Shown in pieces: positions 1-36,951 of a stretch of DNA of 36,951 nt (position 1 is the first letter of the stretch; each line of letters opens with the position of its first letter). The DNA is taken from NCBI GenBank assembly GCA_021794075.1, contig JAJYRM010000035.1, positions 1 to 36,951 of the forward strand, written 5' to 3'. This DNA is from Bacteroidota bacterium (GTDB lineage Bacteria; Bacteroidota; Ignavibacteria; Kryptoniales; JAKASW01). Below the pieces are notes generated by a model that searched no databases, had not been told where the DNA came from, and saw only the letters and a list, made by a program, of their open reading frames with translations. The translations under genes and the position numbers were made by a program.

Positions 1-99
1 ATCAATTTCAACGCGGGCAGACTCTCGTCCGGCGTGTATTTCTATGTAATGCAAACCGGAGAAAAGATGTTCAAGCAAAAAATGTTGCTCATGAAGTAA
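1..99 (+). CDS. C-terminal end of a T9SS-sorted secreted protein (partial)
   Basis: The first 33 codons of the window stay open in frame 1 and stop with TAA at 97-99. The peptide contains LSSGVYFYVMQTG and ends KMLLMK, the usual closing strand pattern of a T9SS type A C-terminal sorting domain (SGVYFY, then a basic residue and a short hydrophobic end). Such domains route the protein through the outer membrane by the Por system and are usually cleaved off. The rest of the protein lies upstream of the window, so its catalytic or adhesive function cannot be seen. A second protein with the same kind of tail is at 32439-33884. Confidence 0.85.
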   Translation: MNFNAGRLSSGVYFYVMQTGEKMFKQKMLLMK

Positions 100-144
100 A
101 TCCTTGTCCCGCGTTTGAACGCGAGGCAAGCGATGGGCATGCGG

Positions 145-172
145 CGGGAGGCATCGGCCTCCCGTTTTTTTT
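145..172 (+). terminator. Rho-independent terminator after the T9SS protein
   Basis: CGGGAGGC at 145-152 pairs with GCCTCCCG at 157-164 around an ATCG tetraloop, followed by eight T residues (165-172). It lies 46 bases after the stop codon at 99 and is a strong intrinsic terminator on the plus strand. Confidence 0.93.
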
Positions 173-214
173 GAGGGGTCGGACGAGTCCGAGACAATTT
201 CTAATTGATAGTTC

Positions 215-271
215 TTACGCAACCGGCTATGTTTACGCAACCGTCGGAATACCGTAATTCCGAAATTCCGA
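215..271 (+). promoter_or_regulatory. Direct repeats and nested inverted repeat upstream of the small secreted protein
   Basis: TTACGCAACCG occurs twice (215-225 and 233-243), 18 bases apart start to start. Directly after, TCGGAAT (244-250) can pair with ATTCCGA (257-263), and GTCGGAAT (243-250) can instead pair with ATTCCGAC further right, giving two alternative hairpins. The block sits 34-90 bases before the ATG at 305. It could be an operator or a structured leader; no regulator is recognised, so this is a pattern observation only. Confidence 0.35.
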
Positions 272-304
272 CCAATCTTAATCATGTGAAAAGGAGTAGA
301 ACAA

Positions 305-604
305 ATGAAACCGACCTTAAGGAAACTAATCATAGCTGCCAGCGTGCTCGTGGCGCTTTCGATCTCCCTCATGCTATTCATGCCGGGCAGGTCGAAAGCC
401 CAGTCGCAGGTCGTCGGCAATATATATTCAAAGGTGACTTTGTATTCCAATGATGGAACGGTTTTGGGGACGTGGACCGCTATAGGGCTCGGCCACATGG
501 ATGGGAATACTTTCGTGTTCGACGTTTACCGAGGGGTGGGCGTTTCGAATCAGAGACAAATGCGCATCAACGGGACTTTCACCGTCGAACAGACGGCGCC
601 CTGA
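305..604 (+). CDS. Small secreted protein of unknown function
   Basis: This 99-residue protein starts at ATG 305 behind an AAGGAG ribosome site around 289-294. Residues 1-33 form a classical signal peptide: a basic start (MKPTLRKL), a hydrophobic core of about 20 residues, and an Ala-containing cleavage region near SKAQSQ. The mature part, about 65 residues, is rich in beta-forming residues (YSKVTLYSNDGTVLGTW, TFVFDVYRG) and has no cysteines. I do not recognise a family. It appears monocistronic: a terminator lies upstream, and a convergent gene follows after an inverted repeat. Export to the periplasm or outside is well supported; function is unknown. Confidence 0.72.
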   Translation: MKPTLRKLIIAASVLVALSISLMLFMPGRSKAQSQVVGNIYSKVTLYSNDGTVLGTWTAIGLGHMDGNTFVFDVYRGVGVSNQRQMRINGTFTVEQTAP

Positions 605-605
605 T

Positions 606-640
606 CGAAGTGTCGTGCCGGCGAGAAGGTGGACACTTCG
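606..640. other. Inverted repeat between convergent genes
   Basis: CGAAGTGTC (606-614) and GACACTTCG (632-640) form a perfect 9-bp stem with a 17-base loop, directly after the stop codon at 602-604 and before the convergent gene ending at 651. No T-tract follows on either strand, so it is not a standard intrinsic terminator. It may stabilise a 3' end or act as a weak bidirectional stop. Confidence 0.4.
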
Positions 641-650
641 TCGTCAAGAG

Positions 651-1103
651 CTACGCACGTATTCGTGACTCCTTGAATGCATTACCCAATGCGTGTTTGA
701 TCGCTTGATGATCTTGATATGAGAAGGTGTTCAGGTTAAGCAGAGTGGCGCTTCCATTGGTCTGGATCACTCGCGCTTTACTTGTGCCAATTTCCACGTT
801 TGCCACATCCATCCAACGGATGTTTATACCCTTGCGGAAACGCAGTTTGTAATCGATTCCCTGGTCATCTACCTTCAAATGCCATTCCGCTTTGGCAGAT
901 ACAATCACGAAAATCAATTGCACGAAACCGATGGCAATGAGTAACAGTCCGTCGTAAAAACCGAAACTCATGCCGTCATTCAAACCGCCGGCTGCAAGAG
1001 CGGTTCCATCCGAAACAAAGAAGATGCCCAAGACGATCTGGAATGCGATCAGGCGCTTGCGTCGCTTGTATCGATCCCGGAAGTCGATATTCAGCTGTTC
1101 CAT
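651..1103 (-). CDS. Small membrane protein with a PH-like C-terminal domain
   Basis: This 150-residue protein starts at ATG 1103 with a GGAG ribosome site just upstream. The N-terminus is basic (RDRYKRRKR), followed by two hydrophobic segments at about residues 18-38 and 50-70. The remaining half reads like a small beta-rich bacterial PH-type domain (EWHLKVDDQGIDYKLRF, then IRWMDVANVEI and a closing helix). This is the layout of many two-TM plus PH-domain Bacteroidota proteins of unknown role. No catalytic motif is visible. It lies just downstream of the terminator of the cobalamin operon on the same strand, so it is probably a separate transcription unit. The family assignment is by overall pattern only. 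Confidence 0.65.
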   Translation of the reverse strand: MEQLNIDFRDRYKRRKRLIAFQIVLGIFFVSDGTALAAGGLNDGMSFGFYDGLLLIAIGFVQLIFVIVSAKAEWHLKVDDQGIDYKLRFRKGINIRWMDVANVEIGTSKARVIQTNGSATLLNLNTFSYQDHQAIKHALGNAFKESRIRA

Positions 1104-1148
1104 TTTGCGCTCCGTTTTCTTTCATAAGCGCTTCCGTCCCTGAACGGG

Positions 1149-1179
1149 AAAAAAGGGCGGGGACCACGCGAGTCCCCGC
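1149..1179 (-). terminator. Intrinsic terminator of the cobalamin operon
   Basis: On the minus strand GCGGGGAC pairs with GTCCCCGC (plus-strand positions 1157-1164 and 1172-1179) around a 7-base loop and is followed by CC and six T residues (A run at 1149-1154 on the plus strand). It sits 8 bases beyond the stop of the DUF6580 gene and closes the btuB-btuG-DUF6580 unit. Confidence 0.88.
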
Positions 1180-1187
1180 GATAGAGT

Positions 1188-1703
1188 TTATTCCTGAACT
1201 GTCTTCGGTTTCAACACGAATTTTTCCGCGGCTTCGTAGACGCCGAACATGGCCGCGCTGTAGACCAGTGTGCTCAACAGCGTGTTGCCAAAGAATGGTA
1301 TCGCCATAACGTAGCACTGTGCGAGACCGGCAAGCGTCTTCGGGTAGATCGAACCGGGCACTATCCACACCGCGAAATTTGTCGTAACGAAAAACACGAC
1401 TGCACCCACCATCGAGAGTCCGAGGAGTTTACCCGCCGACACCTTCTTCTCGAGCAGCAGGCCCATCGCGACGATGAGGATAATCGTTCCGTAGACGAAA
1501 GCCATCGTCTCTATTCCATAGAACCCGATGACAAGATCGCTGATAAGGAGCGCCGCGACCGGAACCAGGAAGGCGTATCTTTTCTTCAGGTAAGCGCCCG
1601 CGAACAACGCTATCGAAATCACGGGAGTGAAATTCGGCGCGTGAGGTATGAGTCTCGAAAAAGCCGCGAACAGAATAAGAATCAACGCTAATAGTATGCC
1701 CAT
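1188..1703 (-). CDS. DUF6580-type integral membrane protein, candidate cobalamin transporter component
   Basis: This 171-residue, very hydrophobic protein has about five or six membrane segments. Residues 15-34 (SRLIPHAPNFTPVISIALFA) and the later AGLAQCYVMAIPFFGNTLL match my memory of the DUF6580 putative transport family; size and topology resemble ECF-type S components. Start ATG 1703 follows a TGGAGG ribosome site. It is the third gene downstream of a cobalamin riboswitch, 93 bases after the BtuG-like gene, and is followed directly by a terminator, so it probably belongs to the vitamin B12 operon. No BtuC, BtuD or BtuF is present, which makes it a candidate inner-membrane step. That role is inference from context; the family is not characterised as far as I know. 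Confidence 0.75.
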   Translation of the reverse strand: MGILLALILILFAAFSRLIPHAPNFTPVISIALFAGAYLKKRYAFLVPVAALLISDLVIGFYGIETMAFVYGTIILIVAMGLLLEKKVSAGKLLGLSMVGAVVFFVTTNFAVWIVPGSIYPKTLAGLAQCYVMAIPFFGNTLLSTLVYSAAMFGVYEAAEKFVLKPKTVQE

Positions 1704-1796
1704 GGTTACCTCCAGTTTGTAAATTTATTCGTTATTTGTGTCTAAGATCGCATTCAAGAGATTATTGTTTCTGATGTATCAACTCAGATGCGCCGG

Positions 1797-2846
1797 TTAC
1801 CTTATAAAGACAATGCCGTCAGGATAAATCCCCGCGGTGAAAGACCTGTTCGTGTATTCGCCGCTTGATGTGTAAATATATACCTTGCCATCAGCCGTTC
1901 CGCTATTCGCTTTAGTAACATAAACGTCCCCCGTGGCACCGTCGGCTGCTATCGAATAAAAATTCCCGTTCATCAGGTCGCTGTTCATAATTGTACGATT
2001 CGACATGCTTAACTTAACGACGGAGCTGTCCGCAATCAAGTAAGCGACGCCATCCTGTCCGTCCATCGCGAGAGTGTGCCCTGTGAATGAGGGGATAGTT
2101 TTTCCTATAATGATCGAGTCTGTGACGGAATTCGATGACGCGCTGACAACGTAGATGGAGCCGTTGTCTCCCGGCTCGCCGGCGCAGACAACCCAGAAAT
2201 TTCCCGATCTGTCCGGCTCTACTTCAGTAGGCCCTTTGCCGACAGACACGGTCTTCACCACTTTCCTCGTTGTGGCATTTATAAGGCTCACCGTGTTTCC
2301 GCTTCCATAGCCGGAGTTTGCGACACAGACTTCACCGAAAGCACAGGCGATGCCGTAAGGTTCCGGCCCGACCGGTATGGAGTCTTGCGCCATAACCGTG
2401 TTTGAAGCAAGGTTGATTACAGAAACAGAATTTGTATACAAATCCGAAACGAAGGCGACGTTCGAAGAATTATAAAACGCGATTCGGTAAGGACTTGTCC
2501 CGCTCGGAAAGTAGACTGTCCCGACATAAAGCGCGGTGGATGCGTCCATCACAACTACCTTATCTGAATTGTTGATGACCATATACGCGTTGCCGTTATA
2601 CAGCTGTATGTCGTTGCCCACGTCGCCGAGGTTCATGCCGTTAGCTAGCTTGAACAGGTCGGACTCGGCGAAGTTGGAATCGGGAAAGTACGCGGAGAGC
2701 GACGCGTTTCCCTGGCCGTAGTTCCCCTGGTTTAAGACGTAGACCGCGACTGCCTGCGGAGTGAAATAACTCGACGAGCTTGTCGGCGCCTTCGTGCATG
2801 AGTTCAAGCCAAAGCCAAACAAAAGGGGTATCAGGAATTTTTTCAT
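1797..2846 (-). CDS. btuG: BtuG-like surface lipoprotein, YncE/DUF5074-type beta-propeller
   Basis: The chosen start is ATG 2846, giving 349 residues. It begins MKKFLIPLLFGFGLNSC, a lipoprotein signal peptide with lipobox LNSC and lipidation at Cys17. An in-frame start 39 bases further up would add a hydrophilic leader before the signal and is unlikely. The body is a run of YncE/40-residue-type propeller blades (VYVLNQGNYG, AYMVINNSDKVVVMD, VAFVSDLYTNSVSVINL, GEVCVANSGYGSGNTVSLIN, VYVTKANSG). In Bacteroides, BtuG is a propeller lipoprotein that caps BtuB and binds cobalamin with extreme affinity. Here the gene starts 10 bases after btuB, with its ribosome site overlapping the btuB stop, so translation is probably coupled. 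BtuG assignment rests on architecture plus riboswitch context. Confidence 0.83.
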   Translation of the reverse strand: MKKFLIPLLFGFGLNSCTKAPTSSSSYFTPQAVAVYVLNQGNYGQGNASLSAYFPDSNFAESDLFKLANGMNLGDVGNDIQLYNGNAYMVINNSDKVVVMDASTALYVGTVYFPSGTSPYRIAFYNSSNVAFVSDLYTNSVSVINLASNTVMAQDSIPVGPEPYGIACAFGEVCVANSGYGSGNTVSLINATTRKVVKTVSVGKGPTEVEPDRSGNFWVVCAGEPGDNGSIYVVSASSNSVTDSIIIGKTIPSFTGHTLAMDGQDGVAYLIADSSVVKLSMSNRTIMNSDLMNGNFYSIAADGATGDVYVTKANSGTADGKVYIYTSSGEYTNRSFTAGIYPDGIVFIR

Positions 2847-2856
2847 GATGTTTACC

Positions 2857-4752
2857 TTACTGATTAAATTGGATGCCGAGATCAAAATAAAATGTTCGCA
2901 GCGGCATAGGGTACTGCGGAATGACTTGGTAGTTTTCGTTAAACACGTTCTTCACCGAAATGAGCGGCCTCAGATCGAAGTGTGACAGATGTATCCGGGC
3001 GCCGGCGGAGAGATCCGCGGTTGTGAATCCTGGGAGAAATTGGTCGTTCTGAACAGTTACATATCTAAAGCTGATATATCTCATCGCCGCTGAAAATGTC
3101 AGGATCCACGGAGAGACGGCTGCCACGAGAGAGCCCTGTTCCTGTGGCAAGTATATAAGCTGTTTGTCATATGTCGGTGAATTCGGATCGGAGAGGTTGA
3201 CGGCCTGGCCGAACGAGTACGTCCCGCGCAGAGCGAGAAAGTCGCGATAGTTTACCTGAGCGCTTAACTCTATCCCTTGTGATAATGTTCTTTGATAGTT
3301 TACCGGGCGCCAGATATTTCCTGAGGAGGGTAGCCACACGATTCCGTCCCTTATATTGATCGCATAGTAATCGGCGTCAGCCTGAATATCGACCGGCTCA
3401 TGAAGGGAGAAGACAAGCCCGGCATCGTAGTTCACGGAACGCTCAGGTTTGATCGATGGATTCCCCGCCCCCGCGTAATAGAGCTCGTTGAATGTCGGTG
3501 CCCTGAAGCTTGAGCCGACGCTGGCGCGCAAGTTTACCGGAATGGATTGCACCGGCCTTATGTTCATTCCGAATTTTGGATTAAAGGTAGCTCCAAAGTC
3601 GGAATACCAGTCGATCCTTGCGCTCGGAAATATATGAACCATGGATGAGAATGGGCCTTTAAAATTGATCACACCGCTCGCGAATGCGCCAGCGCGCGTG
3701 CGGTTCTTCGGCTCCTGCATCTCGGAACTTGTTCCGTGATCCTGTTCGCCGTCAATTCCCGCGGTTCCTTTAAAATCTCGAGAGGAATAATTCAATTGAA
3801 GGCTCGGTTGGAATGATAGCATTTTATAGAAATCGTCTATGAAAAAACCGCCCGGTACAACCGCCGGTTGAACGTACCTCAGATAGCCGTAGGTAAATCC
3901 TCCCGAGGCCGAGAGGAGAAAATCACCGAGCTTCTGTTCGTGATTGATCACGGAGAATAAATCCCCATCGTATTCCCGCTCTGTCCCGACGTAGAACGGG
4001 CCCGTTACAGGGCCAGGCGTACCGCGGTTCGCGGTCATGTTGCTCACGACGATTGACGTCGACGATTCTTTTGCCGGAATAACGATCTGCGCGAACTCGT
4101 TATCGCGCACGAAATCGGCTCCATCGCGAGTCATGGGGAATGAATTCAACCCATCGCTGAAATTGAATTTGAAATCGTTTGAGGCTCGCGTCCGTTCCGC
4201 CGTTAATGTTATGGATGCGCGCCCCATCTTCTCGTTTACACTCGCACGGCTTCGCTGGTATCCATAAGAACCGGCACCGAAACTGACGCCGACATGAGGA
4301 GACTCGCTTGATGCGGTGTTAAGGTTTACAACGCCCCCCATCGCGTCAGCGCCGTAGAGGGAGCTGGAGCCGCCCTCTGAAATCTCGACGTTCCCTATTT
4401 CAGATATTGGTATCAGGAAGAGGTCAAGAACGCCGTTCTGCACGCTGTTCAATCTGACTCCGTCCATCATGAAAAGCGTTTCTTCAGCTCCCGTTCCCCT
4501 TATGCCGATTGTCGAAAGCTGCGACGGCCCGTAATCTTTCACGTACAACCCGTCGCCGTAGGACAAGATGCTGCCCAGGTTTGTGAAGCCGAGAGACGAG
4601 AGCTGTTTCACATCGAGGTCCATGACTTTTGAAGGCGAGTCTTGAGGAGTCACCGGATTTCGCGTGGAGGTGATCACGACGTCGGGCGCCCTGAAGATTC
4701 TGAGCGAGTCGGCGTTTGTGTGTATTAGCAATGTAAGAACTAATGCAAGCAT
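2857..4752 (-). CDS. btuB: TonB-dependent outer-membrane cobalamin receptor BtuB
   Basis: The protein has 631 residues, typical of BtuB-size receptors. It has a short signal peptide (about residues 1-14), a TonB box around DVVITSTR, and a plug domain (LGSILSYGDGLYVKDYG, IGIRGTGAEETLFMMDGVRLN, GSSSLYGADAMGGVVN). A beta-barrel follows, ending YPMPLRTFYFDLGIQF, the characteristic last-strand pattern of BtuB/CirA-type receptors. No SusC-type N-terminal CNA-like domain is present. The start at 4752 lies only about 12 bases from the riboswitch terminator's T-tract, and no strong ribosome site is visible. It is the first gene behind a cobalamin riboswitch, which makes cobalamin or a corrinoid the likely substrate. 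Confidence 0.93.
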   Translation of the reverse strand: MLALVLTLLIHTNADSLRIFRAPDVVITSTRNPVTPQDSPSKVMDLDVKQLSSLGFTNLGSILSYGDGLYVKDYGPSQLSTIGIRGTGAEETLFMMDGVRLNSVQNGVLDLFLIPISEIGNVEISEGGSSSLYGADAMGGVVNLNTASSESPHVGVSFGAGSYGYQRSRASVNEKMGRASITLTAERTRASNDFKFNFSDGLNSFPMTRDGADFVRDNEFAQIVIPAKESSTSIVVSNMTANRGTPGPVTGPFYVGTEREYDGDLFSVINHEQKLGDFLLSASGGFTYGYLRYVQPAVVPGGFFIDDFYKMLSFQPSLQLNYSSRDFKGTAGIDGEQDHGTSSEMQEPKNRTRAGAFASGVINFKGPFSSMVHIFPSARIDWYSDFGATFNPKFGMNIRPVQSIPVNLRASVGSSFRAPTFNELYYAGAGNPSIKPERSVNYDAGLVFSLHEPVDIQADADYYAINIRDGIVWLPSSGNIWRPVNYQRTLSQGIELSAQVNYRDFLALRGTYSFGQAVNLSDPNSPTYDKQLIYLPQEQGSLVAAVSPWILTFSAAMRYISFRYVTVQNDQFLPGFTTADLSAGARIHLSHFDLRPLISVKNVFNENYQVIPQYPMPLRTFYFDLGIQFNQ

Positions 4753-4763
4753 TCGGGTCCGGT

Positions 4764-4801
4764 TAAATAAAAAGCCCCAACCTCGGGGACGAAGTTGGGG
4801 C
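4764..4801 (-). terminator. Riboswitch-controlled intrinsic terminator before btuB
   Basis: In the transcript GCCCCAAC pairs with GTTGGGGC (plus-strand positions 4794-4801 and 4774-4781) around a 12-base loop, followed by TTTTTATTT. It lies between the riboswitch aptamer and the btuB start, as expected for transcription attenuation by cobalamin. Confidence 0.93.
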
Positions 4802-4857
4802 GAAAAAACAAAACCTGATGCTTGTTCAGCCTGAACTTAACCTCTCCCTCGAAGGTC

Positions 4858-4891
4858 GTAAGACTCCGTAGAGTCTTACTGACTCTCGGAG
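4858..4891 (-). promoter_or_regulatory. Mutually exclusive hairpins in the riboswitch expression platform
   Basis: Two strong helices share bases here. Hairpin A: GTAAGACTC (4858-4866) with GAGTCTTAC (4871-4879), nine pairs; in the transcript its loop reads UACG closed by C-G, a stable UNCG tetraloop. Hairpin B: CTCCG plus AGAGTC (4864-4868 and 4870-4875) with GACTCT plus CGGAG (4881-4891), eleven pairs and one bulge. They cannot form together. They lie between the aptamer and the terminator and may be part of the switching region. Confidence 0.55.
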
Positions 4892-4907
4892 TTGTGAATT
4901 CGAAAAA

Positions 4908-5155
4908 AGTCGCGGCAGGTCTCCTGGCTCACGGCCATTCTCGCTGTCGCCTTCCCATCCTGATTCTTCGTGGAAAAATCTGGAAAGTGGCTCAAGCATG
5001 CTCATGCCGTATACAGTTGCGGGGCAGCTCCCGTTTGGTTCCCGGTTGTTCTTCCGGTCGGGATTCCCTTTTCAGCCCGTCTGTGTTCAATTCAGACGGT
5101 CACCGTGACTTCACTGTTATTAAAGAACGCGGAATGAATTTAACCGGCACCTATC
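4908..5155 (-). ncRNA. Cobalamin (AdoCbl-type) riboswitch aptamer
   Basis: Read on the minus strand, the conserved cobalamin riboswitch elements appear in order. GGTGCC is at 5151-5146. An AAAAGGGAA segment follows, then GGGAGCTGCCCCGCAACTGT. Next come AGCCACT and GGAAGG, and finally the B12 box GAGCCAGGAGACCTGCC at 4930-4914. Spacing and order match the canonical aptamer of about 200 nt. It lies in the leader of btuB, upstream of an intrinsic terminator, so high cobalamin should switch off btuB-btuG-DUF6580. Boundaries are approximate. The 5170-5318 stretch beyond it shows nothing I can assign. Confidence 0.96.
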
Positions 5156-5318
5156 GGGAAAGCAAGTAAGAAAAATTTGAACAAGTGGCGATCATCCGGC
5201 CGTTGAACATAATGTAGATGACCTTCTTCTCGGAGCGGCGACGTTGGAACTTTGCGATTTTGACGCAGTCCCCATTAAGCAGGAACCCATTTTCTGTCGC
5301 GGGGTTGAAGAATCGGCC

Positions 5319-5894
5319 TTAGCGGGAGTATCTCCCCATTAGCTGGGCTTCGCCAATGACGTGACCTCTCATTGCCTTTAACAGCTCGGCCTTTGTGCAG
5401 CCTCCCTTCAATTGCAGCGTCGCGTCGAGAGCATACAGCTTGAAGAAATATCTGTGTGTTCCGCCTGGGGGGCAGGGGCCGCCGTAACCGTAATTCCTGA
5501 AATCGTTTTTTCCTTGCAAAGCTCCGTCAGGAAGCGATTCTTCAGGCGGAACATTTTCGGGCAATCCGGTTGCTGTCGACGGGATGTTGAAAATGACCCA
5601 GTGCACCCAGGTCCCCATCGGGGCGTCCGGATCATCCACGATGAGGGCAAGCGTCTTTGTGTTATTAGGGATGTTGCTCCATTCGAGAGGAGGGGAGATA
5701 TCGGCGCCTTTGCAGCCGTACTGCTTGGGGATAGCTTCTCCCTTCTTGAAGGCGCCGCTTGCCAGCACTAACCCTGAGGTGGAATCGGTTGTCATCGCAG
5801 CCTCCTTTTTCATCGTCTGTTCATTCTTGCCAGAGCCGCAACTCGCTATGAGGAGAGCGGCCCCTAAAATGATAAGATTTCTTCTCGATGCCAT
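5319..5894 (-). CDS. YbhB/YbcL family PEBP (Raf-kinase-inhibitor-like) lipoprotein
   Basis: This 191-residue protein begins with a lipoprotein signal (IILGAALLIASC, Cys19), followed by a short linker rich in Lys and Glu. From about residue 40 it matches the bacterial phosphatidylethanolamine-binding-protein fold: IPKQYGCKGADISPPLEWSN, LALIVDDPDAPMGTWVHWVIFNIP, and YGGPCPPGGTHRYFFKLYALD. These hold the anion-binding pocket residues (DPDAP, GGPCPPGGTHRYF). E. coli YbhB is cytoplasmic, whereas this copy is predicted to be membrane-anchored. The biochemical role of bacterial members is not settled. It appears monocistronic, downstream of alaA on the same strand with a gap of about 130 bases. Confidence 0.92.
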   Translation of the reverse strand: MASRRNLIILGAALLIASCGSGKNEQTMKKEAAMTTDSTSGLVLASGAFKKGEAIPKQYGCKGADISPPLEWSNIPNNTKTLALIVDDPDAPMGTWVHWVIFNIPSTATGLPENVPPEESLPDGALQGKNDFRNYGYGGPCPPGGTHRYFFKLYALDATLQLKGGCTKAELLKAMRGHVIGEAQLMGRYSR

Positions 5895-6023
5895 TTGATC
5901 TGAGCCACGCTTCTTCTATGTCTCAATTCTAACAGGCGTGCCGAACGTATTCAATACCTGTCACATCGGACATGGAGGCGGAAGGCCGTACAATCCTGCC
6001 GGTTGCGGAATGCGAGATGGAGT

Positions 6024-7241
6024 CTATTTTTGGTGATAGTCTTGCAGGAAGTTTTCGATGGCGTCGAAAGCCCGCTGTAGGAGCGAAGTATCTGGCAGAA
6101 AGACTATCCTGAAATGGTCCGGATTGAACCAATTGAAACCTGTCCCTTGGACGATGAGCACTCCTTCCTTTTTCAGAAGGTCGAGGGTGAACCGCTCGTC
6201 GTCTTTGATGCCGAACATTTCCGTATCGATCTTGGGGAAGAAGTAAAATGCGCCTTTGGGTTTCGTGCATGAAAGTCCACGGATGTTCTTCATTCTTTCG
6301 TAGCCCAGGTCGCGCTGTTTCTTGAGTCTTCCGTTAGCGGCGGTGTGGCTTCGGATGATCGCGTCATCGGAAAGAGCCGGCTCAATCGCGTATTGCGCGG
6401 GGACGTTGCTGCAGAGCCTCATCGACGCGAGCATGTTGACCCCTTCGAGATAACTCGACGCGCTGGCAAGATTGCCGCTGAAGACCATCCATCCGACGCG
6501 GTATCCCGTTATGAGATGCGATTTCGAAAGTCCATTCAACGTTACGCATGGTACCTCGTTCGTGAGCGATGCAATCGAAACGTGCTCCGCCTCTTCATAA
6601 AGGATCCTGTCATAAATTTCGTCGCTGAAGATCACGAGGTCATGTTCCTTCGCGAGTTCGGCAATCTTCAGCAGAATCTCCTTCTGGTATACGGCGCCCG
6701 TGGGATTGTTCGGATTGATGATGACAATTCCCTTTGTGCTCTGCGTAATCTTTTTCCTGATGTCCGCGAGATCGGGCTGCCAGTCGTTGAGTTCATCACA
6801 GATGTAGTGAACCGGCGTTCCTCCGGCGAGGACGACGGCGGCTGTCCATAATGGATAATCGGGAGCTGGTATTAGCACTTCATCGCCGTCGTCGAGGAGA
6901 CCCTGCATTGCCATCACGATGAGTTCGCTGACGCCGTTCCCGATGAAGACGTTTTCGGCGTAGGCATCGCGGATTCCTCTACGTGTGGAGTATGCCGCGA
7001 TCGCTCGTCTGGCGCTGAGAAGACCCTTCGAGTCTATGTAGCCTTCGGCATTGATAAGATTATCAGATATGTGTTGAACGATTTCCTGTGGTGCCTGGAA
7101 TCCGAAAGGTGCTGGATTGCCTATATTGAGTTTGAGTATTTCGCTGCCTGCCGCTTCCATCTTCTTGGCCTCGTCGAGTACGGGGCCTCGTATATCGTAA
7201 CAGACGTTTTCCAGTTTCGAGGATTTGTATAGTGTCTTCAT
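6024..7241 (-). CDS. alaA: Alanine (glutamate-pyruvate) aminotransferase AlaA
   Basis: This PLP enzyme of 405 residues is the same length as E. coli AlaA and highly similar along its whole length. Matching segments are LKLNIGNPAPFGFQAP, FIGNGVSELIVMAMQGLL, PAPDYPLWTAAV, GIVIINPNNPTGAVY, SDEIYDRILY, the lysine motif LNGLSKSHLITGYRVGWMV, and LASMRLCSNVPAQ. It should interconvert pyruvate plus glutamate with alanine plus 2-oxoglutarate in the cytoplasm. E. coli has SKTYRVAGFR at the PLP lysine and this protein has SKSHLITGYR, so the lysine is kept but its neighbours differ. It appears to be a single-gene unit. The assignment is strong at family level; the exact amino-acid preference is inferred. 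Confidence 0.93.
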   Translation of the reverse strand: MKTLYKSSKLENVCYDIRGPVLDEAKKMEAAGSEILKLNIGNPAPFGFQAPQEIVQHISDNLINAEGYIDSKGLLSARRAIAAYSTRRGIRDAYAENVFIGNGVSELIVMAMQGLLDDGDEVLIPAPDYPLWTAAVVLAGGTPVHYICDELNDWQPDLADIRKKITQSTKGIVIINPNNPTGAVYQKEILLKIAELAKEHDLVIFSDEIYDRILYEEAEHVSIASLTNEVPCVTLNGLSKSHLITGYRVGWMVFSGNLASASSYLEGVNMLASMRLCSNVPAQYAIEPALSDDAIIRSHTAANGRLKKQRDLGYERMKNIRGLSCTKPKGAFYFFPKIDTEMFGIKDDERFTLDLLKKEGVLIVQGTGFNWFNPDHFRIVFLPDTSLLQRAFDAIENFLQDYHQK

Positions 7242-7601
7242 TGTTTTGTTGTAAGTTCGAATAGATTCAATTTACAAAAAAGGGAGGGCATTTCTTTTTT
7301 CCGATGGGAGAATCTTGTATGCAGCTTCCACAGATGATAATTCGCGGCCGTCCGCCGATGACCGAAAAGTCGGAGATAGGCGGAACGGAAGGATGATCTT
7401 ACGGTGAGAGGATCTTCGCGCAGAAAAGCTGGGCTGAGCATGTATCTCACAGAGCAGATATGGGAGAGAAACTTGTCGATGATTTCCTGATCCTTATCCT
7501 TGTCCGGTCTTGATCGGATGTGCCTTACGGCATGTGCGGTTTCCTCTCATTGAAACGGCGATTGGAGGGTCTGTCACATTTCTTTAACTCCTGAGGTATG
7601 A
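7242..7601. other. Intergenic region between divergent alaA and mnmE
   Basis: This 360-base gap separates two divergent genes and must hold both promoters. A short open frame on the minus strand (7238-7450) has no ribosome site and a composition unlike a protein, so I do not call it. I see no clear hairpin terminator, riboswitch or repeat. The only well-placed signal is GAGG at 7593-7596, serving the GTG start at 7602. Confidence 0.5.
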
Positions 7602-9008
7602 GTGTTAAATTTAGATGTGTATCTAAATCTTAGGGACGGCGACACGATTGCGGCCATTGCCACACCGCCTGGTGAGGGGGGGATAAGTGTGATTAGAATT
7701 TCCGGGCAGGATTCATTCGCTGTCGCGGACAGGGTTTTCGTGGGGAAAAGTAGTTTAAGCGCCTCCCCGTCGCACACCGCCCACTTCGGGAAGATTGTCG
7801 ATGGAGAAGGGAATTATGTCGACGAAGTCGTGGCGTTGACTTTCAAGAATCCAAATAGTTACACGTGCGAAGACGTCGTGGAGGTCAGCTGTCACGGGGG
7901 GTATATCGTCACTCAGAAAGTGCTTGGGATGATACTCACTGCGGGGGCGCGTGCTGCCGAACCGGGAGAGTTCACTAAGCGCGCTTTTCTTAATGGCAGG
8001 CTTGACCTTTCTCAGGCCGAGGCTGTCGGTGACCTGATTCATTCAAAGAGTGAAGCTGCTTACCGGAGCTCGCTTAGGCAACTTTCTGGCGAGCTTTCCA
8101 GGGAGATAAAGGGCGTCCGGGATGAACTTTTGAATCTGGCTTCGCTCCTTGAGCTGGAGCTCGATTTCTCCGAAGAGGATGTAGAATTTGCCAACAGGAA
8201 GTCGCTCGAGGGCCGTCTCACGGACGCATTGACAGTTGTCGATGGACTCCTTTCCAGTTATGCGGTTGGGAGAGTGTACAAGGAAGGAGTGAGGGTAACG
8301 ATTGCCGGAAAACCCAATGCGGGAAAATCAAGTATTCTAAATGCTCTCCTTCGAGAAGATCGTGCCATTGTGAGTTCAATACCAGGAACCACTCGTGATA
8401 CGATTTCTGAGAGTGTGGTGATTGACGGCATAGTCTTTCGCCTGACCGACACGGCGGGATTAAGAGAGACGGCTGACGTGATCGAGCGGCAGGGGGTTGA
8501 CCGAGCGCAAAAGGAAGCTGAACAAGGTGATATCCTCCTTCTGGTATTGGATCTCTCCGAAAATTATTATAACGGCATCGACCCTTTGTATTCTAAGTTG
8601 GAACGTATCTGTGGTGCTGCGGGCATAAAGGTAATTAAGGTTTGGAATAAGCTGGATATTCATCGTTCAGGCGCACCAAGATTACCGGATGAAGGTCGGG
8701 TTTTTTATGTCTCCGCGTTGACCGGAGAAGGAATTGAAGCGCTCCGAAAGGGGTTATTAAGTGCGGTACTGGCCGCTGATCTGGGAGAGACTTCAGTTGT
8801 GGTGACAAGTGCTCGCCACAGGGATGCCTTGTCCAGAGCTGGAAAAAGCCTCCGGTACTCCCTGGAAACGCTGAGGAGTGGAAGGTCCGGTGAGTTTGTT
8901 GCTATGGACTTGAGAGCGGGCCTAAATGCCCTTGGCGAGATTACGGGCGAGATCACAACAGACGATATCTTAAACAACATTTTTTCTAAGTTTTGCATAG
9001 GAAAGTAG
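7602..9008 (+). CDS. mnmE: tRNA modification GTPase MnmE (TrmE)
   Basis: MnmE works with MnmG to make the cmnm5 modification on U34 of certain tRNAs. The 468-residue protein has all family parts. The N-terminal formyl-THF-binding domain includes DTIAAIATPPGEGGISVIRISG (from residue 14) and GEFTKRAFLNGRLDLSQAEAV. The G domain has P-loop GKPNAGKSS (236-244), GTTRDT (262-267), DTAG (283-286) and NKLD (349-352). The last residues are CIGK, with the functional Cys465. Start GTG 7602 has GAGG six bases upstream; an ATG at 7598 is out of frame. The next gene is mnmG, so the two partners are adjacent, 98 bases apart, with a parS-like site in between. Confidence 0.97.
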   Translation: MLNLDVYLNLRDGDTIAAIATPPGEGGISVIRISGQDSFAVADRVFVGKSSLSASPSHTAHFGKIVDGEGNYVDEVVALTFKNPNSYTCEDVVEVSCHGGYIVTQKVLGMILTAGARAAEPGEFTKRAFLNGRLDLSQAEAVGDLIHSKSEAAYRSSLRQLSGELSREIKGVRDELLNLASLLELELDFSEEDVEFANRKSLEGRLTDALTVVDGLLSSYAVGRVYKEGVRVTIAGKPNAGKSSILNALLREDRAIVSSIPGTTRDTISESVVIDGIVFRLTDTAGLRETADVIERQGVDRAQKEAEQGDILLLVLDLSENYYNGIDPLYSKLERICGAAGIKVIKVWNKLDIHRSGAPRLPDEGRVFYVSALTGEGIEALRKGLLSAVLAADLGETSVVVTSARHRDALSRAGKSLRYSLETLRSGRSGEFVAMDLRAGLNALGEITGEITTDDILNNIFSKFCIGK

Positions 9009-9015
9009 TAAGCAA

Positions 9016-9031
9016 AGTTTCACGTGGAACA
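9016..9031. other. parS-like palindrome, left of mnmG
   Basis: AGTTTCACGTGGAACA at 9016-9031; on the other strand it reads TGTTCCACGTGAAACT, one base from the ParB consensus TGTTNCACGTGAAACA known from Bacillus and widely conserved. It lies 7 bases after the mnmE stop. The bases after it (GGAGCAATT) are nearly repeated after the second site at 11013. Confidence 0.82.
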
Positions 9032-9106
9032 GGAGCAATTTTCGAAGATGTTCACTTGCACGAGGACATCTCGACTGCGAGGAAATAGATAGGGAATTCG
9101 AGAAAG

Positions 9107-10981
9107 ATGACAGAGAAGAAGTACGATGTGATCGTTGTCGGTGCCGGTCATGCCGGCATCGAAGCTGCGTTGGCCGCTGCCCGGATGGGGTGTTCCGTGA
9201 TGATGGTAACAATGGATATTGCCGCTATCGGGCGCATGTCGTGCAATCCCGCGATTGGTGGAACAGCCAAGGGAAACCTCGTGAGGGAAATTGATGCTCT
9301 TGGTGGCGAGATGGGAAAAATTGCTGACGCCACCGGCATACAGTTCAGGATGCTGAATCGTTCGAAGGGGCCTGCCGTCTGGTCGCCGCGCGCGCAGAAT
9401 GATAGGGAGGGGTACTCAATCGAAGCTCGACGACGGGTCGAGGCGCAGGAGAATGTGCATATTCTTCAGGATATGGTCACTGATGTATATGTGGAAAATG
9501 GGGAAATGGTCGGTGTGCAAACTGGGACCGGTGTCAGGGTGCCATGCAAAGCCCTTATCATCTCGTCCGGTACTTTTCTGAACGGCGTGATGCACACCGG
9601 CCTGAAAAGCAGGATTGGTGGACGCTTCAACGAGCCTCCCGCAATTGGCCTAACCGCTTCGCTTGAGAAACTTGGTTTCGTCAGCGGGAGACTGAAGACA
9701 GGCACTCCGCCAAGGGTGGACAAGCGAAGCATCGACTTCAGCAAAGTTGAAGAGCAGCCAGGTGACCCCGATCCTGAGCCTTTCTCGTTTCAGACAAAGG
9801 AAGTGACCAGGGATCAGGTCAGCTGTTTCCTGACGTACACGAACCACGACACTCATGAGCTGCTGAGAAATGGATTCGATAGGTCACCGATGTTCACGGG
9901 GCTGATTAAGGGAATCGGTCCGAGGTATTGCCCGTCCATCGAAGATAAGATTGTGAGGTTCGCTGAGAAGGAGAGGCATCAGATATTCTTGGAGCCTGAG
10001 GGACGCGACACGAACGTTGTCTACGTGAATGGCTTCTCTACCAGTCTCCCCGCCGAGGTCCAGTACGATGCAATGAAGACGGTCCCCGGGCTGGAGAATG
10101 TCGAGATGCTTCGGCCTGGATATGCGGTTGAGTATGACTTCTTTCCTCCACACCAGGTGAAACTTACCCTCGAGACCCAGCTTGTGAAAGGGCTGTTCTT
10201 CGCCGGGCAGATAAACGGCACTTCCGGTTATGAGGAGGCTGCGGGACAGGGAATCGTGGCTGGAATTAACGCCGCGTTAAGGGTAAAGGGCGGAGATCCT
10301 TTCGTACTCAGAAGATCCGAGGCTTACATCGGAGTATTGATCGATGACCTCGTCAACAAGGGGACTAGCGAGCCTTACCGTATGTTCACCTCCAGAGCGG
10401 AGTACCGCCTGATGTTGAGACAGGATAATGCCGACCGACGTCTGATGAAGCACGGCCATAAGTTCGAACTTCTTCCTCCCGATGTTTACGATGCTCTTCG
10501 AAAGAAAGAAGAATACATTTCTGTCCTCACTGATTACGTCCGCCAGAAGAGTGTTCCTCCGGCAGCGGTGAATTCTTATCTGGAATCGATCGGCTCTACA
10601 ATCTTGTCGGAAAATGAAAAAGTGTCACAGCTTATTAAGAGGCAGGATGTGAAGTTGTCAGAACTCTTACAGATGGAGTTCTTCCGATCCGACTCGCTTC
10701 CGCTGGAAGCCGCGAGTCATAAACATGTAGTCGAGCAGGTAGAGATCGAGACGAAGTACGAAGGATACATTGTCCGCCAGCTTGAGGAGATCAAAAAGTT
10801 TGAAAAGTTTGATTCGATGGAAATCCCGGAAGGATTTGACTACGCTCGAGTGAAGTCTCTATCTACCGAAGCAAGAGAGAAACTAACGAGAGTCTTGCCT
10901 TCCTCTATCGGGCAGGCAAGCCGTATTTCGGGCGTATCTCCGGCTGACATATCCGTGCTGATGGTTTACCTCCACGGTTGA
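9107..10981 (+). CDS. mnmG: tRNA uridine-5-carboxymethylaminomethyl modification enzyme MnmG (GidA)
   Basis: MnmG is the FAD- and NADH-using partner of MnmE in wobble-uridine modification. The protein is 624 residues, the usual length. It has the FAD dinucleotide motif GAGHAG (12-17), the signature RMSCNPAIGGTAKGNLVREI with catalytic Cys46, and the second cysteine in GPRYCPSIEDK. It also has NGTSGYEEAAGQG and PYRMFTSRAEYRLMLRQDNAD, and a C-terminal helical domain that binds MnmE and tRNA. Start ATG 9107 has only a weak purine-rich ribosome site (GAGAAAG). It is flanked on both sides by parS-like palindromes. rsmG and parA/parB, which often follow mnmG near origins, are not here; murQ follows instead. 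Confidence 0.98.
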   Translation: MTEKKYDVIVVGAGHAGIEAALAAARMGCSVMMVTMDIAAIGRMSCNPAIGGTAKGNLVREIDALGGEMGKIADATGIQFRMLNRSKGPAVWSPRAQNDREGYSIEARRRVEAQENVHILQDMVTDVYVENGEMVGVQTGTGVRVPCKALIISSGTFLNGVMHTGLKSRIGGRFNEPPAIGLTASLEKLGFVSGRLKTGTPPRVDKRSIDFSKVEEQPGDPDPEPFSFQTKEVTRDQVSCFLTYTNHDTHELLRNGFDRSPMFTGLIKGIGPRYCPSIEDKIVRFAEKERHQIFLEPEGRDTNVVYVNGFSTSLPAEVQYDAMKTVPGLENVEMLRPGYAVEYDFFPPHQVKLTLETQLVKGLFFAGQINGTSGYEEAAGQGIVAGINAALRVKGGDPFVLRRSEAYIGVLIDDLVNKGTSEPYRMFTSRAEYRLMLRQDNADRRLMKHGHKFELLPPDVYDALRKKEEYISVLTDYVRQKSVPPAAVNSYLESIGSTILSENEKVSQLIKRQDVKLSELLQMEFFRSDSLPLEAASHKHVVEQVEIETKYEGYIVRQLEEIKKFEKFDSMEIPEGFDYARVKSLSTEAREKLTRVLPSSIGQASRISGVSPADISVLMVYLHG

Positions 10982-11012
10982 ACAGGTGGGATATTGCGCC
11001 TGACCGTCGGAA

Positions 11013-11028
11013 GGTTTCACGTGAAACA
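11013..11028. other. parS-like palindrome, right of mnmG
   Basis: GGTTTCACGTGAAACA at 11013-11028 matches the ParB-binding consensus TGTTTCACGTGAAACA at 15 of 16 positions and contains a perfect 14-bp palindrome. It lies 31 bases after the mnmG stop. It is followed by AGAGCAATT, close to the GGAGCAATT after the site at 9016. Confidence 0.9.
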
Positions 11029-11132
11029 AGAGCAATTGAACTAATCTTAAAGCATAAGAAACCGTTGATTCTGCTCGAATCAAGGGAATTTGCTAACCAT
11101 TAATGGAAATTTTGGAAGTTGGGAGTGGTTAA

Positions 11133-12065
11133 ATGGCTGATGGAAAGGACCTGTTCAAAGAGCTGGCATCTCTGACGACGGAGAAAAGAAATATTGCCTC
11201 GATGAGGATCGACATGGCAGACCCCATCGAGATCATCCGTATAATTAACGACGAAGACAAGAAGATAGCTTTCGCTGTTGAGCAGGAGCTACCTTATATC
11301 GCGAAAGCCGTCGAGATGGTGGCACACACGTTCGCGAATGGAGGCCGTCTCTTCTACATTGGTGCAGGCACCAGCGGAAGGATCGGCGTCCAGGATGCGG
11401 CCGAGTGTCCGCCCACCTTCGGCAGTGACCCGGAGCAAATACAGGGACTCATAGCGGGAGGAAGGCGGGCGATCTTCAAGGCTCAGGAAGGCGCCGAGGA
11501 CAAAGAGGAAAACGGCGCGAACGACATCATGGCACACGGCGTAACGGAGCGGGATGTCGTATGCGGGATAGCCGCCAGCCGAAGAACTCCATACGTCGTC
11601 GGCGCGGTTAAGAAGGCGCGGGAGATAGGAGCAAAGACGCTCTTCGTGACTACCAACCCGCGTTCGCAGTTCAACATCGACGTAGACGTTGCCATCTGTC
11701 CGGAAGTCGGTCCCGAAGTAATCATGGGCTCGACGAGAATGAAGTCCGGCACCGCACAGAAGATGGTCTTAAATATGATAACGACGGCCGCAATGGTCCT
11801 TCAGGGAAAAGTCTACGAGAATATGATGGTAGACCTGCAGATGACCAACAAGAAACTTGAAGAGAGATCGAAAAAAATAGTGATGACGATAACCGGCGTC
11901 GATTACGATGAGGCGGAGAGAGTGCTCAGACTCGCGAACGGTCATGTTAAGACGGCAGTTGTCATGATTAAGGCAAATGTAAATGCCGAAGATGCGAAGA
12001 AGCGTCTAGCAAAGGGGGGCGGTTTCGTGAGGCGGGCGATAGAGGGAGAAATTGGAAAACACTAA
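11133..12065 (+). CDS. murQ: N-acetylmuramic acid 6-phosphate etherase MurQ
   Basis: MurQ cleaves the lactyl ether of MurNAc 6-phosphate to GlcNAc 6-phosphate and D-lactate during peptidoglycan recycling in the cytoplasm. The 310-residue protein carries the SIS-domain sugar-phosphate site LFYIGAGTSGRIGVQDAAEC, with catalytic-type Glu91 in AECPPTFG, and the second acidic motif EGAED (118-122). SIS features follow in NPRSQFNIDVDVAI and GSTRMKSGTAQKMVLNM, then a C-terminal helical segment. Start ATG 11133 has a GGGAGTGG ribosome site. Its 3' end overlaps the mfd start by 14 bases. No MurNAc kinase or PTS transporter is in view, so the substrate route is unseen. Confidence 0.96.
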   Translation: MADGKDLFKELASLTTEKRNIASMRIDMADPIEIIRIINDEDKKIAFAVEQELPYIAKAVEMVAHTFANGGRLFYIGAGTSGRIGVQDAAECPPTFGSDPEQIQGLIAGGRRAIFKAQEGAEDKEENGANDIMAHGVTERDVVCGIAASRRTPYVVGAVKKAREIGAKTLFVTTNPRSQFNIDVDVAICPEVGPEVIMGSTRMKSGTAQKMVLNMITTAAMVLQGKVYENMMVDLQMTNKKLEERSKKIVMTITGVDYDEAERVLRLANGHVKTAVVMIKANVNAEDAKKRLAKGGGFVRRAIEGEIGKH

Positions 12066-15000
12066 CTTGATCCGCCTGATGACGGATCTCGATTCAATTG
12101 AAACGAGCCGGACGGTCATTGGCTCGATTCCTGCAACAGGCACGACGGCGCTTCATTGTTTAAGCATCCCGTATTTTGCTTTCGTGCTGACAAGGCTTCT
12201 GAAATCAGATAAGTCACCGCTTCTCCTAGTCATCGACGAAGAGGAAGCGAGTGAGCGACTTCAGTCGGACTTCACGGTCTTCTCCGGCATTCACCCGATC
12301 CAGCTGACAGGGGATGACCAAGGGGAACCGGACTCAGGAACCTTCGGTCTCAACCTTGCCGGTCTGTTTGAGTTCTACTCCGGCGCAAGGAATCTTTACG
12401 TCTGCGATTATGCCACTATCTTTCGTAAGATGCCCGCGCATGAGACCCTTAAAGAGACTGCCGTTATAATAAAGGCGCAAGCCGACGTAGATCACGACGA
12501 GCTCATCAAGAAGCTGTCCAGATATGGCTACCAGCAGAAAGATTATGTCGAAGAGGTGGGCGACTTCGCGGTCCGCGGAAGCATAATAGACATCTTTCCG
12601 GATTCCGGTGAAAACCCGATCAGGATAGATTTCTTTGGCGACAATGTCGACTCGATACGCGTTTTCGACGCGGTCACTCAGCGCTCGATCCAGGGGATCG
12701 ATTCGTTTACTCTCCTCCCCTTTGCCAACTCGGCAAAGGACTCTTCGCCCTTCTCAGATCAAATCCCCCAGGGGACAAGGATAATCTTTCACGAGCCCGC
12801 GGCGATATCCGAAGATTTAGCAGGAGACTTCCCTGAGCTTGTGGAACGAGTCTCAAAGAAAGCAACTATCCTTTACTGGAAGGTGCTTGAGAGAGTTGCG
12901 GACGAGCCTGGAGTGGAGGTGACTCCGCAACCGACGTTCGGGGGGAAACTTCAACTCGCCGCGAACAAAATCGCTGAGCTATTTGCGGATGGCTACAGGA
13001 TAACCGTAGCTTCGAGTACCAGGCATTTGGAGGATAATTTCCTCAACCTTCTCAACGAATACGACGACCTTAACGGTACCATGCTCAAGCAGGAGGTCCA
13101 GCTCGTGCAGGCGTCGCTTTCCGGTGGGTTCATTCTCCCAGTCGACAAGTTTGCATTCCTTACCGAACATGAGATATTCGGCCGTCGATCGCCGCTAGTC
13201 TCCAGGAAAGAGAAGGCAAGGAAGTTCGTTGGACTTTTGCGCCGAGATTTGAACTCGCTCCGAAAAGGGGACTACGTCGTCCACGAGGAATATGGCATCG
13301 GGCGGTTCCTTGGCATGCAGAAGCTGAAGATAATAGACAGCACGCAAGAATGCGTGAAGATTGAGTATGCCGATGGCGACATGCTTTATGTCAACATAGA
13401 CTACGTCGGCAGGCTCCAGCGATACGCCTCCGAGGACGGTTTCAACCCCAAACTTTCCAAACTCGGCGGCGCCGACTGGCAGCTCATGAAGACCCGCGCC
13501 AAAGGAAAGCTAAAAGACATTGCCAAGGATCTGATCAAACTATACGCGGACCGTAAGAAATCCAAAGGTTTCACATTTCAGAAGGACAGCATTTGGCAGC
13601 ACGAACTGGAGGCGTCGTTTGTGTATGAGGACACACCGGACCAGTCTCGTGCCACCTCCGAGATCAAGAAGGACATGGAGAGTGACAACCCGATGGACAG
13701 GCTGCTGTGCGGAGACGTCGGTTTCGGAAAAACGGAAGTTGCCGTGCGCGCCGCCTTCAAGGCGGTAATGAGCGGGAAGCAGGTCGCCGTCCTCGTCCCC
13801 ACGACGATCCTTGCCGAACAGCATTACAACACCTTCCGTGACAGGCTTGCCGAGTACGCCGCGAGAGTCGAAGTGCTCTCCAGATTCAAGAAGAAATCGG
13901 AGCAGAAGGTGATACTCCAGAAACTCGAAAAGGGGGATGTCGACATCGTCATCGGGACACATCGGCTTCTTTCAGGCGACGCGAAGTTTCACGATCTGGG
14001 GTTGTTGATTGTCGACGAGGAGCACAGGTTCGGTGTCGAAGCAAAAGAGAAAATCCGCCAGCTGCGCGCTAGCGTAGACACACTTTACATGACCGCAACG
14101 CCTATCCCGAGGACTCTTTACATGTCCCTCTCATCGGCGATGGATATTTCGATCCTTCAGACGCCCCCCGCCAACAGGCTTCCGATTGATACCTACATCA
14201 TCAACTTCGACGGAAAACTCATACAGTCCGTCATAGAGCGTGAGCTTGGCCGCGGCGGACAGGTTTACATCGTCAGCGACACGGTGAAGGACCTGAACAA
14301 GCTGGCCGACTTCGTTCAAAGGAGAGTTCCGGGAGCGAAGGCCGGAGTCATCCATGGGAAGATGAAGGCGACAGAGATCGAGCGCACGATGGTTCATTTC
14401 CTCGAAAAGAAACTCAACATTCTCATAGCCACCAAGATAATAGAATCAGGTATAGACATACCCTCGGTGAACACGCTCATTGTCAACAACGCTGACAGGT
14501 TCGGTCTCGCGGAGCTTTATCAGATTCGCGGCCGCATCGGGCGATCCAACGTGCAGGCGTACGCGTATCTCATCGCGAAACAGTTCTCATACCTGACCCG
14601 AGACGCGGTGCGGCGGCTAACCGCGATAGAGGAATTCAGCGAGCTCGGCTCCGGGTTCAACCTCGCGATGCGCGACCTCGAAATCCGCGGGGCGGGTAAC
14701 GTGCTCGGGAGAGAGCAGAGCGGATTCATAAATAACCTCGGATTCGAGATGTACAACAAGGTACTGGAGGAGGCCGTGGCCGAGGCGAAGTTTGAAGAGA
14801 ACCTTACGGAGCAGCTCGACACGCTTACCCGGAGAAAGGTCGAACCACAGGTCACCGCCGATGTCGACGCTTACATACCCGACGACTATGTCTCCCTCGA
14901 CGCCGACAGATTCGATTTTTACAAGCGCCTCTCCCGGGCCGCGATGGCAGCTGAGGTCGACGACATCCGGGCTGAGATGCTAGACAGGTTCGGCAAGATA

Positions 15001-15312
15001 CCAGAACAGGCGGATAACCTCTTCAAACTGATCAAGCTCAAGATAGGACTCGAACCTCTCAGAATACCTAAAGTCGAAATGAAAGCCGCAACCGTCGACA
15101 TCATTCTTCCTTCCGACGACCATGAGTTCTACAAAGAGATATTCCCGCTGATGATGAATGCCCTCGACAGGATCGGCGACATCAAATACAGGGTCACGCA
15201 GGAAAACGCGAACGCGAAAGTTGAAGTGAAGTTTGTATCTGGTGGATCGGAAAGCGAAGGGGCGAAGATAGATAGACTCGAACGGCTCGTCGAAGTCCTG
15301 AAGATAATTTAG
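12052..15312 (+). CDS. mfd: Transcription-repair coupling factor Mfd
   Basis: Mfd removes RNA polymerase stalled at DNA lesions and recruits UvrA. The 1086-residue protein, slightly shorter than E. coli Mfd (1148), shows the standard order. A UvrB-like N-terminal module includes YVEEVGDFAVRGSIIDIFP. An RNA-polymerase-interacting domain lies near residues 400-470 (LRKGDYVVHEEYGIGRFLG). The helicase core has Walker A GDVGFGKTE (about 552-560), DEEH (about 654), TATPIPRTLYMSLS, and QIRGRIGRS (about 825). A C-terminal TRCF domain follows. Start TTG 12052 has GAGGGAGA at 12042-12049 and overlaps the end of murQ, so translation is probably coupled. A terminator follows at 15353. Confidence 0.98.
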   Translation: MENTNLIRLMTDLDSIETSRTVIGSIPATGTTALHCLSIPYFAFVLTRLLKSDKSPLLLVIDEEEASERLQSDFTVFSGIHPIQLTGDDQGEPDSGTFGLNLAGLFEFYSGARNLYVCDYATIFRKMPAHETLKETAVIIKAQADVDHDELIKKLSRYGYQQKDYVEEVGDFAVRGSIIDIFPDSGENPIRIDFFGDNVDSIRVFDAVTQRSIQGIDSFTLLPFANSAKDSSPFSDQIPQGTRIIFHEPAAISEDLAGDFPELVERVSKKATILYWKVLERVADEPGVEVTPQPTFGGKLQLAANKIAELFADGYRITVASSTRHLEDNFLNLLNEYDDLNGTMLKQEVQLVQASLSGGFILPVDKFAFLTEHEIFGRRSPLVSRKEKARKFVGLLRRDLNSLRKGDYVVHEEYGIGRFLGMQKLKIIDSTQECVKIEYADGDMLYVNIDYVGRLQRYASEDGFNPKLSKLGGADWQLMKTRAKGKLKDIAKDLIKLYADRKKSKGFTFQKDSIWQHELEASFVYEDTPDQSRATSEIKKDMESDNPMDRLLCGDVGFGKTEVAVRAAFKAVMSGKQVAVLVPTTILAEQHYNTFRDRLAEYAARVEVLSRFKKKSEQKVILQKLEKGDVDIVIGTHRLLSGDAKFHDLGLLIVDEEHRFGVEAKEKIRQLRASVDTLYMTATPIPRTLYMSLSSAMDISILQTPPANRLPIDTYIINFDGKLIQSVIERELGRGGQVYIVSDTVKDLNKLADFVQRRVPGAKAGVIHGKMKATEIERTMVHFLEKKLNILIATKIIESGIDIPSVNTLIVNNADRFGLAELYQIRGRIGRSNVQAYAYLIAKQFSYLTRDAVRRLTAIEEFSELGSGFNLAMRDLEIRGAGNVLGREQSGFINNLGFEMYNKVLEEAVAEAKFEENLTEQLDTLTRRKVEPQVTADVDAYIPDDYVSLDADRFDFYKRLSRAAMAAEVDDIRAEMLDRFGKIPEQADNLFKLIKLKIGLEPLRIPKVEMKAATVDIILPSDDHEFYKEIFPLMMNALDRIGDIKYRVTQENANAKVEVKFVSGGSESEGAKIDRLERLVEVLKII

Positions 15313-15352
15313 TCTGGTCGATTTCCATGGAGTGGCTGATCACGACTGAATG

Positions 15353-15382
15353 CCGGGGAGCGAAACTCACTCCCCGGTCTTT
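15353..15382 (+). terminator. Probable intrinsic terminator after mfd
   Basis: CCGGGGAG (15353-15360) pairs with CTCCCCGG (15370-15377) around a 9-base loop, followed by a short TCTTT. The stem is strong but the T-tract is weak. It lies 40 bases after the mfd stop on the plus strand; the minus strand has no T run. Confidence 0.72.
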
Positions 15383-15485
15383 CGCAACACTATTTACTGA
15401 TTCAATTCAAAGCATGCAGTATCGCAATACGGATAGCGCAAGTTCGACACAAAACACACCTCCGTCGCTTGCCGCTGCATATTCC

Positions 15486-17909
15486 CTATTCAACACGGAA
15501 TTTCTTGAACGCATAATATTTCGGCACATCAGTAACAAACGTGAAGATTACTGAAAAGACAAGGACGGCAAATACTTCGCTTGGAGTTATTGCCGGGATT
15601 ATTATCCCATAAATACCGAGGAAGATAAACGCGACTACTCCGCCCAGCGTCGCGATCGTCAACGCGCCGCCCGGAAGCGAATCCCAGAAAAATCTTCTCT
15701 CGCGAACGCTGATCACTCTGAACTGGCTCGTGAAGACTAGCATCAGAAGCATGAATGTCTGAAGTTGCGGGAAGCTGAGGTGCAGGTAATCCTTTCCCCA
15801 AAGCAGCGTCGCGATTCCGCCGATCACGAACAACCCGCCGACTGCCAGGGAGGCGAATGTTATGTCTCTGACGTTCCAGTTGTTCGGCGCAATGGTGTGT
15901 TTCACGTTGTCTGTCGCGAGGGACATTGTCACGAAATCGAGCGCGAACACGAGGAGCGACATGCCCAGAAGAGACAAAACCATCTTGTCGATCATGAAGA
16001 AGCCGACCATAAGCAAACCGACGAGTTGTACCACCTTGGTGACTTTGTTTATCACCCATGTCAACATTCTCTGGTATGTTTCGCGGCTGCGCTTGACCGC
16101 GTCGACGATGACGCTCACGCCGGGCTGTGTCAGCACGACGCTTGCCGATGCCTTCGCGACATCCGTAGAATTGCTGACCGCGATTCCCATCTCGGCCTGC
16201 TTGAGGGCTGGGGCGTCATTCACGCCGTCCCCCGTCATGCCGACCATGTAGCCTTTTGACTGAAGGAGCTTCACTATCTTGTATTTATCCTCGGGATAAA
16301 TTTCGGCGAATCCGTCGCTTTCCGCGGCCTTCTTCGCCTGTTCGTCCTCGCTTAAGTTCGCGATGTCGGAAAGCCTGATGACGTTAGTGCCTATACCGAC
16401 CTGGCCCGCAATTTCCCTCGCGATCGCGAGGCTGTCGCCCGTGAGCATTAACGGCTTCACGCCAAGTTCCTTTACCTCCTCGATCATCTTCTTGCTGTCC
16501 GGCCTCGGCGGGTCGGCAAGCGGAATCAAACCCGCAAGACGGAGATCGTCAGGGTTACCATCAATGGAGCAGGCCACGGCGATTGTGCGATATCCCTTCC
16601 GCGAAAAAGAATCGATCTGCTTATCGACATCGGCGGTGGTTTCTGCGTCAAGACCATTGCACATTCCGAGAATAACCTGCGCGGCGCCCTTCACAGCGCG
16701 ATATTGCTTCCCCTCGGTTTCGAATATCGCCTCGGTCCTTTTGATGGCAGGATTGAACGGAGTGTAGGAGATTTGCTTGTGGGAATTCATGCTTATGTTC
16801 TGGCTCTTAGCGAAGTCGATCACCGCTAGGTCGATCAAATCCATCCCTTCGTACCTCGATGCGAGCACCGCCGTCCGAATTACTTCGTCCTTCTTGAAAC
16901 CTGAGTACGGTATGCTGTCGGTGACTGCCAGCTTGTTCTGAGTGATTGTTCCTGTCTTGTCGAGACAGAGCACACTGATGGATGCTGCGTCCTCAATCGA
17001 GTCGAGTCGAGTCACGAGTACCCCCTCCGCCGCGAGCTTTGTGCCGGTAGCCGCCTGAACGATCGTCATGACAGCGGGTAGGGCGACCGGTACCGCGCCC
17101 ATTAGGAACACGACGATAAATGTGAGGATCAAGAGGGCACTCATGTGCATTGCGAGGGCGTAAAGGGCAACCACGAGCGATGCCGCGATTCCTAGGTACA
17201 TCATGTCCTTCACGATGTTCATCATGATCTCTTCCTGGTGAGATTTCGGTTTCGCGATCTTGACCAGCTCTGCCGTCTTGCCGAAGTAAGTGTTCGCGCC
17301 GGTATTGAGCACGACGCACTTTGCTTCTCCGCGCCTGACTACGGATCCTGAATAGACCACGTCGGAATTCTGTTTCTCGACAGGAAGGGACTCGCCGGTG
17401 AGGGCCGCTTCGTCTATGGAAATGTCTCCGCCGACGATCTTAGCGTCCGCTGGGATTATATCACCGAGTTTCACCATGAGAATATCACCCGGTACTATGC
17501 CGCCGGCCTCTTCGGTTGTCCATATCCCGTTTCTCAGAATTTTCGCCTTGATGGCAAGCCGCTGCTTCAGCAACTCGACCGCCTTCTGCGACCCGCGTGA
17601 GTGCATAAACCCAATTATCGCGTTCACCGTGAGGAGCGCGAAGATGATTATTCCTTCGAGCTTGTGCTTCAGCACGAAGTCAAGTACCATGGCGAATTCG
17701 AGGAGCCATGGCATCGGACCCCAGTATCTTTTGAGAAATACCAGGACAGGATTTTTCTTTTTTTCCGTAATTTCATTTCGACCGAAGAACGAAATGCGTT
17801 CCTGGATATCTGAATCAGAAAGTCCTGACTCTGTCGATTTTAGAAGTTTGTATGTGTCGTCTAATGACGAGGTTTTGAAGTCAGAAGTCGGTTTAATTTG
17901 GAAATCCAT
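15486..17909 (-). CDS. P3A-type plasma-membrane proton-translocating ATPase
   Basis: This 807-residue P-type ATPase has the TGES loop (171-174), the M4 motif PVALPAV (274-280), and the phosphorylation motif CLDKTGTITQNK with Asp317. The hinge MTGDGVNDAPALKQAEMGIAV lies near residue 560. The M4 motif and an Asp in M6 (LVFALDFVTMSLATDNV, near residue 658) match proton pumps of the PMA1/AHA2 type rather than heavy-metal or Ca2+ pumps. The plant/fungal autoinhibitory C-terminal tail is missing; the protein stops soon after M10. It should export H+ at the inner membrane, for pH or membrane-energy control. ATG 17909 has AAGGA upstream. Proton specificity is inferred from family motifs. Confidence 0.92.
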   Translation of the reverse strand: MDFQIKPTSDFKTSSLDDTYKLLKSTESGLSDSDIQERISFFGRNEITEKKKNPVLVFLKRYWGPMPWLLEFAMVLDFVLKHKLEGIIIFALLTVNAIIGFMHSRGSQKAVELLKQRLAIKAKILRNGIWTTEEAGGIVPGDILMVKLGDIIPADAKIVGGDISIDEAALTGESLPVEKQNSDVVYSGSVVRRGEAKCVVLNTGANTYFGKTAELVKIAKPKSHQEEIMMNIVKDMMYLGIAASLVVALYALAMHMSALLILTFIVVFLMGAVPVALPAVMTIVQAATGTKLAAEGVLVTRLDSIEDAASISVLCLDKTGTITQNKLAVTDSIPYSGFKKDEVIRTAVLASRYEGMDLIDLAVIDFAKSQNISMNSHKQISYTPFNPAIKRTEAIFETEGKQYRAVKGAAQVILGMCNGLDAETTADVDKQIDSFSRKGYRTIAVACSIDGNPDDLRLAGLIPLADPPRPDSKKMIEEVKELGVKPLMLTGDSLAIAREIAGQVGIGTNVIRLSDIANLSEDEQAKKAAESDGFAEIYPEDKYKIVKLLQSKGYMVGMTGDGVNDAPALKQAEMGIAVSNSTDVAKASASVVLTQPGVSVIVDAVKRSRETYQRMLTWVINKVTKVVQLVGLLMVGFFMIDKMVLSLLGMSLLVFALDFVTMSLATDNVKHTIAPNNWNVRDITFASLAVGGLFVIGGIATLLWGKDYLHLSFPQLQTFMLLMLVFTSQFRVISVRERRFFWDSLPGGALTIATLGGVVAFIFLGIYGIIIPAITPSEVFAVLVFSVIFTFVTDVPKYYAFKKFRVE

Positions 17910-18153
17910 TTGGATTCGTCCTTGTTCAAAGTAGGAATTTGTATCAAAGATTAGATGCTTAATGCAGGATTAGGTTCTCAATTCGAATCACACAGTTGCT
18001 TTCTTGATTCAATATTACCAGCAAAGTGAATCCTTTTCAAGGTGCTGCACGAGCTGAAATTGGGGAAACGCGTGATCTTTGCGTTTCTATGTTGAGGCCA
18101 ATGAAATTTGCTACCGAAGTTTGATGTTATTCAGGTAAAGAAAGGAGATTCTA

Positions 18154-18699
18154 TTGACGGACGAGTCAATATTCGAGATCGCCACTCTTGGTGGCGGATG
18201 TTTCTGGTGCACTGAAGCTGTGTTCGACGACCTGAAGGGTGTAATCAGCGTGGATTCGGGATACTCCGGCGGGACGGTAGCCAATCCTAGCTATGAACAG
18301 GTATGTACAGGCAGAACCGGACACGCCGAGGTGGTCCAGGTAACTTTCGATTCCCAGGCGATCTCATACGAAGATATACTCAGGATATTCTTCACCGTAC
18401 ACGACCCAACTACGCTTAACCGGCAGGGGAACGATGTCGGGACGCAATACCGGTCGGTTATATTCTATCACAACGAAGATCAGAAGAAGTCGGCGGAAAA
18501 GATCCTGAAGGAGATCACCGCCGAGAACATTTATGATGATCCGCTGGTGACTGAGCTTTCTCCATTTAAGGAGTTTTATAAGGCAGAAAAATATCATCAG
18601 GAGTATTTCGTGAATAATCCTAACCAGGGATATTGCCGCGTCATAATCGCACCGAAGGTCGCGAAGTTCAGAAGCCATTACAAAGACAAGTTAAAATAA
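18154..18699 (+). CDS. msrA: Peptide-methionine (S)-S-oxide reductase MsrA
   Basis: MsrA reduces methionine-S-sulfoxide in proteins and repairs oxidative damage. The 181-residue protein has the catalytic motif [17 protein letters not shown] near the N-terminus, [26 protein letters not shown], and [23 protein letters not shown]. Near the C-terminus, [11 protein letters not shown] holds a likely recycling cysteine. No MsrB domain is fused, and no signal peptide is present, so it is cytoplasmic. The start is TTG 18154, supported by AAAGGAGA at 18140-18147. A 244-base gap to the divergent ATPase gene shows no recognisable element beyond expected promoters. Confidence 0.97.
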
Positions 18700-18885
18700 A
18701 ACATCTATATTAAAGCCGTCGGTGAAGACAGCCGGCGTGGCGCGGAGTAGAGACCCTTCTGGATTCGAGATTGACGCTGGGGTCCGTAAGGAGCAGGTCA
18801 TAATATTCATAAGACTTGCTCGAGTCACTGAACGGAAGACTATTTCCCCTCGTCAATAAATGCAAAAACTCAATGGAGACTCTAA

Positions 18886-19635
18886 GTGAAGACATCGAAT
18901 AACACGGTACTGATCACCGGCGGTGGAACCGGCATAGGCTTCTGTATCGCTGAGGAATTCGTCAAATCAGGGAACGAAGTAATTATCTGCGGGAGAAGGG
19001 AAGAGAAGCTGAAAGAGGCGAAAGAGAAGCTTCCTGATATCAGCACGAAGGTCTGTGACGTATCCAGCGCTAAAGACCGGGAAGAACTCTTTCGTTGGGT
19101 GACCACGAAGTTCAACGGCATAAACGTGCTCGTCAACAACGCGGGCGTTCAGAGGATGATCGATTTCAAAAAAGGCGCCGCCGAGCTGGCAAAGCATGAG
19201 AACGAAGTAGAGATTAACCTTACGGCGGCAATTCAGTTGGCTGCGTACTTCATACCTGGACTCATGCAGCGTGAAGAAGCCGCAATAGTAAATATATCTT
19301 CGGGATTGGCGTTCATCCCGCTTGCGATCATGCCAATTTATTGTGCCACGAAGGCTGCACTCCATTCCTTCAGCATCTCGCTGAGGCATCAGCTCAAAGA
19401 TACCTCAGTGAAAGTCTTCGAGGTAATACCGCCTACTGTCGATACGGAGCTTGATAAGGGGACCCGTGATTTGAGAAACATGACGTACAGGGGTATTCCC
19501 CCGTCGGAAGTGGCGGCAGCGATGTTGAAGTCGCTGGCGGTCGACGAGTACGAGTGCCTTGTCGGTCAGGCGAAGAACCTTATGGAGGCGTCGCGGGCAA
19601 ACTTTGCCGAGCAGTTCGGCCGAATGAACCACTAG
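18886..19635 (+). CDS. Short-chain dehydrogenase/reductase (DltE-like)
   Basis: This 249-residue classical SDR has the cofactor motif TGGGTGIG (about 11-18), NNAG (VLVNNAGVQRMID), catalytic Ser in NISSGLAFIPLA, and the YxxxK pair in MPIYCATKAALHSFS. The segment after the active site (VFEVIPPTVDTELDKG) and the overall pattern resemble DltE-type oxidoreductases. A basic residue after the second strand (CGRREEK) suggests NADP(H). Start GTG 18886 has GGAG about 10 bases upstream. The substrate cannot be told from the sequence. The 186 bases before it show no assigned feature. It may share a transcript with the GNAT gene 71 bases downstream. Confidence 0.9.
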   Translation: MKTSNNTVLITGGGTGIGFCIAEEFVKSGNEVIICGRREEKLKEAKEKLPDISTKVCDVSSAKDREELFRWVTTKFNGINVLVNNAGVQRMIDFKKGAAELAKHENEVEINLTAAIQLAAYFIPGLMQREEAAIVNISSGLAFIPLAIMPIYCATKAALHSFSISLRHQLKDTSVKVFEVIPPTVDTELDKGTRDLRNMTYRGIPPSEVAAAMLKSLAVDEYECLVGQAKNLMEASRANFAEQFGRMNH

Positions 19636-19706
19636 GAAAGCGGAAGGGCTGACAGTACAAAGCGTTGCATCAAGCCGCGTGAAGGCAAACCATCGGAGGA
19701 ATAACT

Positions 19707-20177
19707 GTGGAGGAGTTTGAGATTCGCGACGCGACGAAGGAAGACGCCGCGTTGTTTGCTGAATACAGGTTTCGCATGTTTGTCGACATGCATCCTGAAA
19801 CGGATTTCGAAAGTAGAAAAAAAGAGTTTGTCAGGAAATCGGAAGTTTATTACTCAGGACACCTAGGCTCGAAAGACGAGTATAGCTGTGTGGTGGTCGT
19901 CAGCGAAAGAGTCGTGGCGTGTGGGTCGATCTCCTTTTGGGACAGGCCGCCGCACATCGATTATTTCGAGAACAATATTGGTTATGTCCACAGTATTTAC
20001 GTTCGAAAAGAATTCAGGCGCCGCGGAATCTCGAAGGCCGTCATGGCGCGGCTTCATGAAGAAGCGAGGAAGCGCGGGATGCGCAAAGTTGGGCTTCACG
20101 CTTCTGAGTCAGGCCGTCTGGTATACAAGCCCATGGGATATAAAGGGAATGATTCTTATCTCGAAGTTGAGCTTTGA
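19707..20177 (+). CDS. GNAT family N-acetyltransferase
   Basis: This 156-residue protein has the GNAT fold order. The N-terminal strand EIRDATKEDAALFAEYRFRMF is followed by a central beta region (YSCVVVVSERVVACGSISF). The acetyl-CoA pyrophosphate-binding motif is VRKEFRRRGISKAVMARLHEEA, and the last part GLHASESGRLVYKPMGYK is typical of the C-terminal GNAT motif B. The start is GTG 19707, with GGAGGA at 19695-19700. It probably acetylates a small molecule or protein amine in the cytoplasm; the acceptor is unknown. Its neighbours (msrA, SDR, DUF3795) do not form a recognised pathway. Confidence 0.93.
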   Translation: MEEFEIRDATKEDAALFAEYRFRMFVDMHPETDFESRKKEFVRKSEVYYSGHLGSKDEYSCVVVVSERVVACGSISFWDRPPHIDYFENNIGYVHSIYVRKEFRRRGISKAVMARLHEEARKRGMRKVGLHASESGRLVYKPMGYKGNDSYLEVEL

Positions 20178-20268
20178 TGAATCTCAAACGCTGATGCATT
20201 AGATTAAAGCGGAGTCGCCGACAGGGAAAAGGGGCGACCCGATTGACCAAATCGTCGGAGGGCTTAAA

Positions 20269-20694
20269 ATGGGCGAAATAGTTGCCAGATGCGGTTTCAG
20301 ATGCGATGAATGCGCCGCCTACGCAGGGAACAAACAGTCACAGGATGACAGGGTCAAGGTTGCGGCGGCGTGGAACAAATATTTCGAGCTTAACCTCTCG
20401 CCGGAGAAAATTCGCTGCAACGGTTGTTGGGGCAATACATGCCCCGGAAGCGACCTTCCGGATTTGTCATGTCCAATCCGTGCCTGTGTCATGGAGAGAA
20501 GCATGAACACATGCGCAGACTGCTTCGATTATCCTTGCGAGAAGATGGAAACTCGTATGCAGGGCGTCGAGGATGTGATCGCACGGTTCAAGGACAAGAT
20601 AACCCATACAGAGTACAACACGTACCTTGCTCCGTACGATGCAAGAAAGACTCTGAATGAGTTGAGGGACCGAAGGGTGGACAGAATAGACTGA
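20269..20694 (+). CDS. Cysteine-rich DUF3795 protein
   Basis: This 141-residue protein has eleven cysteines in clusters typical of DUF3795: CGFRCDEC near the N-terminus, RCNGCWGNTC, SCPIRAC, and CADCFDYPCEKM. The spacing suggests metal binding, such as zinc or an iron-sulfur centre. The C-terminal third is helical and charged (MQGVEDVIARFKDKI) with no cysteines. It has no signal peptide, so it is probably cytoplasmic. ATG 20269 follows a GGAGG ribosome site. The function of this widespread family is not known. It precedes the restriction-modification pair by about 80 bases, but I see no reason to link them functionally. Confidence 0.85.
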   Translation: MGEIVARCGFRCDECAAYAGNKQSQDDRVKVAAAWNKYFELNLSPEKIRCNGCWGNTCPGSDLPDLSCPIRACVMERSMNTCADCFDYPCEKMETRMQGVEDVIARFKDKITHTEYNTYLAPYDARKTLNELRDRRVDRID

Positions 20695-20773
20695 GCGAAG
20701 AAGTTCTTATAAAGGTATTCTCAGTCTTAAACATGCCAAAATACCGTTGAAAAGGTCTGTCGATTTAAGTATT

Positions 20774-22162
20774 ATGAGTTACAAGATTTTCCCAATGGAG
20801 AGACGCCGACCTAACCGAATCCGAAAGTCAGAGCTGAAGGCAGACTTCACATTAGATTCAAGCCTCACTCGCAAAGGGGATACGCCGGTGATGGAAAGGC
20901 TAACGGCTCTACTTTCAAAAGACCTGGGGTTTCACGATGCCCCTGTCAGCAATGGCAGGCATAATTTTCATTCTTTTCCCGCGAAGTTTCCTCCACAGCT
21001 ATCGCGCTTTTTCATAGAGAATCTGTCGGTGCCCGGCGAACTTGTCCTGGATCCGATGTCAGGTTCCGGGACGACTGTTGTGGAGGCAGCATCAGCGGGC
21101 AGAGTGGGATTGGGATTCGACATTGATCCTTTGGCTCTTCTGATCACGAAGGTCAAGCTTACCCCACTTGACACGGCTTCGGTGGAGCGCCAAGTTAACA
21201 AGGTGGCACAGGAGGCGGAGCTTTCCTTGATGCACCCGTCCAGATTGGAAAAAGAGGTAAATGGCAGATTCGACGAAAAGACAAAGCAATTCATAGACTA
21301 TTGGTTTAGTGAACAGACCCAGATCGAACTGATGAGTCTCCTCATTCAAATCGAAAAAGTCAAAGATCCTGACATAAAGGATTTTCTGAAGCTTACCTTT
21401 TCGGCGATCATCGTAACGAAGTCGGGAGGCGTTTCCCTTGCCTGGGACTTAGGACATACACGTCCCCATAGACTCAATCAAGGCAAGCCTAAGAAATACA
21501 AACCCGCAATTCCCGAGTTCGAGAAGCGTGCTACAAAGAACCTAATGGGGCTGACGAGCAACGGCGAGATGGTAGAGAGAAGCCGCGTTCGGTTTGGAAA
21601 TGCTGAGAACCTTCCGTTGCAGGATGAAAGTATAGATCTCATTGTCACATCTCCGCCATACGCATCGAATGCGATAGATTACATGCGGGCTCACAAGTTT
21701 TCGTTAGTGTGGCTAGGCAATGAGGTTGATAGCCTGACCGAGCTTCGGAGCAAGTACATCGGCGGGGATAAAGTTACCGACTTTGATTTTGAATCTTTGC
21801 CGCCCCTTCCGGAAAGCGTAATATCAAACATCTCTAAACTAGATAATCAAAAAGCATTGGTACTTCGTAGGTACTATTCAGAAATGACAAGAGTCCTTAA
21901 TGAAATGCGTCGGGTTTTGAGACCCGGAAAAGTGGCAATTGTAGTCGTAGGATCTTCGGTGATGCGAGGAATAGATACGGAGACTGACAGGTGCCTGGCC
22001 GAAATAGGTAGGGCACTAGGCCTACCTTGTGCAGGCATAGGAGTCCGACTGCTGGACCGCGATAGGCGCATGATGCCGACGAGCACAAAGAGCCGCGCGG
22101 ATTCGCAGATAGAGAACCGAATGCATCGAGAGTTCGTGCTAGCGTTTGTGAAACCAAACTAG
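20774..22162 (+). CDS. Type II DNA amino-methyltransferase (probable N4-cytosine) of the RM system
   Basis: From ATG 20774 the protein has 462 residues. An upstream TTG at 20747 and a later ATG at 20795 are alternatives, and none has a good ribosome site. It has HNFHSFPAKFPPQL, the AdoMet motif DPMSGSGTT (about 93-101), and catalytic motif TSPPY (about 292-296). Motif I thus precedes motif IV with roughly 190 residues between them, an alpha-like order with a possible target-recognition region in between. TSPPY is common in N4-cytosine enzymes. The neighbouring nuclease predicts a target without adenine (GCCGGC), which also points to N4-methylcytosine. The gene ends 11 bases before the nuclease gene. 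The lines I sampled look more AT-rich than the mfd region, consistent with acquisition by transfer. Confidence 0.87.
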   Translation: MSYKIFPMERRRPNRIRKSELKADFTLDSSLTRKGDTPVMERLTALLSKDLGFHDAPVSNGRHNFHSFPAKFPPQLSRFFIENLSVPGELVLDPMSGSGTTVVEAASAGRVGLGFDIDPLALLITKVKLTPLDTASVERQVNKVAQEAELSLMHPSRLEKEVNGRFDEKTKQFIDYWFSEQTQIELMSLLIQIEKVKDPDIKDFLKLTFSAIIVTKSGGVSLAWDLGHTRPHRLNQGKPKKYKPAIPEFEKRATKNLMGLTSNGEMVERSRVRFGNAENLPLQDESIDLIVTSPPYASNAIDYMRAHKFSLVWLGNEVDSLTELRSKYIGGDKVTDFDFESLPPLPESVISNISKLDNQKALVLRRYYSEMTRVLNEMRRVLRPGKVAIVVVGSSVMRGIDTETDRCLAEIGRALGLPCAGIGVRLLDRDRRMMPTSTKSRADSQIENRMHREFVLAFVKPN

Positions 22163-22173
22163 GGGGTAGAAGA

Positions 22174-23031
22174 ATGGACAAGATTTACCAGATACGCCAT
22201 GCGTACCATTCGAGAGCTCTGAAATCTGCAATGTATCTCAAGAAAGGTCATATACCGAGCATTGCAGACGTGAGCAGTAAGGGGAGCATCAGAATATCAG
22301 AGGCCGTCATTACCCACATCGGGATCAGCCTCGGCAAGAGTCAAATCGAGGGTCAAAAGGCGGGCAAAATTTTCGAGCAACTCACCAGGGATTTTCTCGA
22401 AGAGGTCTTTACTTATTTGAAGAATGTCCGCCCGGGGAAATGGAGGTTTTCTGTGCACGAGGAAATATCTGACTTTGCGCAGTACAAGCATCTTGGAGAG
22501 CTCACGAATATTCTTAAGGGTGAAGTTCCCAAAGACACTCGTACAAATTTGAAGAGTCTGCTGGGGGACTATCTTGTTACTCCTGATGTGGTTGTTTCAC
22601 GGACACCTTTGGCCGACTCGGAGCTAGACCGAACCGGAGAGCTGCTCAAAGGAGGTCGTCACGCCACGTTCACGCCTCTCAGGCAATCAAATAGCACCAG
22701 TATGATTCTCCATGCTAGCATTTCCTGTAAGTTGACAATGCGAAGCGACCGGGCGCAGAATGCCAGAACTGAAGCACTGAATCTGATAAGAAACCGAAAG
22801 GGCAACACTCCCCACATATCCGTCGTAACCGCTGAGCCTCTTCCTAGCCGAATTGCCTCCGTAGCTCTTGGGACCGGGGACATCGATTGCGTGTACCATT
22901 TCGCACTGCCCGAATTGCAGGCGGCGGTACAAGAAAAAGGAAATGAAACAGATCAAGAGCAGTTGGACATGATGATCAACGGCAGACGCCTCAGAGATAT
23001 TTCCGACCTCCCTTTTGATCTGGCGATTTGA
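22174..23031 (+). CDS. NgoMIV-family type II restriction endonuclease, predicted GCCGGC specificity
   Basis: The 285-residue protein matches NgoMIV (286 residues) in length and in all functional positions I remember from its structure. Glu68, Asp138 (TPD), Lys186 (SCK) and Glu200 correspond to NgoMIV E70, D140, K187 and E201 as the metal/catalytic set. Arg190-Ser-Asp192-Arg193 (RSDR) corresponds to R191/D193/R194, which read the CCGG core. Asp32, Ser34, Gln61 and Arg226 correspond to D34, S36, Q63 and R227, used for outer-base contacts. Offsets are constant (-2, then -1). NgoMIV cuts GCCGGC as a tetramer. ATG 22174 has a GGGGTAGAAG ribosome site. The gene is operonic with the methyltransferase. 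Specificity is inference from these residues. Confidence 0.92.
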   Translation: MDKIYQIRHAYHSRALKSAMYLKKGHIPSIADVSSKGSIRISEAVITHIGISLGKSQIEGQKAGKIFEQLTRDFLEEVFTYLKNVRPGKWRFSVHEEISDFAQYKHLGELTNILKGEVPKDTRTNLKSLLGDYLVTPDVVVSRTPLADSELDRTGELLKGGRHATFTPLRQSNSTSMILHASISCKLTMRSDRAQNARTEALNLIRNRKGNTPHISVVTAEPLPSRIASVALGTGDIDCVYHFALPELQAAVQEKGNETDQEQLDMMINGRRLRDISDLPFDLAI

Positions 23032-23066
23032 AGATTGGTCAGTAAGACCCGTGAGGTAGAACTCCT

Positions 23067-23504
23067 CTACCCTCTCATCAAATCTTTCAACTTCATGAAT
23101 AGCGAATGGGACTGCAGATGTTTAACCGTCGATTGCCAGTTTGCTTCGGCGCTGAATTTCCGCTGTTCGTCTCTTTTCCGCTCCTTCATAAGTACGAGTA
23201 TGCGGTCGTCTTCTCCGGCCTCTAGCCAGAAACCATGCCTGTTCTCGCAGTATTCGAGAACAAGGTCATACATCCTGTAATCGAACTGCCTCAAACTAGA
23301 TTCACACACCGGGCAGCTGTACTTCGCCGGGGTGCTCGATAACATCAGTGAACCTTTTTCCTCTTCATCACTGAAGGCTTCGTTCTCAAGTTCATCCAGT
23401 TCGCTCATCGTAAACCACATTCCATGGTCATTAGAGCAGCTCTGGACGGCTATTCCGTGACGGAGCTGATTTGTCATCTCCGCTCCACACTCGGGGCATC
23501 TCAT
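23067..23504 (-). CDS. Tandem zinc-ribbon (zf-TFIIB-like) protein
   Basis: The start chosen is ATG 23504 (AAGAGGA ribosome site), giving 145 residues starting MRCPECGAEM. A longer frame upstream lacks zinc-ribbon features and a good start. Two ribbon units are visible: CPECG...SCSNDHGMWFTMSELDELE, and CPVCESS...YCENRHGFWLEAGEDDRI. In the zf-TFIIB family the second knuckle is normally CxxCxGxW. Here both units have C-x3-H-G-x-W, so the fourth ligand appears to be His one position later. The C-terminus is charged and helical. Function is unknown; family members are often thought to bind nucleic acid or protein. It is convergent with the restriction nuclease gene. Confidence 0.82.
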   Translation of the reverse strand: MRCPECGAEMTNQLRHGIAVQSCSNDHGMWFTMSELDELENEAFSDEEEKGSLMLSSTPAKYSCPVCESSLRQFDYRMYDLVLEYCENRHGFWLEAGEDDRILVLMKERKRDEQRKFSAEANWQSTVKHLQSHSLFMKLKDLMRG

Positions 23505-23801
23505 AGAAATCCTCTTTTCTAATGGTGTTGTGTCGAAAAAGGGCAGTGTCCAAAATTCAATTATCATTTCCTGAGAAAGTTCCTCTTTGACCGCAAAGTC
23601 CGCCGAGAGCAGCATTGGTCACTCTTAGTGAAAAGAACTTGGTGATTCTTCGTGGTCCCCGGGGGGCATTTCAAATCATATGGTAAAGAAAATCAAATAG
23701 GACACTACTCGAAAAAGCTAATCGTGGTCACGATAAAAGACAAGGAAGACATTAAGGCCGAATTGTTGAGATAATTGTCAGTGAAGATTCAATGAGATAT
23801 C

Positions 23802-25085
23802 CTAATCTGAGTGATGTTCCTTTCGTGTTATTTTTCCGCTGAGCAGTTTTTTCTCGGAATCGGAATTTGTGAGCCCGAATGCGGTTGTGAACTCGATATC
23901 GGCCTCATCGGTTTTGCCAAGCCGTGAATAGATCTCGCCGAGAAGGCTATGGTACAGGTAATATGCCTCGAGTCTCGTTTTGTCTGGGATGGCATCCAAT
24001 GCCGACAGCGCCGCTGCGGGTCCGCGCACGCGCATTACGGCCACGGCACGGTTCAGCGCATGGACAGGCGACGGGTAGTCCCGGCAGAGCCATTCATACA
24101 GCTCGAGAATCCGCTCCCACTTTGTCGTTTCATAGGTCTTAGCGGTGCAGTGTTCGAACGCGATCGCGGCTTCGATGTGATACCTGCTTACGCTATCCCC
24201 GAAGGCAGACTTTGCCATGTATTCGTTTCCGAGTGCGATGAGCTCCGAATTCCATTTGCTCCTGTCCTGGTACTGAAGGAGCACGATATCTCCAGCGGGC
24301 GAGACCCGTGTCGAATTACGAGAAAAGTGGAAACACATGAGCGCCATAAGAGCGAAAGTTTCCGGGATCTCAGTAAGCGGATTCTCACCGAGCATTTTGC
24401 AGAGCAGCATCGCCTCTTCCATTAAGTCTTCTCGGACTAGTTCTTCAGAATCGGTTGAATTGTAACCTTCGTTGAAGAGGAGATAAATAGAATTGAGAAC
24501 TGCGTCGGTTCGTTCTTTGAGCTTCCCGGCCGGCGGGACATCAAAACGGATGTCGTTCTGTCTGAAGAACTGTTTCGTCCTGTAAAGCCGCTTCGAAATC
24601 GTGTCCTCCGATGTCACGAACGCCCTTGCAATTTCCTTCGTGCTGAAACCGCAGAGAGTTTTGAGTATGAGAGTGATCTGGTTCTCTTCGGGAATGCCTC
24701 GATGGCAGCAGGCGAACATCATTTTGAGCATGTCGTCCTTGATGAGATCTTCATCCCAGGTCTCCTCAATCCTTTCCTGAAGAGACGCTTCCCTATCGGG
24801 AATGGAACCCTCTTCGGAGGATGTGAAACGAACTGACTTCGCGTCGCGTCTGAGTATGTCGATCGCCCTGTTCTTAGCGGCCTGGTAAAGCCAGGCGGAA
24901 GGGTTATCGGGCACGCCTCTTAAAGCCCACACCTGGGCAGCCTGAAGCAGCGCATCTTGTACCACATCCTCCGCAAGTTCCAGGTTCTCCGTACCGAACG
25001 CTCGCGTCAGGACCGATACCATCTTTCCGGCTTCGTGACGGAAGAGATGATCGACAAGTTTGTCTACGTTATCGCGTTTTTCCAT
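23802..25085 (-). CDS. ECF42-type RNA polymerase sigma factor with long C-terminal extension
   Basis: Using ATG 25085 the protein has 427 residues (a TTG 12 bases upstream is possible). Residues 1-180 are sigma regions 2 and 4: AEDVVQDALLQAAQVWALRGVPDNPSAWLYQAAKNRAIDILRRD and LKTLCGFSTKEIARAFVTSEDTISKRLYRTKQF. The roughly 230-residue remainder (LNSIYLLFNEGYNSTD, AVAVMRVRGPAAALSALDAIP, YLYHSLLGEIYSRLGKTDEAD) is the DUF6596/TPR-like extension of the ECF42 group. ECF42 genes are known to sit beside YCII/DGPF genes, as here (25283 and 25705). These sigma factors usually lack a membrane anti-sigma factor; the extension is thought to control activity. Confidence 0.94.
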   Translation of the reverse strand: MEKRDNVDKLVDHLFRHEAGKMVSVLTRAFGTENLELAEDVVQDALLQAAQVWALRGVPDNPSAWLYQAAKNRAIDILRRDAKSVRFTSSEEGSIPDREASLQERIEETWDEDLIKDDMLKMMFACCHRGIPEENQITLILKTLCGFSTKEIARAFVTSEDTISKRLYRTKQFFRQNDIRFDVPPAGKLKERTDAVLNSIYLLFNEGYNSTDSEELVREDLMEEAMLLCKMLGENPLTEIPETFALMALMCFHFSRNSTRVSPAGDIVLLQYQDRSKWNSELIALGNEYMAKSAFGDSVSRYHIEAAIAFEHCTAKTYETTKWERILELYEWLCRDYPSPVHALNRAVAVMRVRGPAAALSALDAIPDKTRLEAYYLYHSLLGEIYSRLGKTDEADIEFTTAFGLTNSDSEKKLLSGKITRKEHHSD

Positions 25086-25121
25086 CGATTGCTTCAACGT
25101 ACGCTGACCACTTCGAGCACC

Positions 25122-25270
25122 GGATAAATCCCAAGCACTGAATTCTAAACTCTAAACAAATTCTAAATCCCACGGACGAACACTCCAAACCGGGCGGTTA
25201 GATAACGTTGGTATTTTGTGTTTTGTCGTTTGAATTTGTTTGGGATTTAGAGTTTCAAGTTTAGGATTTC
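25122..25270. repeat. Imperfect palindromic repeat, TAAACTCTAAA type
   Basis: The left arm holds AAATCCCAAGCACTGAATTC, CTAAACTCTAAACAAATTC and TAAATCCCA. The right arm holds GAATTTGTTTGGGATTTAG and AGTTTCAAGTTTAGGATTT. Reverse-complementing the right arm gives an approximate copy of the left. It fills the gap between the sigma-factor start and the end of the first YCII gene. No ORF is inside. A second region of similar design lies at 28535-28671. Confidence 0.65.
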
Positions 25271-25282
25271 GCCGGTCGGCGA

Positions 25283-25627
25283 TCAGTAGGTCATTACCTC
25301 TCTTACCTCAACACTACCGTCGCGCTCGAGTATCGGGCATTCCCTCGCGAACTCAACCGCCTCGTCAAGGCTCGCCGCCTTTATCACACAGAAGCTCGCG
25401 ATCACTTCCTTTCCCTCGGCGAATGGTCCGTCGTTTACCTTCTTCTTCGTCCCGCTAACAACCTTTCCGGCTTTCGTCAACCGCTGACCTGGATTAAGCT
25501 TGCCATCTTTCAGGCGCTGTTCCAGCCACTTCTGCCATTTCATCGCTTCCTTCTGAAACTCCTCGGGAGAAAATTCGCTGTCGTCGAATTCTGCCTTGAA
25601 CCTGAACAGGAGCATATAGTCCTTCAT
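25283..25627 (-). CDS. YCII-related (DGPF) domain protein
   Basis: The 114-residue protein begins MKDYMLLFRF, a typical YCII/DGPF start. It has KWLEQRLKDGKL, the signature NDGPFAEGKEVIASFCVIKA, and the ending EFARECPILERDGSVEVREV. YCII-like proteins have a ferredoxin-like fold with a conserved His/Asp pair in YciI; in the DGPF branch the DGPF loop is the hallmark and activity is unproven. The GGAGG-type ribosome site is close to ATG 25627. It is paired with the ECF42 sigma gene downstream on the same strand and is likely co-regulated or targeted by it. A palindromic repeat lies between the two. Confidence 0.93.
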   Translation of the reverse strand: MKDYMLLFRFKAEFDDSEFSPEEFQKEAMKWQKWLEQRLKDGKLNPGQRLTKAGKVVSGTKKKVNDGPFAEGKEVIASFCVIKAASLDEAVEFARECPILERDGSVEVREVMTY

Positions 25628-25704
25628 AATTCCTCCGTCTTTTTTTGTTTATGTCAACATGATGACGTTCAGACTCTCAGGAATTGGACAACGAGTCGAA
25701 GATG

Positions 25705-26109
25705 TCATAACTTAGGACCGTTTTGCTGACTCCCGTTTCTAGACTTGAAGTATTCTCTCGGCATGTCTTCCATCGTCGCGACTTCCCTTATCTCGACTAT
25801 TCCTCCGGTGTCGAGAACCGGACAGCCGTTCGCGATCGCGATGGCCTCGTCGTAAGTGTCAGCTTTGCAAATCAGGTACCCTCCGAGGATCTCCTTTCCT
25901 TCCGCAAAGGGACCGTCCACGACGGTTCTTCCTTTCCCGACGACCTGTTTCCCAGTCGGGATCAGCGGCTGTGCCGCCACCACCTTCCCGGCTTTGCCGA
26001 GACGGGAAAGCCACGACTTCCACTGTTCCATGTTGGCTGAGAATTCCTCAGGCGACTGGTCAATGATACGCTCGAAACCGCCCCTGAACAAAAGTATGTA
26101 CTCTTTCAC
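25705..26109 (-). CDS. Second YCII-related (DGPF) domain protein
   Basis: The true start is GTG 26109 with AGGAG upstream, giving 134 residues beginning VKEYILLFRGGFERI (first residue read as Met). An open frame continues upstream but is only the other-frame shadow of the TfoX gene. Features are KSWLSRLGKAGKVVA, VVDGPFAEGKEILGGYLICKA, and NGCPVLDTGGIVEIREVA, with a longer C-terminal tail than the neighbour at 25283. It overlaps the stop of the TfoX-like gene by four bases (GTGA), so the two are translationally coupled. It is a paralogue of the 25283 protein, with moderate identity by eye, so an old or independent duplication. Confidence 0.92.
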   Translation of the reverse strand: MKEYILLFRGGFERIIDQSPEEFSANMEQWKSWLSRLGKAGKVVAAQPLIPTGKQVVGKGRTVVDGPFAEGKEILGGYLICKADTYDEAIAIANGCPVLDTGGIVEIREVATMEDMPREYFKSRNGSQQNGPKL

Positions 26110-26471
26110 TTTCGGCTCCTCTTTGCGTTTGCTTTCCCGTGCGCACCGGCTCCCTTCCCGAGATTGAACTGCAGGGCGAGATCGATCCAGAAGTCGAACT
26201 CCTTCTTCGTCTTCATTCCAGTCTCTTCGACCATGATCATATTCAACGACGTTTTCCGTTTCATCCTGAGCGGGGCGCATCCGTCGCGCCGCAGGACGGA
26301 CTCCATCGAATCGGGACCGATACGGCACATCATCTCGTCGCCGCGCACTCCGAGGCACATCCTGCCTTTCACCATGAAAACAAGGAAGCCGAACATGTTC
26401 TTCTCTTCGACCTTCCCGTAACCCGCCAGTGCTCCTCTGATGCGGTTAGCTAGCGCCTCGTTGTAAGGCAT
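26106..26471 (-). CDS. TfoX N-terminal-domain protein
   Basis: The 121-residue protein matches the TfoX/Sxy N-terminal domain. Matching parts are the starting helix ALANRIRGAL, EEKNMFGFLVFMVKGRMCLGVRGDEMMCRIGP, an LRMKRKTSLNMIMVEE segment, and FDFWIDLALQFN. The C-terminus is a basic tail (KANAKRSRK). The TfoX C-terminal domain is missing, as in most stand-alone members, which are not competence regulators as far as known. AGAGGG precedes ATG 26471. It lies 11 bases after the SnoaL-like gene and overlaps the second YCII gene, so all three form one operon. Confidence 0.92.
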   Translation of the reverse strand: MPYNEALANRIRGALAGYGKVEEKNMFGFLVFMVKGRMCLGVRGDEMMCRIGPDSMESVLRRDGCAPLRMKRKTSLNMIMVEETGMKTKKEFDFWIDLALQFNLGKGAGAHGKANAKRSRK

Positions 26472-26482
26472 AAACCCTCTGT

Positions 26483-26848
26483 TTAATTGGCCATGAAGGC
26501 TTTGAAATCTTCGGTATCGAAGTAAATGGATGACGACGCAAGCTCGTCGCCATTTACCGACAAAATCTCAACAACCTCCTTCGTCGAGGTGTTCCCCTTG
26601 GGAGAAAGGAGATTGTACTCGGCAATGATGCAAGCTTTCTCGCCTTCGCCGATAAACTCTTTGATCTTCACTCCGGTCACTGCCTGGAGAAATCCACCGG
26701 TGATTTCGACGTAGGACGCTCTGCCGCGGGTAGTCCGGCCGGGCATTGAAAATGCCATGTCGCCCGAGATCAGAGACTGCCAGTCGCCTTTCTTCGCGAC
26801 GGCGTCGAAGTATTTTGCGATGACTTCCTTTGTGTTAGAGTCAGTCAT
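26483..26848 (-). CDS. SnoaL-like / NTF2-fold protein
   Basis: The start is ATG 26848 behind AAGGAGAAGG, giving 121 residues. A frame extending 54 bases further has no start support. The sequence follows the NTF2-like cone fold: TKEVIAKYFDAVAKKGDWQSLI (N-terminal helices), DMAFSMPGRTTRGRASYVEI, and beta strands VKIKEFIGEGEKACIIAEYNL and TSTKEVVEILSVNGDELASSSIYFDTEDFKAFM. Such proteins include polyketide cyclases, isomerases and many of unknown substrate. It is the first gene of the SnoaL-TfoX-YCII operon. The exact function is unknown; the fold assignment is solid by pattern. Confidence 0.87.
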   Translation of the reverse strand: MTDSNTKEVIAKYFDAVAKKGDWQSLISGDMAFSMPGRTTRGRASYVEITGGFLQAVTGVKIKEFIGEGEKACIIAEYNLLSPKGNTSTKEVVEILSVNGDELASSSIYFDTEDFKAFMAN

Positions 26849-26923
26849 TGTCCTTCTCCTTTTCTTCACGAAACCAGTTTCAGATTTCTGCCTTGCACGC
26901 AAATGCAGTGGACCCCGGCAAAC

Positions 26924-27020
26924 AAATTACACGGAGATACACGGAGAGAAAAACATTTCTCAGTGGTACTGCCGCAGGGTACTGTGGACTGTGCTCCTCA
27001 GTGGAACTCCGTGAAATCTA
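26924..27020. repeat. Imperfect palindromic repeat, ACACGGAG type, copy 1
   Basis: The copy starts AAATTACACGGAGATACACG with CGGAGAGAAA, and ends CTCAGTGGAACTCCGTGAAA. The end reverse-complements the start (ACGGAG against CTCCGT). It lies between the ends of two minus-strand genes, upstream of the SnoaL operon and just after the stop of the gene at 27044. The arms are mismatched, so it is a decayed or diverged copy. Confidence 0.78.
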
Positions 27021-27043
27021 TCTCTCGAGTGGCGCTATCCGGC

Positions 27044-27640
27044 TTATTTCTTCTTTCTTATGTCACACAACATGTCTGAATGAATATTCAAACCGACGTT
27101 TGTCAGGTTGTAAATATGTTCGCTTGCGATGAGCCAGATTATCTCGCACAGCTCGCGTTCGGAGTAGTACTTTTTCATGCGAGCGAAGAGCTCCGGGTCG
27201 CCACGCTTGTTTTTCGTCAGCTCAGTCGCGTAGTCGAGAGCCGCCCGCTCCGCGTCGCTGAACAGCGGGTTGGTGCGGTAATCCTCCAGTGCATCGAACT
27301 TCGCGATGTTCATCGACTTGTGTATCACGGCGAACCTCGTCGCGTCCATGCAGAATAGACAGACGTTGATCCTCGCGACCTGCTCGCGGATAAGCATCGC
27401 GGTTTCCTGCGGCAGCTTAAGCTTGCCGTCGAGCCTCCCCACTTTGGTGTAGAACAACCCGAACGCATTCGGCAGCCGAGCTGAGTGAACTGCCAGCGGT
27501 GTCATTACTTTTCCGAACTGCTTCTTCAGGAAGAAGTACACCAGTTTCATCAAAAGCGATTTCGGCTTTTCGATAGGTGGAAGGAAGGGCCCAGCCGTGT
27601 CAGCAGCAGCCGATTCTGTGTATGCCAGTTGCGAACTCAT
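27044..27640 (-). CDS. Carboxymuconolactone-decarboxylase/AhpD-like protein
   Basis: The 198-residue protein has a C-terminal two-thirds typical of the CMD/AhpD helical fold: ETAMLIREQVARINVCLFCMDATR, FDALEDYRTNPLFSDAERAALDYATELTK, and YYSERELCEIIWLIASEHIYNLTNVGLNI. A CxxC pair is present (VCLFCMD), as in alkylhydroperoxidases. However, the His expected four residues after the second Cys is replaced (MDATR), so classic AhpD chemistry is uncertain. The first 40 residues contain a Pro-rich and then hydrophobic stretch, but no clear signal peptide. The gene is bordered on both sides by ACACGGAG-type repeats. Confidence 0.88.
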   Translation of the reverse strand: MSSQLAYTESAAADTAGPFLPPIEKPKSLLMKLVYFFLKKQFGKVMTPLAVHSARLPNAFGLFYTKVGRLDGKLKLPQETAMLIREQVARINVCLFCMDATRFAVIHKSMNIAKFDALEDYRTNPLFSDAERAALDYATELTKNKRGDPELFARMKKYYSERELCEIIWLIASEHIYNLTNVGLNIHSDMLCDIRKKK

Positions 27641-27750
27641 GTTTCGCTCCTCATTTTAGTATTTCTTGCACCGCCGAAACCATTATTTCCGGTATCAGCT
27701 TCAATCTATAGACGATCAGGGGGAAGAAAATTGGACAGGCAGGAGGCAGG

Positions 27751-27853
27751 GAATTACACGGAGAACAACGGAGGAAGAATACAGAGATCCACGGAGAGAA
27801 GAACAAATTCTCTGTGTCCCTCTGTGATCCTCTGTGGAACTCTGTGAAATGTT
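27751..27853. repeat. Imperfect palindromic repeat, ACACGGAG type, copy 2
   Basis: This is the clearest copy. The left arm holds GAATTACACGGAGAACAACG, ACAGAGATCC and ACGGAGAGAAG. The right arm is a series of CTCTGTG units (TTCTCTGTGTCCCTCTGTG, then CCTCTGTGGAACTCTGTG) ending GAAATGTT. The arms form a long imperfect hairpin. No ORF is inside. Confidence 0.85.
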
Positions 27854-27894
27854 AGTATCTTCGCTCGGCCTCCCTGCCAGGCAGGCACCGACAA

Positions 27895-27994
27895 TATTAC
27901 ACAGTCCGAAGGACCCTTCGGGAGGTCCACGGAGGAACAAAAGAGAGATCCACGAAGAAAAGAGTAGACGTTGTGCTTATCTCTGCGAAATGTT
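27895..27994. repeat. Imperfect palindromic repeat, ACACGGAG type, copy 3
   Basis: It begins ATTACACAG, contains GTCCACGGAGGAAC and GAGATCCACGAAGAAAAGAG, and ends CTCTGCGAAATGTTT, matching the ends of copies 1 and 2. An inner hairpin TCCGAAGG/CCTTCGGGA is inserted near its left end. It is only about 40 bases from copy 2; a CCTGCCAGGCAGG palindrome lies between them. The rest of 27641-28077 shows no gene. Confidence 0.78.
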
Positions 27995-28077
27995 TAAAGG
28001 CACGCGGCCTGCAGGTCGATGGATGAGCCGGTTAATGGTGGGTGAACTTGCTGTCTGCTGCAATTTCAATTTATCAA

Positions 28078-28473
28078 TTAAGTCTCATTTGCCTTTCGCA
28101 GATTCAGCCGCACGGCATCGAGAATAATTGCCTTCAGCGCCGCCTCATCCACCTTAGCATCTTCATAGAAGTCGATGGCGCGAACCGACTTGCTGTCGAG
28201 CCGGGTATTGAAGAGTTTCTTCGGATCTTTGATTTGAGCGCCTTTCGGGAACGTCAGCCTCACGGCGTTCTTGAGCGTATCTGCTACGCATAATATTCCT
28301 TCGTGAGACCAGACAGGGACTCCGCTTGGCTTGGAAGGCTTCTTCCATTTCACTTCTTCAACCAGGTCAGCATCGGCTTTCCGGATAATTTTTCGCAGCT
28401 GCGACAATTTCTTCCCCCGCCAGTCACCAGGTTCATTGATGATATCGTCTATCTGTTGAGATGCAGATTTCAT
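28078..28473 (-). CDS. DUF1801 domain protein (YdhG-like)
   Basis: The 131-residue protein has the DUF1801 layout: IDDIINEPGDWRGKKLSQLRKIIRKADADLVEEVKWKKP, then KPSGVPVWSHEGILCVADTLKNAVRLTFPKGAQIKDP, and a final helix EAALKAIILDAVRLN. The short motif VEEVKWKKP and the aromatic-rich middle strand are typical. ATG 28473 has a GGAGGTGAG ribosome site. Members of this family, sometimes called iron chaperone-like after YdhG, have no proven activity in most species. It lies between palindromic repeats on both sides. Confidence 0.9.
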   Translation of the reverse strand: MKSASQQIDDIINEPGDWRGKKLSQLRKIIRKADADLVEEVKWKKPSKPSGVPVWSHEGILCVADTLKNAVRLTFPKGAQIKDPKKLFNTRLDSKSVRAIDFYEDAKVDEAALKAIILDAVRLNLRKANET

Positions 28474-28534
28474 TGCCGACTCACCTCCTTCTTCACAACA
28501 TTCTCCTTTGGATTGCTTCCGAAAATCTTAGTAA

Positions 28535-28671
28535 AAGCTCCAACTTCCCAAAACCAAGCTCCAGACAATTGTTAAAGAACTAATATCCAACTCCAAAAGA
28601 TAAGGGGTTTGTCTGTTGGCTTTTTAGCTATTAGTTCTTGCTTGGAACTTGTGAATTGGAAGTTGGAACTT
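28535..28671. repeat. Long imperfect palindrome, CCAACTTCC type
   Basis: The outer arms AAGCTCCAACTTCC near 28535 and GGAAGTTGGAACTT ending at 28671 are near-complementary. The inner arms AAGAACTAATA (28575-28585) and TATTAGTTCTT (28629-28639) are perfectly complementary over 11 bp. The whole fills the gap between the DoxX-like gene end and the DUF1801 start. It resembles 25122-25270 in style (short purine/pyrimidine words, long inexact arms). Confidence 0.75.
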
Positions 28672-28701
28672 CTCAACCGGCAATTTATAAAAGCACTTTC
28701 T

Positions 28702-29061
28702 TCACGACTTCGATACAGGCCAACGCTTGTACGCCACGAACGCGAGAAGTATCGCCGGGAGCACACCCCATAGAATACCGGGGAATCCGGTGTATTGAAT
28801 GTACAGGGCAAGACCTGACAGTGAAAGCAAGCCTAAGAGGGAGGCCGCGATAGAGTTCAACTTACGAACCTTCGTCCGGGGCAGGATCAAACCTATCGCA
28901 AGCAAAACCTGCAGCAAGCCGATGGCTATCCAGAGAGGTTTCGGCAAATCGTTCAGCGCCCACCCGTTCGCGATCTTTCCATAATTGCTTACCACGTAGA
29001 TTCCGCCCACCGCTTCCCAAATTGCCAGCAGGATTTGAAGAACCCATAGCAGGATATTCAT
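28702..29061 (-). CDS. DoxX-like small membrane protein
   Basis: With start ATG 29061 the protein has 119 residues and four hydrophobic segments (about 2-22, 43-63, 68-88 and 93-112). The first two read MNILLWVLQILLAIWEAVGG and LPKPLWIAIGLLQVLLAIGLIL, and the pattern fits DoxX-like proteins. A longer upstream frame belongs to another reading frame of the preceding gene. It overlaps that gene's stop by four bases (ATGA), so both are translated as a unit. DoxX-like proteins are inner-membrane proteins of unclear function. Confidence 0.83.
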   Translation of the reverse strand: MNILLWVLQILLAIWEAVGGIYVVSNYGKIANGWALNDLPKPLWIAIGLLQVLLAIGLILPRTKVRKLNSIAASLLGLLSLSGLALYIQYTGFPGILWGVLPAILLAFVAYKRWPVSKS

Positions 29062-29513
29062 GCTTTTTCCCCAACAGCTTTCTTCACGAGCAAGGTGATC
29101 CTGGCCTCGTCTCTCGAAGTCAACTCCGGCAAAGCATAGGCGACCGGCCACATGCTGCCCTCATCGAGTATAGCTGAGTCGTTGAAGCCGAACATCGCGT
29201 ACCTCTCCTTGAACTTCATACGGTCGCGGAAGTAACAAATGATCTTTCCGTCCTGGTTTGCGTAAGCGGGCATGCCGTACCATGTTTTCGGGGATAAGCC
29301 GACGCCTTTGACGACGGCGTGGAGTCGCTTCGCCATGGTACGGTCCGGTTCCCGCATTTTGCCGATCGCCTCGAGCGCGGCCTTTTCACCTTCGGCTTTT
29401 TCTGCCTCAGCCTTAAGTTCACGGGCACGGGCTTTCATCGCAGCTTTCTCCTCGTCCGTGAATCCGCCTGACTTCTTACTGGTCGACTTCTGCGTTTCCT
29501 TTTTCGTGCTCAT
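29058..29513 (-). CDS. DUF1801 / iron-chaperone-like protein
   Basis: The second of two nearby ATGs (29513) is six bases after AGGAG, while the first (29519) touches it, so 29513 is chosen (151 residues). An N-terminal stretch of about 60 residues is highly charged and Lys/Ala/Glu-rich (EEKAAMKARARELKAEAEKAEGEKAAL), probably a coiled coil or helix. The rest matches DUF1801: MAKRLHAVVKGVGLSPKTWYGMPAYANQDGKIICYF, then KFKERYAMFGFNDSAILDEGSMWPVAYALPEL. It is paired with the DoxX-like gene by a 4-base overlap. It differs from the 28078 DUF1801 gene in length and sequence, so the two belong to different subfamilies. Confidence 0.88.
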   Translation of the reverse strand: MSTKKETQKSTSKKSGGFTDEEKAAMKARARELKAEAEKAEGEKAALEAIGKMREPDRTMAKRLHAVVKGVGLSPKTWYGMPAYANQDGKIICYFRDRMKFKERYAMFGFNDSAILDEGSMWPVAYALPELTSRDEARITLLVKKAVGEKA

Positions 29514-29868
29514 GGGCATCTCCTTTTGTTCGATGTTCCGGATAATGTGACAATATATTTATCTGCGGGATTAATTTCACAATCGGTTCGACCGATGAAT
29601 CCATCTTCGGACAAAAACAAGCGCCCGTCCGACTTCGGTCCCGTCCTTGGCTCTCGTCATAACGACGAACAACGGGTGGGAATTGGGACAACGTATTCCG
29701 TCAGATTCCCATGTGCCTTCGCGCAATTTCCTTTCGGACACATTTAAATGAATTTTCCCGCATTCTGGCGTTGTAGGCGATTCATTAGCATATTAAATGG
29801 AGTTGAACAGCTAACCGAAACCCGTATTTTGGCGGGAATGAAGACGACAACTTAAATAGAAATTGAAA
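29514..29868. other. Divergent intergenic region before the alcohol dehydrogenase
   Basis: No gene is seen in these 355 bases between divergent units. It contains a small perfect inverted repeat, ATCGGT-TCG-ACCGAT (29582-29596), about 70 bases from the minus-strand start, which might be an operator. Nothing else could be assigned. Confidence 0.45.
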
Positions 29869-30906
29869 ATGAAAGCGGCATTACTTGTAGCGCCCGGGAA
29901 ATTTGAGATCAGGCAGCTGCCCGAGCCGAAAATCGAGAACGAGACCGACGTGCTTATCAGGGTGAAAACTGTCGGAGTGTGCGGATCGGACATGCATTAT
30001 TTTACGACGGGCCGCATAGGCTCGCAGGTGGTGAAGTATCCCTTCACCGTCGGTCACGAGGCCGCGGGAGTCGTAGAAGGAATCGGAAAGGGTGTCACTC
30101 ACGTCAAGCCGGGACAGAGAATCGCAATTGAGCCGGCGGTGTCGTGCGGGAAGTGCGACCAATGTAAATCGGGGAGGGAGAACACCTGCCGGAAGCTTCG
30201 ATTCCTCGGCGCACCGCAGCAGCTTGATGGAGCGCAATGCGAGTACATCGTCATGCCGCAGGAGAACTGTTTCCCGATATCCGACGGTATGACATTCGAG
30301 GAGGCGACACTTTGCGAGCCGCTCGCGATTGCGGTGTACGCGGTCGAGAGGTCGCCAATCGCGGACGGGATGAGCGCGGCGATACTTGGGGTCGGCCCTA
30401 TCGGAATGTCGGTGTTCCATGTCCTCAGGACGACGAATGTGGGGAATGTGTTCGTCACCGACAAGCTGGACACGCGGCTTGAAGCGGCAAAGAAGCTGAA
30501 CCCGAAGTGGGCGGGCAATCCGAACCGCGTCGACGTCGTGAAGGAAATTTCGAAAGTCGAGCCGCTACAGATGGACGTCGTCTACGAATGCAGCGGAGAC
30601 CAGGCAGCGGCCTCTCAGGCGGCGGAGCTGTTGAAGCCGGGAGGTACGCTTATGATTGTCGGAATTCCCGAGGTGGATGAGATATCATTTCCGATACATG
30701 AGCTTCGGCGCAAAGAGATTACCATCGTGAATGTCCGCCGGCAGAACAATTGCACTCAGAAGGCGATTGACCTCGTCGCATCAAAAAGGATTAAAGTTGA
30801 TTCCCTTGTCACGCATCGCTTCCCCCTCGAAGATACCTCGAAGGCTTTCGATCTCGTCGCAAACTACGGGGAAGGAGTTATGAAAACGATGATCTACATA
30901 GAGTGA
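29869..30906 (+). CDS. Zinc-dependent medium-chain dehydrogenase (sorbitol/L-iditol dehydrogenase-like)
   Basis: ATG 29869 is preferred over the TTG six bases upstream; the protein has 345 residues. It has the catalytic zinc motif (VGVCGSDMHYF, GHEAAGVVEGIG) and the structural zinc cysteines CGKCDQCKSGRENTC. LCEPLAIAVYAVER supplies the catalytic-site Glu. The Rossmann motif is AAILGVGPIGMSVFHVL, with Asp (VTDKLD) after it suggesting NAD. The DMHYF sequence and overall spacing fit the sorbitol/xylitol/threonine dehydrogenase branch. It should oxidise a polyol or secondary alcohol in the cytoplasm; the substrate is not certain. A weak ribosome site may mean poor translation. Confidence 0.92.
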   Translation: MKAALLVAPGKFEIRQLPEPKIENETDVLIRVKTVGVCGSDMHYFTTGRIGSQVVKYPFTVGHEAAGVVEGIGKGVTHVKPGQRIAIEPAVSCGKCDQCKSGRENTCRKLRFLGAPQQLDGAQCEYIVMPQENCFPISDGMTFEEATLCEPLAIAVYAVERSPIADGMSAAILGVGPIGMSVFHVLRTTNVGNVFVTDKLDTRLEAAKKLNPKWAGNPNRVDVVKEISKVEPLQMDVVYECSGDQAAASQAAELLKPGGTLMIVGIPEVDEISFPIHELRRKEITIVNVRRQNNCTQKAIDLVASKRIKVDSLVTHRFPLEDTSKAFDLVANYGEGVMKTMIYIE

Positions 30907-31046
30907 TATCGGCTTCATAACTAATCCGAATACTACGGCCTTTTTTTTCAGATTAGCCGCGCTGATTTCCCGCCCAACCGAATCTTTCCAGCTCCGTTGA
31001 GAAGCTAAACCTGACCTTGTCATTGCGGTCCTCCTCAGGACCCGCT

Positions 31047-31904
31047 TTACTTGGACAGCGAGTCGAAGTCCTCCTCTGAAAGTTCGATCTTCGAGGCGTC
31101 GATATTCTCGTGCAGATGCCGAAGCGAGCTTGTCCCGGGGATTACAACCATGTTGGGGGAGCGCTTGAGCAGCCATGCTAATGCGATCTGAGCAACTGTT
31201 GCCTGATACTTCTTAGCGATCACACCGATCTTGTCCTTCATCTTGTCCGGGCCCGACGCGAGCGGGAACCACGGTATGAATGCAATGTTGTTCTTTGCTG
31301 TGAAGTCGACAACATCTTCCCATTTCCGGTTCGCAAGATTGTAAAGGTTCTGCACCGATACGATTGGAAGGACTTTTTGCGCACGCTCTATGTCTTGAAC
31401 GCCCACCTCGGACAGGCCGACAAACTTTATCTTGCCCGCTTTGGCGGCTTCGGCGACGGGACCGAGCGTTTCTTCTACCGGCACTTTCGGATCTATACGA
31501 TGGAGCTGCCACAGGTCTATCGTGTCGCGTTTCAGACGCTTCAGACTCCCCTCGATGCATCCTTTGATGTAGTCGGGGCGTCCGTTAGGTGTCCACTGGC
31601 CAGGCCCGGGGCGCTCGAGACCGCCTTTCGTAGCCAGAACAAATTTCTCATAATGTGGACTTAGTGCTTCCTGTATCAGGACTTCACAAGTGTGCGGTCC
31701 GTAAGAGTCCGCCGTATCGATAAAGTTTACGCCAGCCCTCACCGCGGCATTCAATACTTCTTTTGCGGTTGCCCTGTCCGGAGCATCTCCCCAAACACCC
31801 TTGCCGGTCAGTTGCATCGCGCCGTATCCCATGCGGTTGATTTCAATCTTCCCCGCAAGCGCAAAAGTCGACAAGAAATCTGCGGATGTCTTCGAATTTT
31901 CCAT
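31047..31904 (-). CDS. Aldo/keto reductase
   Basis: The protein has 285 residues from ATG 31904 (an ATG 15 bases up overlaps the preceding gene's end and is an alternative). The tetrad is visible: Asp and Tyr in FIDTADSYGPHTCE, Lys in FVLATKGGLERPG, and His in DLWQLHRIDPKVP. The NADPH-binding C-terminal segment is VVIPGTSSLRHLHENIDAS. It resembles the YajO/PdxI-like AKR branch with MGYGAMQLTGKGVWG at the start. The gene begins five bases after the VOC protein's stop, and its ribosome-like GGGAT lies within the end of that gene, so the two are coupled. It likely reduces small aldehydes or ketones. Confidence 0.92.
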   Translation of the reverse strand: MENSKTSADFLSTFALAGKIEINRMGYGAMQLTGKGVWGDAPDRATAKEVLNAAVRAGVNFIDTADSYGPHTCEVLIQEALSPHYEKFVLATKGGLERPGPGQWTPNGRPDYIKGCIEGSLKRLKRDTIDLWQLHRIDPKVPVEETLGPVAEAAKAGKIKFVGLSEVGVQDIERAQKVLPIVSVQNLYNLANRKWEDVVDFTAKNNIAFIPWFPLASGPDKMKDKIGVIAKKYQATVAQIALAWLLKRSPNMVVIPGTSSLRHLHENIDASKIELSEEDFDSLSK

Positions 31905-31909
31905 AGTGC

Positions 31910-32362
31910 TTAATCCCATTTCTGTATTTCGATTATGTTTCCGTCCGGATCGGACGCATACGTGAACGTAAGGCGCCCGACACCGGCAACTTCATGCGTA
32001 ACGACTTCTCCCAGCCGTGACCCGCCGTGCGATACGACGGTATCGAGAGTCTTCCTGACGTCGTCGACACGAAACGCGATGTGACCGAACCCAAGCCTGT
32101 TTGCGGCCGGTGTTCCCGAGCTTCCAAGCATTTCAGAATACGAATATATCTCCAGCGTCGGACCACTCTCCCCGCAGCCGGGAAGTCTCAAATGAATACC
32201 TTCTAGATGCGCGGCCTTTACGCCCGTCCCCTTCTCCAACCACCCACCGGACAGATTCCTCGCGGGAGGGACCGGCTTGCATTCGAATACTTTTACATAG
32301 AAGTCCGCGAGTCTGTGCCAGTTTGCGCTTATTATGTTAGTGTGTGAAAAGACTGCCGGCAT
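31910..32362 (-). CDS. VOC family (glyoxalase/bleomycin-resistance-like) protein
   Basis: Start ATG 32362 follows AGGAATGAAG, giving 150 residues. A 69-base upstream extension has no start support. Two beta-alpha-beta-beta-beta halves are visible. The first has FSHTNIISANWHRLADFYVKVFECKPV with LEGIHLRLPGCGESGPTLEIYSY, holding possible metal ligands His and Glu. The second has GFGHIAFRVDDVRKTLDTVVSHGGS with FTYASDPDGNIIEIQKW. This is the glyoxalase I-like fold with metal-binding His/Glu positions. The substrate is unknown. It is translated just before the aldo/keto reductase, suggesting a common reactive-carbonyl substrate, which is inference. Confidence 0.9.
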   Translation of the reverse strand: MPAVFSHTNIISANWHRLADFYVKVFECKPVPPARNLSGGWLEKGTGVKAAHLEGIHLRLPGCGESGPTLEIYSYSEMLGSSGTPAANRLGFGHIAFRVDDVRKTLDTVVSHGGSRLGEVVTHEVAGVGRLTFTYASDPDGNIIEIQKWD

Positions 32363-32438
32363 ATCTTCATTCCTGTTTCGTGTCGAAACACTTACTTTGA
32401 AAAATATAACCGCATGTTGCCGCTCTTTCAATCGACCG

Positions 32439-33884
32439 TTATTTCACGACAACAAGCTTCCTTGTTTCAGTGAGACCACCTGCCCGAAGGGAATAGAAAT
32501 AGACGCCGCTGGGAAGGTTTGCCGCGTCGAACATTACCAAATGTTCCCCTTGAGCCTGCCTTCCGTCGACCAGTGTCCTGACTTTCCTCCCCAATACATC
32601 GTAAACCCCTAGGCTGACATCACTGGCAACTGAAAGCCGATATCTGATGGCGGTAGTCGGGTTGAACGGGTTAGGATAGTTCTGCCCGAGCACGAAAGTG
32701 CGCTTCTCGCGCTTCTGAGCAACAGTTGACGATGAGGTCGCGAGACGCTTGACGTGCAGTGCAGGATCTCCAAGAAGTGTCTGCCTCTGGTATAGCTGCC
32801 ACCACCATTCGGGCATCGCCGATTCGTATGCTTGCCCAAGAGTCTCGTCGGGATTTGCCATCAACGATTGAAATATCGAGACATAGAAGAAGATGGGAGT
32901 GTACTCGTCCGTCAGTCCCTCCGAAGAGATGACCGCTACTGCACCGCCTCCTTCGTGCGCCATCAACATCGTCGGAATAGAATTTCCGTCAGGCGAATCG
33001 TATGTAAGATCACACCCGCCGAGTAGGCAGATGGGAAGGCGGTTCCCGTTGTCGAGTGAATCGATGCTCTGCACCGTGAAGTAGCGGGACGCGGAGAGAG
33101 TAACGGCGCTCGCGTGTCCGGAATAGGTCACCAATGCAGCGCCCTGGCTCCACAAGTCTATGAATTGACCGGGCTGCAAATGAGAAGATGAGCCGTTCCT
33201 GACATCGACAGATATCGTGTCGGTCCACAAAGTGTCGGCGTACTTCCGGACGATGTTCCTATCGCTCTCGAAGTCGGTGCCGCCGGTCTGATCGAAGTCA
33301 GCAAGTGAAATTGCTCGTCTGCACCAGGGCCCGGGCGATTCACTTTCGTAAGCTATGATTTTCTGGACCATAATCTCGAGGCTAGTAGAATCCCATGCGG
33401 GAAGCCTCCCTATGCACGCGTCGACCCACATCGTGCCGTTGGAGTTGAATACGTTCACAAACCATTGATCGATCATCAGGAGAGTATCTACGTCCGAATC
33501 ATAATCCGTCGCGAGGGTTTCTTGCTCCGGATGGGAGGGGATGACATTCACGTTTCCGGCAAGGACAAAGTATTGCGGTTTCGGCGCGCTCCAGTTATTG
33601 ACGGCATATTGAATAGAATTTTTGATGGCAGTGTCTGGGGAAACTCCTACACCGAACTGTGCCATGATGGTGTCTATGTTCACCACCTTTGTCACGAAGC
33701 CGTCTTTCTCGCGGCGGAACTGTGCGAGCCTGTTAACGATTGGAAGATAAGCTGTGGGCGCAATGATGATGTAATCCGCTCGGTTTGATGCATCTTTGAG
33801 GTTGTCCGCAATACCTTCGGCTGCGGAAGAGAGCAATAGATATATTATGAATAACATTGTATCCCGTCCCACCGTTTTTCTCAT
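32439..33884 (-). CDS. Gingipain-like C25 cysteine protease with T9SS sorting domain
   Basis: The 481-residue protein has a signal peptide (MRKTVGRDTMLFIIYLLLSS, to about residue 26). The C25 domain begins ADYIIIAPTAYLPIVNRLAQFR. Catalytic His257 lies in VTYSGHASAV and catalytic Cys291 in LLGGCDLTYD, 34 residues apart as in gingipains. A GDPALHVK motif ends the domain. The C-terminal sorting domain starts near FVLGQNYPNPFNPTTAIRY and ends SGVYFYSLRAGG with a basic tail. It should be secreted and then processed by the T9SS. At 481 residues it is far smaller than gingipains and lacks adhesin domains. ATG 33884 follows GAGGTG. Confidence 0.95.
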   Translation of the reverse strand: MRKTVGRDTMLFIIYLLLSSAAEGIADNLKDASNRADYIIIAPTAYLPIVNRLAQFRREKDGFVTKVVNIDTIMAQFGVGVSPDTAIKNSIQYAVNNWSAPKPQYFVLAGNVNVIPSHPEQETLATDYDSDVDTLLMIDQWFVNVFNSNGTMWVDACIGRLPAWDSTSLEIMVQKIIAYESESPGPWCRRAISLADFDQTGGTDFESDRNIVRKYADTLWTDTISVDVRNGSSSHLQPGQFIDLWSQGAALVTYSGHASAVTLSASRYFTVQSIDSLDNGNRLPICLLGGCDLTYDSPDGNSIPTMLMAHEGGGAVAVISSEGLTDEYTPIFFYVSIFQSLMANPDETLGQAYESAMPEWWWQLYQRQTLLGDPALHVKRLATSSSTVAQKREKRTFVLGQNYPNPFNPTTAIRYRLSVASDVSLGVYDVLGRKVRTLVDGRQAQGEHLVMFDAANLPSGVYFYSLRAGGLTETRKLVVVK

Positions 33885-34399
33885 CGTTCACCTCATTGCG
33901 GGTTCAAACTGTGACGCGATCATTCGGTCCAGCCATGCCTGTCGCATGGGCCTTATGCACGTGATCGTGCAAAGATTTCGATGATAAGTCTATTTCAACG
34001 AAGGCTTGGCCAGGTGATGAGGTTTGAGTGCTTTGCGAGAAGCACGTCGAAACACGTGACGATTAATGGTCCGTTTGCAGTAGGTCCGCCAAACTTCGGA
34101 TTACCCTGTGACAATTGTCGAGAAATTTACCCGACATGGAGCGAATTTTCCAGCAGGTTCTGCAATTTTGATTTTAGTCCGAAAGATACTTATACGAGAA
34201 CTTAAGCGGGTGCTTACAGGCCAAACCGTGTCACAATCACGGGCTAAATTTCCTGTCAATCTAGCTGCGCGGCGCCGGAAAGCTCCCTATTTGCTTGCGC
34301 ACGATAAGTCCATTTTTAGTAACTTGTGTTCGAGCGGCAGCGATATCAGGGATCAAGGACTAAAGGAGAAGCCGCGACGCTTTAGAGCAAAGTGCGAGG
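33885..34399. other. Intergenic region without recognised genes
   Basis: These 515 bases separate the C25 protease from the divergent DHFR-like gene. An open frame inside (34108-34470 region) has no ribosome site and overlaps the next gene, so it is not called. Only small palindromes are seen, such as GACAATTGTC at 34110-34119. No repeat of the types at 25-28 kb is present. Confidence 0.5.
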
Positions 34400-34915
34400 A
34401 TGAGAAAGGTAATCCTGAATCTTGCGGTAAGTCTAGACGGTTTCATCGAGGGACCGATGGGGGAATATGACTGGTGCTTCACGGACCAGGACTATGGAAT
34501 GACGGAATTCCTGAGCAAGGTCGATGCGGTCTTCTTTGGCAGGAAGAGTTATGAACTCGTTTGTCCGATGGGTCCGAATGCCTACCCGAATCTTGCGAGG
34601 TACGTTTTCTCCAAAACACTCAGGAGTGCAGAAGGCGCGGTGATCATCGGCAGAAATGTCAAGGCTAACGTGGAGACGCTCAAACGGAAGAAGGGGAAGG
34701 ACATCTGGCTGTTCGGGGGTGCAGAGCTGACTAACAGCCTTATTACATTGAATCTCGTCGACGAGGCGCTTCTTTCGGTGCACCCTGTGGTCTTGGGCGG
34801 AGGCAAGCGGCTGTTTAGCGAATCGGAGAAGAGAGTAAGGTTGAAGCTTGTAGGAACGAAATCATATTCAACGGGGCTGGTACAGCTTTCTTATAGAATC
34901 AAGAAAAGTAAATGA
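34400..34915 (+). CDS. Dihydrofolate-reductase-family protein (RibD C-terminal-like)
   Basis: The 171-residue protein matches the YyaP/YwjB-type RibD C-terminal-like reductase group. Matching parts are MRKVILNLAVSLDGFIEGPMGEYDW, DAVFFGRKSYELVCP, VFSKTLRSAEGAVIIG, DIWLFGGAELTNSLI, and SVHPVVLGGGKRLF. These are the NADPH- and substrate-binding segments of the DHFR fold. Stand-alone members are not proven folate enzymes. A GAGG lies immediately before ATG 34400, which is unusually close. It runs in the same direction as the hydrolase gene and ends 27 bases before its ATG, so the two may be co-transcribed. Confidence 0.92.
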   Translation: MRKVILNLAVSLDGFIEGPMGEYDWCFTDQDYGMTEFLSKVDAVFFGRKSYELVCPMGPNAYPNLARYVFSKTLRSAEGAVIIGRNVKANVETLKRKKGKDIWLFGGAELTNSLITLNLVDEALLSVHPVVLGGGKRLFSESEKRVRLKLVGTKSYSTGLVQLSYRIKKSK

Positions 34916-34942
34916 AATCTTAACCGGTTGGAAAGGAAACCC

Positions 34943-35950
34943 ATGGAGATGAAGACTACTGCCGCATCTTTCAATCTCAGGAATCTTCGGCGAGTATTCG
35001 CTTTCAACATTATCCTTTCGGTCGTCACTACCTTCGCCGCCATCAGTGCTTCGGCCCAGAGCGACAGGGATACGCCCGGCGCATATGCTTGGGTCGACGG
35101 CGCGCATCTATGGTTCCAGATCAGCGGGCACGGAGATCCGGTGGTGGTGATTCCGGGCGGGCCGGGCGACTCTCATCTTTACCTCACTCCGTGGTTCGAC
35201 GAGCTTGCAGAACACCACAAGCTCATATACTACGACCCATTCGGCTGCGGCAGGTCGGACAGGGCTTCCAACGAGAACGAATATTCATTTGAACGCAACG
35301 TGAAGGATCTTGAGGGGTTGCGCATCGACCTCGGCATCGAGAAGTGGACGGTGATAGGACACTCATATGGCGGCATGGTGGCACAGGCCTATGCGCTGAA
35401 GTATCCAAACTCTGTCAGCAAGCTTATCCTTTCGAATACATTTTACGATGGAGAGATGTGGCAAGAGAACGACGACAACTCGAACTACGAGATCAAGAAC
35501 CAGTATCCCGGTATATGGGAGAAGCTTATGGCGCTGCGTAACCAGGGGCTGGTCTCCAGCTCGCCCGAATGCATGAAGCTTTATGATGAAGTCCCGGCAG
35601 GACTCCTATACTATTACAACGCCGCTGACGCGGACAAAGTTAGGAACGACTCTTCGAGTTTCAATCCTCAGGTCTATTACCGGATTGTCGGAACGGACGG
35701 CGACTTTCTTATCGGCGGAGACATCGCGAAACTTGATTTCCGGACAGAGCTGAAAAATCTCAAGATGCCGGTTCTGATATTGGCCGGGAGGTTCGACCGC
35801 ATAGCCGTTCCGAGGTTCGCCGACAAGTTCAAAGAGTACTGCCCTCAGGCAAAGTTCATAATGTTCGAGAAGAGCGGACATTTGCCGTTCATAGAGGAGA
35901 CGAAGAAATACTTCGATGTGATAGAGGACTTCATGAAAGAGGGGAAATAA
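34943..35950 (+). CDS. Secreted alpha/beta hydrolase (proline-iminopeptidase-like, S33)
   Basis: ATG 34943 follows AAAGGAAA, giving 335 residues (an upstream TTG lacks a ribosome site). An N-terminal signal or membrane segment (about residues 20-40, VFAFNIILSVVTTFAAISASAQ) predicts export. The hydrolase shows the oxyanion motif VVVIPGGPGDSH, DPFGCGRSDR, nucleophile VIGHSYGGMVAQAYALKYP, Asp in LAGRFDRIAVP, and His in FEKSGHLPF. The GGPG and the DxxGxGxS motif fit peptidase family S33 or related epoxide-hydrolase-like enzymes. It is probably periplasmic, acting on short peptides or esters; the substrate is unknown. Confidence 0.92.
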   Translation: MEMKTTAASFNLRNLRRVFAFNIILSVVTTFAAISASAQSDRDTPGAYAWVDGAHLWFQISGHGDPVVVIPGGPGDSHLYLTPWFDELAEHHKLIYYDPFGCGRSDRASNENEYSFERNVKDLEGLRIDLGIEKWTVIGHSYGGMVAQAYALKYPNSVSKLILSNTFYDGEMWQENDDNSNYEIKNQYPGIWEKLMALRNQGLVSSSPECMKLYDEVPAGLLYYYNAADADKVRNDSSSFNPQVYYRIVGTDGDFLIGGDIAKLDFRTELKNLKMPVLILAGRFDRIAVPRFADKFKEYCPQAKFIMFEKSGHLPFIEETKKYFDVIEDFMKEGK

Positions 35951-36073
35951 CGTTCTTCTTTACTGAAACTTACCTGACGCTGGCAACTGCGACTCAATTC
36001 TGAGATAAGTCGTAATCTGGCCTACAATAATTTTCCCACCTGTTCGTTATAATTACCAGAAGCCAGGAAACAT

Positions 36074-36643
36074 TTGACAGCCGCTACTTCGAAGCAGATA
36101 GAAGACACTATTGAAAAAGAGAGAGGCAAACTCCTCTCCTTCATCAGGCGAAATGTGCCTTCGAAAGAAGAAGCGGAAGACATATTCCAGGATGTTCTTT
36201 TGCAGTTTGCCAGCTCCTTCGAGAGCATCGAGTTTATGGACCGCGTGTCTGCATGGCTGATGCGCGTCGCGAAAAACAGGATAATCGACTCCCGAAGGAA
36301 GAAGAAACCGCAGGCTTTCAGAGATATCAGGATCAGGGTGCCGGGAGATGAAGAAGGAAATTCGCTTTCGATGGAAGACATGATCCCTGACCTCAGCGGG
36401 CTTCCGGACAAGGTCTACTGGCAGAACCAGTTCTGGGACGAGATCGAAGACGCGCTCAACGATTTGCCGGGCGAGCAGCGTGACGTATTCGAGATGACCG
36501 AGTTCGAAGGAATGAGTTTCAAGGAAATTGCGGAAATAAAACAGGAGCCTATCAACACGCTGATATCGCGGAAACGATACGCGGTCCTGTTTCTTAGAAA
36601 ACGTTTGAAAATTTTATACGAGGAGTTAAAAGAAAATGTGTAG
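36074..36643 (+). CDS. ECF-family RNA polymerase sigma factor
   Basis: The 189-residue protein uses TTG 36074 with AGGAAA just upstream. Region 2 is LLSFIRRNVPSKEEAEDIFQDVLLQF with the DNA-melting helix VSAWLMRVAKNRIIDSRRKK. Region 4 is IEDALNDLPGEQRDVFEMTEFEGMSFKEIAEIKQEPINTLISRKRYAVLFLRKRL, a helix-turn-helix. It lacks a fused regulatory extension. The following membrane-protein gene starts inside its last codons, so the two are co-translated; the partner is a candidate anti-sigma factor. It differs from the ECF42 sigma factor at 23802 in size and type. Confidence 0.95.
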   Translation: MTAATSKQIEDTIEKERGKLLSFIRRNVPSKEEAEDIFQDVLLQFASSFESIEFMDRVSAWLMRVAKNRIIDSRRKKKPQAFRDIRIRVPGDEEGNSLSMEDMIPDLSGLPDKVYWQNQFWDEIEDALNDLPGEQRDVFEMTEFEGMSFKEIAEIKQEPINTLISRKRYAVLFLRKRLKILYEELKENV

Positions 36644-36951
36644 CATGCATAATCATGAGTTCAAGCACAAAAGGAGGTGGTGGTTCGTTTTCGGGCTGCC
36701 TTTCATGCTGGCTTTCCTGGCGCTCGCCGGTCTGGTCCTCATGCTTTTGTGGAACGCGCTTCTCCCCTCGATATTCGGGCTGAAGGCAATCGGATACTGG
36801 CAGGCGCTGGGTTTGCTGATACTGGCAAGACTTCTCTTCGGCAGCTTCGGCAGAGGACCGCGGACGTATTTTTCCCGCCGCCGTCAATGGGAGCGCTGGA
36901 AGGAATGGCACAAGGAGCACCGGGATTTCCATCCACATGGCGACCGGGACG
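36636..36951 (+). CDS. His-rich membrane protein following the ECF sigma factor (partial)
   Basis: An open frame from ATG 36636 runs to the end of the window (105 codons). It overlaps the sigma gene by 8 bases and follows the GAGGAG site at about 36620-36625; ATG 36645 is an alternative start. It starts MCSMHNHEFKHKRRWW, then has two hydrophobic stretches (FVFGLPFMLAFLALAGLVLM and the YWQALGLLILARLLFG region). A basic tail with several histidines follows (WHKEHRDFHPHGDRD). WNALLPSIFGL and QALGLLILA recall small membrane proteins found beside ECF sigma genes in Bacteroidota. Whether it is an anti-sigma factor, a sensor or a metal-responsive protein is open. The C-terminus is beyond the window. 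Confidence 0.82.
   Translation, partial: MCSMHNHEFKHKRRWWFVFGLPFMLAFLALAGLVLMLLWNALLPSIFGLKAIGYWQALGLLILARLLFGSFGRGPRTYFSRRRQWERWKEWHKEHRDFHPHGDRD

Follow-up and report, generated by a model that had tools for sequence, protein, structure and literature searches.

DUF6580 as a probable BtuM-like inner-membrane cobalamin importer in place of BtuCDF

The DUF6580 protein encoded behind a cobalamin riboswitch in a Bacteroidota bacterium is very probably the inner-membrane cobalamin importer that replaces BtuCDF, and it most likely acts with no ECF module involved; cobalamin binding and transport are inferred, no transport or binding data being available. For a computational case the evidence is strong, as phyletic complementarity, gene context in unrelated phyla and predicted fold agree.

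The operon lies on the minus strand (1157-5122) of the window, the whole 36,951-nucleotide stretch that was analysed (contig JAJYRM010000035.1, assembly GCA_021794075.1), and is listed here in order of transcription:

4897-5122, minus strand: cobalamin riboswitch aptamer (RF00174; 90.1 bits, E 3.3e-21, model 1-189)
4774-4801, minus strand: terminator-like hairpin between riboswitch and btuB (12 pairs, then TTTTTATTT)
2857-4752, minus strand: btuB, TonB-dependent outer-membrane B12 receptor, 631 aa (NCBIfam and PDB relatives)
1797-2846, minus strand: BtuG-like beta-propeller surface lipoprotein, 349 aa (Pfam DUF5074, PF16819; lipobox LNSC)
1188-1703, minus strand: DUF6580 (PF20221), 171 aa, predicted inner-membrane cobalamin importer (PF20221 E 1.4e-53)
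1157-1179, minus strand: intrinsic-terminator-like hairpin at the operon end (9 pairs, 7 GC, then CCTTTTTT)

The riboswitch was matched over the full model, at 90.1 bits against an Rfam gathering score of 31.5. The leader with the terminator-like hairpin was folded at -57.3 kcal/mol (z -6.1 versus shuffles), and the hairpin at 4774-4801 is probably the expression platform of the riboswitch, a role that is inferred. For btuB, TonB-B12 was the top-ranked NCBIfam model, yet under the model cut-off, and the best solved relatives (PDB) were Bacteroides BtuB. The propeller gene was started at the ATG at 2846, not at the listed TTG at 2885, and its leader ends in the lipobox LNSC; its best PDB matches were propellers, among them chains from entries for BtuB-BtuG (8p97_B, E 5e-23; 8blw_B), and it has the marks of a BtuG surface lipoprotein, namely a YncE-like propeller related to BtuG, a lipobox and a gene adjoining btuB. 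The DUF6580 gene has a GGAGGT ribosome-binding site, and its product reached 181.9 bits against PF20221 (Pfam cut-off 27), the only Pfam family matched; PF01032, the BtuC/FecCD permease domain, gave no match. The complete cobalamin riboswitch, btuB, BtuG-like propeller lipoprotein, DUF6580 membrane protein and closing terminator named in a first-pass annotation were all recovered, and a complete B12-uptake operon is the best explanation of the locus. BtuB is combined with a surface propeller as in Bacteroides BtuB-BtuG loci (PMC10404256); unlike the window, the sampled genomes of family f20 (inferred to be Bacteroidaceae) all carry FecCD and none carries DUF6580. Past the terminator and outside the operon, a 150-aa membrane protein is encoded at 651-1103 (minus strand), with a weak DUF6560 match under the cut-off.

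The source assembly (4.53 Mb, 240 contigs, 99.8% complete) was searched for further B12 import genes. One cobalamin riboswitch was found in the whole genome, that of the DUF6580 operon, and no second one; no FecCD (BtuC-type) permease and no BtuF-type binding protein (Peripla_BP_2) was found in whole-genome searches, and a MetH activation domain was present. The searches can be taken to work because the riboswitch, FecCD, BtuF-type and MetH controls gave matches in 8, 13, 13 and 7 of 14 known genomes. A BtuCDF system encoded elsewhere is ruled out, as neither FecCD nor a BtuF-type protein is there; the earlier statement that BtuCDF is missing holds genome-wide and not at the locus alone, and the case that would have refuted the importer reading, btuCDF elsewhere under its own riboswitch, is not met. 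One EcfT was found, as part of a cassette that also supplies an S component and an ATPase and is headed by an IF-2B-like gene (L002, G000:C77:74761-78318: IF-2B-like gene, S component weakly matching PF12822, EcfT, EcfA); the IF-2B-like neighbour may hint at the substrate of this cassette.

Across the phylum, 198 genomes, drawn evenly and each at least 90% complete, were sampled, and DUF6580 (above cut-off) was counted in 81, a cobalamin riboswitch in 194, FecCD in 141 and EcfT in 53. Full-length FecCD was counted at E < 1e-30; weak partial matches (E 1e-5 to 1e-14) in 11 genomes, all DUF6580-positive, were not counted as BtuC. Full-length FecCD was found in 116/117 DUF6580-negative genomes, one genome lacking both, versus 14/81 DUF6580-positive genomes (absent in 67/81; Fisher p 2e-37, by genome). 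Since the genomes are related, the table was repeated by family, giving 20 families with FecCD only, 17 with DUF6580 only, 2 with both and 0 with neither. FecCD also includes iron and haem permeases, and its presence is no proof of BtuC; its absence excludes BtuC. The 14 genomes with both DUF6580 and FecCD count against the importer reading.

For 28 of the 87 DUF6580 genes in this sample, a same-strand cobalamin riboswitch was located upstream at a distance below 6 kb, against an expectation of about 0.1. The other 59, not behind a riboswitch, were counted against the importer reading; most of them are in genomes that have no BtuC. DUF6580 usually stands directly after btuB, and several operons read btuB-DUF6580-btuF, some in genomes without any FecCD (e.g. 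G080, G138, G069 and G007). In two genomes (G120 and G093; loci L078 and L080) one riboswitch directly precedes DUF6580 and a second precedes the next gene, a TonB-dependent receptor. In family f26, which forms a large block, DUF6580 is part of a YceI/DUF4956/HlyD locus that contains no B12 gene, a further point against the importer reading; in these genomes (L035-L067) the order BrkB-MPG-YceI-DUF6580-DUF4956-HlyD-SDR is conserved, with no riboswitch. Further DUF6580 genes adjoin sucC or manA. FecCD is absent in most genomes with DUF6580 in YceI-type, sucC or manA loci, which fits a B12 role, and another substrate is possible there. The riboswitch-linked label, mapped on a tree of 166 sequences, was clustered (27 changes versus 55 in shuffles) and spread over many branches.

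For other phyla, 84,980 species genomes were scanned with a close alignment (A2), the wide alignment (A1) being too diverse as a seed; more than 560 relatives were obtained, the best 80 were kept and 79 of these were searched. This close set is biased to the nearest relatives of the window. A cobalamin-class riboswitch was found in 47/79 loci (same strand, upstream or just downstream) and B12 genes beside DUF6580 in 13 more. A family mostly outside cobalamin loci would have refuted the reading; 60/79 loci of the close set are B12 loci, and the unbiased phylum sample, with its riboswitch excess and mostly BtuC-free remainder, does not meet that case either. Contexts vary by phylum but share the B12 theme:

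Ignavibacteria: riboswitch-propeller-btuB-DUF6580-metH
Acidobacteria and Alphaproteobacteria: btuB-COG2102-DUF6580-btuF
Gammaproteobacteria: riboswitch-btuB-DUF6580-adenosyltransferase
Omnitrophota: DUF6580-riboswitch-btuB-tonB
Patescibacteria: nrdR-nrdJ (class II ribonucleotide reductase)-AdoCbl-II riboswitch-DUF4430-DUF6580-PduO-type adenosyltransferase

Full-length FecCD was absent in 43/50 genomes of the close set (best 80 of more than 560 relatives); the Patescibacteria among them had neither full-length FecCD nor EcfT. Patescibacteria are generally held to be without an outer membrane, and DUF6580 there can therefore only act at the cytoplasmic membrane. Three of their loci (L145, L157 and L197, from Levybacteria and related Patescibacteria) combine class II ribonucleotide reductase, AdoCbl-II riboswitch, DUF6580 and cobalamin adenosyltransferase, and appear to be complete B12 salvage units in very small genomes. 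In L157 and L197 a DUF4430 gene follows the AdoCbl-II riboswitch; DUF4430 is the domain at the transcobalamin C terminus (PMC4350170). No relative was found in a plasmid collection, and a defence-system library gave no match.

An AlphaFold2 model of the protein was built on the 79-sequence alignment (from the best 80 of more than 560 relatives) and gave an all-helical membrane protein (pLDDT 95, pTM 0.89) with six membrane helices in the S-component fold, in line with the S-component-like size and topology noted at first pass. A comparison with BtuM and CbrT S components had been proposed as a check: in Foldseek searches of the PDB, BtuM with cobalamin ranked first and second (E 0.014 and 0.03; TM 0.68), followed by ECF S components, and in VIA-align BtuM (8c7p) reached Z 13.9 over 158 aligned residues (rmsd 2.9), against 9.1 to 13.2 for the other S components and 6.3 for the highest-ranking unrelated chain. 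A structure unlike any transporter would have spoken against the reading; the model is not of that kind. Helical bundles may reach middling Z by chance; this is countered by alignment of the whole protein and by an S-component family clear of the rest. Against the importer reading, the Foldseek E for BtuM is only 0.014, identity is about 15-18%, and fold sharing shows no function.

In the close set, conserved residues were found in the loop that follows helix 1 (R17, H21, N24 and P27), where helix 5 ends (T108-N109-F110 and W113), and at Y120, G126 and P136-F137; this conservation is concentrated at the place expected for a ligand. It has to be read with caution on two counts: the sequences had been retrieved by patterns that included parts of columns 104-112 and 129-138, and the PH motif of the first loop is missing in some riboswitch-linked members outside the close set. 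H21, the histidine of loop L1, was present in 78/79 sequences. No conserved cysteine was found in L3 of these 79 sequences; the sole conserved cysteine, C130, stands where the last helices begin (71/79), and 8/79 sequences contain no cysteine at all.

BtuM of Thiobacillus denitrificans (PDB 8c7p, 8ovv; PMC6072759) and DUF6580 share a small six-helix S-component fold and genes that adjoin btuB; both occur in genomes that lack BtuCDF and, for the most part, an ECF module. In BtuM, cobalt is ligated by an invariant cysteine of loop L3 (PMC6072759); DUF6580 lacks this residue and so does not share the cysteine-based ligation. BtuM was not matched among PDB sequences at E 10 with profiles of 79 and 29 sequences. 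Because both the defining cysteine and sequence kinship are missing, DUF6580 was filed as a separate family; unlike BtuM, it extends beyond Proteobacteria to Bacteroidota, Omnitrophota, Patescibacteria and Acidobacteria. BtuM enables an E. coli strain without metE, btuC and btuF, a host that has no ECF module, to grow in dependence on B12. CbrT, the S component of ECF-CbrT (PDB 6FNP; PMC5997447), has the same fold but works with an ECF module. 6FNP was the only PDB sequence match of one profile (residues 5-86, E 0.12); as it did not recur with a second profile of greater diversity, this weak match was not relied on and CbrT was rejected as a sequence relative. BtuCDF, an ABC importer, acts at the same pathway step, and a btuF-like gene sometimes follows DUF6580; DUF6580 differs in fold, lacks a FecCD domain and has no ATPase partner encoded in its operon.

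The first-pass annotation had left it open whether DUF6580 works alone or with an ECF energising module elsewhere, and the shared fold, together with the EcfT, ATPase and S component found in the window's own genome, would allow a classical S component that binds cobalamin and is driven by EcfT-EcfA encoded elsewhere. This is unlikely: EcfT was found in 5/81 DUF6580-positive versus 48/117 DUF6580-negative genomes of the phylum sample, was absent in 76/81 of the former including a genome of the same genus as the window (G039), and was absent in 42/50 genomes of the close set (8/50 with it; best 80 of more than 560 relatives). The window's genome is an exception among these mostly ECF-free genomes, which counts against the main reading; its cassette already has its own S-component gene. 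The AxxxA motif in helix 1, which docks S components on EcfT (PMC11109136), was found in only 2/79 close-set sequences. An ECF module as a necessary partner was rejected as a general rule on account of the same-genus genome and the 42/50 close-set genomes. Given genome content and the missing motif, action without an ECF module is likely, although inferred; the solitary half of the earlier alternative is favoured and the ECF half disfavoured.

It is also quite improbable that DUF6580 serves another need (cobalt, a lower-ligand base or a precursor), or that it acts in cobalamin sensing or as an accessory protein, with another, unknown protein importing B12. Some DUF6580 genes do lie in loci without B12 genes, and the S-component fold is common to receptors and MreD (PMC11109136), but complementarity with FecCD is near-perfect, DUF6580 takes the place of BtuCD beside btuF in several operons, and the context is one of salvage, not synthesis (adenosyltransferase, nrdJ, metH). 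The usual position directly behind btuB would suit a periplasmic-side or outer-membrane accessory of BtuB; this can hardly be upheld for a protein modelled as all-helical in the membrane and present without btuB in Patescibacteria, where no outer membrane is thought to exist. The proposal that DUF6580 is the inner-membrane step is supported by the absent BtuC and BtuF, complementarity, B12 loci and BtuM-like fold, with transport inferred, and DUF6580 is best read as a family of its own, made up of solitary, BtuM-like cobalamin importers.

For the importer reading, the following sequence is envisaged. When cobalamin is scarce, the riboswitch would let transcription pass the terminator; the BtuG-like lipoprotein and BtuB would bring cobalamin across the outer membrane, and DUF6580, with its predicted six-helix BtuM/S-component fold, would perform the inner-membrane step instead of BtuCDF. 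The energy source is a guess, possibly trapping by adenosylation or enzyme binding, an idea suggested by the adenosyltransferase, nrdJ or metH genes that often adjoin DUF6580. More broadly, it is likely, though held less firmly than the importer role itself, that DUF6580 forms a second family of cobalamin importers with the S-component fold, ECF-independent and specialised independently, and is the main inner-membrane B12 transporter in many Bacteroidota and several other phyla, among them Patescibacteria that have a B12-dependent ribonucleotide reductase, and that it may place the conserved L1 histidine H21, not the cysteine of BtuM, at cobalt.

No paper mentioning DUF6580 was found in the literature collection searched, and none was found combining candidate phyla radiation, cobalamin, ribonucleotide reductase and riboswitch. 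Some members carry the RefSeq label putative transport protein; a general transport role may therefore have been suspected before, but no such suggestion was found for B12. If the reading is true, DUF6580 fills the missing-importer gap in 17/39 sampled families of the phylum and in several other phyla, B12 salvage becomes readable from genomes, and a second family is available for asking how a protein of S-component fold moves a large vitamin without an ATPase.

Some further arrangements were seen at individual loci. In L134, L139, L140, L163, L190 and L198, DUF6580 is flanked by two cobalamin riboswitches at a spacing of about 1 kb, one preceding DUF6580 and the other the next gene. In L119 (G171:C123) the DUF6580 gene that follows btuB is broken into two frames, and a second copy of DUF6580 is on C38 of that genome. 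COG2102 (Diphthami_syn_2), sometimes with a Sir2 gene, recurs in riboswitch-btuB-DUF6580 operons (L089, L093, L073, L128, L130 and L195).
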